The notes beneath the pieces were generated by a model that was given only the letters and a program-made list of their open reading frames with translations, searched no databases and was not told where the DNA came from. This document shows, in pieces, positions 1 to 64,000 of a stretch of 64,000 nucleotides of DNA. Position 1 is the first letter of the stretch, and every line of letters starts with the position of its first letter. The stretch covers positions 1-64,000 of the forward strand of contig JAKAVO010000005.1 in the NCBI GenBank assembly GCA_021817255.1, read 5' to 3'. Position numbers and translations under genes: made by a program. The stretch comes from Thermoplasmata archaeon. GTDB lineage: Archaea; Thermoplasmatota; Thermoplasmata; Thermoplasmatales; Thermoplasmataceae.

Positions 1-164
1 ACAAAAAATGAGAGTTCTACAACAAACATTACAGGGTTCTCAATCAGCCTGAGAGGGCTCAGCCGAATAATAGAATCGTATATTACGTATTTTTTGCTTA
101 CAACTTCAGCCCGATCAACTGCCTTCATCTTGGCATCATCTCTAACTTTAGGCTTAAAGGCCAT
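1..164 (-). CDS. kdpB: Potassium-transporting ATPase subunit B, N-terminal fragment (runs off window)
   Basis: Reverse strand from ATG at 164 reads MAFKPKVRDDAKMKAVDRAEVVSKKYVIYDSIIRLSPLRLIENPVMFVVE, typical KdpB N-terminus; overlaps the kdpA 3' end. Confidence 0.85.
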   Translation of the reverse strand, partial: MAFKPKVRDDAKMKAVDRAEVVSKKYVIYDSIIRLSPLRLIENPVMFVVELSFF

Positions 165-1815
165 TTGCCATCCCCTCCAGGTGCATTAAAATTGGGCCAA
201 CAGCAAAGAATGGAAAGAATGTCAGCACAACAAGGATTAATATGCTCATGATCAGAATAACAGGGAATATGAGATCATCAGTTCTAAGGGCGACGTCGTC
301 ACTTCTTTTCCGCTCCTGCATTCTGCCTGCTATGGCAAGCATAATAACTATGGGAATAAAACGCCCGCTCCACATTACTATTGCTGTTGAAACGTTGAAA
401 AACACAGTATTTCCTTGTGTTCCCAGAAAGTCAGAGCCATTATTTGCTGCTGCAGACGTAAACTCATAGAAAATCTCGGTAAATCCCACTGGGCCATTGC
501 CCAGGCCAATCGCGTGAACAGCTCCTGTAGCATATGCGACTACGGTTGGGACAAGTATGATTATTGGATGGGCTAAAAATGCCAGTACTGCTAACTTAAC
601 GTCTGCCGCATTTATCTTGGCCCCAAGGTATTCAGGCGTTCTCCCGGCCATGAGCCCCACGATAAAAACGGTTATCAAAACATACATCAGCATATACATG
701 GCTCCAACCCCTATTCCACCAGGGGTTGCCTGGATAGACATTCCCATGAAAGCTGCCAGAATTACCAATGGGTGCATGGCAGCCAGGGATGTGTTCACAG
801 ATCCTGTGGTGAATGCAGTTGTTGTGACTGTCCAAAAGACAGTTGAGAATCCACCAAATCTTGCCTCCATACCAGCACCCAGCACTGTAAGTGGAACCAA
901 TGCAACTGCAAAATCTATGGCATAAAGCCCGTAAGATGCCAGGAATAGTGTTCTTCCTTCCTTCTTTTTTCTAATCATTCTTCCAAAGAGGAAGAGCATT
1001 GCTGTTGGAAGTATCATCATAGCCCCAAGTTCGAAGTAATTGGAAAGTGGGCTTGGATTCTGAAATGGATAGGCTGAATTTGAACCAAAATATCCCCCGC
1101 CATTTGTTCCCAATTGCATAATTGCAACAAGGGATGAGATCGGGCCAGTTTTGATTATTTCCATTCCACCGGATAGTGTTTTCACGAGATCATAACCACT
1201 TAAGGACTGGGGAATGCCTAAAGCAACAAAGATTAAGGCAGATATTAAACTCAAAGGTATCAAAACCCTTGTGATGCTCCTTACAAAATCAACATAGAAA
1301 TTTCCCAGGTATCCTTTATCCTGTGTTCTTCCAGAAAAACCTCTGAATATGGCAACTGCCACAGCCAACCCTGATGCAGCTGATGTGAACTGGAGAAATT
1401 GAATCCCAACCATCTGGCTCAGATATGACAGGGAAGAGCCTCCTCCATAATGCTGAAGGTTTGTGTTAGATGCGATGGACATTGCAGTATTCAAGGCCAA
1501 AGACCAGCTAAGATCCGGGAATTTCATTGGATTAAGTGGAAGAAATCCCTGAAATAAAAGTACAAGAAAAGAAATTATTGTGCCAAAAATAGTGAAAATA
1601 AAGAGGCTTTTAAAGTACTCCTTCCATTTCATCCCCTTTTCCTTGTCGATGCCCAATAAATAATAAATAAAATTGTCGATTGGGTCAAAAATCTTGTCGA
1701 GAACACTATTGCGGCTTTCATAAACGGTCTGTAAATATTTAGCCAGTTCAATTGAGAGGACTATTATTATTGCCCAGACCAGTGCAATAATAAGAAAATA
1801 AAGTGGCCCGATCAT
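154..1815 (-). CDS. kdpA: Potassium-transporting ATPase potassium-binding subunit KdpA
   Basis: 553 aa multi-TM; KdpA-like motifs such as TNGGGYFGSNSAYPFQNPSPLSNYFE and SAAANNGSDF. Confidence 0.95.
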   Translation of the reverse strand: MIGPLYFLIIALVWAIIIVLSIELAKYLQTVYESRNSVLDKIFDPIDNFIYYLLGIDKEKGMKWKEYFKSLFIFTIFGTIISFLVLLFQGFLPLNPMKFPDLSWSLALNTAMSIASNTNLQHYGGGSSLSYLSQMVGIQFLQFTSAASGLAVAVAIFRGFSGRTQDKGYLGNFYVDFVRSITRVLIPLSLISALIFVALGIPQSLSGYDLVKTLSGGMEIIKTGPISSLVAIMQLGTNGGGYFGSNSAYPFQNPSPLSNYFELGAMMILPTAMLFLFGRMIRKKKEGRTLFLASYGLYAIDFAVALVPLTVLGAGMEARFGGFSTVFWTVTTTAFTTGSVNTSLAAMHPLVILAAFMGMSIQATPGGIGVGAMYMLMYVLITVFIVGLMAGRTPEYLGAKINAADVKLAVLAFLAHPIIILVPTVVAYATGAVHAIGLGNGPVGFTEIFYEFTSAAANNGSDFLGTQGNTVFFNVSTAIVMWSGRFIPIVIMLAIAGRMQERKRSDDVALRTDDLIFPVILIMSILILVVLTFFPFFAVGPILMHLEGMANGL

Positions 1816-2031
1816 GATGGTTTCCCCTCATTTATTTCAAAGAAAAACAACCCTGAGCCTTTCCTGGTTGTAATTCGAAAAGTGTCATTTAAAATGTATG
1901 ACGCTTTTGAACCTAAAACAGTTCCCATTGACATTATCTTATTTAAATATCTTACGAAACAATTAAATTCTATAACTTTCAAAATATCACCTTCATATTT
2001 ATACCATTCACGAAAAGAGTTTAATTAAAAA

Positions 2032-2352
2032 CTAGTTTCCACTGTTTCTATTTTCTGGAGAGATATGTTCTGCCCTTGGACCCTTGGCCACTTTCAGGAC
2101 TATAGAACTTACAACACTCTTAACACCGGGAATTTTCATTATTTTGTTTTTAAGTGTATCCCTGAACTCTTCTATGCTTTTCGAGATAACCATAGTCGCG
2201 ATGTCAAATTCGCCAGTTACCTCATATGCCTCTTCAACAGAATTAATTTTGCAGAGGTCCCTCATTACATCTTCCAGTCGTGTCGTGTCTACAAATATAT
2301 CGACTATAGCTGTGACTTGTTTTTCATTATCTAAATCTTCCCCAACACTCAT
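2032..2352 (-). CDS. Stand-alone Lrp/AsnC ligand-binding (RAM) domain protein
   Basis: 106 aa; VDTTRLEDVMRDLCKINSVEEAYEVTGEFDIATMVISKSIEEFRDTLKNKIMKIPGVKSVVSSIVL; no HTH present. Confidence 0.7.
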   Translation of the reverse strand: MSVGEDLDNEKQVTAIVDIFVDTTRLEDVMRDLCKINSVEEAYEVTGEFDIATMVISKSIEEFRDTLKNKIMKIPGVKSVVSSIVLKVAKGPRAEHISPENRNSGN

Positions 2353-2932
2353 CGCTTTCCTTCCCAGTCATTAAATTTGAATATAAATATCTTTGTTGGT
2401 ATTATCTTTAGTATAGGATAATATATACAATTACTGGTTCTAAACGAGATAATATAAATATCAGACGACATATAGCAATTATAAACATTCCGATTAGCAC
2501 CAACGAATGTAACTGAGTTTTTGTAATGGCAATTTTGAGATCAGGCATTTTATCTTTGCTTATTTCCCGAAATAAACTGATTTGTTTTATGAATCTGCTA
2601 TTTACTGACTTCACAAAAAGTATATCAATTTATAAAATAGCAATGTTATATCAAAGGCATTGCAAAATACTATCTCAGTGAAAAGCATGAAGGATGTTAG
2701 AAGTATGGCCATAATCCTGTGAAATGGAAAAGATCCAGTCAAGAATCTGAGTTGTCGGCTATTCCAGTTCTCATTGACTCTCCATAAAGATCTGCCTGAT
2801 TCATAACGTTGTTTGAAATGGAGTGTTATGGATGGCTCTCTGGCATTAATCCTGTTAGCCTATGCCGATTTGCAAAGCACTTTTCACGGCTTCGCTTCAT
2901 TTTATCATTGATCTTTTCAGCTCACAGTTTAA

Positions 2933-5704
2933 TCAGTTCTTACTGTATTTTATTGCCATTGAATAACCAAGCACTACAAGTATGCCCAAGAATGCGAATA
3001 ACGCGTATAGCTCAATGCGTGATATCCCCGCACTTTCTTCTCTAAAATTAACTTCATAGGATTTTGGTTCACCGTTCACTTTTAGCAAAATGCTTTGATT
3101 TGATGTTTTATATCCAGTCACGTTGCAAATGCTGTACAGATATGTACCGTTTGTTTTGGTAAAATAGATTGTTGAACCTGTTGAGCTGTATATTTTTCCA
3201 CCTACGCTTATATTCCACAATGTGCCTGGGGATAACCCATTTTCTATGACTGTTACTGCATATTCAACTTCAGAGAATGCAATTGATTTTGAGACTGAAT
3301 TTCCATTCACTGTAAAAGATCCTGGAGATCCTGCAAATGTCTTATCTGTTGTTGCAATTGTGTATGCATAAGATCCATTGGCCAGGGAGAGTGTTATGGC
3401 AGAAGTCGTGGACGAGAAAGACTTGCCATTTGTCATATTCACATACCACATAGTTCCTGGGGAGAGGTTGGTTTCTGTGAGTATTGCTTTATAAGTGACC
3501 CTGGAGAAAGCAAATGATATTGGAACTCCGGCACCCTTTACGGCAAATTGGGTTGAACGTGGTGAGGGTTCATAAGTCTTATTTCCTGTTGATATTGTAT
3601 ACGCATAAGATCCATTGGCCAGAGAATATGAAAAATATGGCCCTGTTATTGGCCCTGAATCCATTCCGTTGCTGAGATTAACATACCAAATTAATCCTGA
3701 TGGAGGGCTGGATGGTGTGAATGTTGCCTTATAAGTGACTGCGGAGAACACAATTGATATGGGAACTGGAGTTCCATTCACTGTAAAAGATCCTGAAGGC
3801 GGTGAAGATTCATAAATTTTATTTACACCTATTTCGTACCCATAGGATCCATTTAATAACTGGAATGCATAAGATAATCCGGATATTGGGCCTGAATCCA
3901 TTATTTCGGTTCCATAGGTTAAATTAACATACCACGCAAATTTTGATGGAATTTTGGATTCAGTGAACTTCACCGTGTATGTCTTCTTAAATACTACTGT
4001 GTAGCTCGCATTTTTATTGATAATCGATATGAATGTACTTGTATTAAAATATCCAGTTGCACTGAAACTTATCAGATAATCCCCAGGTGAAAGGTTTAGT
4101 TTTATGTAGGAGGAGTTAACTGGATAAACCTTGCTGTACAAACTCACCTGCCATTCATAATTCTGTGGCAATCCTTTCTCATATATTGATATCTCGTAGC
4201 TGTCTGAGGAATTATAAGTTATTCCACGGGAGAATAGGGGAGACCAGTATATGGTAAATATTGTTGAAGTTGCCATATCAATAGAGCTGGCTGCATTAAA
4301 CGTGTAAAACAATGATCTGTTGTTTTCTGCAACCAGTACATTTGTTTTAGGGTTAGAGGTCTTGTTCATTTCATTCTGAAGCCATTTGATTGAAGTTGTC
4401 AGCACTGAGTTGTTGTAATAATTAAAGTATAGCCCGTATACATCTCCTGACTTGTTCGTATAACCTCCTGACTGAAGGCCTGAAGCCAGATGATGAAATG
4501 TTAGAACTTCCTGATTGCCCATAGTTTCTACATCATTGACATAGTTTGACGAAGCAATCTGTTTTAATCCAGATATTTTGTTAGTACGCAGGTTATAGAA
4601 AAAATAATAGCTGATGTATTTGCCATTATTGCTTCCATTGAGAAGAATGTTTTGATAAAAAGAAATCAGATCTGTTCCATTGCTTTCCTGTGTTATGAAG
4701 AACGGCAGGTTATTGTCTGTGTGTGCCCCTTTGTAAAATGTTTTATAAACCAGCTTAAAAGTGTTCGTTGCCCAGTTGTAATCCCCAATGGTAATTTTTC
4801 CACAGGTGGTTGACATCTGAAAACCAGAATATTCTGAAATTGCATTGTTATTATTAATGTCTCCAATTCCCAATCCCCCAATATTATATGCATAGAATTT
4901 CTTGCTGTATATATTCCAGATATAAATCCCATTGGAGACTGTGATATTTGTAGTGGAAGAAGAACTGAACTCAATGAGGTATGTCCCATTGCTGACACTA
5001 AAAGGATAGATATTATACCAGCTATTCCCTCCCTTGCCACCCTTTCCAAGCATAGCCTTGTTTATGCTTAATGTTGTATTTGCATTCGCATATTCATTAT
5101 TCGCAGTATTGTATATTTGAATATAGATGTAATTCTTGATCAGTCCATAAGATGTGATCTCAGATATTGTGCCATTGGGAAATTGTGTATAATATATATT
5201 CTGTCTTGTTGCATAAAAGTAAGTTATGCCGGCATTAGAATTTCTAACAGGAGGTATGATATAATTTTGCCATTTACTTGCCAATACTCTTAATGAATGT
5301 GTTGAAAGCTGGTAAAATACAAGATAATTGCTCTCATTCTGGTAAATGAAACCTTCACTCCCATTGATACACCCCAGTATAGGTTGGTTTGGCATCCCTC
5401 GCCCATAGTCATTCTTCCCCATTTGCCATGGGTTGAAATGAGGCAACGTATAATTTGCATAACTGGTGGGCACTGTGTATTTTTTCATTCCGCCCGACAT
5501 ATTTTCTGCTGTAATAGCAGAATTGCCCCCCAAAATGGATGCTCTTCTATCTGAAATGTGGTGAACAGTGGAATTGCCTGAGTGGGCAAGAGTTAAACCT
5601 CCGGCTGAAAAAAGGAAAAAAATAGACGATACTAAAATAATATTTTTCATTATAGTGCTATTTCTTCGTTCTTTGTGGCTTTTCATTTTCGGATCTCCTT
5701 GCAT
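2933..5704 (-). CDS. Secreted/cell-surface protein with five C-terminal tandem beta-type repeats and C-terminal TM anchor
   Basis: 923 aa; signal-like MKNIILVSSIFFLFSAGG; NxS/T rich; repeated 'xGLxPGTxWYVNxTNG...LxNGSYxYxI...SFTVNG...F' modules; C-terminal TM IELYALFAFLGILVVLGYSMAIKYSKN. Confidence 0.75.
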   Translation of the reverse strand: MQGDPKMKSHKERRNSTIMKNIILVSSIFFLFSAGGLTLAHSGNSTVHHISDRRASILGGNSAITAENMSGGMKKYTVPTSYANYTLPHFNPWQMGKNDYGRGMPNQPILGCINGSEGFIYQNESNYLVFYQLSTHSLRVLASKWQNYIIPPVRNSNAGITYFYATRQNIYYTQFPNGTISEITSYGLIKNYIYIQIYNTANNEYANANTTLSINKAMLGKGGKGGNSWYNIYPFSVSNGTYLIEFSSSSTTNITVSNGIYIWNIYSKKFYAYNIGGLGIGDINNNNAISEYSGFQMSTTCGKITIGDYNWATNTFKLVYKTFYKGAHTDNNLPFFITQESNGTDLISFYQNILLNGSNNGKYISYYFFYNLRTNKISGLKQIASSNYVNDVETMGNQEVLTFHHLASGLQSGGYTNKSGDVYGLYFNYYNNSVLTTSIKWLQNEMNKTSNPKTNVLVAENNRSLFYTFNAASSIDMATSTIFTIYWSPLFSRGITYNSSDSYEISIYEKGLPQNYEWQVSLYSKVYPVNSSYIKLNLSPGDYLISFSATGYFNTSTFISIINKNASYTVVFKKTYTVKFTESKIPSKFAWYVNLTYGTEIMDSGPISGLSYAFQLLNGSYGYEIGVNKIYESSPPSGSFTVNGTPVPISIVFSAVTYKATFTPSSPPSGLIWYVNLSNGMDSGPITGPYFSYSLANGSYAYTISTGNKTYEPSPRSTQFAVKGAGVPISFAFSRVTYKAILTETNLSPGTMWYVNMTNGKSFSSTTSAITLSLANGSYAYTIATTDKTFAGSPGSFTVNGNSVSKSIAFSEVEYAVTVIENGLSPGTLWNISVGGKIYSSTGSTIYFTKTNGTYLYSICNVTGYKTSNQSILLKVNGEPKSYEVNFREESAGISRIELYALFAFLGILVVLGYSMAIKYSKN
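3038..4198 (-). repeat. Five tandem protein repeats (about 72-82 aa each) inside the surface protein
   Basis: Residues about 503-574, 575-656, 657-736, 737-813, 814-889 align on (T)YxxxxTExxLxPGxxWYVNLxNG ... LxNGSYxYxI ... VNGxxVxxxIxFSxV; counted by hand from the translation. Confidence 0.75.
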
Positions 5705-6099
5705 TAGGCCGATTACTATTCATATGGTACATTAAATTAGTTATTAACTTTTTTAAAAATGCTTAAAGGCTCAAATATATGAAATCATCCGGCACTACCC
5801 TTAATTTGAATTTTTCCATATGCCCCGGTTTAGGAACGGATCTTCACATTAGAGCTATTTAGTTATTTTATTAGAATATCCTTGTTTTCCCATTTCAATA
5901 CTGGCAATTGATCGTTTTTTATTTGATTGTTGATCAAAGTCCTTTAATTTGTTTACAAAACTTAGAGATTATTCTGCCTTCATGAGAGTTGAAAGTTTGG
6001 TATCCTGAACTTTCCTTAGTCGATTGTGTTAAATCACACAATATTATTGCCAGCCTTCAGGGATATATGCTGATACTTACAGCATTTCTTTGTTTGCGT

Positions 6100-6616
6100 T
6101 TAGTTTTTCTTTCGTATAATGAACTTGCAGGCTCCATTTCCATTTATTTTTTTATGGACAGAATCTACATCAGCATCCTGAAGAGCGCCAAACATCTGGC
6201 TTTCAAGAGAACACGCCTTTCCATTCTTCATAGCTATCTTGAGAATGGGGCAATTCAATTCGAGAAGTTCTGATATCGAATCATCTATTTTCCTGATTTC
6301 TGGGAAATAATTGTCTACCTTTCTGAGTGTGGCAAGTTTCAATAATCTGTCCTCTTCTTTCACTTCCCTGAGTTTTTCCCTGTAATCAGATAGTACGGTT
6401 TTTTTGGCGTTTCTCGAGAAAAGAGTTCAAGAGATTTTCATTTCCTGTTTCCATTAAATATTCAAGCAGGGACTGCAAAAGCTGGCTGTCTGAGTTTATA
6501 AGCTGATCCCCGGAACTTTCCACCAATTTGTACCTGTTCAAAGGCCTTCCCACTTTTCCCCTTCCAATGCTTCGTTCAACTAATCCAGCGTGTTCTAGCA
6601 CCTCAACATGAAGCAT
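6100..6616 (-). pseudogene. SufR-like (HTH plus Cys-motif) transcriptional regulator, frameshifted and lacking the N-terminal half of its HTH
   Basis: ORF 6616-6386 (HVEVLEHAGLVERSIGRGKVGRPLNRYKL) joins in another frame to 6363-6100 (ELNCPILKIAMKNGKACSLESQMFGALQDADVDSVHKKINGNGACKFIIRKK). Continuity ...LEKRQK/TVLSDYREKLREVKEEDRLLK... is restored by removing one A from an A7 tract at 6399-6405; an in-frame TAA lies 7 codons upstream of the ATG. Confidence 0.65.
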
Positions 6617-6701
6617 GCAATTATGTAAACAAACTTATATTCTCCAAATTATGCTTATTTCAGCTGCAAAAGAGAGTCTGGTTCTAAGAATTAACTTTGA
6701 A

Positions 6702-6998
6702 TCATATGAATTGGAGCCACAGCATTATAGGATCATCTTCCCCTTCCAGTTCTGTCTCAGTTTCCCCAAAGGAACTGATGGTCTTGAAGGAGAGAAAATA
6801 TATCTTGCCTTCCTCTTTAATGCCTTTCATAATGTGTTCAACGGGTTGCCCATTTGGCAAATGTGCCTGAGCTTCTGGAAGTTCCGGGTAAAACACAAGT
6901 TCTATTTTATCGCCTTCTTTTTCCTGCAGGTGGTAAGATCTATTTTGTATGATGAAATCCTTGAGCTTTTCCTCCTCGACCCACGGCTTGTCTATCAT
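6702..6998 (-). CDS. Hypothetical protein (98 aa, acidic)
   Basis: Longest clean ORF in the interval; no family recognised. Confidence 0.45.
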   Translation of the reverse strand: MIDKPWVEEEKLKDFIIQNRSYHLQEKEGDKIELVFYPELPEAQAHLPNGQPVEHIMKGIKEEGKIYFLSFKTISSFGETETELEGEDDPIMLWLQFI

Positions 6999-7120
6999 AA
7001 CTGCAGATTGTTTGATCTTTTAAAATGTTATTTAAAAATTTTATCATTCAATAATGCAAAACATTTCAGAAGAAAATTGTTGCCGATTCTGAAATAGAAA
7101 TTAAGAAATGCCAAGTCCTT

Positions 7121-8059
7121 CTACAGCAACGGGCCAACGAGCAGGGGCAACAATGATGTAATATCCCCATAAACATTAACAAATTTTGCATCTGGCTTTA
7201 CCTTTTTCCATGATATTGCTTCTTCAAGCTTTGCACCAGATAAAGAGCCATCATACTCCTGGGCCGTTGTAATGTATATTGCAGAATCAAGCCCACCCCT
7301 GAACTGGTTCCACCAAATGGTATGGTGCTTTGAAATGCCTCCTCCAATCATGAGGGCCCCTGTTTTCTTTGCATCGAAGATAATGTCGGAAAGGTCGTGT
7401 TCATCCTGAAGAACATCAACGACAAAATCTGAATTCATTTCCTTGAAAGACCAAAGCTGTGAGCCAAAGGAACCATCTGTTATCCCCGGGACAAAAATAG
7501 GGATGTGATTTTTTGCAGCATTGTAAAGAATGGAATCTTCATTTTTTATTTCCATCCCTATTCTTTCTATGAGTTTCCATGTTGTCCACTTTTTGCTTTC
7601 AGCATATAATTTTTCCAGTCTCTTCTGCATAAATTCTTCCATGATTTCCCCATAGCTTTCATCGGGAATGACCACGCTGCCAAGCCTGTTTATTCCAAGA
7701 TCCTTTAATTCCCTGTCATTGTAATCAAATGAACCACAGTAATAGTCTTTGAATGATCTTGCAATATCATGATCCAGTGTTCCACACGTTGTTATTATGA
7801 CATCAACCATCTTCCTCTTTACCATATCATTAATTATTCCTCTTGTGCCTGTAGAAATAATGTCTGCAGGAAAAGAGAGAAATGTTGTGTTTTCCTCTTC
7901 AACCATCTCCTTCAGTATTTCATAGGCTACGCCAATTTTAGAAGACGTAAACCCCCCTGATTCCAGGAATTGGCCAATCAGTTCTCCCAAAGTTGTGTTT
8001 TTTGATATTCTTTCATCCTTAACTGGAATGCTTAATAGTTTTTTCTTATCCGGCATCAT
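7121..8059 (-). CDS. dys: Deoxyhypusine synthase
   Basis: 312 aa; motifs FPADIISTGTRGIINDMVKR, TTCGTLDHDIAR, PIFVPGITDGSFGSQLW, GALMIGGGISKHHTIWWNQFRGGLDSAIYITTAQEYDGSLSGAKLEEAISWKKV. Confidence 0.95.
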   Translation of the reverse strand: MMPDKKKLLSIPVKDERISKNTTLGELIGQFLESGGFTSSKIGVAYEILKEMVEEENTTFLSFPADIISTGTRGIINDMVKRKMVDVIITTCGTLDHDIARSFKDYYCGSFDYNDRELKDLGINRLGSVVIPDESYGEIMEEFMQKRLEKLYAESKKWTTWKLIERIGMEIKNEDSILYNAAKNHIPIFVPGITDGSFGSQLWSFKEMNSDFVVDVLQDEHDLSDIIFDAKKTGALMIGGGISKHHTIWWNQFRGGLDSAIYITTAQEYDGSLSGAKLEEAISWKKVKPDAKFVNVYGDITSLLPLLVGPLL

Positions 8060-8172
8060 GGTGAGTGATTGATTACTAATACAGGTATTTTACCTTTCTT
8101 TTCTCTGGAGCATAATGTAATGTTTTATTACTAAAATTTTAATACAGATGATCTTATCACAAAAATGGAATT

Positions 8173-9441
8173 ATGGATAAAATAATCAATAAAAATGAAA
8201 AAGGTATGATTGCAACTTTAATGCTTCTTTCTTTATTTGTGGATCAATGGAACGTTTTCGTAGTTCCTATGTCAAATTTCTTCATAAGAGATACATTCAT
8301 TAAGACAAGTCTGTTGTTTGGGCTTGCCAGTGGCGCCATAATTGGTGGTGCAGCTGTAGGCTCCCTTTTCGGTGGAGCGCTGTCAGACAGGATCGGGAGG
8401 AAAAAGATATTTATCATGAACATGGTTATATTCATTCTTGCCGACCTCGGTTCTGCAATATCTTCAACACCCGGCATGTTTATCATTTTCAGATTTATAG
8501 CAGGAATCGCAGTAGGTTCCGACCTGGCTAATTGCTATTGCTTTATTATGGATATAATAGGTACAGGAGACAGGGAAGTTACTGGAGCTAAAAATACGCT
8601 TATGGCAAGTTTTGCCATCGTCGTTATTAATTTAATGATACTCTTTTTCCTTCTTGGAAGAATAGATTACAGCAATGTTTGGAGGCTTGCAATGGGAATT
8701 TCAGCCATTCCGGCAGTCATTGCACTTGTAGCTTCAAGAAAACTGAAGGAAAGTTATCTATGGGGTAAATCCACAAAGAGAAGTGGTGGTTACTTTGGCT
8801 TTATTAAAAAATTGAGAGAAGATGACATCAGGTGGAGGGCGACAAGTTTCAGCTGGATCTCAGGCATAGTGAGTTCGGTTGAAGTGGGAACATTTGCATT
8901 CTTTATACCACTTTTGATATCCAACTTCAGAATTTCCAGCCTCCTGGATCAGAGATACCTGATTATCTTTATCTATTCATTTGGTTTGCCAGCTGGCTTC
9001 CTTGGGCCGAAGTTTCTTCCAAAAATTGGCCTGAGAAGCCTGAGCATTTATGGGTATGCGATCACATTGATCTCCCTCATTGGCTCCGGTATCTTCATTT
9101 TAACGGGATATTACCTCATAGTCCCGTTTTTCATGATATTATTTGTATGGGGAAACCACTGGAACAATCAACCTATACTTACATCACAATCCCTCATTTC
9201 TGATCCAGAGTACAGAGGCAGTGCTACAGGGTTCTCGAATTTTATAGCCGAGGTCCCCACATTTCTCTCAATTACCATTTTCCCCGTGCTTGCAAGCACC
9301 ATAGGGCCAGGCATTTCAACCATAATGTTGGCGATTGCCCCTGCAATAGGCCTTACTGTTTCCCTGATTATATTCAGGGAGGTATATGGATATGATAAGA
9401 ATACAAAGATTGCTGGAAATGTTCTCGGCGAAAATGCGTGA
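8173..9441 (+). CDS. Major facilitator superfamily transporter
   Basis: 422 aa multi-TM; GGALSDRIGRKKIF loop motif; FRFIAGIAVGSDLANCY. Confidence 0.85.
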   Translation: MDKIINKNEKGMIATLMLLSLFVDQWNVFVVPMSNFFIRDTFIKTSLLFGLASGAIIGGAAVGSLFGGALSDRIGRKKIFIMNMVIFILADLGSAISSTPGMFIIFRFIAGIAVGSDLANCYCFIMDIIGTGDREVTGAKNTLMASFAIVVINLMILFFLLGRIDYSNVWRLAMGISAIPAVIALVASRKLKESYLWGKSTKRSGGYFGFIKKLREDDIRWRATSFSWISGIVSSVEVGTFAFFIPLLISNFRISSLLDQRYLIIFIYSFGLPAGFLGPKFLPKIGLRSLSIYGYAITLISLIGSGIFILTGYYLIVPFFMILFVWGNHWNNQPILTSQSLISDPEYRGSATGFSNFIAEVPTFLSITIFPVLASTIGPGISTIMLAIAPAIGLTVSLIIFREVYGYDKNTKIAGNVLGENA

Positions 9442-9499
9442 AATCAGATGAAGTGAATTTTTTGCTAACTCCTTATTTCCACAAAATATTTATTTAAAT

Positions 9500-10264
9500 G
9501 TGCGTGATAGGAAAACGATGCTTCAGGAAGATAACAAAGATAAAGAGGATTTATCAAACGCCTTAATGATGGATTCTGTTGTAAAAACATTTGGTGATAT
9601 CAGGGCAGTTGATGGCATCAATATCCAGATTAAAGATCGGGAAAGAGTGGCACTGTTGGGAGAAAATGGGGCAGGAAAAACAACAACGATCAAGATTATT
9701 TCAGGATTGATGAAACCTGATAAAGGGATGGTAAGAATATACGGCCATAAACCAAGTTCCATTGAGGCAAAGCGATATATTGGGTACCTTCCTGAAGATG
9801 CCAGCCCATACCTGAATCTCTCTGTTAGAGAGAACCTGGATTATATAGGGACTATAAGAAGAACGGAGAACGTTCAGGAAAAAATAGAGTTTTTCTTGGA
9901 TTTGCTAGATCTCAAATCAATGGAGAAGCAGAAACCGTTAACGCTTTCAAGGGGCAACAGGCAGAAACTATGCCTGGCCCTGTCAATTATTCATGAGCCA
10001 AGATTTGCAATAATGGACGAGCCACTGAATTATCTTGACATACCGACTCAGGAAAAAGTTTTTGACTATTTTGAGAAAATGAATGCAACCTTTCTCATTT
10101 CAACACATATATTATCCATAGCAAGAAGATTGACAGAAAAAGTTATCATACTTTCGTCCGGAAAGAAAGTATGGGAAGGCCAGATAAAAGAACTTGAAGA
10201 TCTTGCTGAAGGGACAAAGACAATTGAAAGCATTGTTTCGGAACTGATGAAAAATGTTTCTTAA
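9500..10264 (+). CDS. ABC transporter ATP-binding protein
   Basis: Walker A GENGAGKTT, signature LSRGNRQKL, Walker B FAIMDEP. Start may be further downstream. Confidence 0.9.
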   Translation: MRDRKTMLQEDNKDKEDLSNALMMDSVVKTFGDIRAVDGINIQIKDRERVALLGENGAGKTTTIKIISGLMKPDKGMVRIYGHKPSSIEAKRYIGYLPEDASPYLNLSVRENLDYIGTIRRTENVQEKIEFFLDLLDLKSMEKQKPLTLSRGNRQKLCLALSIIHEPRFAIMDEPLNYLDIPTQEKVFDYFEKMNATFLISTHILSIARRLTEKVIILSSGKKVWEGQIKELEDLAEGTKTIESIVSELMKNVS

Positions 10265-11672
10265 GGTCCTTCAGTTACTTGTTAAATCAAGGTTTTCACG
10301 AAATTATCTCCTCGTAATATTCTTTATTTTCATATATTCTATATTCACTGTAAACTTTGGGCTGAACGACACGGTTAATTTTGGTTCCTATTACCTTGCG
10401 TTTTTCTTCCTTATATTTCTGGTATCTGCAATATACACAGGAGGAATTTCAACTACATCAGCTGATCGGGACTTTCTTCTCACTTCACCAATTGAGAACC
10501 GGGTCCTTGTACCAGCCTTTTTCATCTCCCAGGCTCTTGCTTCATCACTAATATTCATATCTGCAGCTTCCGCTTCCTTTATAATATTAAAAAACAGCGA
10601 AGCTTCCCTGCTGATTGGCATTGCTGACATAATATGCATGGCTATCCTTCCAATATCAATGAGCCTAAATATGGCAGGAACCCCAAAGGCTGCCAGGGTG
10701 GGTGCTGCAATTGTTGCAATTGCATGGATTTTTTCTTCCTATGCAGGATTCCCATTTGGCCCACTCTCATTCCTGTCAGGGCACCTTGTTGAATCCTCAC
10801 TTTTTCTGATCCTGGTAACTATTGTTGCCACTGCAGTATCTTTCAGGGCCATTAGCCAGAACTCCCTGCCGTTCAAACTCTCAGCCATGTCCACAAAATC
10901 AAAAGGATTCAAAGAACTATTCAGTTTCAGGGGAAAGAAGCCTTCCATGGCAGTTTTTGAGTTGCATTTTAAACAGGTAGATTTCTCTTCCAGAACTGCA
11001 AGCATGGGCAATATAAGAATAAAGGTCAACAGGATAAGCATATTTACAATAGCCCTGCTCACCACAGCACTTGGAGTTTTTTTTGTATTTTTCCAGCTTT
11101 TTTATGTGAAAAATCTGCCAAAAACATCCTCAGATTCCCTTCTCTACATCCTTTTCCCGGAGATATACATTTCATGGGGGATTTCACTTGGCCTGAGTAC
11201 AGGAACACTTTCGAAGGAAAGGGCATGGCTGGCATTCATCTCATTCCCAGTTGAAAAATACATGCGGATAACTGTACTTGCAAAAATGTCGCAGTCCCTT
11301 TTCGTTTCTATTCCCTTAATAGTGGCGAACATTTTCCTTGCAATTGAAGGTATACATTTTGCGTTTGAATTTATATGGATTTTTGCCCTGCTTGTTCCCA
11401 TTTACTGTGGCATCAGCTTTTCAATGTCATTTTACAGGAAAGCATACCAAATTACACAGGAAGATGTTCTCCCGTCCACATATAATTTAACGCAATTTAT
11501 CCTTCTGCCAGTCTCATTCGTAATGCTAGTTCTTCTTTTCTTAGTTTCTTTCTTTGAAGGATCGTTGCCATTTACAATAGTCGGTGGCGGAATATTCCTC
11601 TCACTATTTCTGCTCGGGGAGAACCACTGGAAAAATGGGCTTTACAGGATGATTGAGAGTGGTTATGTTTAA
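10254..11672 (+). CDS. ABC transporter permease-like membrane protein
   Basis: 472 aa multi-TM; overlaps the upstream ABC ATPase by 11 nt, same strand. Confidence 0.75.
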   Translation: MFLKVLQLLVKSRFSRNYLLVIFFIFIYSIFTVNFGLNDTVNFGSYYLAFFFLIFLVSAIYTGGISTTSADRDFLLTSPIENRVLVPAFFISQALASSLIFISAASASFIILKNSEASLLIGIADIICMAILPISMSLNMAGTPKAARVGAAIVAIAWIFSSYAGFPFGPLSFLSGHLVESSLFLILVTIVATAVSFRAISQNSLPFKLSAMSTKSKGFKELFSFRGKKPSMAVFELHFKQVDFSSRTASMGNIRIKVNRISIFTIALLTTALGVFFVFFQLFYVKNLPKTSSDSLLYILFPEIYISWGISLGLSTGTLSKERAWLAFISFPVEKYMRITVLAKMSQSLFVSIPLIVANIFLAIEGIHFAFEFIWIFALLVPIYCGISFSMSFYRKAYQITQEDVLPSTYNLTQFILLPVSFVMLVLLFLVSFFEGSLPFTIVGGGIFLSLFLLGENHWKNGLYRMIESGYV

Positions 11673-11818
11673 AACTGAACCTCTCTCTTCCTTGCCAATG
11701 GCACCCTTCAAATTGATTTTCTAATACTGTAAAGGGAAAGTTGCAGAAACACTATGTTTGCGTATTTTATGCACTTTATAAAGGCGTTTTCTCTTTAAAT
11801 ACATAGTTATTCTTAAAT

Positions 11819-12346
11819 ATGAATTCAAAATGTCGAATTCGATACATGAACTTAGGTGAATATTCTGATAGTGCCCTTTTTATCCTTTCCCTCAAACCAA
11901 TGAGTGGGTATGAACTGTCCAGAAAACTGAAATGGGACGGGTCTATGGTCTCAGGTGGCACAATAAGGCCACTGCTGAAGTCACTGGAATATCACGGATT
12001 TATAAGATATGAAATGAGAGGCAGGGCAAAAGTGTACCATCTCACTTCCAAGGGCAAAAAGTACGTTTCCAATCTGCGCCTGTTCAGGGAAAACATTAGA
12101 GAGAGAATGCTGGCAGTTTCAATGGGAAGAGACCTTCTATTCCCGGACGTTCTTGCCAGCATAGAGGATACGACAATCCTTAACCAAGCAATTGATCTTA
12201 TGGCATCAGTGATTATCAGAGAGGTAAAAGTTGCTTTTGTTTTGGAAAAGGCGGGGGAAAGGGAGGCAATTGATAAGATGATCTCAAACCTTAATGAAGT
12301 GATAAAGGAGATACTGGCAATAGAAAAACCAAAAATTAAGCAGTAA
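11819..12346 (+). CDS. PadR-like winged-helix transcriptional regulator
   Basis: SALFILSLKPMSGYELSRKLKWDGSMVSGGTIRPLLKSLEYHGFIRYEMRGRAKVYHLTSKGKKYVSNL; likely real start at the internal Met near 11846. Confidence 0.75.
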   Translation: MNSKCRIRYMNLGEYSDSALFILSLKPMSGYELSRKLKWDGSMVSGGTIRPLLKSLEYHGFIRYEMRGRAKVYHLTSKGKKYVSNLRLFRENIRERMLAVSMGRDLLFPDVLASIEDTTILNQAIDLMASVIIREVKVAFVLEKAGEREAIDKMISNLNEVIKEILAIEKPKIKQ

Positions 12347-12389
12347 TAAGGAATATATGAAAGATTATGCTTAAAGGAAGTGAAGATTA

Positions 12390-12884
12390 ATGGATTTGAC
12401 CCTTATAAACACAATAATTCTCTGGATTCACGTATTTTCTTCAATTATTTTTGTCGGTGGTTCATTCTTTATCTGGGTGGTTGTTGTTCCAGCATCTTAC
12501 AGGATTACTGACGATGAGAAATTCAGAACCAGGATTGTAGGCCTTGTGGGGAAGCAGTTTGCAATGATCACGAATATTACTTTAGCGGTATTGATCATAA
12601 CCGGGATATATAATGCCACATGGTACCTGAACTACGATTATAGTGCGCTCTTTAACACGCCTGGCGGAAATATATTGCTTGTGAAGATTGTTTTGGTAGG
12701 TGCAATGATCCTTATAATGTATGGAAACAACATGTATCATGGAAAAAGAATAATGGAAATGGCAAGGGAGGGCAAAATGGAAGAATTAAGAAAGTTGAGG
12801 AAATGGTCCCATATGCTTTCTTATGTTACCCTGGGCCTGATGGTCGCGATCACATTTGCAGCCGTTTCACTTGAGTTTTATTGA
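12390..12884 (+). CDS. CopD-like multi-TM membrane protein
   Basis: 164 aa; IILWIHVFSSIIFVGGSFFIWVVVVP, four TM segments. Confidence 0.55.
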   Translation: MDLTLINTIILWIHVFSSIIFVGGSFFIWVVVVPASYRITDDEKFRTRIVGLVGKQFAMITNITLAVLIITGIYNATWYLNYDYSALFNTPGGNILLVKIVLVGAMILIMYGNNMYHGKRIMEMAREGKMEELRKLRKWSHMLSYVTLGLMVAITFAAVSLEFY

Positions 12885-12892
12885 GTTTTCAA

Positions 12893-13372
12893 TCAGGATA
12901 GTGAGATCACTCCCACTATGAACAATATTATGGATGAAATTCCTTCAATGTAAAAACCCGCCTGCAGTCCATAGCTATATACACTGGTGCTGTAATAGAA
13001 AATACTGCCTCCAGTGTCGGGAGAAATTTTGTAAATAAATATTACATAAAAGATCATTCCAAGAATCCCAATAATAGATGCTATTACTGAACTTATATTT
13101 GCATTTTCCCCTATCTTTTTGTAGATCATCCAGATGCCAGAAACTATTGCGGCAACTCCAGATAGGGCGGATAAAACACCTGATATATACGAAAAATACC
13201 TTACATTATCGGTTGCATTATTAGGTGCAATTCCTGGAATACTGAAGGGATAAAATGTGAATTTTCCAAAAAATATGCCAAGGCTTTCCGACCACCACGG
13301 CATTAACAATGAAACCAGGATGAGTGCCCCCAGCAAAAGGCTCACTACACCAATAACGAGTTTATCCTTCAT
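12893..13372 (-). CDS. Hypothetical four-TM membrane protein
   Basis: 159 aa hydrophobic ORF, no clear family. Confidence 0.6.
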   Translation of the reverse strand: MKDKLVIGVVSLLLGALILVSLLMPWWSESLGIFFGKFTFYPFSIPGIAPNNATDNVRYFSYISGVLSALSGVAAIVSGIWMIYKKIGENANISSVIASIIGILGMIFYVIFIYKISPDTGGSIFYYSTSVYSYGLQAGFYIEGISSIILFIVGVISLS

Positions 13373-13443
13373 ATAAAAGTAAGCTTAACAAAATATAAAT
13401 TTCTACCCATTGCAAATTGCATAAAAATGAAAAGTTGTTTGGT

Positions 13444-14007
13444 TTACCTTGCTGATGCTGCTATTCTTTCCACTTCTTCTTTCTTTGCAACTGCGTGGGA
13501 ATTTTGATCATTTTTGGAAGCGAGTATAATTTCATCAGCAAGACATGCTTCAATAGATTTCTTGTTCTTGTATGAAGCATCAGTCGACCCTATCGCAATA
13601 TTTCTGAGGGCCTCATCAACTCTCCTGGATGGAGCGACGTCTACGGCTTTTGGAACTGCTATTCCTCCATATTTCAGTCTTGTGACTTCCTCCCTTGGCG
13701 CTGCATTCTCAATTGCATTAATAAGTAGCTGCAGAGGGTTTTGCTTTGTCTTCTCCTCTATGATTTCAAACGCATCCCTAAGGATCCTGTAAGCACCATA
13801 TTTCTTGCCGGTCCACTTTTCAGTCCTCATAAGCTTGTTTATTAACCGCTCTACAGTGTTCACGTTCTTTTTTCCTGCAGAATAATTTGAAAATCGTCCA
13901 CCTGTATGCAAGTTCACGTATGAATTAAGGTTAATATATTTTGAGAGGCCCATATCATGAACCTCAATCCCGTTCACATCATATTTTCCAAAAATTTTAA
14001 GATCCAT
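13444..14007 (-). CDS. rps7: 30S ribosomal protein S7
   Basis: [51 protein letters not shown]. Confidence 0.95.
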
Positions 14008-14435
14008 TATCTCACCGTCTTCTCCTTTCTTCCCCTTACCAACTCTGAGAGAGAAATCCCGTTAACTCCAACTACTTTATACCTGACTCCTGGAATGTCT
14101 CCCTTACTTCTTCCTTTGCTTCCGCCAATTCCCTCGACGAGAACTTCATCGTGCTCATCAATGTAATTTATGGCCCCATCACCGGGTGCAAAGGCAGTTA
14201 CCTGCCTGCCATTCTTAATAAGTTGAACCTTTACGCATTTCCTGATAGCTGAATTGGGCTGTTTAGCTTCAATCCCAATTTTTTCGATAACGATCCCTCT
14301 GGCTTGAGGTGACCCCTCTAGTGGATCGCTCTTCTTTTTTAGTTCCAGTACTCTCCTCTTATATTTACTATTAGACCACCTGAATTTTTCCCTGTCACTG
14401 CTTAATTTTGCCCCTGCATTTTCTCCATTCGCCAA
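14007..14435 (-). CDS. rps12: 30S ribosomal protein S12
   Basis: [69 protein letters not shown]. Confidence 0.96.
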
Positions 14436-14679
14436 TATATCACCCTAGTTTAATTCAAATTTTGAACTTGATTGAGTAGTGGGGTAGTAGAAATATGCAT
14501 ATAAATGCTATTGTTTCAGTGGCTTTATTCTGAACTGGACTTCTTCTTATCTATAATTATAACATCTAATAACTTTCTCTCTTAAAACTCACACACTAAT
14601 TTTCAGTTGCTTTTTGACATATTCTTTTTGAAATGAATCTGCTGGATGGATCGCGTAAAAATACGTTATAAAGTGGTAT

Positions 14680-15996
14680 TTGCTTCAGATATGTATATAT
14701 TTAGGGTTTCAATCCCACAGAACCTACTTGTTGGCCAATAAATCCATTATAGGAATTAGATCTTTTTTGCTATCTGTAGGTGCAACTGCAGCATCAACAT
14801 TTGTTGGAATTTACGCTGTCCTGATTGGTGCAACCGCAAGTGAAATGGGGTGGTTGCAGTCTTCTGCGAATGCTATATCCAACGGTGGCCAGATTTTATG
14901 GGGCAAGATGAGCGACAGAACCGGGTCAAGAAAGATATTTCTCGTTGTTGGAAGTATTGTTCTTGGTGTCCTCTGGTTGATTATGCCGTACACTGGAAAT
15001 CCATTAAATCTTATCATCGTCTATTCTCTGATATCACTTTTCGGTTCCATGATGTCTGTGAACTGGTTTTCGCTTATTGCTGATCTTGCAGATTCCAGCA
15101 TTAGAGGAAAGTTTCTGACTTTCGTAAATAACATATCCTCTGGAGGTGCTATAATTTCCCTGGTTGTAATGGTGTTTCTCTTTGGCAATGACCTTCAGTC
15201 TAACATAATGCTGCCATTTTTTCTTTCTTCAGCCACATATATGATATCCAGCGTTCTTCTCATTGGCCTTAAGGAAACCAGGCACAAAGCAAGGTTTGAA
15301 GGTTCCTTAATAGCAACAATAAGAAAAATAAGATATGATGAAAACTTTTTCCCATATTTCAGGGCAACCAATGTTCAGGGTTTTTTCTGGTCAATGGCAT
15401 GGCCAATGTTTCCCATCACAATTGTGTCAGTCATGGGTTTTGGATTAAGGGTTGTTGCCATACTTACAATAGTTTCACTTACAGTGACCATAGTTATACA
15501 GACCCTGCTGGGCAGAGTGAATGACAAAACACAGAGGCCGCCGCTTATCTTCATTAACAGGGTGATGTTAAGTTTGATTCCTGTTTTTTATGCATTTTTC
15601 CACTCATTTCTTCTCTTTATCCTTTTAGAAGCATACAGCGGCTTTCTTGCGGCTTTGCAGAATATAGTTATGAATTCGTATCTTCTTGATATAATACCCA
15701 CCAGAAGGAGAGCAGAATACATTTCCATAATAAATGGTTTCAATGGCCTGGTATACTTGATGGGGGCCCTCACAGGAGGTTATCTGCTTCAATACGCATT
15801 GTCAGTATTTCCTCTTGCAAAGGCTCTTGAATTCTCATATATGATTGTGTTTGCGGGAAGATTTTCATCATCGTTCCTTTTCCTGAAATTAAAAGAGCCA
15901 GAGAAAAAAGGGAGAACTCCACTTGGGCTGTTTTCAATATTATACAAGCAGAAAGTTCCAGGGAGCCCTTCGGGCGGCACAATTAAAATGAGGTGA
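14680..15996 (+). CDS. MFS-type transporter
   Basis: Multi-TM; ISNGGQILWGKMSDRTGSRKIFLVVGS. Start uncertain. Confidence 0.75.
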   Translation: MLQICIYLGFQSHRTYLLANKSIIGIRSFLLSVGATAASTFVGIYAVLIGATASEMGWLQSSANAISNGGQILWGKMSDRTGSRKIFLVVGSIVLGVLWLIMPYTGNPLNLIIVYSLISLFGSMMSVNWFSLIADLADSSIRGKFLTFVNNISSGGAIISLVVMVFLFGNDLQSNIMLPFFLSSATYMISSVLLIGLKETRHKARFEGSLIATIRKIRYDENFFPYFRATNVQGFFWSMAWPMFPITIVSVMGFGLRVVAILTIVSLTVTIVIQTLLGRVNDKTQRPPLIFINRVMLSLIPVFYAFFHSFLLFILLEAYSGFLAALQNIVMNSYLLDIIPTRRRAEYISIINGFNGLVYLMGALTGGYLLQYALSVFPLAKALEFSYMIVFAGRFSSSFLFLKLKEPEKKGRTPLGLFSILYKQKVPGSPSGGTIKMR

Positions 15997-16001
15997 CAAT
16001 T

Positions 16002-17291
16002 TCAGCTTTTATCCGGAACCAAACGAAAATTTCCGAAAATTAAGGATGAGCCCACAATAGAAAATAACAATATCAGCAAGAAGAGGCCTATTGTTATATA
16101 GAAAAAGGCAGAACTATTGAGCAGTGAGCCAATCATTGCGATCAATAAGAGGGATATTGAAAGAAAGCCAATTATCCTTATTTCCATTCTGAATCTGTTT
16201 GAACTGAGGAGAGAGGCGCCTACTATGAGATGCACAACAACATAGCAAAGGCTTACCAGTTCAGCTAATAACACAAAGGCAGAGTAAAATCCTATTGTGG
16301 CTCTTGAAAAGAGCAATATTCCAATGTCTGCCAGAAGAAGCATGGCAAAGAATGTTCTTGCATCTGTGTATTTGATTTTCTTCAATACGCTGTTTTGGAA
16401 ATTTTCATACATGTTTAACAGGGCGTGGGAATATGAAAGCATCAGATTGTATGCGCTTAAGAGCAAAAGAACAACCAGGAGAAATGGCAGAAAATTTCCA
16501 ATGTCCAGGCCGAGAATTTTGAGCAGGAAGCCGGGATTTGTTGAATATGATCCAAGCTTCCCCCCAAGAAAAATGGTTAGAGAATAGGATGACAGTATCA
16601 TGACCGCACCTGTCAGGGAATAGGAGAGGAGAAGTGTCTTATTGGCTTTGGATGGGTTGATTTTAGACCTGTTAAAAAGGAAAATGCCACTTCCACTCCC
16701 TGAAAACATGAGAACACCGATCATGACACCTTCCCAGAAATTCCCTGTAAAAATTGTGGTTGAACTTATTTCAAACCCAATGTTTTTAGCCATTAATATC
16801 ATAATAATGCTCAACAAAAGAATGCCTGAAATTTCTATTACTCCTATTGCTGTGATCGCAGAGATTGCAAGAGCTCTCTTTTTGATTAATGGTATTGAAA
16901 GAATTAATATTAGAACACCTGAAAAAAGCAAATCGAAAAGGATTTTTTGGCCATAATCGAAATATGAATGAATGAAAAATGATGAAAACATGAGTATATT
17001 CGGGGTTACGAGAAAAGAGTACATTATGTAAATTAATCCAGTAAATATTGAGGCCCTGTATCCGAGCGAATACATGGCGTAAGCCGCGTACCCTGAGCCA
17101 TCGGCTATTCTCGTTGAAAAGAATATAATTGGAAGGAAACTCATGAAGCTTACCGTAAAGGCTATTGCAGTAGCGACTGGCATCATTGATCCGGCAAAAT
17201 ATGCAATTAGTGGAAGCAAAGCAACGAAATTTAATGCCGGGCCAACTGATCCGAAAGATTGAAAAGTAAGTTGCCTGAATGTGAAATTCAT
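16002..17291 (-). CDS. APC-like amino acid permease
   Basis: 429 aa; N-term FQSFGSVGPALNFVALLPLIAYFAGSMMPVATAIAFTVSF typical of APC transporters, about 12 TM. Confidence 0.7.
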   Translation of the reverse strand: MNFTFRQLTFQSFGSVGPALNFVALLPLIAYFAGSMMPVATAIAFTVSFMSFLPIIFFSTRIADGSGYAAYAMYSLGYRASIFTGLIYIMYSFLVTPNILMFSSFFIHSYFDYGQKILFDLLFSGVLILILSIPLIKKRALAISAITAIGVIEISGILLLSIIMILMAKNIGFEISSTTIFTGNFWEGVMIGVLMFSGSGSGIFLFNRSKINPSKANKTLLLSYSLTGAVMILSSYSLTIFLGGKLGSYSTNPGFLLKILGLDIGNFLPFLLVVLLLLSAYNLMLSYSHALLNMYENFQNSVLKKIKYTDARTFFAMLLLADIGILLFSRATIGFYSAFVLLAELVSLCYVVVHLIVGASLLSSNRFRMEIRIIGFLSISLLLIAMIGSLLNSSAFFYITIGLFLLILLFSIVGSSLIFGNFRLVPDKS

Positions 17292-17351
17292 CCCTGCGAA
17301 ATTAATATTAGTATAATAAAGTTTAGAAATATGAAGAAAACTTTAGTACTT

Positions 17352-18212
17352 TCAGTAGAATTCCAGAAGGTCTTCTTCAGTTACCTTTGTAAATGGTTGT
17401 TTTATAAGTGGCTTATTCAGCACTGAATCTCTTTCCTCATAGGTCATGTCATTGTTTTCGTAAAGTATTCCAATGGGTATTCTGTCTCCCCATTCAGTTG
17501 CCCTTTTATAAGCTGCCATGAAGTCTGAAGTGTCGTGCTTCTCATCTTCGACCTTGTAGACTCTCTTCCTGAAGAAATCGTATGTGTTGTCCTTGTTGTA
17601 TGTGACGCATGGGCTGAAAACATCTATAAAAGAGAATCCTTTATGCTGGACTGCCTTCTTGATTGTTGCCTGCATATGCTTCACGTCACCTGAGAATTCT
17701 CTTGCGACGAAGCTTGCGCCTGCATTGAGTGCCATTGTCACAGGATTTATTGGAGGTTCAATGCTGCCATCTGGAGTTGTTTTAGTCTTCATGCCGAGCC
17801 TGGAAGTTGGAGAAGCCTGCCCTGTTGTCAGCCCAAAGATCTGGTTATCTGAAACAATGTATGTTATATCAGGGTTCCTTCTTGCTGCGTGGTAAAAATG
17901 CTGTGTGCCTTCGTTGAATCCATCACCGTCACCGCCATAGGCAATGACTGTAAGCTCTGAATTTGCCCATTTGATAGCCGATGCGGCGGGCAAGGACCTT
18001 CCATGTATTCCATGAAACCCATACGCCTTCATGAACTCAGGCATGTTGCTTGAACAGCCTATGCCAGATGCAATTACTGTATTCTCTGGCTTTATGCCCA
18101 GTTCTGCAAGTGCCATTGGAATTGCTGTTAGCTGGGCAAAATTTCCGCATCCCGGGCACCAATCCGCTTTCACAGTTCCTTTAAAATCTGTAAATGTAAC
18201 CATTTTTATCAC
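17352..18212 (-). CDS. 2-oxoacid:ferredoxin oxidoreductase, beta subunit
   Basis: WCPGCGNFAQL; GIGCSSNMPEF; HGIHGRSLPAASAIKWANSELTVIAYGGDGDGFNEGTQHFYHAARRNPDITYIVSDNQIFGLTTGQASPTS. Confidence 0.93.
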   Translation of the reverse strand: MIKMVTFTDFKGTVKADWCPGCGNFAQLTAIPMALAELGIKPENTVIASGIGCSSNMPEFMKAYGFHGIHGRSLPAASAIKWANSELTVIAYGGDGDGFNEGTQHFYHAARRNPDITYIVSDNQIFGLTTGQASPTSRLGMKTKTTPDGSIEPPINPVTMALNAGASFVAREFSGDVKHMQATIKKAVQHKGFSFIDVFSPCVTYNKDNTYDFFRKRVYKVEDEKHDTSDFMAAYKRATEWGDRIPIGILYENNDMTYEERDSVLNKPLIKQPFTKVTEEDLLEFY

Positions 18213-19945
18213 TCCTTTATTTTTTTCTCTATTTCCTCTGCCAGCTGGCCAGGGTAGAAAGACTCGCCATCGTACTTTGTTATGAGATCTGCTTCCACAT
18301 TCAGCTCAGATCTGATAAGCCTCATAAGTTGCCCTGTGTAGTTGTTTTCCACAAATATTACTTTTTTCTTCCCCTTTACAAGTTTCAATATGTCTGGATT
18401 GACAGGGTATGGCCTGTTTACCTCTATCGCACCGGTTTTTATTCCTTTGTTCCTCAAGATGTCAACTGCCTCTTCAACCGGCCCCTGTGTTGAACCCCAT
18501 TGTACAAGGGCATATTCAGCGTCTTCGAGCCTGTATGAAGGCGTGGGAGGCAATTCCTTCTTTAACTTCTCCAATTTCTTCATCCTTTTTTCCATTATTT
18601 TCCTTCTAATGAGTGGGTCTGTTACTGCATCACTGACTACGTCCCCTTTTTCATCATGCTCGTCTGAGTCCTCGTTATGCATTAGATTTGGTGTTCCAGG
18701 CAGTGCCCTGATAGATATTCCATCTTCAGTAAACTCATATCTCTTGTAATCTTTCTCGTTGCCAGTAGCAAATTTTCCTCTTTTCATATCGAAGTCGAAT
18801 TTTAAATTTTCAACTGTTTCATAGTGCTCTGCAAGATAAAGGTCCACCATGAAAAACACAGGAATCTGGTATACTTCCGCAAGGTTAAGGGCTTCTCCTA
18901 TCATATAGTACGTCTCTTCAATATTTCTTGGAGAGAAGATTGCCTTTGGAAAGTCGCCCTGTGATGCCCCCAATACCTGCAACAGGTCTCCCTGTTCTGT
19001 TTTTGTGGGAAGCCCTGTGGAAGGGCCAGCTCTCTGGGCTTCATAAACAACCAGAGGTATCTCCATTTCCGCTGACATGCCGACGGCTTCAGTCATCAAT
19101 GCAAATCCGCCTCCCGAAGAACCTGTCATGGCTCTTACTCCTGCGTAATTTGCCCCTATAGCCATATTGATGGCGGATATTTCATCTTCAGTAATTTTTA
19201 CAAATACGTTGAATTTCTTTTCGTGTGATGCAAGATAGTGAATTATTGATGTTGCGGGTGTCATAGGATATCCGAAATATGCTTTCAGCCCTGCTCTTAC
19301 TGCACCAAGCCCGGCTGCCTCTCCACCTGCCAGAAGATAAAGTTTCTTTTTTGGCGTCTTAAGTTCCTTCGTGGCCTTTCCGAATTTTTCTACAAATGTA
19401 TCATAACCTTCTCTTGCAGCCCTGACATTAAGTTCTGCAATTTCTCCCTTGCCACCGAATTGATCTCTTATAACTTCTGCGAGTATTTCGAAATCCATGG
19501 AGAGATAACCAAAGATGGCACCTATAGCAACCGTATTTTTCAGAAGTGAGTTTTTGCTGTATTTCTGTGCTATTTCCCCAAGGTTCATCTCACAGTATTT
19601 TATTCCATCAAATTTCTTGAATTCTCCAACGGACTTGTCATATACAACAATTCCTTTCAGTGATGAAGCCCCGCCTTCATTAATTTCAGGATTTGTATGC
19701 CTTTCAAGCGCATCCTTATTTAGTGCAACAAGAATGTCAAGATCATCCCCCTGGTTCTTCACCTTCCGGATAGATGCCCGTGTCTGATACCAGCTCTGGC
19801 CACCCCTTATAATACTTTGATAATAGTTATAAGTCGAAACGTATAATCCGCTCCTGGAAAAAACTCTTGCAATTATTAATCCTGCAGACTGGACGCCGTC
19901 TCCAGCCGCCCCGCCCACTCTTACGATGACTTCATTTTGATCCAT
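18209..19945 (-). CDS. 2-oxoacid:ferredoxin oxidoreductase, fused gamma-alpha subunit
   Basis: GGAAGDGVQSAGLIIARVFSRSGLYVSTYNYYQSIIRGGQSWYQTR (gamma) followed by YPMTPATSIIHYLA and MTGSSGGGFALMTEAVGMSAEMEIPLVVYEAQRAGPSTGLPTKTEQGDL (alpha). Confidence 0.93.
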   Translation of the reverse strand: MDQNEVIVRVGGAAGDGVQSAGLIIARVFSRSGLYVSTYNYYQSIIRGGQSWYQTRASIRKVKNQGDDLDILVALNKDALERHTNPEINEGGASSLKGIVVYDKSVGEFKKFDGIKYCEMNLGEIAQKYSKNSLLKNTVAIGAIFGYLSMDFEILAEVIRDQFGGKGEIAELNVRAAREGYDTFVEKFGKATKELKTPKKKLYLLAGGEAAGLGAVRAGLKAYFGYPMTPATSIIHYLASHEKKFNVFVKITEDEISAINMAIGANYAGVRAMTGSSGGGFALMTEAVGMSAEMEIPLVVYEAQRAGPSTGLPTKTEQGDLLQVLGASQGDFPKAIFSPRNIEETYYMIGEALNLAEVYQIPVFFMVDLYLAEHYETVENLKFDFDMKRGKFATGNEKDYKRYEFTEDGISIRALPGTPNLMHNEDSDEHDEKGDVVSDAVTDPLIRRKIMEKRMKKLEKLKKELPPTPSYRLEDAEYALVQWGSTQGPVEEAVDILRNKGIKTGAIEVNRPYPVNPDILKLVKGKKKVIFVENNYTGQLMRLIRSELNVEADLITKYDGESFYPGQLAEEIEKKIKE

Positions 19946-20246
19946 AGTCTTTCACTGTCCTTATTCATGCCATATTTCCACTTGCTATAAATTTTTTTTA
20001 AAAAATTGGGCTCTGAAATGTCGAATTTCACATCTGATTGCAAACAGGCCATATCGATTATCCGCAGAACTTCTGGTTTTAGCTATGAATTTACAATTGC
20101 GCTCTCTTCAAATGGATTTTTGCTGAATTTTTGACTTTTTTTTAAACTATTCCGGAGTTATGCGCGCTCAAAATAAATTTTAATTAATAAGGGCTTCATT
20201 TCATTACCCATAAAAACAGGGTTCTTGTGATGATCAAAATATTCAG

Positions 20247-20329
20247 CGCCGGGGGGGAGATTTGAACTCCCGAGCTACAAGAGCGGTAGATTTCGAATCT
20301 ACCGCCTTACCGGGCTAGGCTACCCCGAC
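20247..20329 (-). tRNA. tRNA-Ser(CGA)
   Basis: Reverse strand GTCGGGGTAGCC...GGTAGATTCGAAATCTACC...long variable arm...GGGAGTTCAAATCTCCC...CCCCGGCG; anticodon CGA; acceptor GTCGGGG/CCCCGGC; CCA not encoded. Confidence 0.93.
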
Positions 20330-20734
20330 ATTCATTTTTTTATGTTCTTCCATAATGCATTTATTCATTATGACTTTAATGGAGTTCCCTTCGGCAAGTC
20401 TCCTCCCTTCTGTGTTTTCCACTCCCAACTGCATCCAGACTACATCAGGCTTTACCTTAATGGCCTCCTCTACTACAGGTACAACAGCTTCTGATTTCCT
20501 GAAAATATCAACTACCTGAATTTTGTGATCCTTTGATGCTGACAGAAGATCCGGATAACACTTTATTCCTTCCCACATTTCCATTGCCGGGTTTACCGGG
20601 ATGACATTAAAACCATGTTCTGTGAGGTATTTTGCCACCCTGAAACTATCTCGTTCCTGCTTATTGCTTATGCCAACAACTGCAATATTTTTCTTGCTTG
20701 CCAAAACTTCTTTTATAACACTTTCCTCGTTCAT
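20315..20734 (-). CDS. CoA-binding domain protein
   Basis: 139 aa; KNIAVVGISNKQERDSFRVAKYLTEHGFNVIPVNPAMEMWEGIKCYPDL... VWMQLGVEN; 3' end overlaps the tRNA-Ser gene. Confidence 0.88.
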   Translation of the reverse strand: MNEESVIKEVLASKKNIAVVGISNKQERDSFRVAKYLTEHGFNVIPVNPAMEMWEGIKCYPDLLSASKDHKIQVVDIFRKSEAVVPVVEEAIKVKPDVVWMQLGVENTEGRRLAEGNSIKVIMNKCIMEEHKKMNVGVA

Positions 20735-20770
20735 GAAATAATAAAAAAATTGTGGTTTTAAATCTTTCCC

Positions 20771-21475
20771 TTATTTTACCAATTTTTCAATTTCTTCCTT
20801 TGTGAAAATCTTGAATGTTGAGTCGCTTCTTATGGAGGCAACCTCAGGCGTCTTGTATTCAGCGCCCTCCTCTATTGATGATTTAAGTGCGGCTATCCCG
20901 ATGCCTATTGCCGTCTTTTCATCGACCTCTTCGTTGTACTCTTTTTCCAGATATGATAGGACCTGCTCTCTGCCTGCACCTATAGCTGTTGCCTTATACT
21001 CATTTATGACTCCTGAGGGGTCTGAATCAAACAATCGTGCTCCTACCTGGTCGATGCCTGCAAAGATTATTGAAACACCATATGGCCTAACTCCTCCATA
21101 CTGTGTGTACTGTTGCATTTGATCTGCAACTTTCTTAACCAGGTTTTCAAGGTTGACCAGTGAGCCGTAACTGACCTTCTCCTGCTGTGTCACTATTCTG
21201 GCAAAATCTATGAGAACCCTTGCGTCTGCACCAAGTCCTGATGTCACACAACCGACAAAGTCATCTATTAACTGGATCTTTTCGAGCGAGTTCTGTTCCA
21301 TCAGTTTGCTTCTTGGCCTTTTTTCAGAAATGAGAAGAACCCCATCCTTGAATTTAATCCCAAGAGCAGTTGAACCTCTTTTAACTGCTTCTCTTGCGTA
21401 TTCTACCTGGAAAAGTCTCCCATCGGGCGAGAAAACTGTAATTGCTCTATCATATGCCATTTGTCCCTGTTGCAT
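20771..21475 (-). CDS. psmA: Proteasome subunit alpha
   Basis: [63 protein letters not shown]. Confidence 0.96.
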
Positions 21476-21759
21476 TTATTTTCACCTTGATTCCCCTAAC
21501 ATGTTTCTCTAATAAATCTTTTCTAATTTTTCCTTTTGTTGTGAAGCATCAACTGGCCCCGGATTGCATGAGGCTTATTGCTGTATTTTCCCATGGCCGT
21601 AGGCATGGCTTTGTTGAACCACACCCTCTGGCTGGTTGCCAGTTTCCAAAAGAACTAAGGTTTGCAATATGCTTCAATGTTTCCTGAAGTGTTGATATGT
21701 GCCTGATGTTGAAAACCGCATTTTGTAAAGCAGAATTATGAACTGCTCCTGTTGGAGCA

Positions 21760-22995
21760 TTGGCATCCATAAAGGATAAAATTAATAGTTTCTTAACCAT
21801 GTATAATTCAGTGTTTCCATACTGCAGTTCATGCAAGGCAAAGAAGAATTTATGCGGGCTTGGTTATTGCCCTATAATCAAAAACTTAAAATCAATTGGC
21901 CCGGAAATAAGGACGATCAGCGGTGACGCTGAAACTGATACGCCCCCGGGCATATTCGTGGGGAATTACGGATACCCTGAAGTTCTTGCAGGACCTACAG
22001 CCCTATTCAATCCGGATGTTTTCAATTATGGAAAGGATAGGTTCGGGCTGAAGCTTGAAGAGGTAATCTCAATGAATTCAAATGTTTTTAGAACAGCCTC
22101 AAGAATGTCCATTAAAAGGCCTGATGAAAAAATTCATGAATATATTCTTGAAAGCGCTTCTTCTGTAAAGCCTTTTGAAATTGCATTCAAGGCAGATCAC
22201 TTCTCTATGCACGGAACCGACACTGGCGATTTTTTTGATACACCGGTGGGATCTACAGCGATGGTATCTAATTTGAGAGTTACTGGAAATCCAAAAATAC
22301 CGAGGATGGTGGATTATGTCCACGACGACAGCGATTTGAAGTCTTCGGATGCTTTGTTCAAGCTATACCAGGAAGGTTTCCAGCCTGAATATTTACAAAA
22401 TATACTTGCTGGAGGTTTGGTCGGTGTGGAATTTCAGAGGAAAATGGTTCCAACAAGGTGGGCCATCACTGCAACTGATGATGTTCTCTTCAAAGAAATG
22501 AAAAAGGATGTAATTCATTATCCATGGATTTCTGAAATAATGCAATTCAACATGACATATATTGGAAATTCATTTCAGATAGTTCTTCTCCCTGGTCCAC
22601 TTTCCTTCGAAATGCTTGAACAGTGGAACAGAGGATCCTTATGGGGCCAGGGTTCTGTGGCAATCGATTATGAAGGGTATAAGGGAAGGACAAGATATTC
22701 ATCTAATATTACAGGGGCATATTATGCGGCCAGGCTGTCCGTAATAAAGTACCTAAAATCCATAAGGAGGCAGGCATCCATAGTCGTAGTGAGGAACATA
22801 GGTTCAGAGTATCATTCTCCCCTTGGGGTATGGGTTATCAGAAGTTCAGTCAGGGAAGCACTTAAAACACAACCAATTAAATTTTCTTCCAATGAAGAAT
22901 TTATGAAATATGGAAAACTTGGCATTGAAAGTGCGAAGAAACTTTCATGGATTCTTAACAATCAACTGAAACAAAAAAGACTGGTGGACTTTTGA
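21760..22995 (+). CDS. nreA: Nre-family DNA repair protein (NreA-like)
   Basis: N-terminal Cys motif CSSCKAKKNLCGLGYCPI; PPGIFVGNYGYPEVLAGPT; C-terminal QKRLVDF resembles a PIP box. Confidence 0.85.
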   Translation: MASIKDKINSFLTMYNSVFPYCSSCKAKKNLCGLGYCPIIKNLKSIGPEIRTISGDAETDTPPGIFVGNYGYPEVLAGPTALFNPDVFNYGKDRFGLKLEEVISMNSNVFRTASRMSIKRPDEKIHEYILESASSVKPFEIAFKADHFSMHGTDTGDFFDTPVGSTAMVSNLRVTGNPKIPRMVDYVHDDSDLKSSDALFKLYQEGFQPEYLQNILAGGLVGVEFQRKMVPTRWAITATDDVLFKEMKKDVIHYPWISEIMQFNMTYIGNSFQIVLLPGPLSFEMLEQWNRGSLWGQGSVAIDYEGYKGRTRYSSNITGAYYAARLSVIKYLKSIRRQASIVVVRNIGSEYHSPLGVWVIRSSVREALKTQPIKFSSNEEFMKYGKLGIESAKKLSWILNNQLKQKRLVDF

Positions 22996-23840
22996 AGGGA
23001 GAATTCATTATTTTTGACAATCATTTTCACCTGAATTACAATAATAATTTTTTAAATGGCGCGGCCAGGTTTGAGAAAGCAGGCGGAAATGCAATAAATC
23101 TAACCAATTTGCCAGACTATTCTTTGCCTTCAGGCCATTATTATGAAACAATATACGACAGGACTTTGAAAATGGCCGAAATTGTGAGAAGGGAAACAGA
23201 ACTCGATGTTCTGGTAACTCTGGGGCCATACCCCACTGATTTAATTCATTTTGGTGAAATGAACCTTGATGCTGAAAAAATTGTAAAGGATGGCATTGAC
23301 AGGGCGTCCAGCCTTATCCTCGAAAATAAGGCAAATGCCCTTGGAGAAGTAGGAAGGCCGCATTTTCCTGTTCCAACAGAAACTGTTGGCAATTCAAACC
23401 AATTGCTGGAATATGCGTTTTCAGCATGCTCTGATATGAAATGCCCTGCTATATTGCATACGGAGGACCTTGACAAAGTGAAAATAAAAGAGCTGGAATC
23501 AATGGCAAAAAGGTCAGGGTTAGATCCAAAAATGGTAGTGAAACACCATGCCCTGCCGGAAAATCTGTTAATAAACTCGCAAATCCGATTTTCCATTCCT
23601 GCAACCAGAAGGTTTGTGAGGGATTCTGTTTCAACGGAAGCGGGTTTTCTCCTGGAAACAGACTACGTAAATGATCCAAATGATGATAACAGGTTTCTGC
23701 CGCCAGATTCTGTACCGATAAGGGCGAAAATGATAGAGCAGAACTATCGTGGCAACTGGAAAGAGATATTTGGAAAGGTTTTCAGAGACCTTCCAGTGGA
23801 GATATTTGGAAAAGAGAACTTCAAAGCCCTTTCACGATAA
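22992..23840 (+). CDS. TatD-like metal-dependent hydrolase
   Basis: FDNHFHLNYNN; LGEVGRPHFP; AILHTEDL; MVVKHHALPENL; FLLETDYVNDPND. Confidence 0.8.
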   Translation: MKGEFIIFDNHFHLNYNNNFLNGAARFEKAGGNAINLTNLPDYSLPSGHYYETIYDRTLKMAEIVRRETELDVLVTLGPYPTDLIHFGEMNLDAEKIVKDGIDRASSLILENKANALGEVGRPHFPVPTETVGNSNQLLEYAFSACSDMKCPAILHTEDLDKVKIKELESMAKRSGLDPKMVVKHHALPENLLINSQIRFSIPATRRFVRDSVSTEAGFLLETDYVNDPNDDNRFLPPDSVPIRAKMIEQNYRGNWKEIFGKVFRDLPVEIFGKENFKALSR

Positions 23841-23879
23841 TATATATTTTTTAACAAGTATGGTATATGATGATGAGAG

Positions 23880-24527
23880 ATGGGCTTATCAATTGTAGAA
23901 ATAGAGAGGATCACAAAAGAAATAAGGGAATATTACAGGATAGAAAGTTCAAGCCAGTCCATCCAGAAAATTAAGTCCAATTTTTACAACGAAGTGAAGG
24001 AAGCCATAATCACGCTGAATGAAATGGCAGCTAAAAGTGTTTCTGAATCTAAAATTGAAAACTACAGGAAAATAATGGATAAGAAGGAGAAATTGGAAAA
24101 TAACCTGAAAAATTTTCTCCTCAAAAGATATGAAAAACTGTTAAGGGACTCTCTGTTTGATATCAGCTCAAAAACTTATGAACCCCTGGCTCCTGAGGAG
24201 AAAAAATTCATAATGGAGAACCACAACACAATGATGGCATTTCTTGAGAAAATACTTAAGCCCGAGGAAGAAAAGGCCATAGATGAAGAGGAGATTCCGC
24301 AGGAAAGCATTGAAGAAGCAGCTTTAGAGAAAGAAGAGGCACCCGCCAAGGCTAAAGAGGAAATTGAACAATTATCTTCCGTAACAGTATATGCTGATTT
24401 TCTGCCAGTTGCCACTGCAATAGGCGACTTTTATCTCCATAAAGGCGATATAGTATACCTCCCCGATCAAATATCAGAAATACTGGTATCAAGAAAATAT
24501 GCAAAAAAAGTATTGCTGGAAGGGTAA
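23880..24527 (+). CDS. GINS complex subunit (Gins51/Gins15-type)
   Basis: Helical A-domain (FLLKRYEKLLRDSLFDISSK) and C-terminal B-domain VYADFLPVATAIGDFYLHKGDIVYLPDQISEILVSRKYAKKV. Confidence 0.8.
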   Translation: MGLSIVEIERITKEIREYYRIESSSQSIQKIKSNFYNEVKEAIITLNEMAAKSVSESKIENYRKIMDKKEKLENNLKNFLLKRYEKLLRDSLFDISSKTYEPLAPEEKKFIMENHNTMMAFLEKILKPEEEKAIDEEEIPQESIEEAALEKEEAPAKAKEEIEQLSSVTVYADFLPVATAIGDFYLHKGDIVYLPDQISEILVSRKYAKKVLLEG

Positions 24528-24545
24528 TTTCAAAAATTAATTTTT

Positions 24546-26405
24546 TCAGTTGTTTCTCTTTCTGAGATAAACAACTGCTCCTATTGATAAGAGTGCCACT
24601 GCAGCAATTCCCAATGCTGGAATCATATATGATGAATTGCTTAATGGAGAACTAGACTGGCTGGCGGTGTTTGAGATTTCTATCGTGTGGTTGGAAAAGT
24701 GCGGGACATGGAAAATTACCAGATCGCCATTGCTTTCCTTATACACAGAATAGGAAGCGGAAGTTGAGCTTGAATAGTTAAGGAATGCGCTCATATTCAT
24801 TGACGTTACTACACTGCCATCGAATTTAATGCTTATGTTGTGGGAATTCTGCAGGAATGAATTTGAAAGGAATATTGCAATATCTGTTCCTTTTGTGTGG
24901 CCCGGTTTTGCACCGATAGATAGTGTAACGTGGTGTGAACCTGAGGATGTGATGCTTGTATTGACTGTGGAGTTAAAATTCATTGTAAAGTTCTGGGAAT
25001 TGTTCTTGCCGCTTATTGAAAGTTCGGTCGAGATCTTTCCAGAGCTCAATGCCTCATCTATCCTTTTCTGGTACTTTCCAACATTGTGCAAGCCAGGCAG
25101 GGCGACTGTTCTTATCATTGAGTAGTTCTTTGATTTTACTGTTATGGTTGAATTGTTTTTAACGGATATATTCCCTCCGTTAATGTTCATCATTTCCGTT
25201 AAATTCGGCGTAGTGATCTTTAGAACGCTGGTTCCAAAACTCATTCTGCTGTCAAGGCCAAACATGCTATTATCCTGGAATGAAGAATCTGACATAACCA
25301 TCGAACCATTGACTTGCATGTCATTTCCTTTCATTTTCAGTATCGACACATTGCTGCCTGCAGGAAGTGTGAAGACGATTGATCCATTATCCACTATATA
25401 AGATGACTGGGCAACGGGATTGTCATGGATAGCCATTGCATATGTCTCATTGGCATAGAAGAATAACGAACCGTATATCTGAACTACACCCATTTTGAAT
25501 GAAGGGATTTCCATACCCTTGCCTATAGTGCCATTTCCTGAAATTTTCACTGAAGAGAAGATTGAGCTATTTACTCTCTGATCTGTAAGATTCATGTTCG
25601 TTACTGTGTTAGTGTTGTTGTTAAATGAGAAGCTTACGTACTTGCCTGAAGCTTTGCCAGTCGTTGAGTTGTATGTGAATCTGCTGTTTTCCAGCTGGTC
25701 TTTGTGGTTCTCAAGGAGGTTCTGTATATTTTCAGATGTCATGAATACCGCAAAGAGTGGCCTAACACTTTCCGTCAGCGAGGTGTTGTACTGGTTTATT
25801 ATCATATGTGTTGAGGAACCTTCTCCCTTTACAGATGCATTTCCATCAGTAAGCAGAACGCCTGAAAAGTTTTCGTTCTTTATCTCAAAGGAGCTGAACT
25901 TCATATTCGCATAGGAATTCATTCCCATGTTTCCCAAAGACAACTGTTCCGATGAGGATAGGTTGAATTGCTGCTGCATCATCTTTGCAGATTCCGAAAG
26001 GTGCAAACTCATATTGCTGCTCCCACTGGAACCAGTCATTATTCCAAAAGACTGCGGCCTGCTTTTCCCGAATAATACTACTTTCCCTCCGTCAATTGAT
26101 GTGGCATTATTCAAAAACGTGCTGCTTGTAACCTGTGTTCCGTTAACGCTTATGCCGCTAGCCAGAACTACGTGCCCTTCTGCTTCATTTTGGTAGGATA
26201 CATTATTTATGTACCCCGTTGTGCTGTTGTATGAAACAGAATATCCATCTATGTTTCTTGTAGTAAGTGCTCCACTCACATTGCCTGAAGAGGCAAATGA
26301 AATAGCACTTGCACCTGCAAGTATAAATACAACGGCTAATGCCGCTACAGTTATTCTATTCATGTATTTGCCATCGAAGTGGTTAATAACTAAGTTATGG
26401 TACAA
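24546..26405 (-). CDS. Secreted/cell-surface protein with C-terminal TM anchor
   Basis: 619 aa; N-terminal signal RITVAALAVVFILAGASAISFASSG; NxS/T rich; C-terminal SYMIPALGIAAVALLSIGAVVYLRKRNN. Confidence 0.7.
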   Translation of the reverse strand: MYHNLVINHFDGKYMNRITVAALAVVFILAGASAISFASSGNVSGALTTRNIDGYSVSYNSTTGYINNVSYQNEAEGHVVLASGISVNGTQVTSSTFLNNATSIDGGKVVLFGKSRPQSFGIMTGSSGSSNMSLHLSESAKMMQQQFNLSSSEQLSLGNMGMNSYANMKFSSFEIKNENFSGVLLTDGNASVKGEGSSTHMIINQYNTSLTESVRPLFAVFMTSENIQNLLENHKDQLENSRFTYNSTTGKASGKYVSFSFNNNTNTVTNMNLTDQRVNSSIFSSVKISGNGTIGKGMEIPSFKMGVVQIYGSLFFYANETYAMAIHDNPVAQSSYIVDNGSIVFTLPAGSNVSILKMKGNDMQVNGSMVMSDSSFQDNSMFGLDSRMSFGTSVLKITTPNLTEMMNINGGNISVKNNSTITVKSKNYSMIRTVALPGLHNVGKYQKRIDEALSSGKISTELSISGKNNSQNFTMNFNSTVNTSITSSGSHHVTLSIGAKPGHTKGTDIAIFLSNSFLQNSHNISIKFDGSVVTSMNMSAFLNYSSSTSASYSVYKESNGDLVIFHVPHFSNHTIEISNTASQSSSPLSNSSYMIPALGIAAVALLSIGAVVYLRKRNN

Positions 26406-26611
26406 TGGTATGGTACAAACAAATACAAGCTTTCACAAATTGCAATACCTGTTTTCATCGTTGCAACGCAGGTTTCCTCTTGTTGGCATCAATGCCAGGC
26501 ACATAAGCAAATTGCAATTTTTTGATTTGATTTATTGAAAATGCAATCCTGTTCCGGGACAATATATATTCAAATATTCGACATTTTAATTAATTAACTG
26601 CAGATTACCAT

Positions 26612-26934
26612 TGGGAAAGCCCGAGGGCAGCTTACGCTCCTTTGGAGTGAGGAAAGTCTCCCCTCCTGGGTGGATATCAGCCTGCACTGCAGGTATTCCG
26701 AGAGGAATGGCAACGGCAAAAGAAAAGAACATTTCCTGGTAAAGAATGATTCCCGGAGGATGACGTTTCCAGGATTGATGATGGAACAGCCGACCTGGTT
26801 GGAGAAAGTCCAAAGAGGCCCTGTGAGACCACTCTGAGGGCCAGGTAGGACGCAGCGTGCCTTAAAAAGCCATAGTCGAATGCTGCCAGCCTGTTATACA
26901 GGGGAACAGAAGGGAGCTTACTCCGGGCATTCCC
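26612..26934 (+). ncRNA. rnpB: RNase P RNA (archaeal)
   Basis: GAGGAAAGTCTCCCC (CR-I), ATACAGGGGAACAGAAGGGAGCTTACTCC (3' core), terminal P1 pairing GGGAAAGCCCG / CGGGCATTCCC; boundaries approximate. Confidence 0.88.
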
Positions 26935-26952
26935 TTTCTGAGTGTATTTTCA

Positions 26953-27183
26953 TTGCCTAAAAATAATAAACGAGATGCATATTACATTATCATGTCGGAA
27001 AAAAAGTGCGATGTCCAGGGATGCAAAGAGGATAGCTACCAAACAGTGCCCGCTGAACTTGCGAATAAGGTTTTTACTTTCGATGGAAAGGCAACAAAAG
27101 TACATCTCTGCAGGGAGCATTACAAGAAATACAAGAAAGAGACTAAAAAAGAACGGGAAACGAGGAGAGCAGACTGGGTTTAG
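26953..27183 (+). CDS. Small putative zinc-binding protein
   Basis: MSEKKCDVQGCKEDSYQTVPAELANKVFTFDGKATKVHLCREHYKKYKKETKKERE; CX4C...CX2H pattern; real start probably ATG at 26992. Confidence 0.65.
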   Translation: MPKNNKRDAYYIIMSEKKCDVQGCKEDSYQTVPAELANKVFTFDGKATKVHLCREHYKKYKKETKKERETRRADWV

Positions 27184-27200
27184 AACCGGATTCACCTACA

Positions 27201-27995
27201 GTGGTTATAACAACTTACAATGAAGAGAAGAATATAGGCAATGTTCTGAAATCTCTTTTGAACCAGACAGCAGAGTGCAGGATATTAATTGTTGATTCTG
27301 AAAGCACTGATAATACAGCACGCATTGCCATGGAAATCGATTCCGAAAGGATCAGGGTAATTGTGAAAAAATGCAGGAGGGGAGAAGGCCGGAATATCGG
27401 CGTGGAGAATGCAGAGTCGGAAAAAATAATATTTACAGACGCAGATGCGATCCCTGATAAAGACTGGGTGGAGCGCATGTCAAAAGCACTTGATGAAAAT
27501 GATCTGGTGGCTGGAATTACGAAACAGGAAGGCCCGAAAAGATACTCAAAATATGGAAGGGTTGAATTATTTTTTAAGGGTTTTGAAATTACTGCACCTT
27601 CAATGAACCTTGCTGTCAGGAAAAGTTTTTTTTTAAATGTAGGCGGCTTTGACACAAGATTTGTAACTGCTGAAGATATAGACCTGAATTTAAGACTTGT
27701 CAGAAATAATGCCAGGAGCATGATTTGCCGGGAATGCACAGTTGTTCATAACACAAGGAATAGATTTGTGCCATTCATGAAACAGGCGTTCTGGAATGGG
27801 TACGGGAGAGGCCAGTTGAGATTCAAGAACAGGGAAATATGGGAATCGATAGAGAAAGGGAAAGCCAAAAGAAATGAAATTGATCTTTTATGGTTTCTCA
27901 GAAATGCAAGTGCCGTTTCCGGATATTTGCTCTTCCTGATAAATGGCAGAGGGGAATTCAGTTCTCGTCTTCCTTCAAAAGATCATTCAGTTTAG
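27201..27995 (+). CDS. Glycosyltransferase family 2
   Basis: VVITTYNEEKNIGNVLKSLLNQT; FTDADAIPDKDWVERM; VGGFDTRFVTAEDIDLNLRL. GTG start uncertain. Confidence 0.88.
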   Translation: MVITTYNEEKNIGNVLKSLLNQTAECRILIVDSESTDNTARIAMEIDSERIRVIVKKCRRGEGRNIGVENAESEKIIFTDADAIPDKDWVERMSKALDENDLVAGITKQEGPKRYSKYGRVELFFKGFEITAPSMNLAVRKSFFLNVGGFDTRFVTAEDIDLNLRLVRNNARSMICRECTVVHNTRNRFVPFMKQAFWNGYGRGQLRFKNREIWESIEKGKAKRNEIDLLWFLRNASAVSGYLLFLINGRGEFSSRLPSKDHSV

Positions 27996-28416
27996 AACCT
28001 CTGTCATATTTCAGCATGATTATTCCCACAACCATGATGTATAACCATGCAATGAGGGAAAATGCCCTTCCAAATGAATAGGAAGCGAACTGGACATGGC
28101 CCACAAGGGGAGTTCCGGAAATTGGGGGAAGAGATGTTATTCCTGAGATCATATAAACAACAAGATTGAATGCGTTGAAAAGTATGGCTGGTATATACCA
28201 TATCTTCAGCCCCAGCAAAAATACAATTGCAATTATTATAAATGCCGAAACTTCAATTTCAAGCCAGAATGTCACAAATGGGTAGGAAGCAGGTGATGCG
28301 TATAGATGAGCTGAAGCATCCAGCATTGCAAATGCCATCAGAGTGAATCTTACTATCTTCATTGGCGTGTAACCACCTGTCAAATCTTTCATCAACGAAC
28401 TGAGTAATTTATTCAT
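27958..28416 (-). CDS. Hypothetical multi-TM membrane protein
   Basis: 152 aa hydrophobic ORF; overlaps the glycosyltransferase 3' end convergently. Confidence 0.6.
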   Translation of the reverse strand: MNKLLSSLMKDLTGGYTPMKIVRFTLMAFAMLDASAHLYASPASYPFVTFWLEIEVSAFIIIAIVFLLGLKIWYIPAILFNAFNLVVYMISGITSLPPISGTPLVGHVQFASYSFGRAFSLIAWLYIMVVGIIMLKYDRGSKLNDLLKEDEN

Positions 28417-28500
28417 TGTCCAGTCATTTAATTATATTTTAAAAGCATGTTCTCTATTTATATCTATGAAAGAGGAAAGGTTGTTATTTCAATATAAAAC

Positions 28501-30063
28501 TCATTCCTTTCGGAATACCGAGACAAGGCTTGCAACAATCCCCAAACCAAACAATAAAGTTCCTGCAAAGGGCATTTTCCCGTATTCATATACACCGGAT
28601 ATTAATAAAAAACCGCCAAAAATGGCCATAGGGACACTGCCTCGCTTTTTGGCAGCCTGTTTCTCTTCATCGCTTTCCAGCTTTCGCCTTAACAGGGGGA
28701 GAATGGCAACTCCTGCTTCAATTGACCTGACGAAATCCTCCACGAACATGCTTATCTGTTTTTCATAAAGTTCCTTTAACAGGCCCTCGTCCACAAACAG
28801 TTTCCTCAGAATGCGGACAAACTTGAAATCCGGATCAAGTGAAAGGCATATTCCTTCCAAAAGGGAACTCATTCTCATGTATAGCACAAGTGATGTGGGA
28901 AGCCTGAATGGAAACTCAAAGACAACACCATTTGCAATCTCCATCAACTCCCTGATTTCACTGTCTTCAGCTCTTTTTCCTGTCATCCCCGCCATTCCAA
29001 GCTCCACGCTTTTCTTGATCACGCCACGATTTGCAGCCGGAGAGAGTGCCTTTACACCTATGAGGGAATCAACTATCTGATCTATGTCACCCCTTGTCAA
29101 TCCATCATATAGCGACAGAAGGTAGTACCTTGTGTTGTCATCGAGGTCACCGACCATTCCAAAATCATAAAGAATCAATTCGCCTGAGTCTGTAACAGAT
29201 ATGTTGCCTGGATGTGGGTCTGCGTGGAATATATCATCCCTCAGGAGCATTCTGATGAATGATATGTCGAGATCATATGCAAGCTTAACTGTATCAATAT
29301 TCTTTTCTTTCAGTGTTTTAATGTCAGTTATCTTTGTTCCGGAGATGTAATCCATAACAAGAACCTGTTTTGAGGAGATTTCATTGTAAACCTTTGGTAT
29401 TATTATTTTTTCCCGCCCAATAGAATTTTTCGCAATTCTCCTTGAATTTGAAGCTTCTTTTTCATAATTCATTTCATCAATAATTCTTCTTCTGAAATCT
29501 TTCAGCACATTTGTTATGCTGAGATAAAGGAAGTTTTCTATTCGCCCCCTTGCGAATCTTAGGATTCTGTCCATTATTATTATGTCCCTTTTTATAAGAA
29601 ATTCCGCATCTGGCCTATTCACCTTTACAGCCACTTCATTTCCCTTATACCTTGCGAGGTATACCTGGCCGAGGGATGCGCCTGAAATAGCTTTTTCATC
29701 AAAACTTTCGAAAACTTCCTGCAACTCCCCGAGATTTCTTTCCAGAATGGGCTTTACACTTTTAAACGGTGCCGGGGGAACACTGTCCTGCAGCTTCTCA
29801 AAAGATGAAATGTATTCCCTTGGAAGAAGGTCTGGCCTTGCAGAAAGTATCTGCCCAAGTTTTATAAAAGCTGGGCCAAGTTCTATGAAAAGCTCTACTG
29901 CCTTCTTTCCATTTCTTTCACGCCTATAATCCCAGTCTTTTCCGCTTTCACTTTTTGCCCTCTTCCGATCCTTTATAAACCTCCTGAACACCGGGTAAAG
30001 AAGAAAGAATATCCTTGCTTCCCTTCTGGCTAATCCCTTCAGGACATCCTTCTCCTCTTCCAT
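28501..30063 (-). CDS. UbiB/ABC1/ADCK-family atypical kinase
   Basis: ELGPAFIKLGQILSARPDLLPREYISSFEKLQDSVPP; ASLGQVYLARYKGNEVAVKVNRP; HADPHPGNISVTDSGELILYDFGMVGDL. Confidence 0.93.
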   Translation of the reverse strand: MEEEKDVLKGLARREARIFFLLYPVFRRFIKDRKRAKSESGKDWDYRRERNGKKAVELFIELGPAFIKLGQILSARPDLLPREYISSFEKLQDSVPPAPFKSVKPILERNLGELQEVFESFDEKAISGASLGQVYLARYKGNEVAVKVNRPDAEFLIKRDIIIMDRILRFARGRIENFLYLSITNVLKDFRRRIIDEMNYEKEASNSRRIAKNSIGREKIIIPKVYNEISSKQVLVMDYISGTKITDIKTLKEKNIDTVKLAYDLDISFIRMLLRDDIFHADPHPGNISVTDSGELILYDFGMVGDLDDNTRYYLLSLYDGLTRGDIDQIVDSLIGVKALSPAANRGVIKKSVELGMAGMTGKRAEDSEIRELMEIANGVVFEFPFRLPTSLVLYMRMSSLLEGICLSLDPDFKFVRILRKLFVDEGLLKELYEKQISMFVEDFVRSIEAGVAILPLLRRKLESDEEKQAAKKRGSVPMAIFGGFLLISGVYEYGKMPFAGTLLFGLGIVASLVSVFRKE

Positions 30064-30212
30064 AAACGTGGTAATTTCAGATTGTATTTAACATGTGCGA
30101 GAAGACCTGAACCTTGCAGATCAAGAATTTTAAAGCAGAAGTTTTGCCCTGAGCCTGAACATCCCACTATGAATGAAAAAAAAATATTAACGATTCTAGC
30201 TTTCTTCTCAAG

Positions 30213-30719
30213 TCACCAGTCGTCTTTGTTTATAATGTCTTCATATAATTCTGTGATTCTGTTCTTCCTCTTCATTTCGCTTTCTGCAATATTTTTAAGC
30301 AGCTTCTTTAAATTGTCATCCTCGTATTCCAGGCTCAGGAGCTCTGCTATTTTGTAGATCTCGTTTGATTTGGATATTGACCACGCAAGTATGCTTTTAG
30401 GATCATCTTTCTCTGGTTCAGGATCTGCAGATATTATATGATCCAGGGAGCCATAGTCCTTTTCTTTTCCAGATTTTCGAGCATACATCACCTGCTCAAG
30501 TGCTTCAGCATTTTCTAGAATTTCTATATCTCCTTTCTCCCTCTCGATTAAATCGTCCAGTATTTGTATTGTATTATGCATTTTGCTCTTATCTCTAATT
30601 GATTCGTATCTTTTTATTACACTTTTCTTCACTGAGATCAATTTTGAAACTATCTTCTCCATGACCTCTTCTGGTCGCTTTCCTGAAACTGTATCTTTAT
30701 TTTCGACCATGATCATCAA
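30213..30719 (-). CDS. Hypothetical alpha-helical protein (weak rubrerythrin-like pattern)
   Basis: 168 aa; C-terminal SISKSNEIYKIAELLSLEYEDDNLKKLLKNIAESEMKRKNRITELYEDII. Confidence 0.5.
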   Translation of the reverse strand: MMIMVENKDTVSGKRPEEVMEKIVSKLISVKKSVIKRYESIRDKSKMHNTIQILDDLIEREKGDIEILENAEALEQVMYARKSGKEKDYGSLDHIISADPEPEKDDPKSILAWSISKSNEIYKIAELLSLEYEDDNLKKLLKNIAESEMKRKNRITELYEDIINKDDW

Positions 30720-30864
30720 TCATTCTTAGAGTATTTAAATGTATCCCGGGATTTTTTCCACTTAAGACTGTGTACTCCACATCGTTCTGTTTATATAGGA
30801 TGATGATAACCAAATCATTCATTTTTTAGAAAAGTAAATGTTATAAGTTACATTTTGGGAAAGG

Positions 30865-31521
30865 ATGAAGGTTTCACCATCTGTAATATCATGCAAACTG
30901 GAACTGTTGAAAGATCAGATCGAAACAAGCGCAAGTTCAGGCGCAGATCAGTTTCATCTGGACATTATGGATGGGCATTTTGTTCCGAATCTCACAATGG
31001 GGCAGGATCTTATCGCAGCCATAAGAAGGTGCACTGACCTTCCTCTTGAGGCTCATATGATGGTTACCAATCCTGATAAATACTGGAAAATTTTTTCAAA
31101 GTCAGGAGCAGACATACTCATGTTTCATTATGAATCACCGGTCAACCTCAAAAAATGTTTTGGTGAAGTGAAAGATTCCGGAAAAAAATGTGGGCTTGTA
31201 ATAAATCCAGATACTCCCTTCAATATTGTCAAGGATCTTGTGGGAGAGGTGGAGATATTGCTGATCATGACAGTGTATCCTGGATTTTCCGGGCAGAATT
31301 TTATAAATGGGATGATCCCGAAGATAAGAGAAGCAAGGAAATTCATCGATGATAATTCACTGGAAACAGAAATAGAGATTGATGGCGGGATAAACGATAA
31401 GACCTGCAGTGCGGCAGCAAATGCTGGGGCCGATATTCTTGTTTCAGCCTCATATATCTATAACGGGAATATTAGAAAAAATATCGGGCATCTGAAAAAT
31501 TTGGAAAGAACTAGAATTTAA
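30865..31521 (+). CDS. rpe: Ribulose-phosphate 3-epimerase
   Basis: FHLDIMDGHFVPNLTMG; EAHMMVTNPDKY; MTVYPGFSGQNFI; IEIDGGINDKTCSAAANAGADILVSASYIY. Confidence 0.94.
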   Translation: MKVSPSVISCKLELLKDQIETSASSGADQFHLDIMDGHFVPNLTMGQDLIAAIRRCTDLPLEAHMMVTNPDKYWKIFSKSGADILMFHYESPVNLKKCFGEVKDSGKKCGLVINPDTPFNIVKDLVGEVEILLIMTVYPGFSGQNFINGMIPKIREARKFIDDNSLETEIEIDGGINDKTCSAAANAGADILVSASYIYNGNIRKNIGHLKNLERTRI

Positions 31522-32485
31522 TCAATACTCTTCCTTCCCTGGGCTTCTCAAAATATTTTAGCGCATCTTTGAGTTTATCAAATTGGAAAATTTTGTCTAT
31601 TTTCACTTTCAGCCCCCTTTCAGAAGCTATATTTATTATTTCTCTCATGTCACTTCTGCTTCCGCCTGTTGATCCAATTATATTAAGCTCGCTAGTATAT
31701 ATTTTTCCCAGATCCAACGTGCATTCCCTCCCGCTGAGGACACCAAAAGTTATGAGTTTGCCCATCTTCTGGACATGATCAATGGATTTTGAGAACAATT
31801 CCCCCCCGAGAGAGTTTATGACTATATCCGCTTTAAAATTTTCAGGCAATTTTTCCATTGAAAAAGTTTCCCCTGCACCGAAATCCCTGAGATAACCCTT
31901 TGAAGATACTGCGTAAACTTCCAATCCCATTAAATTTCCAAGTTGGGTTGCGAATATGCCTGTGTTTCCCGATGCACCATATACTAGCAGTGACTGCCCT
32001 GCTCCGACCCTTGCCTCCTTCAGGGCGTGATAAGGAGTAAGTGCTGCAATCGGGAGGGAAACAGCAACTTCATCAGAGATGTTGCCTGGGACTTTAAACA
32101 GGTTCTCTTCTCTGATTGACAATGCCTCCGCAAATCCCCCGTTGCTTACAACGCCATATATTCCACCATTATTGCAAAGATATTCATGTCCTGACAGGCA
32201 AAAATTACAGGTTCCATCATAGATCCTGTTGTATATAAGAACACGATCGCCCTTCCTGAATTTTTTGCCATCCCGATCGACTACAGCAAGGATTTCAGAT
32301 CCTGGAATGTGAGGCATTGGATGAACTCCGTATATGACTTTTCCTGCTGCTACATTATAATCCAGGGGATTGATCCCTGCCAAAATTGGCTTTACCCTTA
32401 CATAACCTTCCTTGGCTTCCGGTTCACCAATCTCTTTCATTATAAGATTTTCAATACCAAATTTATCAAAAAGGTATGCTTTCAT
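31511..32485 (-). CDS. Zinc-type alcohol dehydrogenase / quinone oxidoreductase family (MDR) protein
   Basis: HIPGSEILAVVDRDGKKFRKGDRVLIYNRIYDGTCNFCLSGHEYLCNN; LLVYGASGNTGIFATQLGNLMG. Confidence 0.88.
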   Translation of the reverse strand: MKAYLFDKFGIENLIMKEIGEPEAKEGYVRVKPILAGINPLDYNVAAGKVIYGVHPMPHIPGSEILAVVDRDGKKFRKGDRVLIYNRIYDGTCNFCLSGHEYLCNNGGIYGVVSNGGFAEALSIREENLFKVPGNISDEVAVSLPIAALTPYHALKEARVGAGQSLLVYGASGNTGIFATQLGNLMGLEVYAVSSKGYLRDFGAGETFSMEKLPENFKADIVINSLGGELFSKSIDHVQKMGKLITFGVLSGRECTLDLGKIYTSELNIIGSTGGSRSDMREIINIASERGLKVKIDKIFQFDKLKDALKYFEKPREGRVLIKF

Positions 32486-32855
32486 ATTTTCACATTTTTT
32501 CTATATACTTAAATTTGTCAATAAAATTTTCAATGTAAACTGAACCGGTTAACGTTTGAATGCAATGGTTCAATATATTACCATGGGCACAATTGAGGTG
32601 CTTATAGCGGAGCATGTTGCAATAGGGCATATTGCAAAGAATTTGAGCTTCGATGTGAATTATTTTCGCTCGTTTGCCCTTTATTTTTCCAATTACCACA
32701 TGGAGGCTTGGGAAAGAATATTTGTGCCCGGGAGTTTCTTTTGTTGCGTTTTTCAAGACTCATATAACAATCTGCAAAAACCCGGAAAATGATTTTCAGG
32801 GAAACGCCCGGTTACAATAATATAAATAGGCTGAACAAATTTCAAGCTGCTTATT

Positions 32856-33290
32856 ATGAAACCAATAGAAATAGAGAGGCCATGGATTTCCAAAAAGCTT
32901 GGATTAAAGGTCCTTGGCTCGGTTTTTGTTGTGTTTATCCTTGCCTTTGCACTACTTGCAATTTTTGGCTTTTACACTGGAGGAACCGTTAATATCCAGA
33001 GCGTGGATGTAAGCTTTTCAGGCCACAAAATAAATTCATATTCTTATGCCTATGGGAAAACTACATTTTCTTCCGGCGAAAAAATAATCCTGAATGTGGA
33101 ACTTAAGAATATTGGTGGAACCAATATTACTAATATTACAGGAGTTAAAACAATTGGCAACGGGTTTAGCGTGACACTCAACCATCACAGTTTTCAGCTT
33201 ACAGGAGGAGTGAAAACCATTCCTGTTTTAATTACGATGCCTGATCACAATTATGCAGGAAATCTTTCTCTGGAATTTATGGTGTCGTGA
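32856..33290 (+). CDS. Membrane-anchored extracellular hypothetical protein
   Basis: One N-terminal TM (LKVLGSVFVVFILAFALLAIFGFYTGG) then beta-rich domain. Confidence 0.55.
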   Translation: MKPIEIERPWISKKLGLKVLGSVFVVFILAFALLAIFGFYTGGTVNIQSVDVSFSGHKINSYSYAYGKTTFSSGEKIILNVELKNIGGTNITNITGVKTIGNGFSVTLNHHSFQLTGGVKTIPVLITMPDHNYAGNLSLEFMVS

Positions 33291-33298
33291 AACAGAAT

Positions 33299-33754
33299 TT
33301 ATTCAATAAATCCCCCAGAATAATGCAATTCATAAACTAGGTTGTCCTCTTGCTCTATTATTTCATATCCCATAAAATGATCAAAGTTGCCTTCTATGAA
33401 ATTTTTGTAAACAAACCTGCTATTTGAGAAGAATTCCTTTCCTCTCAGCGGAAGTTCTTCTGGCATTCTTTTCAACGCTTCTTTAAGAAAATCATACACT
33501 TCCTTTGTCCCATAATTGTCGTCCATTAATCCGCCTGAGTATACCATGCCCCACTGTGGTATATTTCCTTCAAGGATTAGTTCCTGTCCCAGGAAAAATA
33601 GTGAACCTGAGTAAATGTCTATGTATTTCAATTTCCCTTTTTCATAACTGAACTCTTTTGTGCCCTTTATTGCCCCAGGCATATACACAACGCCAGAAGA
33701 GTAACCCTTTGCTTTTGCATCTACGAGGAATGATGCATAGTCAATGTCTCCCAT
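33299..33754 (-). CDS. DUF5680-like protein
   Basis: GTKEFSYEKGKLKYIDIYSGSLFFLGQELILEGNIPQWGMVYSGGLMD; family assignment from memory of the pattern. Confidence 0.5.
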   Translation of the reverse strand: MGDIDYASFLVDAKAKGYSSGVVYMPGAIKGTKEFSYEKGKLKYIDIYSGSLFFLGQELILEGNIPQWGMVYSGGLMDDNYGTKEVYDFLKEALKRMPEELPLRGKEFFSNSRFVYKNFIEGNFDHFMGYEIIEQEDNLVYELHYSGGFIE

Positions 33755-34022
33755 GGCAGGAGAACGATATCCACAAAATAAAAGTTTTACAATTTCTTCT
33801 TATTATTGAAGGAGAGAACTGCCAGAAGCAGGAGTGAAGGTTTCCGTGCAATGAAAAATAATCATAATCTTACTGCCTGAGAGAGGTTTTTCCTTTCCTT
33901 ATGTGGATAAAAAAAATTATCTCTGCGAAGCAGGGCAAAAATATGAATAATTCACTTCTATCTGTGTTTCAAGTGGAGATATGGTTTTTAATGGTTCACG
34001 TTACTGGCAAGGTTGAAAAATA

Positions 34023-34415
34023 TCACTGTGAGGCGATTTCCTGCAACTGGGCCAAAAGCCCTTTCTCTACGTGGTCAGACCAGGCTATTTCAGGGATATC
34101 AACAACCAGGAAAATCTCCGACAGCAAAAGGGTTTCTATAGCTGTTACAGCAATGTTCCCCAACAATCTTCCTACACCCACATTAACTTTTACCTGTCCT
34201 CCGGATTCTGCGGTAAAAACAAATGTTAGGGCTCTGTCAGCAGCAATTAATCCCCTGAGAATGCCAGATTTCTGTGCCTGGAGAATTGCTTTGTCCTGTT
34301 GCACATTGTTCTGAACTTTCCAGTCACTGTTTATCAGGTAGCTTGAAAATGATTTGATGATTTCATCAACGCTCTTGGTTGTGTTTAAAACTCTCTCTTT
34401 TTTGAATATTTCCAT
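34023..34415 (-). CDS. Hypothetical protein
   Basis: 130 aa ORF with normal amino acid composition; start preceded by an AT-rich region. Confidence 0.5.
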   Translation of the reverse strand: MEIFKKERVLNTTKSVDEIIKSFSSYLINSDWKVQNNVQQDKAILQAQKSGILRGLIAADRALTFVFTAESGGQVKVNVGVGRLLGNIAVTAIETLLLSEIFLVVDIPEIAWSDHVEKGLLAQLQEIASQ

Positions 34416-34523
34416 GACGTTTGAATCAAAACATTCTATATAAGCTCTGCCATATAAAAACTAATCTAAGCATTTAATAATTATAATTAAGAATAGCGTT
34501 ATCCTAGGTCTGATCAGTGTAAT

Positions 34524-34931
34524 ATGTATACTGGAAAAATAAGTTTCAAAACATGGGAAAAATTATTTATCAGAGGCAAAACAAAAGGAACTTACCTGGC
34601 CGTGATTTCCTTTGCCCTGTTCGCTACTGAAATACTCTACACAAGATTATTCCTTTTCTATTTTATTGTCTCTGAGATCGGTGCATTCACTGCCTTTGGT
34701 GTTCTGGTAGACTTTGTGTCTCATCTTTTTAATGACCAGTGGAAATCGCCAGTGACCAAAAAGGGATGGATCAAGAGATTTACTCATGGAAGAACTCACG
34801 ACTTTTATGGCTTAATAATTGAGGTTTTGTGCTTTGCCATCGATGGGGTAAAGTTTCCTCTTTCCCTGGCAGCCATTCTTTTTGTTGCTCCTCAGTTTTA
34901 CCTTGTTTACAATTTGAAATTTTACCACTAG
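34524..34931 (+). CDS. Hypothetical membrane protein
   Basis: 135 aa with TM segments; TKGTYLAVISFALFATEILYTRLFLFYFIV. Confidence 0.5.
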   Translation: MYTGKISFKTWEKLFIRGKTKGTYLAVISFALFATEILYTRLFLFYFIVSEIGAFTAFGVLVDFVSHLFNDQWKSPVTKKGWIKRFTHGRTHDFYGLIIEVLCFAIDGVKFPLSLAAILFVAPQFYLVYNLKFYH

Positions 34932-35018
34932 ATTATTACTGTACTTGCTGTCAAAGTGTGATCGGATTTGGCAAGCATACCTGGATCGTAAAATTATAAA
35001 TATCCATATTCTTTCAGA

Positions 35019-36779
35019 ATGAAAATGAACGAAATGAATTTTGAAATTATGGACGGGAAGGTAAGGAGTTACGCACAAGAACAAACGGAAATTTTTGAGG
35101 ATTCGTTTCGTGCCCAGTTTGAGCATATAAGGCCTGTTTTGCGCCCCTACGTTTATCATAAGAAAATAAAGATGGTTGCAATAACAGAAACAAAGGAATG
35201 TTTTGTCACAGTTGAAGATGGAAAAAACAATCTTGTTGTCAATAATGTGAACATTTACTCCACTCCGGGGATTATAGTCTGGATAAAGCCGGAGAAAAAT
35301 GGGGAAAGGGTGGCCATTTTTGAAACATCAGGCTCAGATGAGGGGACATTAAAGGTATTCCTGGATAATAACCTGGTATACAGCGAAAATGGATTCATCC
35401 ATGATATCATATTTTTTGGGGATAAATTTTACCTTATAAAGGAAAATAGAGTGGAAAACTTTGAAAAAGCAGAAGGCTCATCCAATGCTGTTTACCTCGA
35501 TGGAGAATATTTGTTCGGCAAAGAGGTTGAAGCTGGAATGGGGATTGGTGGCGACAGATATGGGGATTCAGTCATACTAACTGCAGGAAATAACATTTCT
35601 ACAACCATTTATGAAGGAAAAATTGGCGATCATGCCACTTGGAAACTGTTTAAGAAATACGGTTCCCAGGTGAAGGTCCTTGGATACGAGAATAATACCC
35701 TATATGCACTGAAGATGGAAGGAAATGGCGTTATAACATCCGGTGAGCGCGAATTCAGCCTTAGTGAACCTGTTCAGGATGCTGTCAAACTTAAGGATGG
35801 ATTTCTTGTTGTTCATATGAGGGATGCAAAATCTGTCCCGGTCCTGTACAATAATGATGGCAGGAAAATTAAGGAGTTTCCTTTTGATGGCTTCAAAGGG
35901 CTGATAGCCATGGATTCAAATGATGAAAAGGCAGACATAGTGGTGGGAAGCTTCGGAACAACTTTTGAGACTTACTCTTATAAAGACGGAAATTTGAAAC
36001 TGGAGGATAAAAATACTGTGTCAGAGGTCAAAGTAACAGAAAGCTGGATTGAAGTGAATGAAAAAAGAGTGCATTATTTCATTCTTCATGCAAAAAGAGA
36101 TGCAAAAAACACGCTTGTATATGGTTATGGGGGTTTTAATATCTCAATCATCCCTTCCTATTACAATCTGTTTGCATACCTGTTGAATGAGTGCGTTAAT
36201 GTTGTAGTCTGCAATCTTCCTGGCGGTGGGGAATATGGTGAGGAATGGCACCGGTCTGGCATGAGGGAAAACAAGAAGAACGTATATGAATCATTTCAGG
36301 GAATAATCAGGAAATTGAGTGGAGAAGGGCATAAAATAATTTGTTATGGCGTAAGCAATGGTGGATTGCTTTCCTCTTACACACTTGCAAAGATTCCTGA
36401 ATATTTGAATGGGGCAGTTATAGGGAATCCTGTTACAGATCTTTTGAGATTTCACAAACTGCTTGCCGGACAGTACTGGGTAAGCGAATATGGCGATCCG
36501 GACAACGAAGAAGATGAACATTTTCTAAGGGAATATTCATCTTATGAACAACTGAAAGCCGGCAAATATCCTCCATCATTGATATATTCAAGAATATCGG
36601 ATGATCGCGTTCATCCGGCACATGCACTGAAGTTCTATGAGAAAATCAAATCATTTGGAAATGAAGCGTACCTCATGATTGGAGAGGGTGGGCACCTAGG
36701 TTCCGGAATGGAAGATGTAGTGGATGAAACAACCTATATTGCATGTTTCATAAAATATGCTTTCAGCAAAAAAGATTGA
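35019..36779 (+). CDS. Prolyl oligopeptidase-like serine peptidase (S9 family)
   Basis: C-terminal hydrolase domain YGYGGFNISIIPSYYN, GGGEYGEEWHRSGMRENKKNVYESF, CYGVSNGGLLSSYTLAKIPEYLNGAVIGNPVTDLLRFHK, GGHLGSG. Confidence 0.88.
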   Translation: MKMNEMNFEIMDGKVRSYAQEQTEIFEDSFRAQFEHIRPVLRPYVYHKKIKMVAITETKECFVTVEDGKNNLVVNNVNIYSTPGIIVWIKPEKNGERVAIFETSGSDEGTLKVFLDNNLVYSENGFIHDIIFFGDKFYLIKENRVENFEKAEGSSNAVYLDGEYLFGKEVEAGMGIGGDRYGDSVILTAGNNISTTIYEGKIGDHATWKLFKKYGSQVKVLGYENNTLYALKMEGNGVITSGEREFSLSEPVQDAVKLKDGFLVVHMRDAKSVPVLYNNDGRKIKEFPFDGFKGLIAMDSNDEKADIVVGSFGTTFETYSYKDGNLKLEDKNTVSEVKVTESWIEVNEKRVHYFILHAKRDAKNTLVYGYGGFNISIIPSYYNLFAYLLNECVNVVVCNLPGGGEYGEEWHRSGMRENKKNVYESFQGIIRKLSGEGHKIICYGVSNGGLLSSYTLAKIPEYLNGAVIGNPVTDLLRFHKLLAGQYWVSEYGDPDNEEDEHFLREYSSYEQLKAGKYPPSLIYSRISDDRVHPAHALKFYEKIKSFGNEAYLMIGEGGHLGSGMEDVVDETTYIACFIKYAFSKKD

Positions 36780-36840
36780 ATGCATCTTTCTTCCCTGCAG
36801 AATTTTACAGAAACCATAAATAATGCATGAATAATGGCAA

Positions 36841-37765
36841 TTGGTAGAGTTGCCAGAAAAACCATATCCGTTGAAGCCCGAGGCCAGGCCTATACTGAAA
36901 TGGGCCGGTGGGAAACGCCAGATAATGAAATGCCTAATTTCTAATGTTCCTGGCAGATTTGGATTGTATTATGAACCGTTTGTCGGTGGTGGTGCCCTGA
37001 TGACTTCACTTTATAACCTTGGTTTGCTCAAACGGAGAGTGGTTTCCGACATTAACCAGGATCTCGTTGGGTTATACAAAATAGTGAAAAGAAAACCAGC
37101 AGAACTGGCAGAAGAAGTGCTTTCATTAAAATTCAGGAATAACAGGAGTGATTATTACACGGTACGGAATGAATACAATTCCATGGACGGCAAATTTGAT
37201 GTTGGGAAGGGATCTCTCTTCCTTTATCTGAACAGACACTGCTATAATGGCCTGTATAGGGTGAATTCCAGTGGTGAGTTTAATGTTCCATTTGGAAAGT
37301 ATAGAAATCCAGGTTTGCCCACAGCCAGTGATATTATGCTATTTTCACAGGCACTGAAAAATATCGAAATTAAAGGCACAGATTTTGGGGATGCTGTGAA
37401 AAATTCATCAGAAGGGGATTTTGTTTACGATCCTCTAAGCAGAAAGCCCACAAGCTTTAGCTGTGGGAGGATGTCAGTTTGATCCACCTTATATGCCTTT
37501 CAGCCCATCAGCAAATTTTACAGAGTATAATTCATCAGATTTTAAAGAAGCTGAACAGAAGAGGCTCTTCAGGGTTTTCAATGATTTGTCGGAAAGAAAA
37601 GTTAGGGTTATGGAGAGCAACTCAGACACAGATTTTGTCAAAGAAATATATTGCTTTTTCAATATAATTAAAATAAGCGCCAGAAGAGCTATAAATTCGA
37701 AAGATAGCGGCCGAAGCAGCATAACTGAGTTGCTCATTAAAAATTGCCCAAATAATCCTTGCTAA
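36841..37765 (+). pseudogene. dam: Dam-family DNA adenine methylase interrupted at DPPY motif
   Basis: N-terminal part PILKWAGGKRQIMKCLISNVPGRFGLYYEPFVGGGALMTSLYNLG; second part in another frame QFDPPYMPFSPSANFTEYNSSDF...ARRAINSKDSGRSSITELLIKN. Excising 49 nt restores GDFVYFDPPYMPFS. Confidence 0.88.
37429..37477 (+). mobile_element. 49-nt remnant or mini-element resembling an IS200/IS605-family right end
   Basis: GATCCTCTAAGCAGAAAGCCCACAAGCTTTAGCTGTGGGAGGATGTCAG with hairpin CCCAC-a-AGCT-tt-AGCT-GTGGG, placed immediately 3' of TTTAC. Confidence 0.7.
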
Positions 37766-37908
37766 TGAGGCATTGAGATAATTTATTATATCCCATGGGA
37801 AATTGAAACTTGCGGGTGATGGCATCATCCAATGTTTTGAAGCCACTTCTTTGATTTTTGTTCTGGTTAGGCAAAAATAAAATCATAGCACTGCATTTTT
37901 ACTATTTA

Positions 37909-37983
37909 TGGGGCCAACCGGATTTGAACCGGTGACCTCCCGGTTATCAGCCGGGTGCTCAAACCATGCTAAGCTATGACCCC
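37909..37983 (-). tRNA. tRNA-Ile(GAT)
   Basis: Reverse strand GGGGTCATAGCTTAGCATGGTTTGAGCACCCGGCTGATAACCGGGAGGTCACCGGTTCAAATCCGGTTGGCCCCA; anticodon GAT; CCA not encoded. Confidence 0.95.
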
Positions 37984-38151
37984 TTTCAACCTTGATTTTT
38001 CGTAAAGTAATAAAAGTTTCGAATAGAACTATGCAAAATCAATTGTATTTCTCCTAACTTTCCACAGGACAAATACCTATAGCAACAAACTGTTCTACAT
38101 TATGACCTTTATAAAAGAGGATAGTTTAGTATAAGACGAAAAAATATAACC

Positions 38152-39015
38152 TTGATGGAAAGACCCGAATATGTTAAAGTGAAGCTCCCTACAGGAGATT
38201 CTTTTTATAACCTTAGCAATCTTATTAGAGGCAACTCCCTCCATACCGTCTGTGAAGAGGCTAGATGCCCCAATATTTCAGAATGCTGGGAATCGGGCAC
38301 CGCTACATTCATGATTTTGGGGAAAAACTGTTCCAGAGGCTGCAGATTTTGTTCTGTAACCCACGGAAACATGGAAAACCTTGATCCTGATGAACCGGCA
38401 AAGGTAAGAGATTCAGTAAGGAATATGAATTTGAAGTACGCTGTCATAACCTCTGTGGACAGGGATGACCTGCCTGACCAGGGTTCAGGGCATTATTCTG
38501 AAACCATAAAGCAGGTGAAGAGCCTGGGAATTAGGGTGGAAGCACTGATTCCAGATTTCAGGGGAGATAAAAAATTAATTGATGCAATAATAAATTCGAA
38601 GCCGGATGTGATTGCACACAACGTAGAAACTGTAAGGAGACTAACACCATCCATAAGGGATGCAAGGGCAGGATATGATCAATCCCTTTCAGTTCTCTCC
38701 TATATTAAAGATAAAAATCCCGATATGATTACAAAGTCTTCTATAATGTTGGGCCATGGGGAGACGGATGAGGAGGTCGAGCAAACCATGTCAGACCTTA
38801 TTAAGAGTGGTGTCGACATATTGACAATTGGCCAATACCTCAGGCCTTCAAAGAAACAGATTGAAGTGAAAGAATACTGTTCCTCTGAAAGGTATAAAAG
38901 ATTGGAAGCCGTTGGCTATGAGTACGGTTTCAGGTTTGTTGCATCTGGTCCACTTGTAAGAACGTCATATAGGGCGTTTGAAGCATGGGCCGCTCAAAAT
39001 ATTAAGCTTAATTGA
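38152..39015 (+). CDS. lipA: Lipoyl synthase
   Basis: CEEARCPNISECWESGTATFMILGKNCSRGCRFCSV; TSVDRDDLPDQGSGHY; VEALIPDF; HNVETVRRLTPSIRD; TIGQYLRPSKKQIEVKEY. Confidence 0.96.
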   Translation: MMERPEYVKVKLPTGDSFYNLSNLIRGNSLHTVCEEARCPNISECWESGTATFMILGKNCSRGCRFCSVTHGNMENLDPDEPAKVRDSVRNMNLKYAVITSVDRDDLPDQGSGHYSETIKQVKSLGIRVEALIPDFRGDKKLIDAIINSKPDVIAHNVETVRRLTPSIRDARAGYDQSLSVLSYIKDKNPDMITKSSIMLGHGETDEEVEQTMSDLIKSGVDILTIGQYLRPSKKQIEVKEYCSSERYKRLEAVGYEYGFRFVASGPLVRTSYRAFEAWAAQNIKLN

Positions 39016-39029
39016 AGGTGAGAAAGTAA

Positions 39030-40022
39030 ATGGATGAAAAAGAAAAAATAATCGATGGCTACAGGGCTATGGTGCTATCCAGAACCCTGGACAAAAAGAT
39101 TGTAATGTCACAGAGGCAGGGGAGGGTTGGGTTTTACACTCCGACTATGGGCCAGGAGGCCACTCAGGTCGGATTGTCAATGAACCTAGAGGATCAGGAC
39201 CTGATATTCGAGTATTACAGGGATGTCCCTCTCATGTTGCACAGGGGAGTCAAGCCGGAAACCATAATCGACCAGATCATCGGAAACTCGGATGACAAGG
39301 AAAAGGGAAGGCAGATGCCATCCCATTATACTGCAAAAGATCACAATTTTATGTCGGTCCAGAGCCCTGTTGCGACAAATCTGCCGCCTGCAGTGGGAGC
39401 AGCTTACTCAATTAAATACCAGAAAAAAGATGGGATAGTCATTGCAACTTTTGGCGATGGATCAACCTCTACGCCAGATTTCCACGCGGCCCTTAATTTG
39501 GCAGCGGTTTTTGACCTGCCTGTAGTATTTCTATGCGAAAATAACAAATGGGCAATTTCTTATCCAGTGGAAAAACAGACCAGATCTGAAATATGGAAAA
39601 AGGCAGAAGGCTACGGAATGAGAGGCGTCCTGGTTGATGGAAATGATCTACTTGAAATGTACAAGGTTGCCAAAGAAGAGATAGACAAGGTTAGAGTGGA
39701 TGGAAAACCTGTCCTCATTGAGGCCGTTAGTTACAGGATGGGCCCACACTCAACATCTGATGATCCATCAAAATACAGAACGGATGATGTGAAAGAAGGT
39801 TCAGACAAAGACCCAATTGTAATTGCCGAGAGAAAATTGAAAATGTTGAATTATATTGACGATCAGGCTATCGAAAAAATAAAGGTGGAGGCAAAGGAAC
39901 GCATTGACAGGATATTTGATGAAAGGGAAAAAATTGCTGCTCCGAAACCTGAAACAATGTTTGAAGATATCTTCGAAAATTCCAACTGGATAATTGATGA
40001 AGAGAGGGGCGAGATACTATGA
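39030..40022 (+). CDS. 2-oxoacid dehydrogenase E1 component, alpha subunit
   Basis: GRVGFYTPTMGQEATQVG; GRQMPSHY; ATFGDGSTSTPDFHAALNLAAVFDLPVVFLCENNKWAISYPV. Confidence 0.95.
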   Translation: MDEKEKIIDGYRAMVLSRTLDKKIVMSQRQGRVGFYTPTMGQEATQVGLSMNLEDQDLIFEYYRDVPLMLHRGVKPETIIDQIIGNSDDKEKGRQMPSHYTAKDHNFMSVQSPVATNLPPAVGAAYSIKYQKKDGIVIATFGDGSTSTPDFHAALNLAAVFDLPVVFLCENNKWAISYPVEKQTRSEIWKKAEGYGMRGVLVDGNDLLEMYKVAKEEIDKVRVDGKPVLIEAVSYRMGPHSTSDDPSKYRTDDVKEGSDKDPIVIAERKLKMLNYIDDQAIEKIKVEAKERIDRIFDEREKIAAPKPETMFEDIFENSNWIIDEERGEIL

Positions 40023-40993
40023 GTTCAAAGACCATGAATATTGTACAGTCTATTAATTCAACTCTCGATTACATGATGACCAGGGATACGTCTATAATTC
40101 TCCTGGGTGAGGATATAGGCATTGACGGAGGAGTTTTTAGAGTAACAGAAGGGCTGCAAAAAAAATATGGAAAGGAAAGGGTAATAGATATGCCCCTTGT
40201 TGAACTTGGAATTGTGGGTATGGCTATAGGAATGTCCCTTACAGGGCTAAGGGCAGTGCCAGAAATTCAATTCCAGGATTTTATCTATACAGCCTTTGAC
40301 CAGATTGTGAACCAGGCTGCAAAGATGAGGTACAGAAGCGGTGGAGAGTATAATGTGCCAATGGTCTTGAGAACACCATATGGTGGAGGCATAAGAGGCG
40401 GGCTCTACCATTCCCAGAGCGGGGAGGCATACTTTGCCCATACTGCAGGGCTGACAGTTGTGACACCTTCAAATCCATATGATGCAAAGGGGCTTCTTAT
40501 CAAGAGCTTAAGGTTGAACGACCCTGTTATATTCCTTGAGCCCAAGAAACTCTACAGAAGCCAGAAACAGGAAGTTCCAGAGGAAGAATATGAAATACCC
40601 ATAGGAAAAGCGTCGCTAGTGCATGAAGGAAATGACTTTACATTTATAACCTACGGTTCCATGGTTCCTACAGTGATGAATACAGTTAGCAAAAATAATC
40701 TTGACGCTGATGTTATAGATTTGAGGACGCTGGTTCCGTATGACGGGGAAACTATCCTTAACTCGGTGAAAAAGACCGGAAGAGTCATAATAGTCCATGA
40801 GGCTCCAAGAACGCTTGGAATGGGTTCTGAGATTTCCGCATTCATAGCGGAGAGGGCAATTGATTATCTTTTAGGGCCCATACTTAGAGTGACCGGCCCC
40901 GACACCCCCTTCCCATACAGGCTGGAAGAACACTATCTGCCAAACGAGATGAGGATACTGAAAGCAGTGCATAAAATGCAACAATACAGGTGA
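40019..40993 (+). CDS. 2-oxoacid dehydrogenase E1 component, beta subunit
   Basis: LLGEDIGIDGGVFRVTEGL; MPLVELGIVGMAIG; EIQFQDFIYTAFDQIVNQAAKMRYRSGG; VIDLRTLVPYD. Confidence 0.95.
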   Translation: MSSKTMNIVQSINSTLDYMMTRDTSIILLGEDIGIDGGVFRVTEGLQKKYGKERVIDMPLVELGIVGMAIGMSLTGLRAVPEIQFQDFIYTAFDQIVNQAAKMRYRSGGEYNVPMVLRTPYGGGIRGGLYHSQSGEAYFAHTAGLTVVTPSNPYDAKGLLIKSLRLNDPVIFLEPKKLYRSQKQEVPEEEYEIPIGKASLVHEGNDFTFITYGSMVPTVMNTVSKNNLDADVIDLRTLVPYDGETILNSVKKTGRVIIVHEAPRTLGMGSEISAFIAERAIDYLLGPILRVTGPDTPFPYRLEEHYLPNEMRILKAVHKMQQYR

Positions 40994-40999
40994 TAAAAA

Positions 41000-42367
41000 A
41001 TGTTTAAATTTACTTTGCCGGACATCGGAGAGGGAGTAACAGAAGGAGAAATAATCAAGTGGGCAATCAACGAAGGGGATGTTGTAAAGAAAGAGCAGGA
41101 TATGGTAGAGATAATGACCGACAAGGTCAATATCAACATACCGAGCCCAGTGGAAGGGAAGGTCAACAGAATACTTTTTAAGGAAGGGCAGGTTGTTAAA
41201 GTCGGCGAAGTGATCATAGAAATTGATGACGGCTCTGCGGACGGCAATGAAAAACCTGAAAATAAGGAAAATAAAGAGATGCCCCCAAAAGAGGCTGAGT
41301 CCGCAAAAGAAGATGGAGGAGAGAAAAAAATGATGAATGATGATCAGAATAAAAGAGTACTCGCTTCTCCTACCATAAGGAGAATTGCTAAAGACAGGGG
41401 CATTGATCTGGATGCTATAACACCGACTGGGCCAAATGGGAGAGTTACTCTGGAAGATCTTGATAATGCTGAAAGAGAAATGAAGAAAAATCAGGAATCT
41501 CCTGCTGGCCATGGCGTGAAAGAGGCTCCCGTCCCACCAGCGGCAACGAGATCTATGGAACCTCAGAACCCGGCAGAATCCCAGAAAATGCAGGAGCCAA
41601 AACCCACGAAGGAAGAACCGAAAAATGGCAATGCCCCACAGGAACCATCAGGGCAACCGTCCCAACCTGAAGAAACTGCAAATGCCATTGAGGGGGACCA
41701 GGTTTTTGAACTCCACGGACTGAGGAGGCTCATCTTTGAAAAGATGTCAAAATCAAAACAGATAATGCCTCACTTTATGGTGGCAGAAACCATTGATATT
41801 TCAAAGCTATCGAAAACAATGTCTGATATGAGGGAGAAAGGCACTAAGGTTACATTGACCTCATTCTTTGTCAAGGCAGTTTCTGTGGCCCTGACAGAAT
41901 TTCCAAAGTTCAACGCCCACTATGATGAAGCAAACAGGAGATATATTTTAAGAAAGAATATCAACATGGGCGTTGCTATAGATACCCCAGCAGGCCTTAC
42001 TGTCGCTGTTGTGAAAAATGCAATTGACAAATCTGTTGTGCAGATCTCGGCAGAAATATCTGAACTTGCCAAAAGTGCAAGGGAGAACAGGCTGACGCTT
42101 TCAGACGTTCAGGATTCAACGTTTACAATATCCAATGTTGGTTCTATAGGGGGTTTGATATCCACTCCAATAATAAATTACCCGGAGGTCGCAATACTTG
42201 CTGTTCACAGGTCTACCAAGAAGGGCTCAAACTATGAAGCAGGAGATGATAATACGATTATATCGCTGTCGTGTGATCACAGGCTAATAGACGGGGCTGA
42301 TGCGGCAAGATTTATTGTCAAGGTGAAATCATACCTGGAGGACCCCATATCATTCCTTATAAGGTGA
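41000..42367 (+). CDS. 2-oxoacid dehydrogenase E2 component (dihydrolipoyl acyltransferase)
   Basis: N-terminal lipoyl domain with EIMTDKVNINIPSPVEG; peripheral subunit-binding domain ASPTIRRIAKDRGIDLDAITPTGPNGRVTLEDL; catalytic HRLIDGADAARF. Confidence 0.96.
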   Translation: MFKFTLPDIGEGVTEGEIIKWAINEGDVVKKEQDMVEIMTDKVNINIPSPVEGKVNRILFKEGQVVKVGEVIIEIDDGSADGNEKPENKENKEMPPKEAESAKEDGGEKKMMNDDQNKRVLASPTIRRIAKDRGIDLDAITPTGPNGRVTLEDLDNAEREMKKNQESPAGHGVKEAPVPPAATRSMEPQNPAESQKMQEPKPTKEEPKNGNAPQEPSGQPSQPEETANAIEGDQVFELHGLRRLIFEKMSKSKQIMPHFMVAETIDISKLSKTMSDMREKGTKVTLTSFFVKAVSVALTEFPKFNAHYDEANRRYILRKNINMGVAIDTPAGLTVAVVKNAIDKSVVQISAEISELAKSARENRLTLSDVQDSTFTISNVGSIGGLISTPIINYPEVAILAVHRSTKKGSNYEAGDDNTIISLSCDHRLIDGADAARFIVKVKSYLEDPISFLIR

Positions 42368-43695
42368 TCATGATGAAGTACGACACAATTATTATTGGAG
42401 GAGGACCGGGTGGCTATTCCACAGCTATTAGACTGGGCCAGCTTGGAAGGAGCGTACTTCTCATTGAGAAAAATAAGATTGGTGGAGAATGCCTGAATTA
42501 CGGATGCATTCCGTCCAAGGCCCTTATTGAAATGTCAGAAAACCTATCATATCTGAAAACTCTTCCTGGAGTCAGATTGAGTTATAATATAGACATGAGC
42601 CAGTGGCAGGGCTGGAAATCAACAATGATCAACAGGCTTGTTTCAGGAGTTGAAACCCTTTGCAGGGCTTATGGAGTCAAGATAATAAGTGGTGAGGCTA
42701 AGATTGTGGACAAACAGCATGTACAGATTCGAACCGAAACACACCAGTGTGATAGCCTGGTCATAGCAACGGGTTCATCCCCAACAAAAATAGAAGCATT
42801 CAAGGACGTGATGTACAACAGGGAGATTCTTGACATTAAAACAGTTCCAAAAGACCTTGTCATTATCGGTGGAGGATATATAGGCGTTGAACTTGGAACA
42901 GCCTTTGCAAAACTTGGTTCACAGGTTACCCTCATTGAAATGATGCCAGGAATACTCACAGGAATTGATCCTGAACTCATAAAGCCAGTTGAGAGAAAAA
43001 TGAAGGAAATGGGCATCAGGATACTTCTTTCTGCAAAGGTTTCTTCTGTTGAGAAGAAGGACAAATATTTCATCAAAATGGAATCAGGGGCCAGCATTTC
43101 AGCAGAAGCGGTTCTTGTTACAGTTGGCCGTAAACCAAATACTGAAGGCTTTGGGCTGGAATCACTGAAACTGGAAATGGAAGAGGGTTTTATTAAGACC
43201 GACAAAAGGAAGATGACCAGCGAAAGAGGCGTTTATGCTGTTGGAGATGTATCTACAGGAGGCCCGATGCTGGCGCACAGAGCGTTCTATGATGGAAAAG
43301 TGGTTGCCCAGAACATTGGCGGAAAACAGGCTACTGTGGATTACTATGCAATGCCAATGGTAGTGTATTCTGATCCTGAAATAGCGTTTACAGGAACTAA
43401 AGGGCAGAAAATGACAAGATATCCACTTGCTGCAAACGGCAGAAGCCAGGGGCTCAACAGCTCAAACGGGTTCTACAGCATCTATTATGATGAAGACGGA
43501 ACCATAACTGGTGCAGGAATTGCAGCTCCCCATGCATCCGAGATGATAAGTGAACTGAGCCTTGCAGTTGAAACAGGCATGAATGTCGAGGATGTTGGTT
43601 CAACGATCCACCCACACCCTACAATTTCTGAAGGAATACAGGAATCGGCTGAGATTGCATATGATAAGCCACTCCACTTCAAGCCAATTTCTTGA
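42364..43695 (+). CDS. lpdA: Dihydrolipoyl dehydrogenase (E3)
   Basis: DTIIIGGGPGGYSTAIRLGQLG; GGECLNYGCIPSKALIE; VYAVGDVSTGGPMLAHRA; IHPHPTISE. Confidence 0.96.
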   Translation: MIMMKYDTIIIGGGPGGYSTAIRLGQLGRSVLLIEKNKIGGECLNYGCIPSKALIEMSENLSYLKTLPGVRLSYNIDMSQWQGWKSTMINRLVSGVETLCRAYGVKIISGEAKIVDKQHVQIRTETHQCDSLVIATGSSPTKIEAFKDVMYNREILDIKTVPKDLVIIGGGYIGVELGTAFAKLGSQVTLIEMMPGILTGIDPELIKPVERKMKEMGIRILLSAKVSSVEKKDKYFIKMESGASISAEAVLVTVGRKPNTEGFGLESLKLEMEEGFIKTDKRKMTSERGVYAVGDVSTGGPMLAHRAFYDGKVVAQNIGGKQATVDYYAMPMVVYSDPEIAFTGTKGQKMTRYPLAANGRSQGLNSSNGFYSIYYDEDGTITGAGIAAPHASEMISELSLAVETGMNVEDVGSTIHPHPTISEGIQESAEIAYDKPLHFKPIS

Positions 43696-44338
43696 TCTTG
43701 GAATCAGGGAATATGAGGAGATCTGGAAATTCCAGAAAAAACTTCATTTTTTAAGGTGCAATGAGCTCATAGAGGATACATTTATTCTTGTCGAACATTC
43801 CCCAGGTGTTTTTACAGTTGGAAGAGGAGCCGATCCCAACAATTATAAGGATGTTGAGCCGATATTAGTCGAAAGAGGCGGTGACGTTACATATCACGGG
43901 CCCGGGCAGCTGGTAATCTACCCCATTCTGAGAGTGTACAGCGGAGATGAAAGAAAAGATGTCAGATTATTTGTCCAGACACTGGAAAATGTCATAATGA
44001 ACTCGTTTAGAGAAATGGGGTTTGAGCCACATCTTGGAGAAGAACCAGGCATATGGGTATCCAACTCTCCAAATGGAGATAAAAAGGTCTGCTCACTTGG
44101 AATGAAGATTGACCGGGGAGTATCTTACCACGGGCTATCCATAAACTATGACCAGAGGGTTCTTGAAGGGTTTGGCAAAATAAAGCCATGTGGGCTTGAT
44201 CCAGATACTATGGGATTTCTTGGCGTGAAAAAAGAAAGATTGAGAAAGTCGCTTCTGGATGCAATTGAATCCTCATACAAAAAATTTGAAAGAATTACTG
44301 AAGAATATTTTTTTGATATTTTGAAAAAAGAACTGTAG
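43661..44338 (+). CDS. lipB: Octanoyltransferase LipB
   Basis: LDLGIREYEEIWKFQKKL; LVEHSPGVFTVGRGA; VERGGDVTYHGPGQLVIYPIL; VCSLGMKIDRGVSYHGLSINYD; IKPCGLD. Start placed at internal ATG 43661 (ORF track extends to 43583). Confidence 0.93.
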   Translation: MISHSTSSQFLDLGIREYEEIWKFQKKLHFLRCNELIEDTFILVEHSPGVFTVGRGADPNNYKDVEPILVERGGDVTYHGPGQLVIYPILRVYSGDERKDVRLFVQTLENVIMNSFREMGFEPHLGEEPGIWVSNSPNGDKKVCSLGMKIDRGVSYHGLSINYDQRVLEGFGKIKPCGLDPDTMGFLGVKKERLRKSLLDAIESSYKKFERITEEYFFDILKKEL

Positions 44339-44341
44339 GGT

Positions 44342-44773
44342 TTAATCAGATTCCCTTGACAGGAAAAAACCACCTATAAGCCCACCCACGGCTGGTATTA
44401 TAGCTCCTTCGGAGATCACACTTATAATGGTGGATAGTGGATGCAATCCGAGTTGCAGCTTTGTTTCCATGTATATGCTCCGGATATTATTGGTAAAATA
44501 AAAACTGCCTGTATATCCCATTATAGAATTTATTACTCCTGGTGAAACGTAATATGATATTTCTATAAGAATCAATGAGAGGACAATTCCCCCAACCAGA
44601 CCTGCAACAAATCCTCTTAAACTGCCCCTTGCTGCAATTCCTCCGAACAAGCCCGCCAGAATCCAGCCAATGCCCATCAACGGCCCTAGAATCAACAGAG
44701 ATAGAAAGGTTGCTACCATTCCTTTAAGTATGCTTCCGTTGGAATCAGACGAGTCCAACATGCGTCGCTTCAT
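44342..44773 (-). CDS. Hypothetical four-TM membrane protein
   Basis: 143 aa; Gly-rich hydrophobic segments. Confidence 0.6.
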   Translation of the reverse strand: MKRRMLDSSDSNGSILKGMVATFLSLLILGPLMGIGWILAGLFGGIAARGSLRGFVAGLVGGIVLSLILIEISYYVSPGVINSIMGYTGSFYFTNNIRSIYMETKLQLGLHPLSTIISVISEGAIIPAVGGLIGGFFLSRESD

Positions 44774-45048
44774 AAGTACTGAAATAATATGTCATATATT
44801 AATATTGGTTAGAATACTGAAAAATAAATATAAACTAATATATTATATTGTAAAACTATAGTACAATTAATTTAAAAAGATAGATATAACCTGACTGGGA
44901 TTGAGTGCAAGGCATACTGGGACAGAGAACAAGAAAAGTGTGAATTGATTTAATTTTCACTTTGCATCTTTCTGTGGTTAAGATAACTAGTGAACATTGA
45001 TTCTTTGGAAATACTCTTAATGATAGAAGCCATACTTATACGTTCAGA

Positions 45049-46233
45049 ATGAAAGTAAAAAGCAAATTTGATTCCACTGATATAGGAGAAGTAGAAGACA
45101 TCAAACTTTCAGACATCAAAACTTTTCAGGCCGCTGATTCAAGAATGAACCCGGCAAAACTCTTAGAAGCTATGGCATCAGTCCTTGATAAATTTTACAG
45201 GTCTGAGGAAAACGTAACAATACTTGCACTCGAGACGGGAAGGGCAAAACACCCATGCAAGGAAGAACTTTTGAAGACAATTGACCTGATAAAATACCCA
45301 TATGGCTTGAAGATGATAGAGGCTTTTGGAACAAGCCCGGTAAGAATTGAATATTTCAGAAATGTTTCAGGAATCGCTACGGACAGTTCATTGCCAATTT
45401 TCACTATGTTCAAGGGAATATTAGAATCTATTTTGCAAAAAAGAAAGCCGATGATCCTCCACAACCCATTATGCCCGATCAGTACAATGACGCTGAGCAA
45501 TGATCTGTATGAAACACTAAGGGAGACCGGTGATTATATTTTTGATATTGTTCAGGAAGCCCCTATAAAGGCATTTGACCAGTGGGCAGAGGGTGAAAAA
45601 GTTTTAATCTGGGGAAACACGCATAACTTTGTTGACATTCAGAGGAAGGTCGACAGGAACAATGTTATATGGAACAGGATGGAAAACGGGGTAACTGTTA
45701 TCCCCGATAGGGCACATCTGGATATGGCTGGAAATGCTGTCTCGGGGCTATCTTATCTCTCCGTGTCAAACAGGTTTCTGATGAGCCAGGTTTTCCTCGT
45801 TGCAGATAAGGAATATGTATTTTTTAAGAACAGGCTCATTGAGTATTTGAAAAGAGATGTAAAAACAGGATACGGAGTCGAAGGAGATATCAATTATTTC
45901 AATCACCCGGATGACGCCACAGCCACGAGGGAAGCCGTGAGGAGACTCCTTGAAAATGGTTTTGACTATGTGGAAGGGTTGCATGAAAGTGTGCATCTCC
46001 TCGAAAACAGGTATGGTGAAAATGTTGTGCCAATGGATCAGATAACGGGACCGGTTGTTGTTTTGTATCATTTCAAGAATATCAAGGAAGCTATAGACAA
46101 AGCAGCTGCTGTTAAGAATTGCCAATTTATAAATATTTTTACAGACTCATGCAATACACTGGAATATGTAAGAAACAGGAACAGCACAGAAACAATGAGA
46201 AATCTGGAGAGAAGTAGTTCTCTATTATTATAG
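45049..46233 (+). CDS. Divergent aldehyde-dehydrogenase-like protein, probable pseudoenzyme
   Basis: ALDH-like segments: KRKPMILHNPLCPISTMTLSNDLYETLRETG, PDRAHLDMAGNAVSGLSYLSVSNRFLMSQVFLVADKEYVFFKNRLIEYL, GPVVVLYHFKNIKEAIDKAA; no Cys at the expected nucleophile site. Confidence 0.5.
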   Translation: MKVKSKFDSTDIGEVEDIKLSDIKTFQAADSRMNPAKLLEAMASVLDKFYRSEENVTILALETGRAKHPCKEELLKTIDLIKYPYGLKMIEAFGTSPVRIEYFRNVSGIATDSSLPIFTMFKGILESILQKRKPMILHNPLCPISTMTLSNDLYETLRETGDYIFDIVQEAPIKAFDQWAEGEKVLIWGNTHNFVDIQRKVDRNNVIWNRMENGVTVIPDRAHLDMAGNAVSGLSYLSVSNRFLMSQVFLVADKEYVFFKNRLIEYLKRDVKTGYGVEGDINYFNHPDDATATREAVRRLLENGFDYVEGLHESVHLLENRYGENVVPMDQITGPVVVLYHFKNIKEAIDKAAAVKNCQFINIFTDSCNTLEYVRNRNSTETMRNLERSSSLLL

Positions 46234-46235
46234 AA

Positions 46236-47507
46236 TTATTCTTTCTTCATTCTCTTTACTATTTCATCTGCAAATTCCGAACATTTCAGAGCCCTTATGT
46301 TCATTATCCTGGCTAGGTCCTGCGTAACTTTCTGATCTTTATAGCATGCCGTAATAGCATCATCCAGAATGTTGGCAGCTTCGTTCCATCCAATATGCCT
46401 TAACAGCATAGTTGCAGACAGGATCAGGGATGTTGGGTTTGCAACGTCCATTCCTGCATATTTTGGCGCAGTTCCATGAACCGCTTCAAATATAGCATAA
46501 ACATCTCCTATGTTTGCCCCTGGGGCTATTCCTATCCCCCCTACCTGCGCAGCAAGTGCGTCGGATATAAAATCCCCGTTCAGGTTTGGAGCGGCAATGA
46601 CATCGTATTCTGAAGTCCTGGTAAGCACCTGCTGAAACATGTTGTCTGCTATCCTGTCCTTTATCACTACCTTATCTCCCATTGCATCAGGATTCTGAAG
46701 ATATTCATCCTCGGTAACGGTCTTTTGAGAGAACTCATCCCTTGCAAGTTCGTATCCCCACTCTTTGAATGCCCCCTCAGTATATTTCATTATGTTCCCC
46801 TTGTGCATCATGGTAACACTTTTTCTCTTGTTTGCAATTGCAAATTCTATTGCTTTTCTTACCAACCTCTGGCTCTTGAATTTGCCGATTGGCTTCACTC
46901 CAATTCCTGTATCATCTGTGAGGGTTATTCCAAACTCGTGGGAAAGGAATTCCCTTATCTTTCTTGCACCCTCTGAATCGTACTTCCATTCAATTCCTGC
47001 ATATAGATCTTCAGTGTTTTCCCTGAATACAACCATGTTCATCTGTTCAGGATGGGCTACTGGCGAGGGCACTCCGGGAAAATATTTTACAGGCCTTACG
47101 TTTGCATACAGGTCAAACTTCTGCCGAAGAGTTACATTAAGGCTCCTGAATCCCTGGCCTATTGGAGTTGTTAGCGGACCCTTAATAGATACAATGCACT
47201 TTTCCAACTGCTTCAGTGAATCGTTTGGGAGATGTTCACCAGTTTTCTCAAAAGCTTCCTCTCCAACATTTACTTTTTCCCATTCTATAGATCTTTCCCC
47301 AGAATACGCGACCTCAATTGATGCGTTGACTGTGTTGATCATTGCCTTCGTAATGTCCGGACCGATTCCGTCTCCTTCTATATAACCTATTGTTGCCCTA
47401 TTTGGTACCTTTAATTTATTATCGCTATCGAAGGTTATGTATGCCATTATCCCGTATGCGCACTTTGAATAAATGCTTTTATTCCGTTCCATTTTTTTTA
47501 AAAACAA
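46236..47507 (-). CDS. icd: Isocitrate dehydrogenase (NADP-type)
   Basis: GYIEGDGIGPDITKAM; TTPIGQGFRSLNVTLRQKFDLYANVRPVKYFPGVPSPV; VVFRENTEDLYAGIE; real start probably 47447 (MAYITFDSDNKL). Confidence 0.95.
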   Translation of the reverse strand: MFLKKMERNKSIYSKCAYGIMAYITFDSDNKLKVPNRATIGYIEGDGIGPDITKAMINTVNASIEVAYSGERSIEWEKVNVGEEAFEKTGEHLPNDSLKQLEKCIVSIKGPLTTPIGQGFRSLNVTLRQKFDLYANVRPVKYFPGVPSPVAHPEQMNMVVFRENTEDLYAGIEWKYDSEGARKIREFLSHEFGITLTDDTGIGVKPIGKFKSQRLVRKAIEFAIANKRKSVTMMHKGNIMKYTEGAFKEWGYELARDEFSQKTVTEDEYLQNPDAMGDKVVIKDRIADNMFQQVLTRTSEYDVIAAPNLNGDFISDALAAQVGGIGIAPGANIGDVYAIFEAVHGTAPKYAGMDVANPTSLILSATMLLRHIGWNEAANILDDAITACYKDQKVTQDLARIMNIRALKCSEFADEIVKRMKKE

Positions 47508-47757
47508 AGTGGTGAATCTGTATATTCAATCATCATTCTTTTATGGCACCACGTATACAGCCACAGATGAAACCAGCGAGGCGGATTAGTTAACCTCATA
47601 GAAAAAACAGTCCTGATCTGCCCCCTCATTATTTTTCCAGGAATGGCTTCGTCAGAGAACAGCCTTTTGAAAGAAATTAATGGGCTATGTAGAGACATAT
47701 ATTTTCACATTGAGATCTGGATTGGACATGGGCATAATACCCTGATAATCTTGTAAT

Positions 47758-48642
47758 TTAAAATTGCCTGATCTTCTTCCATGTTTCTGCAATCCTGATG
47801 CATTCCTTTCGCGCTTCTTCTATTTTTCCTGTTTTCGAAAGATAATGTGCCAGATAGAACCCTTCGGTCTTTCTGTAAAAGTTTACCCTTTTCATTGCCC
47901 TTTCTGAGAAATGCTTTTCTGAGTTTGCGAGCAACAGCCTATTTTCATTCAGGGAGAAATCAAAACCAAAAGCTGCATAATCCAATGCCCGATCTCCGTA
48001 TGACGAATCCGCCCAATCAAGTATGCCATTAATCTTCCTGTGGTTATTTGATATTATCACGTTCTTTCTGTAAAGATCGCCGTGTATGAAAGCCATGTCT
48101 CCATCTTCCATATCGTCTGAGACTGTATCCCACTTCTCTTCAATCTCATCGAAAAGCGTTTCCGGCATGATTTCGCCGAGAGAGCGCCTGTAATTCCCTA
48201 TCATTTTAAGTTCTTTCCCGATCCAGGTCTTGTGGTTGTAAACTGGCATTCCAGTTTTTTCCACATCTTCTGCTCTGATAGAACCAAAAAATGATGCTAA
48301 AGATGAAAAATCATTTCTCAATCCTCTCCCAAGCGTAGTGGAGTTTTGAAGGAAATCTCCTTGGATCATACTGTATCCCCCAAAGAAGATTTTGTTGTAG
48401 TTCAAATAGATGTAATCAGGTATGCTGAAGGGGCAATTCTTCAGGATTTTTAAAAGATTTATTTCATTCTTCAGGCTTAACTCATTTCTCTTATTCTTGG
48501 GAATCCTGAATATTATGTCGTTGTTCACTATGACTATATGGTTATTCCACCCGTAATCCAGAAATTTTGTGTCTTTAATTTTTAATTTGGGAAAACTGCT
48601 TTCAATGAGATTTAAAAGGTCCCTGCCTGACAATTCTTCCAT
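47758..48642 (-). CDS. Aminoglycoside-phosphotransferase-fold (APH) kinase-like protein
   Basis: DMAFIHGDLYRKNVIISNNHRKINGILDWADSSYGDRALDYAAF. Confidence 0.88.
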   Translation of the reverse strand: MEELSGRDLLNLIESSFPKLKIKDTKFLDYGWNNHIVIVNNDIIFRIPKNKRNELSLKNEINLLKILKNCPFSIPDYIYLNYNKIFFGGYSMIQGDFLQNSTTLGRGLRNDFSSLASFFGSIRAEDVEKTGMPVYNHKTWIGKELKMIGNYRRSLGEIMPETLFDEIEEKWDTVSDDMEDGDMAFIHGDLYRKNVIISNNHRKINGILDWADSSYGDRALDYAAFGFDFSLNENRLLLANSEKHFSERAMKRVNFYRKTEGFYLAHYLSKTGKIEEARKECIRIAETWKKIRQF

Positions 48643-48745
48643 TTTCGTTCTTTTCCATTATGGTTAATGTTGCTCGCCTCAAATTATTTTCTATATATCA
48701 TTAGCAAAGGTAATTAATATTTGAAACTAATTCCATTGAAAAACT

Positions 48746-50020
48746 ATGAGAAGCCTTGTACTTGGATTGCAGTTTGGTGACGAGGGAAAGGGAAAGATAA
48801 CGGATTTTATTTCCGGAAAAGATTCTGTTTTGGTGAGGTACAATGGTGGCACAAACGCCGGACATACAGTTGTAACTGGCAAAGGCACATTCAAGTTTCA
48901 CCTTTTGCCTGCGGGTTCTCTCAGATCAAAAACAATAGTTCTTGGAAATGGCATGGTTATAGACCCTGAAGCATTGATATCAGAAATTAAAACCATTTTG
49001 CCGGAAAATCCGGAATTGAGAATTTTGGTAAGTTCTGCTGCAAATGTTGTAACTAAGCTGCATAAGGCTATTGACAAATCTCAGGAAGAGATGCGTGGGG
49101 CCAGCAAAATAGGAACGACATCTCATGGAATAGGCCCAACATATGAAGAAAAATACTCAAGAAATGGGATCAGGATCGAAGATCTGAAAGATGTAAATAT
49201 TGTCAGGAAAAAGCTATCACTTATTTCCAAAATGAGGGAGTCAGAGCTAAGGGGAACAGAATACCAGTCGGAAGAGAAGCTTGATGAACTGGCTAATGAA
49301 CTCGCCAGTTCGTGGCCATCTATTAAGAATTTCGTCACCAGAACCGAATCATTCCTTTTTGAAAGCGTAAGAAGTGGAGAGGAAATGGTATTTGAAGGTG
49401 GCCATGGAACATTGCTGGACATTGATTTTGGCTCATATCCATATGTCACATCTTCTAACACAGTATCCGGCGCAATCCACACTGGTTCTGGAGTTTCATT
49501 GAGAAAAATAAACAGGATTATTGGGGTTATAAAATCCTATACATCCAGGGTTGGCGAAGGGCCATTCCCAACAGAATTAAAGGGACAGGAGGCAGATAAG
49601 CTTCGTGAAGCAGGATCGGAGTACGGAACAACTACAGGAAGGCCAAGAAGAGTAGGATGGCTGGATATCCCACTAATAAAATATGCCTCAGAACTCAATG
49701 ACGTTGATGAGCTTTCCATTACAAAGCTTGATGTCCTCGGTGCTTTTAAAGAGATATCGATTTGCAAGTCCTACGACCACAGCATAACAAACCCAATGAA
49801 TGTACTGCTCGGTTTCGAAAAAACAGTACCAGAATACATAACAATGGACAGCTGGGGAATACTTAAAGAATCAGAAATACAGCATATTGTTGAAACTGGT
49901 TATAAAAGTGTGCCGCAGGAGATGAAGGACTACATTGGAACAATTGAGAAAATGTGCAATAAGCCTGTGAAGATAATTTCCATAGGCAAAATACGGGAAA
50001 GCACAATTATAAAAGAGTAA
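48746..50020 (+). CDS. purA: Adenylosuccinate synthetase
   Basis: LGLQFGDEGKGKITDFIS; VRYNGGTNAGHTVV; TTSHGIGPTYEEKYSRNGIRIEDL; FEGGHGTLLDIDFGSYPYVTSSNT; EYGTTTGRPRRVGWLDIP. Confidence 0.96.
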   Translation: MRSLVLGLQFGDEGKGKITDFISGKDSVLVRYNGGTNAGHTVVTGKGTFKFHLLPAGSLRSKTIVLGNGMVIDPEALISEIKTILPENPELRILVSSAANVVTKLHKAIDKSQEEMRGASKIGTTSHGIGPTYEEKYSRNGIRIEDLKDVNIVRKKLSLISKMRESELRGTEYQSEEKLDELANELASSWPSIKNFVTRTESFLFESVRSGEEMVFEGGHGTLLDIDFGSYPYVTSSNTVSGAIHTGSGVSLRKINRIIGVIKSYTSRVGEGPFPTELKGQEADKLREAGSEYGTTTGRPRRVGWLDIPLIKYASELNDVDELSITKLDVLGAFKEISICKSYDHSITNPMNVLLGFEKTVPEYITMDSWGILKESEIQHIVETGYKSVPQEMKDYIGTIEKMCNKPVKIISIGKIRESTIIKE

Positions 50021-50352
50021 CTTCTGTACCAATGGAAGAATTTCCATATACCTTTATAAACAATTTTAGATTACAAGTGATTAAAATTCAATTATTTTAC
50101 TGCAACTGGTTCTGTGTTATTGCCGATTAGGATTGAGAAAACAACTCCCATTTCAGGAAAAAAGGATCTGACAGATGAAAAAGGATTGCATATAGCCTGA
50201 ATGTTCAAACAATTATGAGACTGTATGAATTTCAGTTGATCATCCCTTTGGGAGTCAGTATCCCGGACGAAGATTAAGGAACATTTGACAATTTTGGAAT
50301 TCGCAAACGGTTCTGGTCTGCCCCTTTAATTGACTGTGAAAAAACCTCTCAA

Positions 50353-50721
50353 TCAGTCGTATCCCTCTGGTGGTTTCCATGTAAATTTACCAGTGATTCT
50401 CTTGAATTTTTTTCCCACTGTTATGAAATCATAAAGCAGGTACAAAGATAAAAAGAAGGATTCAACTTCCAGAAAAGTTAGAGTGTAATGCAACCCATGA
50501 TGTGGAATTGTATCCATAATTACTCCTGAAGCAAGCATGGCTATATAGGAAAAGATGCCTATTAGAGAAAATACTTTTATAAAGCTTAAATCAAAGAATT
50601 TGGCCTTGTTACCATAGTGGGTGTGATAATCTCGCATATATCTAATCGTAGCAAAGATTGAAATGAGCAATGAGAAATTTCCTGCGTTAAAAAAAATAAA
50701 AAATATAATAAAATCCAACAT
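50353..50721 (-). CDS. Hypothetical membrane protein
   Basis: 122 aa, TM segments; abuts the 3' end of the downstream surface-protein ORF. Confidence 0.55.
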   Translation of the reverse strand: MLDFIIFFIFFNAGNFSLLISIFATIRYMRDYHTHYGNKAKFFDLSFIKVFSLIGIFSYIAMLASGVIMDTIPHHGLHYTLTFLEVESFFLSLYLLYDFITVGKKFKRITGKFTWKPPEGYD

Positions 50722-50742
50722 TTTCTTATCACATCCAAATAT

Positions 50743-52723
50743 TTACGTATTATACTCCAGATCCAAAGGATTGCTTAAACTTATTCCATAGGTGGTTCTG
50801 CAAGAATTTCCAGTTAGTGTTGTGTTGAATATTTTGAACCCCTGGGTTATTTCCATTTTTTGCATGAAGTGGCTTGGAATATTTGTTCCCTCCAGTTCTC
50901 CAGATTTGAAAGTCAGATTTTCATTAAAGATAGTCACTGGAAGATAACATCCATAATAGAAATAATTATGTGGCTCATTGGGTATAGTTTTGCTTGCGTC
51001 ATCAACGCATTCAAATCTATTGCCTGTTATTATTCTGTTAACTTCGGTTGTTAAACATATTTTAGAATGAAGCAACCCTAAAATCGAGGTGGCTGACCCA
51101 CCAACAAAGATGGAAAAGGGGACTATTCCAAGTCCATCTGTTGAAACTGCAGCCACTATGGCTCCTGCTATTACAAATGCTTCTGCAGCTGCATATAAAA
51201 CTATATCCGGGATATTTGGCTTCGTGGAATTAGTTATGCAGGATGTTCCCACATATCCAAACGTGCTTTCTTTCTGGTCAAAAGTTTCACCACCTGGTAT
51301 ATCATTTCCTGTTACGTTTAGGAAAACGCTTCTCTTGCATGCTCCGTATTCCTCCCCCTTTGAATAAAAGATCTGGTACAGAGACAGGCAGTTTGGCTGA
51401 TTTCCAGTATACACCGGATTTGAGATTGAACTGAATGCTCCTGAAACTGATGCTATGACCTTTCCATTACTGTTCACTACTCTACCTGCATTTGGGTATA
51501 CATAGCCATATTTGGGATTGATGTATGTATTGAAATAATGGCCTAATGTTTCTATGCAATTCCATCCACTTGAGGAGCCCTTATAAGCCAGACCCAGGTG
51601 GCTGTAGCTTCCAATAGTGTTCAGTTTAAATTCCTTAGAATAGCAGTTACCCTGATACGCGTCTGATGTTCCAATAAGGATTTCATTTCCGTTATCTGCT
51701 GTTTCAAAGAAACCCACAGTTATAGGCCCATTGCCTGTTGGTGAGTTCAGGGTATAGTTAAAGGCCACCTTTCCCTCAGAAGATCCGTTTGAGAAGCATG
51801 TGCTTGATGATTGCTCCAGGCTCACATCTGAAAACTCCGGTGGATAAAGCGTGCATGGATTCTGTGTTCCACCTCCTCCGCCTCCACTATTCTTATAGAT
51901 TCCACCACCTGATATCGCCTGTGGTGCAGGTTCTATCTGTGGATCAATGGTGTATGTTTCATTTGGTGCAAGTGTTACCGGCCCCATTGGTGCTGCAAGT
52001 ATGTCATGGTTATACTTTTGAGTGATGATTCCACCATGAAACAGTGAAGATTCTGACTGCCAGTTGATATTTACCCCACCAATCTGTATATCATAACAGG
52101 AAGGGTTTATTATTCCGGATCCATTGTTCATTTTCACATTTTTTGATCCTGCTCCACCTTCAGTGAAACTACCTGTTTCTGGCAGTATCATTGTGAAATC
52201 CACCATGTATGCCACGCTGTGGTTTAGGAGATTCTTGAACGCCAAGGATGATGACATGGTGTAGTTATGGAAAAAGAAGACGCTAGCCGCCTGTATGCTA
52301 TTACTGTACTGTATTAGATTTGCTGAATTTTGTGCACTGTTATTTATTCTTGACGTGGTGTATGAGTTAAATTGGGCTGCTGACAGGTATGGTGTTGAAT
52401 TGCTGTTATTGCCAGTAGAATGCAGTGGGTTTGCACTTAGATGGGATGGTTGTTCAATGTTCAGTATATTCCATGATGTTGGGTATTCTGTTGAACCGAA
52501 TGATATAACTGGTTGTGAACCTATGAATGAAACTGTTTCACCAAACTGTGTGTATGATACAACGGGTACAGATGGATTGTTGATTGTTTGTTTGGATTTT
52601 TCTGCAGTTGTTGTGAAATTTAATATTGCAAATGCTGAAAATATCATGATGATCGAAAAGAAAAATGCAATAATGATTTTTTTGTTGTCTCTCTCTTTGG
52701 TTAAAAATATTATTTTCCATCAT
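50743..52723 (-). CDS. Secreted/cell-surface protein; start codon and signal region in a different frame from the body
   Basis: Body ORF 50743-52647. In-frame upstream codons read KKIIIAFFFSIIMIFSAFAIL with no start; the ATG at 52723 (MMENNIFNQRERQQK) joins after a one-base change in the A7 tract (T7 on + strand at 52677-52683). Confidence 0.6.
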
Positions 52724-53177
52724 TATTAATAATCATGAGGTGATATTATAAAAATTTATTGGTTTCAACGACATGGATATCTATAGGTTATGGATATTTT
52801 GCCTGAAAAGAGAGTTATGAAAATTTTGAAAAAACCAAATGTTTTATAAAATTCCATAAATTGGGAACTTATTGGATTCAAAACACAGATGAAGCTAATT
52901 TAACTGAGGGAATTTCGCGCTATTATTGCAGAACAAACCGGTAATGTAATTCCGATAAATGTCCAAGATACGTATCCAATAAATAGGAATATAGAGTGAA
53001 AAAAGTATTAAATTGATGTTCATTGGCAGAATATAAAAAGATAGATTAATACTATGACAATTATACAGAAAACCTAGTTTAAAGGAATTGATCTGCAAGT
53101 ATGATGTTAGGCATAAGAAATGGAATGTTTGGGGAGTTGTTCTGCAAAGAGGCATATTGATTGAGTGAGGAAGATAA

Positions 53178-54266
53178 TTGACCACAATAGAAGAAAAGAT
53201 CAGGGAGATTGAGGAGGAGATTCATAAAACCAAATATAATAAAGCTACTGAATCACACATAGGCCTTCTGAAAGCGAAAATGGCCAAGCTGCAGCTGGAT
53301 GCTGATAAAGCAGGCCACTCAGGAGGCAAAGGCGGCTTTTCAATTCCCAAATCCGGAGACGCATCAGTTGCCCTGGTAGGATACCCTAATGTTGGAAAAA
53401 GCAGTCTTCTAAATGCAATAACAGGCACAGAAAGTGAGGTGGGAAACTTTGCATTCACCACTCTAACGGTCATACCCGGAACTCTGAAATATAAGGGTAC
53501 CCAGATTCAGATACTGGATCTCCCGGGTATAATTGACAATGCAGCCCTGGGTTCTGGGAGAGGGAGAGAAGTGCTCAGCATGGTAAGGGCTGTAGATCTT
53601 ATTCTCTTCATATCAGATATTGAATGCAAAGGTATGGAAAGAATAATAGAAGAATTGAGAAAATCCGGGATAGTTGTTAACAGAAAGAGAAAAAACATTT
53701 CTATGAAACGCATGAACACTGGTGGAATTAAGATCAGGAAACCCAGAAGCCTGGAGCTTAATGAAGATAGAATCAAAGCTATTGCAAAAGAGTTTAAACT
53801 AACCAATCTTGAATTATATATCAGGGAAAATATAACGGATGATGACCTTATTGATTTTTTCAGGGGCAACGTTGTTTATATTCCTGCACTGATGGTGATC
53901 AACAAAATCGATATGCCTCACGATGAGAAAAAAATTGGAGAAATGAAGAGATTTGGAAAGGTTGTAAGAGTTTCTGCATCATCGAAGGTTGGTGTTGATG
54001 AACTGAAGGAAGCACTTTATGACAAACTGAACCTTGTAAGGGTCTTTCTTAGGAATAAAGCAGGCGTTATAGATTATGAAAGGCCTTTGGTATTGACTGA
54101 GGGTGCAACAATAAGGGAGGTGTGCAGGAAAATAAGCAGAGAAATGATAGAATCCTTCAGATATGCAATAATTACAAGCGAGTCAGCTAAAATCAGGGAT
54201 ATGAGGGTAGGGCTTGATTATGGCGTAACGGATGGTGATATTGTAACCATAATCAGCAAATTCTGA
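53178..54266 (+). CDS. DRG/Obg-family GTP-binding protein
   Basis: VALVGYPNVGKSSLLNAITGTESEVGNFAFTTLTVIPGTLKYKGTQIQILDLPGII; MVINKIDMP; C-terminal TGS-like domain. Confidence 0.94.
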   Translation: MTTIEEKIREIEEEIHKTKYNKATESHIGLLKAKMAKLQLDADKAGHSGGKGGFSIPKSGDASVALVGYPNVGKSSLLNAITGTESEVGNFAFTTLTVIPGTLKYKGTQIQILDLPGIIDNAALGSGRGREVLSMVRAVDLILFISDIECKGMERIIEELRKSGIVVNRKRKNISMKRMNTGGIKIRKPRSLELNEDRIKAIAKEFKLTNLELYIRENITDDDLIDFFRGNVVYIPALMVINKIDMPHDEKKIGEMKRFGKVVRVSASSKVGVDELKEALYDKLNLVRVFLRNKAGVIDYERPLVLTEGATIREVCRKISREMIESFRYAIITSESAKIRDMRVGLDYGVTDGDIVTIISKF

Positions 54267-54362
54267 AAAAGGCTTAGAAGTTCTTTGTTTTGGAATAAAA
54301 CGCTTATCCTTCCTGCGCATAAAAGAGTGTTATGGCCACATTTAAGGCATAAATTGCAAGAT

Positions 54363-55589
54363 TTAGTTTGATACAACAAAGAATTTGTAGCCAGATTCTT
54401 TGAGCTTTTCAAGCAAAATATCCAGATGATCCCTGTCTCTTACGTTGATGCTGAACCTGATGTTCTGATAACCCACTGGTGTATCCTGCGAAAGATTATC
54501 CACTTCAGCATGGAAAATGTTTGCGCCTGAAGAGGATATTGACGATGTTATTCGCTGCAGAGTCCCGGGCCTGTCAGGTATTTTGCATTCTATTCTTACC
54601 AGGCCAAGATCAATTTCCATACTTTTATAAATTATCTTGGAAAGAAGCAATAGATCAATATTTCCACCTGAGACCACCAGGACAGTTGGCTTCCCATGAA
54701 GATCAATTTTTCCGGACATTATGGCAGCAAGTGGGGCTGCCCCTGAAGCTTCAACGACTATTTTTTGCCTTTCAAGAAGCTTGAATAAAGCATAAGCCAT
54801 TTGCTCATCGCTTACACTTATGACGCTGTCCACATATTTCTTTATCAATTCTATATTCAAATCGCCTGGATTCTGAATTGCTATTCCGTCTGCAATTGTA
54901 AATCCCTTTGAACCAACAACGGGCCCGCCAGACAGATTCTGTATAACAGCATCACAGTTTTCACTCTGTACGCCAAAAACCTTCACATTTTTTCCAGTTT
55001 CTTTCATGGCCATTGCTATCCCTGAAATAAGGCCGCCTCCGCCTGTTGGGACAATTACATTTTCAACATCCGGAAGTTGATCCAAAATTTCCAGCCCTAT
55101 TGTGCCCTGCCCGGAAATAATGAACTTATCATTGAACCCGTCTATGAATGTTCGCCCTTCAGTCATTGAGATTCTCTTTGCTTCCATATAAGACTCGGCG
55201 TAGCTTTCACCGTTAAGCAATATCTCTGCACCGTAGTTTCTTACAGCATTAATTTTCGCACTTATTGTATATGTTGGCATGACGATTTTTGCGCCAATTC
55301 CACTTGCCTTTGCAGCATATGCTACACCCTGCGCATGATTGCCTGCACTGCAGGCAACAACTCCGGCCTTTTTTTCCTTATCGCTGAGCTGGCTTATTTT
55401 GAAAAGCGCGCCTCTTGATTTAAAAGAACCTGTCTTCTGGAAATTTTCAAGTTTCAGGAAAATCGGTGCACCATACAGATCAGAAAATGTTTTTGAATAC
55501 AATAAAGGGGTCTTCTCAATTTTTCCTTTCAGAAATGCCATAGCCTCCTTAATATCTTCAATTGCAGGCAACCCGGACATTTCTGGCAT
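54363..55589 (-). CDS. ilvA: Threonine ammonia-lyase with C-terminal ACT domain
   Basis: KLENFQKTGSFKSRGALFKI; CSAGNHAQGVAYAA; VPTGGGGLISGIAMAMK; C-terminal ECKIPDRPGTLQRITSSISSSGANIFHAEVD. Confidence 0.94.
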   Translation of the reverse strand: MPEMSGLPAIEDIKEAMAFLKGKIEKTPLLYSKTFSDLYGAPIFLKLENFQKTGSFKSRGALFKISQLSDKEKKAGVVACSAGNHAQGVAYAAKASGIGAKIVMPTYTISAKINAVRNYGAEILLNGESYAESYMEAKRISMTEGRTFIDGFNDKFIISGQGTIGLEILDQLPDVENVIVPTGGGGLISGIAMAMKETGKNVKVFGVQSENCDAVIQNLSGGPVVGSKGFTIADGIAIQNPGDLNIELIKKYVDSVISVSDEQMAYALFKLLERQKIVVEASGAAPLAAIMSGKIDLHGKPTVLVVSGGNIDLLLLSKIIYKSMEIDLGLVRIECKIPDRPGTLQRITSSISSSGANIFHAEVDNLSQDTPVGYQNIRFSINVRDRDHLDILLEKLKESGYKFFVVSN

Positions 55590-55590
55590 A

Positions 55591-56229
55591 TTACTTCCCG
55601 CCTTCCGGTTCCATCAGCCTGTTAAAAACTTTAAGGGATTCCTTTAGGATGGCATCACAATCCTGGGAAAAAATAGCAACCTTAAGCTGTTGGTCCTCAT
55701 TATACGAGTCTTTTTTCAGGTACTTCAGATTAATCCTGACATTAAGGAGCACTGAGTCTGCTGCTGCTTTTGCCATTATTGCTCCTGCTGCTGCATCAGA
55801 AGATGCATTCTTATTCCCTATCTCTAAAAGCCTGCGGTTTAACCTCATAGACCTCTGGCAGTTCAGTGCAATTTTCCATGGGCTTCTTATTGCTTCTTTC
55901 ATTGCCTCCTCCAGTTTCTCCTTTCTGATCTTCTTTTCTTCATCGCTTGATTTTGGGAGTTTTCTTGCCGCAGTTATTCCATTGAATGCATCTGTATCTT
56001 CCTCTATTCCTTTCAGAAGCATATCCTTTACCTCTATCATCTCTTTAATTATTTTCCCTATTTCATTCTGCTGATCTTCATAACCTTTTTTGCCTTCAGT
56101 TAAACGTGAAACCATTAACCCCAATGATGCAGAAACTGCCCCAACCAGGGCTGCCGCAGAACCTCCGCCTGGTGCGGGAAGTGATGATTCCAGATCATCA
56201 AGAAAATTCTTAAGATCAATCATTCCCAC
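55591..56229 (-). CDS. Formiminotetrahydrofolate cyclodeaminase-like protein
   Basis: FLDDLESSLPAPGGGSAAALVGAVSASLGLMVSRLT; EDTDAFNGITAARKLPK. Confidence 0.92.
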   Translation of the reverse strand: MGMIDLKNFLDDLESSLPAPGGGSAAALVGAVSASLGLMVSRLTEGKKGYEDQQNEIGKIIKEMIEVKDMLLKGIEEDTDAFNGITAARKLPKSSDEEKKIRKEKLEEAMKEAIRSPWKIALNCQRSMRLNRRLLEIGNKNASSDAAAGAIMAKAAADSVLLNVRINLKYLKKDSYNEDQQLKVAIFSQDCDAILKESLKVFNRLMEPEGGK

Positions 56230-57131
56230 ACCTTCTTTTCAAATATTTGATTTGACTTGAAGTTGTTCATCCTCATGTAAAACCTTGACGATTCTATAAG
56301 CGCATCCATTGGAATCAATCCAATCACCTCAGATTCAGTGACCTCAATACCATATCTTGATGCTTCAAGCTTGACCATCTCATACGCCCTGTAAACAGGC
56401 GTCTTCTTATAATTTGTAAGGTTCATTGATATCTGCACGCACTTCTTGTCTTCGAGATAAAAGGCGAGTGCCTTGACGAAGCTCAGCCCCCCATCTTTTG
56501 CCCTCAACGCCTTCGCGATTTTTTTTCCAACTTCCATGTCCTGAGATCTCAGATTCACATTATATGCTACGAGAAAATCTCTGGCGCCTATAATAGATGC
56601 TCCTGCCTTGCTCAACTCTAGTGGCCCAAAATCAGGTATGTATTCCCCCTTGCCAATTTCTCCCTTCAGCTGTTCGTATTGAAAATTCTTGTGCCTGATG
56701 TTTTCAAGATTTTTTCTCTTTTCAGCCACTGCGGCTTCTGAATAAAGAAATACCGGAATGTTCAGTTCCTGCCCCACTCTCTTTCCCAACATATTTGCAA
56801 GTTCAACACATTCTTTTAAAGAAACATCTGAAACAGGTATGAAGGGGATTACATCAGATGCTCCAAACCTTGGATGCTCCCCCTGGTGGCTGTCCATATC
56901 TATGAGTTCAGATGCTTTTTTTATTCCCCTGAATGCGGCTTCCACTGCATATTTTGGCTCACATGTAAAAGTAACAACGCTCCTGTTATGGCTTGCATCC
57001 ATTTCCATATCCAAAATCTTAACATTCTCATCATATGCAATTTCTCTCGTGATCGCTTCCACCTTTTCCCTATCCCTGCCTTCGCTAAAATTAGGGACAC
57101 ATTCCACTATTTTCATGATACCCCCATACAA
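56220..57131 (-). CDS. ftcD: Glutamate formimidoyltransferase
   Basis: IVECVPNFSEGRDREKVEAI; DASHNRSVVTFTC; HQGEHPRFGASDVIPFIPVSDVSLKECVELANMLGKRV; likely start 57116 (MKIVECVPNFSEG). Confidence 0.94.
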   Translation of the reverse strand: MYGGIMKIVECVPNFSEGRDREKVEAITREIAYDENVKILDMEMDASHNRSVVTFTCEPKYAVEAAFRGIKKASELIDMDSHQGEHPRFGASDVIPFIPVSDVSLKECVELANMLGKRVGQELNIPVFLYSEAAVAEKRKNLENIRHKNFQYEQLKGEIGKGEYIPDFGPLELSKAGASIIGARDFLVAYNVNLRSQDMEVGKKIAKALRAKDGGLSFVKALAFYLEDKKCVQISMNLTNYKKTPVYRAYEMVKLEASRYGIEVTESEVIGLIPMDALIESSRFYMRMNNFKSNQIFEKKVWE

Positions 57132-57235
57132 ATTAAGAAATTAAATTAACCCAAGGCTTATATGATCAATACACAGATGAAATTTAGTTTTAAGAAATTT
57201 TTAGTGTAGGCACAAAGTCCATTCAAGGCTCAGAA

Positions 57236-57847
57236 TTGCAGAGACATTGCACCATATTAAATGTCCATGATGGAAACTTTTCAGAAGGTTTAATTAACTC
57301 TTTTTGTATGGAACTGTTGGTTTTAATGCGCAAAAATATAGTCATTATTGGGCTTGTTCTTCTTATTGCAGGGGTAGCTATTTTCTATGCCGGAGGGGAT
57401 CTTGGCATAAGAGGGATTTCCGTTCCCCAAACTTTCACGGAGAAAGGGGCAAACCAGTGGGACAGTTCCAGCATCCAGATATCTACTGGCCAGTTAATTG
57501 TATTAACCACAAACAACAGCAAAACATTTCTTGTTCCAGCCAGTGATGCGAGTGTCGTGACGTCGAACAATATCACGCACTACCAGATTAACGGAACGGC
57601 TACCACCACATCTGGTGTTACTACCATTGAGTATACAAGCCTCTCTCCTGGAGCGTATGTGATAGTGACCTTTGGTGCTCATTCTTCTAAAGTCTCAATG
57701 ATAAAGGAAACTATAAACACACTTCTGATAAAACTGCTTCCAATTCTGCTTGGGGGTGTTTTAGGGTTTGTGGGATTTATAGTGCTTATAATCGGGCTTG
57801 TGCTGAGAAAGAAACAACTTCCGCAAGATCCGGGAATGACTTATTAG
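57236..57847 (+). CDS. Hypothetical membrane protein with extracytoplasmic domain
   Basis: N-terminal TM NIVIIGLVLLIAGVAIFYAGGDLG and C-terminal TM LLPILLGGVLGFVGFIVLIIGLVLRKK; start probably 57308 or 57326. Confidence 0.6.
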   Translation: MQRHCTILNVHDGNFSEGLINSFCMELLVLMRKNIVIIGLVLLIAGVAIFYAGGDLGIRGISVPQTFTEKGANQWDSSSIQISTGQLIVLTTNNSKTFLVPASDASVVTSNNITHYQINGTATTTSGVTTIEYTSLSPGAYVIVTFGAHSSKVSMIKETINTLLIKLLPILLGGVLGFVGFIVLIIGLVLRKKQLPQDPGMTY

Positions 57848-58088
57848 AACACATCTCTGGTTGCGATATAACTGGGAAAGTGCCTAAGCACAGCCAGGCA
57901 ATTATTATTTTTAGCCATATTCATTTCTCAAGAATGCAGAAAATGAATCAGATTGCCTGAGCCTTAAATCTTACGCCCAGGCTGCATATATATGCTGCTA
58001 ATCGCAATAATATTGAAGTTTATGTTCTATTATAAAAATATCAGTAAAGGAATATGCAAAAACTCTTCTAAAAGTGAAGAAATAAAAT

Positions 58089-58283
58089 TTAAAATGTGTG
58101 TTTTCTGTCTCTCCCTTCCTGTGAGTCCGGGAGAGTTAAGAGTTTATAGAAAAGAGAAGTGAATATCCAGGTTATGGATACTGTTACCCATAGTGCATTT
58201 GGAACTACAAGCACAGAAGCCACTAAAATGGCTCCTGGAAGATAGTAGAGAATAATGCCTGCGATAAACTCTTTCCAGTTCAT
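58089..58283 (-). CDS. Small two-TM membrane protein
   Basis: 64 aa, FIAGIILYYLPGAILVASVLVVPNALWVTVSITWIFTSLFYKLLTL; next to the rpl12 3' end. Confidence 0.5.
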   Translation of the reverse strand: MNWKEFIAGIILYYLPGAILVASVLVVPNALWVTVSITWIFTSLFYKLLTLPDSQEGRDRKHTF

Positions 58284-58287
58284 CTGT

Positions 58288-58593
58288 TCATCCGAATAAT
58301 GAGCTCAGTCCGGCCATTGCATCTTCTTCGTTTGCTTCTGGCTTTTCCTCTTTCTTCTCTTCTTTCTTTGCCTCTTTCTTGGCAGGTGCTTCTGCGGGGG
58401 CAGCTGCTACTGGTGCGGCTGCAGCATTCTTTATAACATCCTCAATATTGACATCCTTAAGGCTTGATACTAAAGATTTAAGCCTTGCTTCGTCTGGAGT
58501 TAACCCAGCCTGCTCTAGCACTTTTTTCAGTTTGTCCTCATCAACTTCTTTTCCTGCTGCATGTAGCAACAGGGCTCCGTATATATATTCCAT
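58288..58593 (-). CDS. rpl12: 50S ribosomal protein L12 (archaeal P1-type)
   Basis: [57 protein letters not shown]...[15 protein letters not shown]-like GGAGGT upstream of 58593. Confidence 0.95.
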
Positions 58594-58609
58594 TCTTTTT
58601 ACCTCCTCT

Positions 58610-59536
58610 TTATCCAAACAGGGCTCCAAACCCTGCAGCCCCGTCTTCTTCTTTGGGCTTTTCTTCTTTCGTCTCTTCCTTAGCTTCCTCGGGCTCTCCC
58701 TCGACCTCACTCTGAAGCGCGGTAGCCTGGGAAATCGCTTTCAGGATAAACGCTGACATATTGTTTTCATCCACAAAGTTAGCGGATATCGCAAGCGACT
58801 CAGCCTGAAGCCTGGCTTTCACTATCAATTCCGGCATGATTTCCTTGACGATAAATGTTATATCTTTCGCAAGGAACTTACCCTGTGAGAATGCATTTGC
58901 TATATCCAGCATAACTCTCTCGGGGGTTATTGACATTGCTTCTTTATCAAATATTATGCCATCTTCATAAGCAGATACAACGTCAAGGCCAACATCAAGT
59001 GGGAAGATTTCCAGTTTTTCGAGTATCTTTGCCTTTTCCTTTGATATTTTATCTCCTTTCTTGACAAAAAGCATTTCTTTTTTGATTACTATTTTTCCCT
59101 TCTCGATTGCAGCCTGCAGCCCTACCTTTTGGAATTCACTGATCATTGGCCCTGGGGGGAAGTTAGTGTCCTTAGCTGATACTACTATATCTTCCTCTGC
59201 AATTTCTCCTCCCCTCGCAGCTGATTTTTGCCTGTTCTTTTCCAGCTTAGAGTAAAGCTTGGCGGGTGCATCTATTGTTGTGACCAGTGCAATCTGGCCT
59301 CCAACGAAATCTTTTAATTTTTCGATGTTCTTTTTTCCTGACTTTTCCAGTGCCTTCTCAAGGAGTGTTCCCCTGACAACTCTTATGGATGCTTCCCCCT
59401 TAAGAGCTCTTCTTATTCCCTGAAGTTGCTTGTTTCTTATTCCTTTAATACTCACAAATGCAGTTACAGGGCTCTCAGATATTGTTGATGCAATGTGATC
59501 AACCAGATCTATCTTCCACTGTGGTGTAACTGTCAT
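58610..59536 (-). CDS. rplP0: 50S ribosomal protein L10 (P0)
   Basis: [61 protein letters not shown]-terminal [10 protein letters not shown]. Confidence 0.95.
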
Positions 59537-60177
59537 TACAAATCACCCTCTTCTATTTTGACAGCTTTGCCCATTGTTGTTTTTAAATAAATGCTGTCGA
59601 TGTTTCCAAATCCCTTTTCGAGATGTGATGTGATTCTCTTGACTACTTCTTTAACGTTATCAGCAATGTCTTTTTCTGGCATTGTTTTCATTCCCACAGG
59701 TACGTGGAACGTTCTTTTATCCCTGCTTCTCACTCTTACTGTCTTCTTTAGTGACAATATGATGTTTGAAGGGTCCTGGCTTGGTGGAACTGCTCTTGGT
59801 ATCTTTCCTCTTGGACCTAGGACCTGCCCCAGTGATCTTCCAATGGTAGTCATCAGGTTTGCTTCTGCAAGGAAAAAGTCTGTCTGATTCACTATCTTTT
59901 TGAATCCTTTCTTGTCCTCTGCAAATTTGGATAAATCTTCTGCTCCGAAGACAAAATCAGCAGTTTCCTTTACTTTCCCCCTCATTTCTTCACTCCCGAA
60001 CAGGGCTACTTTAATTTCCTTACCCCTTCCCTTTGGAAGTGATATTTCATCACTTATCCTGTTCTTTGGATTGCTTAAATCAACCCCTTTCAGATTAACT
60101 GAAAGATCAAAAGATTCTGTAAATTTTCTCTCTTTTGATTCCTTTAATGCTTGTTTCACCTTTTCTTCTATTGTCAT
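59536..60177 (-). CDS. rpl1: 50S ribosomal protein L1
   Basis: MTIEEKVKQALKESKERKF; LGQVLGPRGKIPRAVPPSQDP; GGAGG SD 5 nt before ATG at 60177, so the ORF-track start at 60195 is likely artefactual. Confidence 0.94.
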   Translation of the reverse strand: MTIEEKVKQALKESKERKFTESFDLSVNLKGVDLSNPKNRISDEISLPKGRGKEIKVALFGSEEMRGKVKETADFVFGAEDLSKFAEDKKGFKKIVNQTDFFLAEANLMTTIGRSLGQVLGPRGKIPRAVPPSQDPSNIILSLKKTVRVRSRDKRTFHVPVGMKTMPEKDIADNVKEVVKRITSHLEKGFGNIDSIYLKTTMGKAVKIEEGDL

Positions 60178-60269
60178 TTTTCCCTCCTGAGGCATTGCCG
60201 CAGTAAAACGGGTTTGTTCTACTCTAGCTTCTCTGTCCCGTATTGAAATATGGAATTAAATATTTTCCT

Positions 60270-60770
60270 TTATTCTACCTTAATTTCTCCGCTAATTATT
60301 AATTTCTGGACATCTCTTGCATCTTTTCCTTCCACTTTTATTCCGGAAGAAAATGCTGTTCCAAGGACTTCAAGAACTGCTCCCTTCAAGTCCAGTGCCA
60401 TCATTGAGTCCTTTTTTGCCATGGCTACCTTCTTAATTTGTTCAAGCGTTGCATCTCCCGCAGTTACTTCTCTCCTTTTTCCGGAAGCTGTCTGGATGCC
60501 CAGCTCTTTCTTTAAAAGTGCTGATGTGGGTGGAACCCCCACTCTAATCTCATATGTTTTTTTCGTTGCATCCAGTACTGTAAGGATAATAGGAACCTGC
60601 ATTCCCGCGAAATCTTTTGTCTTCTCGTTAATTTCCTTTACTACCTGTCCTAAATTTAATCCCAGTGGTCCCAGGGCTGGCCCCAGCGGTGGACCTGTGG
60701 ATGCTTTGCCTCCTTCAACCATTGTTCTTACTTCTTGTGCCATGATAATCAAAGGGTATGTGTGTTTCAT
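60270..60770 (-). CDS. rpl11: 50S ribosomal protein L11
   Basis: VRTMVEGGKASTGPPLGPALGPLGLNLGQVVKEINEKT; real start likely about 60743 (MAQEVRTM). Confidence 0.95.
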   Translation of the reverse strand: MKHTYPLIIMAQEVRTMVEGGKASTGPPLGPALGPLGLNLGQVVKEINEKTKDFAGMQVPIILTVLDATKKTYEIRVGVPPTSALLKKELGIQTASGKRREVTAGDATLEQIKKVAMAKKDSMMALDLKGAVLEVLGTAFSSGIKVEGKDARDVQKLIISGEIKVE

Positions 60771-60797
60771 TTTAATACTTTTTTACTTTTACCATGT

Positions 60798-61457
60798 GTG
60801 GAAGTCAATATTGTTAACGGAAGGAAAGAAAATTCATTTTCTAAAAACCCAAAAGTACTGATAGACATATACAGGTCTACCACTACTATGCCACTGATGC
60901 TTAAAAGAGGCGCAAACATGATAATACCAGTAAGTTCAGTTTCTGTGGCAAAGAAAATAAAGAGTGACAACCCAGATTATGTCATCGCAGGAGAAAGATA
61001 TGGCTTCAAGGTGCCAGGTTTTCAGATGAGCAATTCTCCCTATGAAGTGATGAATACTGAACTGGCTGGAAAAACTGTTATCTTTACATCAACCAATGGA
61101 ACAAGAGTTCTTAATAAGATCAAAGAGTCGGAGGCAATTTTTATTTGTTCCTACATCAATATATTCGCCACCCTTCCTTTATTGAAAAAATTTGATGCAA
61201 TAGACGCTGTTTTATCTGGCAGGCCTGATGGTTATGCCGATGAAGATTATTATTTCGGAATGTTTGTAAAAGACTATCTTGAGAAAGGAAATGAAAAATT
61301 TGATTATTACGTAGATTTGACGAGGAAAGGGCAGGGAACAAAGAGGTTGACCCTTATTGGCGGAAAGAAAGATGTTGAGATTTGCCTTCAAAGAGATTTG
61401 GTTTCCTTCCCGGTTGTTTACGAAAACGGGGCGATAATTAAAAAACTTCAGGAATAG
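60798..61457 (+). CDS. ComB-like 2-phosphosulfolactate phosphatase family protein
   Basis: VLIDIYRSTTTMPLMLKRGA; AGERYGFKVPGFQMSNSPYEV; KTVIFTSTNGTRVLNK; SGRPDGYADEDYYFGMFVKDYL; GTG start placed at 60798. Confidence 0.82.
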   Translation: MEVNIVNGRKENSFSKNPKVLIDIYRSTTTMPLMLKRGANMIIPVSSVSVAKKIKSDNPDYVIAGERYGFKVPGFQMSNSPYEVMNTELAGKTVIFTSTNGTRVLNKIKESEAIFICSYINIFATLPLLKKFDAIDAVLSGRPDGYADEDYYFGMFVKDYLEKGNEKFDYYVDLTRKGQGTKRLTLIGGKKDVEICLQRDLVSFPVVYENGAIIKKLQE

Positions 61458-62091
61458 TTGTGTAATCTTTCCCTGTTCTTTCCCTTGCTGAATCCAGTAT
61501 TATCATCTCAGCAAATTTCAATTTCTTGATTTTCTCTCTGCTCCCAGCCTTTGGGAGTGGAGTTGTGAAGTTGAAGCCGTCTAGCCTGATAGTCATAGCC
61601 TCCAGATACTGGGCCAGTTTAACAGATCTGTCTCCATCAGTAAAACCGTGGAGATTTAACAATCCTTCTGTTTCAGAAGACTGGCATGTGCCTATGAAAT
61701 TCCCCGCTAGCTGAGGTACGAATTTCCTTAATGCCGGAATATTGTCCCCATGAGCATGGATGCACAGCAATGATCCCTTTTTCCAGAAATTCAGGATTTT
61801 TTTAATATTGCCGTCCATATCTGAAACAATAATATCCGGAGTAAAATTTCTGATCCTTTCTATTGCTGAGTCTGCAACCACAGTCACCTTTCCTGAGGGT
61901 TTTCCCTGGACGTAATCACCAGCAGGCCCATAAATTACAAAATTTTCTGATTTAAAAATTCTTAGTTTTTCAAGAAATGTGATCTGGTGAATGGCAAACT
62001 CCTTCAGGATTTTTGTTGCATCATAATCGGATTTGCAGTCAATCAAAAGTTCTTTGCATATCTGATTGTACAATTCATCCCATATTATCAT
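61438..62091 (-). CDS. MptE-like 6-hydroxymethyl-7,8-dihydropterin pyrophosphokinase
   Basis: VVADSAIERIRNFTPDIIVSDMDGNIKKILNFWKKGSLLCIHAHGDNIPALRKFVPQLAGNFIGTCQSSETEGLLNLHGFTDGDRSVKLAQYL. Confidence 0.85.
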   Translation of the reverse strand: MIIWDELYNQICKELLIDCKSDYDATKILKEFAIHQITFLEKLRIFKSENFVIYGPAGDYVQGKPSGKVTVVADSAIERIRNFTPDIIVSDMDGNIKKILNFWKKGSLLCIHAHGDNIPALRKFVPQLAGNFIGTCQSSETEGLLNLHGFTDGDRSVKLAQYLEAMTIRLDGFNFTTPLPKAGSREKIKKLKFAEMIILDSARERTGKDYTTIPEVF

Positions 62092-63218
62092 GACTGATCT
62101 TTATTAGTATAATTGCCTGAGCTCAGGAATGCCGTCCTCTTTCTATGAATAGCAGCTGTTATCATTGCAATAGCTATCCCAACTGAAATTATAATCACTG
62201 ATTCAAGCGCCTGCCCAAATCCTACATACTTTAAGGAATACCTCAGGTATCCAACAATTCCAAGTATCAACAGTTCTGCTGACAGGGAGAACGAGACTGC
62301 GTAAAAAATAGTATCTGACCTTGGTGAACCACCAATATAAATGTCTGCAATCTTAAAAAGAGCCCTGGATACTATTGAAACATAAACCCATATGCCGAAT
62401 ATCTGAAGGAAGAACAGTAATCTGTCAAGTGGGGGCATCCTGATATTATAAAGAATGGAATAGGTTGAAGTTATCCCAACCAGGAATATGCCTATGGAAA
62501 CTATGGTTGATATGAACATGACTCTTGCCTCCTCAGAATAGGCTTTTACGTCGTTCAAAATCATGTTGATCTTTGTTCTCAGATCAAAACCCCTTTCTGT
62601 AAAATACGCACCAAGAACTATGATAACAAGTGTGAGAGCGTACAGCGAAGGGCTCGTGGTCAATTTGCCAGTTAGATCGAAAAATGCTATAAATGAAAGG
62701 ACAGCAACTCCATAAACAAGGAGGATGAGGCCAATAGGAATGAAAATTTTCTTAAAAAATTTCTTGTCTTTCATGGCTTTTACCACGTAATAGTAAAGCG
62801 ATTCAATATTCTGGTTGTGGCGCACTATTATATGTTTAACATACCTTATTTTTGTCCTTGACAGAATCAATGGAATTACATAATCATCCTCAGCACCATC
62901 TGAAATTAATATGCAGTCATTATATTTTCCTTCCGAAAATACATCGTCAAGTTGTTTTGAGATGATTTCGTCCGATTTTTCCCCTACATCATCATCTCCC
63001 GTAACAAGGGCTATTTCAACGTCTTCTCCCTTTGACTGTAAATTTTCATAATGTTTGAGGGCTCCAAATAATGCGTTTGCATCGGAGTCTTCAGGATCGG
63101 CAGTGATCAGTTTTACTGCGGCATTATAGCACTGGGAGTACCCCACAACTGGTCCCTTGATTCCGGACTTTTCTCCGTAGTCGTTATCCCTGTCTATGTT
63201 CAGTATTAAAGTGGTCAT
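62088..63218 (-). CDS. DUF373-family membrane protein
   Basis: TLILNIDRDNDYGEKSGIKGPVVGYSQCYNAAVKLITADPEDSDANALFGALKHYENLQSKGEDVEIALVTGDDDVGEKSDEIISKQLD plus six or so TM segments. Confidence 0.85.
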   Translation of the reverse strand: MTTLILNIDRDNDYGEKSGIKGPVVGYSQCYNAAVKLITADPEDSDANALFGALKHYENLQSKGEDVEIALVTGDDDVGEKSDEIISKQLDDVFSEGKYNDCILISDGAEDDYVIPLILSRTKIRYVKHIIVRHNQNIESLYYYVVKAMKDKKFFKKIFIPIGLILLVYGVAVLSFIAFFDLTGKLTTSPSLYALTLVIIVLGAYFTERGFDLRTKINMILNDVKAYSEEARVMFISTIVSIGIFLVGITSTYSILYNIRMPPLDRLLFFLQIFGIWVYVSIVSRALFKIADIYIGGSPRSDTIFYAVSFSLSAELLILGIVGYLRYSLKYVGFGQALESVIIISVGIAIAMITAAIHRKRTAFLSSGNYTNKDQS

Positions 63219-63270
63219 TGCCCAGTTTCTATATGCATAAGAGATTATTTAAATTTATGTGCAGAATAAT

Positions 63271-63486
63271 TTACTTAATTACGTAATAACCCGCACTTTT
63301 TTGCCTTGCAATTCTCTTTACGTAAGATTTAGTCAACAGTTCCTGCAGAGCCGCATTAACGAGTGCCTTGCCAAGATTTGAGGCTTTCATTATATCGTCT
63401 GCAGTTTTCAACTTATCTTCAGCCACAGCATTTATTTTTTTCAGTGCATCGTAAACCTTTTTTGCGTTTACAGATAATTCATCCAT
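63271..63486 (-). CDS. Small winged-helix DNA-binding protein
   Basis: KVYDALKKINAVAEDKLKTADDIMKASNLGKALVNAALQELLTKSYVKRIARQKSAGYYV. Confidence 0.7.
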   Translation of the reverse strand: MDELSVNAKKVYDALKKINAVAEDKLKTADDIMKASNLGKALVNAALQELLTKSYVKRIARQKSAGYYVIK

Positions 63487-63678
63487 TTTGTTCCCAGTTA
63501 GGTAGGGGATATGTCTATATATTTTTTATCAAGAATGTTCATTATTTATTTACACTATAGAAATCTGTCACAGATGTACAGTTGTAAACTGCATTCAAAT
63601 ACATGCATTTTTAGTTAGTCATTTGTCGAAGTCATATTTAACAATTTTTAAATATATTGGAAATTTTATCCCCAGATA

Positions 63679-64000
63679 TGGAGAAAAGTGGAATCGTGAG
63701 TTATGGGAGCTATATCCCTAAATATAGAATTAAACCAGATGAAATTGCTCGTATCTGGGGTGAAGATCCTGAGAACATCAAGAGTGGAATTTATATTTTA
63801 AGCAAATCTGTTCCTTCTCCTGATGAGGATGTTGCGACTATATCAGTTGAAGCTGCAAGAACAGCCCTAAAAAGGGGAGGAATAAAAGGGGAGAAGATTG
63901 AAGCCATGTATATTGGCTCAGAAAGCCATCCTTATGCTGTAAAACCGACAACGACAATAGTTTCATCAGCTATAGGTGCGAAATTCAATATGTTTTCCGC
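63679..64000 (+). CDS. Hydroxymethylglutaryl-CoA synthase, N-terminal fragment (runs off window)
   Basis: [34 protein letters not shown]...[21 protein letters not shown]...[26 protein letters not shown]. Confidence 0.93.

Follow-up and report, generated by a model that had tools for sequence, protein, structure and literature searches.

The window analysed here, the whole 64,000-nt stretch at the start of one contig of a Thermoplasmata archaeon genome (G000; the genomes compared with it are numbered G0xx and G1xx), carries a gene for a D12-class Dam methylase which, according to its ORFs and Pfam matches, is split by 49 nt at 37429–37477. The frame of the 5′ half stays open across the insert until the stop codon at 37480–37482, giving an ORF (36841–37482) that terminates ...GDFVYDPLSRKPTSFSCGRMSV*, and FDPPYMPFS is picked up by the downstream ORF. 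Joining the flanks without the insert yields GDFVYFDPPYMPFS in frame and a product of 291 aa, and the two halves cover the Pfam MethyltransfD12 profile end to end, without gap or overlap. This confirms the claim of a preliminary description of the sequence that two dam ORFs are offset by the insert and that its removal restores the frame. The features of the locus are as follows:

36841–37428, + strand: 5′ part of dam (ORF), D12-class N6-adenine methylase up to GDFVY; PF02086 profile positions 1–180
37425–37428, + strand: TTAC target and left cleavage site, kept to the left of the element
37429–37477, + strand: 49-nt putative non-autonomous IS200/IS605-type element (terminal-only PATE)
37429–37442, + strand: left-end segment of 14 nt, GATCCTCTAAGCAG, alignable with the corresponding end of the parent IS and of the 222-nt elements described below
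37443–37446, + strand: left-type guide tetranucleotide AAAG, which pairs with TTAC by the IS608 rule (PMC5934647)
37447–37467, + strand: single subterminal hairpin CCCACAAGCTTTAGCTGTGGG with a loop of the right-end type (DNA fold −5.2 kcal/mol)
37468–37477, + strand: right-end tail AGGATGTCAG, with the right cleavage site TCAG at 37474–37477
37478–37765, + strand: 3′ part of dam (ORF), from FDPPY to the stop codon; PF02086 profile positions 181–253; joining the flanks completes the 291-aa frame
37909–37983, minus strand: tRNA-Ile (GAT), ~145 nt beyond the end of dam

The insertion point lies just before the DPPY catalytic motif, and a frameshift results. Relatives of dam are present in 63 of 77 genomes of the same archaeal family, and the motif is unbroken, within the ungapped frame GDFVYFDPPY, in all 28 of the orthologues inspected. 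An in-frame natural insertion, which the preliminary description had named as a possible refutation, was ruled out on this comparison, as the orthologues lack the insert and its 49 nt are not divisible by three. The closest relatives are just 52–57 % identical, and the date of the insertion is therefore not readable from them; no frame lesion other than the 49-nt insert was detected in dam, suggesting that the event was recent. A second Dam-like methylase (G000:C42:9893–10495, 40 % identity, 322-aa open frame) is intact and may stand in for the broken gene.

The boundaries of the insert cannot be slid either way (preceding base C vs last base G; first base G vs following base T), so the insert comprises exactly 49 nt without target duplication, and TTAC is kept in the left flank, as expected of the insertion 3′ of TTAC that had been proposed. 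The earlier description of the insert as an IS200/IS605-like right-end footprint was correct as to the family but not as to its being a right end alone, since its first ~22 nt represent a left end from this element family and the insert consists of left and right ends fused. It holds one hairpin, whereas the parent IS and the 222-nt elements hold two, and at 49 nt it has no coding capacity for a transposase, the core being deleted. The 71-nt region around the insert folds unremarkably overall (z −1.4); structure alone is therefore weak evidence, and the case rests on recurring copies. As a separate observation, ATCCTC near the left end (37429–37435) is complementary to GAGGAT in the right tail (37466–37472), and in the fold the two can pair as an additional stem enclosing the hairpin; this pair is absent from the parent left ends.

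The right-end core of the insert recurs elsewhere in G000. The end of contig C51 and the start of contig C50 overlap by 127 identical bases, from which we infer, as the simple solution, that they form one IS200/IS605 element. Joined in this way, the parent IS measures 1541 nt, lies directly after TTAC and encodes a Y1 transposase, TnpA (PF01797, E value 2e-39), overlapping TnpB (PF07282). Its left end reads GATCTATTGAGCAG-AAAG-CCCATGACTTCAGTCGTGGG-ATGAATGCG and its right end GAAC-CCCACATGCTTTAGCTGTGGG-AGTATGTCAG. The dam insert corresponds to the start of the parent left end (14 nt, AAAG, CCCA) followed by the remainder of the right hairpin and the tail; its hairpin differs from that of the parent right end by one base. 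The same genome contains two 222-nt two-hairpin derivatives with ends as in the parent, both behind TTAC (length counted to TCA):

C11, from 109124 (109124–109346)
C51, from 8445, reverse strand (8223–8445)

Two-hairpin non-coding elements of 222–225 nt with similar ends were also seen across genera (G000, G048, G085 and G113). Neither tnpA nor tnpB returned a match on the contig of the window, in keeping with the reported lack of both genes near the insert, the parent IS lying on C51/C50. The resident tnpA (G000:C51, L030 1447–1869) encodes an HUH motif reading PDQVH, with Gln replacing the first His; homologues in G052, G049, G060 and G106 read PDHVH or PDHIH. Judged by this substitution, the resident TnpA may be catalytically impaired or inactive, and a TnpA from another source is possible. 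We also observed that most TTAC-family left ends start with GATC, a Dam-type site, at the cleavage point and that the present copy sits inside a dam gene, a hint only, as the search pattern itself favoured G-TC.

We searched 117 genomes of the order for further copies of the insert, using the reversed pattern as a control. A 48-nt core of the insert was found at two unrelated sites in the congener G051, with 0 and 1 mismatch; the coordinates of the first match GenBank contig JAKAWY010000056.1 (Thermoplasmata archaeon YP4.bin8), and both copies are preceded by TTTAC and end in TCAG. A diverged 49-nt copy follows ATTAC in a third species (G049), and a degenerate copy follows TTAC in another genus (G073). 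TTAC thus precedes these four other single-hairpin copies, the parent IS and both 222-nt elements alike. Chance is excluded, since a 33-nt core of the insert is unique in the window (0 expected), the 48-nt core recurs and the reversed control gave zero matches in the 117 genomes. The 49-nt pattern was without match in viral contigs. Among the left ends listed, the variant GATCCTCTAAG is confined to three close 49-nt copies, which points to one lineage that would have spread in the short form. No empty site for a G051 copy was found among congeners: the searches matched only the element, besides a stretch of 65 % identity in G055, from the flank of one copy, that stops short of the insertion site. 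The preliminary description had called for a search of the genome and its relatives and had left open whether the insert was a relic or a small non-autonomous element mobilised in trans; the copies at other TTAC sites favour the latter and speak against a one-off relic.

A second single-hairpin family, with a TTAA target, emerged among the loci retrieved by the right-end pattern. Its members are built as TTAA / CATTTGTGAGCGAG-AAAT-CCCACACCCTTTAGGGGTGGG-AGGATGTCAC (14+4+21+10 = 49 nt) and end in TCAC, a few copies being shorter or longer by one base or more. We flagged 14 copies in nine species at ~13 loci, two of the copies occupying one orthologous locus. Site A in G107 is filled, with exactly 49 nt inserted after TTTAA, and is empty in G104, G108 and G105. 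Site B in G107 is likewise filled and is empty in G104, G108 and G106, the empty sites reading TTTTAG and the filled site TTTTAA, a difference of one base. At a third G107 site, G104 carries a longer, unrelated sequence, and a fourth is common to G104 and G107, indicating just common descent. No two-hairpin element with the left end of this family (≤3 mismatches) was found in G107 or in the single-contig genome G104; G107 does contain an intact gene for a Y1 transposase, adjacent to a left end that starts in a related way but has a different hairpin. Presence–absence polymorphism is thus demonstrated for the TTAA sister family only, and the TTAC family is documented at several genomic sites.

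IS608 recognises its left site TTAC through base pairing with the guide AAAG, and its right site TCAA through the guide GAAT (PMC5934647). The pairs stated there are A16:T-3 and A17:T-4; a third, between position 4 of the guide and position 4 of the site, is our own reading of the scheme. We tabulated guides for 63 right ends anchored on the hairpin stem, the rows including related copies and not representing independent events. Complementarity at position 4 occurred in 55 of them, where 5000 shuffles averaged 24 and never exceeded 39, and all three pairs were present in 49/63 (GAAG/TCAC, GAAC/TCAG and GAAT/TCAA), which supports the view that the collected right ends work by the IS608 scheme. 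The right-end core GCTTTAGCTGTGGGAGGATGTCA also occurs in Endozoicomonas, Salinisphaera, Poribacteria and Nitrososphaerota records (L016–L022, L011–L015), the Endozoicomonas and Salinisphaera copies having the guide GAAT and the site TCAA; this right-end form is widespread in unrelated bacteria and archaea.

The short forms depart from this arrangement. Copies of the 49-nt TTAC family pair AAAG with TTAC at all three positions. In the ten tabulated 49-nt copies, the sole guide is of the left type; pairing with the left site is complete in nine of them, and at the right site every copy forms just one of the three pairs. The IS608 scheme therefore does not account for excision of the short form, as the AAAG of the insert makes one of three pairs with its right site TCAG. 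This leaves three options: cleavage of the right end may proceed guideless, a guide may be borrowed in trans, or the 49-nt forms may have ceased to move.

We propose that the insert is a 49-nt non-autonomous IS200/IS605-type terminal-only PATE, inserted by TnpA acting in trans and thereby breaking dam, a reading to which we assign a probability of about two-thirds. Fusion of the two ends of a tnpA/tnpB element via their similar hairpin feet, AGCAGAAAGCCCA and AGCAGGAACCCCA, would have given an element retaining the left cleavage context (TTAC, 14 nt, AAAG), one hairpin and a right tail ending in TCAG. TnpA supplied in trans would then have inserted the single-stranded element 3′ of the TTAC in dam without target duplication, frameshifting the gene just before the DPPY motif. 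The ends of the insert, its parent IS in the same genome, the copies at other TTAC sites and the empty sites of the sister family were observed directly, while TnpA is presumably the enzyme. That the short form is itself mobile we consider about as probable as the proposal as a whole, since the left variant specific to it spans species and sites, since recent presence and absence are seen at two sites without two-hairpin copies, and since the left guide is retained in every copy. More tentatively, and at somewhat less than even odds, single-hairpin elements with only a left guide may move as 49-nt units, their right end being cut guideless or with a guide in trans, and may have arisen at least twice in the family. 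The altered HUH motif of the resident TnpA, the misfit of the guide at the right site, the fact that the species has yielded no empty or two-hairpin allele of the dam copy and the known deletion of cores in place in Haloquadratum all count against the proposal.

The last of these points underlies the main competing explanation, namely that a full-length or 222-nt element inserted first at the TTAC of dam and then lost its core between the hairpin feet, through recombination or replication slippage that left 49 nt, the short form being immobile. The left and right ends do have common feet (AGCAG-AA--CCCA), the left and right hairpins of the TTAA family may share an identical 21 nt, loss of the core between palindromes, down to 52 bp, has been observed directly in Haloquadratum, and the single guide misfits the right site. 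However, collapse in place requires an insertion and an identical deletion at every site, with the left guide always kept; three copies in two species carry a left variant absent from the two-hairpin elements found, and G107 has undergone at least two recent 49-nt insertions while containing no two-hairpin copy with that left end. On balance, we regard this route as clearly less likely than insertion of the short form by TnpA.

An assembly artefact, or a chance hairpin in an otherwise intact dam, might be suspected in a draft genome of 54 contigs and 78 % completeness, but the exact ends, target and length recur at other loci and in other genomes, and the copies differ by one base and so are not a misplaced duplicate of another contig, making this explanation very improbable. 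Least credible of all is the earlier suggestion of a TnpB omega RNA whose 3′ portion comes from the right end and whose guide is dam sequence; the insertion would then have a regulatory or targeting function. TnpB right ends are known to yield omega RNAs (PMC8612924), and the tail is identical to the right end downstream of tnpB in G000, but no more than the final ~30 nt of a right end survive in the insert, the tnpB-proximal scaffold is missing and there is no tnpB on the contig of the window.

In each feature tested, the insert fits the terminal-only PATE kind and is not categorically new. PATEs and their ‘terminal-only’ 52-bp versions were described in Haloquadratum walsbyi (HqIRS46 and ISHwa23 derivatives) by Dyall-Smith and colleagues, in whose account the 52-bp forms arise by repeat-mediated deletion between near-terminal palindromes, and six strain-specific 52-bp copies suggest that such elements may be mobilised (PMC3119063). 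Both sets consist of fused IS605-type ends of ~50 bp with one near-terminal palindrome, are non-coding, lack inverted terminal repeats and target duplication, and include some insertions, strain-specific in Haloquadratum, known solely in the short form. The present elements differ in belonging to another archaeal class, in forming two separate families of 49 nt, in having a parent with tnpA and tnpB in the same orientation and in the documentation of guide and cleavage sequences and of empty sites in sister species. We found no description of such elements in this archaeal order in the literature, of which our coverage was partial. Terminal-only PATEs are thus extended from haloarchaea to another archaeal group, where two families share one length, guides and cleavage sites are defined and some sites are empty in sister species. 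They are very small insertional mutagens; here, 49 nt suffice to put a DNA methylase gene out of frame.

The PATE-like element of Halanaerobium hydrogeniformans (~271 nt; PMC7290912) is likewise an ends-only IS605 derivative without tnpA, but keeps both ends, its counterparts here being the 222-nt elements rather than the 49-nt form. REP/REPIN sequences with TnpA-REP (RAYT) (PMC8266576, PMC3116915) are also short hairpins with a 5′ tetranucleotide and a link to a Y1 transposase; they differ in being present in hundreds of copies, mostly intergenic and paired, whereas the 49-nt element occurs in few copies, is an insert with sharp boundaries and a cleavage site at each end, and has a parent carrying tnpA and tnpB. 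IS608 of Helicobacter pylori (PMC5934647) shares insertion 3′ of TTAC, AAAG 5′ of the hairpin foot, the absence of target duplication and a right site TCAN with a compensating guide. Its guide lies at +16 to +19 compared with +15 to +18 here, and it has two hairpins and two guides where the 49-nt form has one hairpin and the left guide. A guide that fits one end only makes these elements a natural case for asking whether TnpA depends on a second hairpin and a second guide, and one-guide mobility, if true, would depart from the two-hairpin, two-guide IS608 model.
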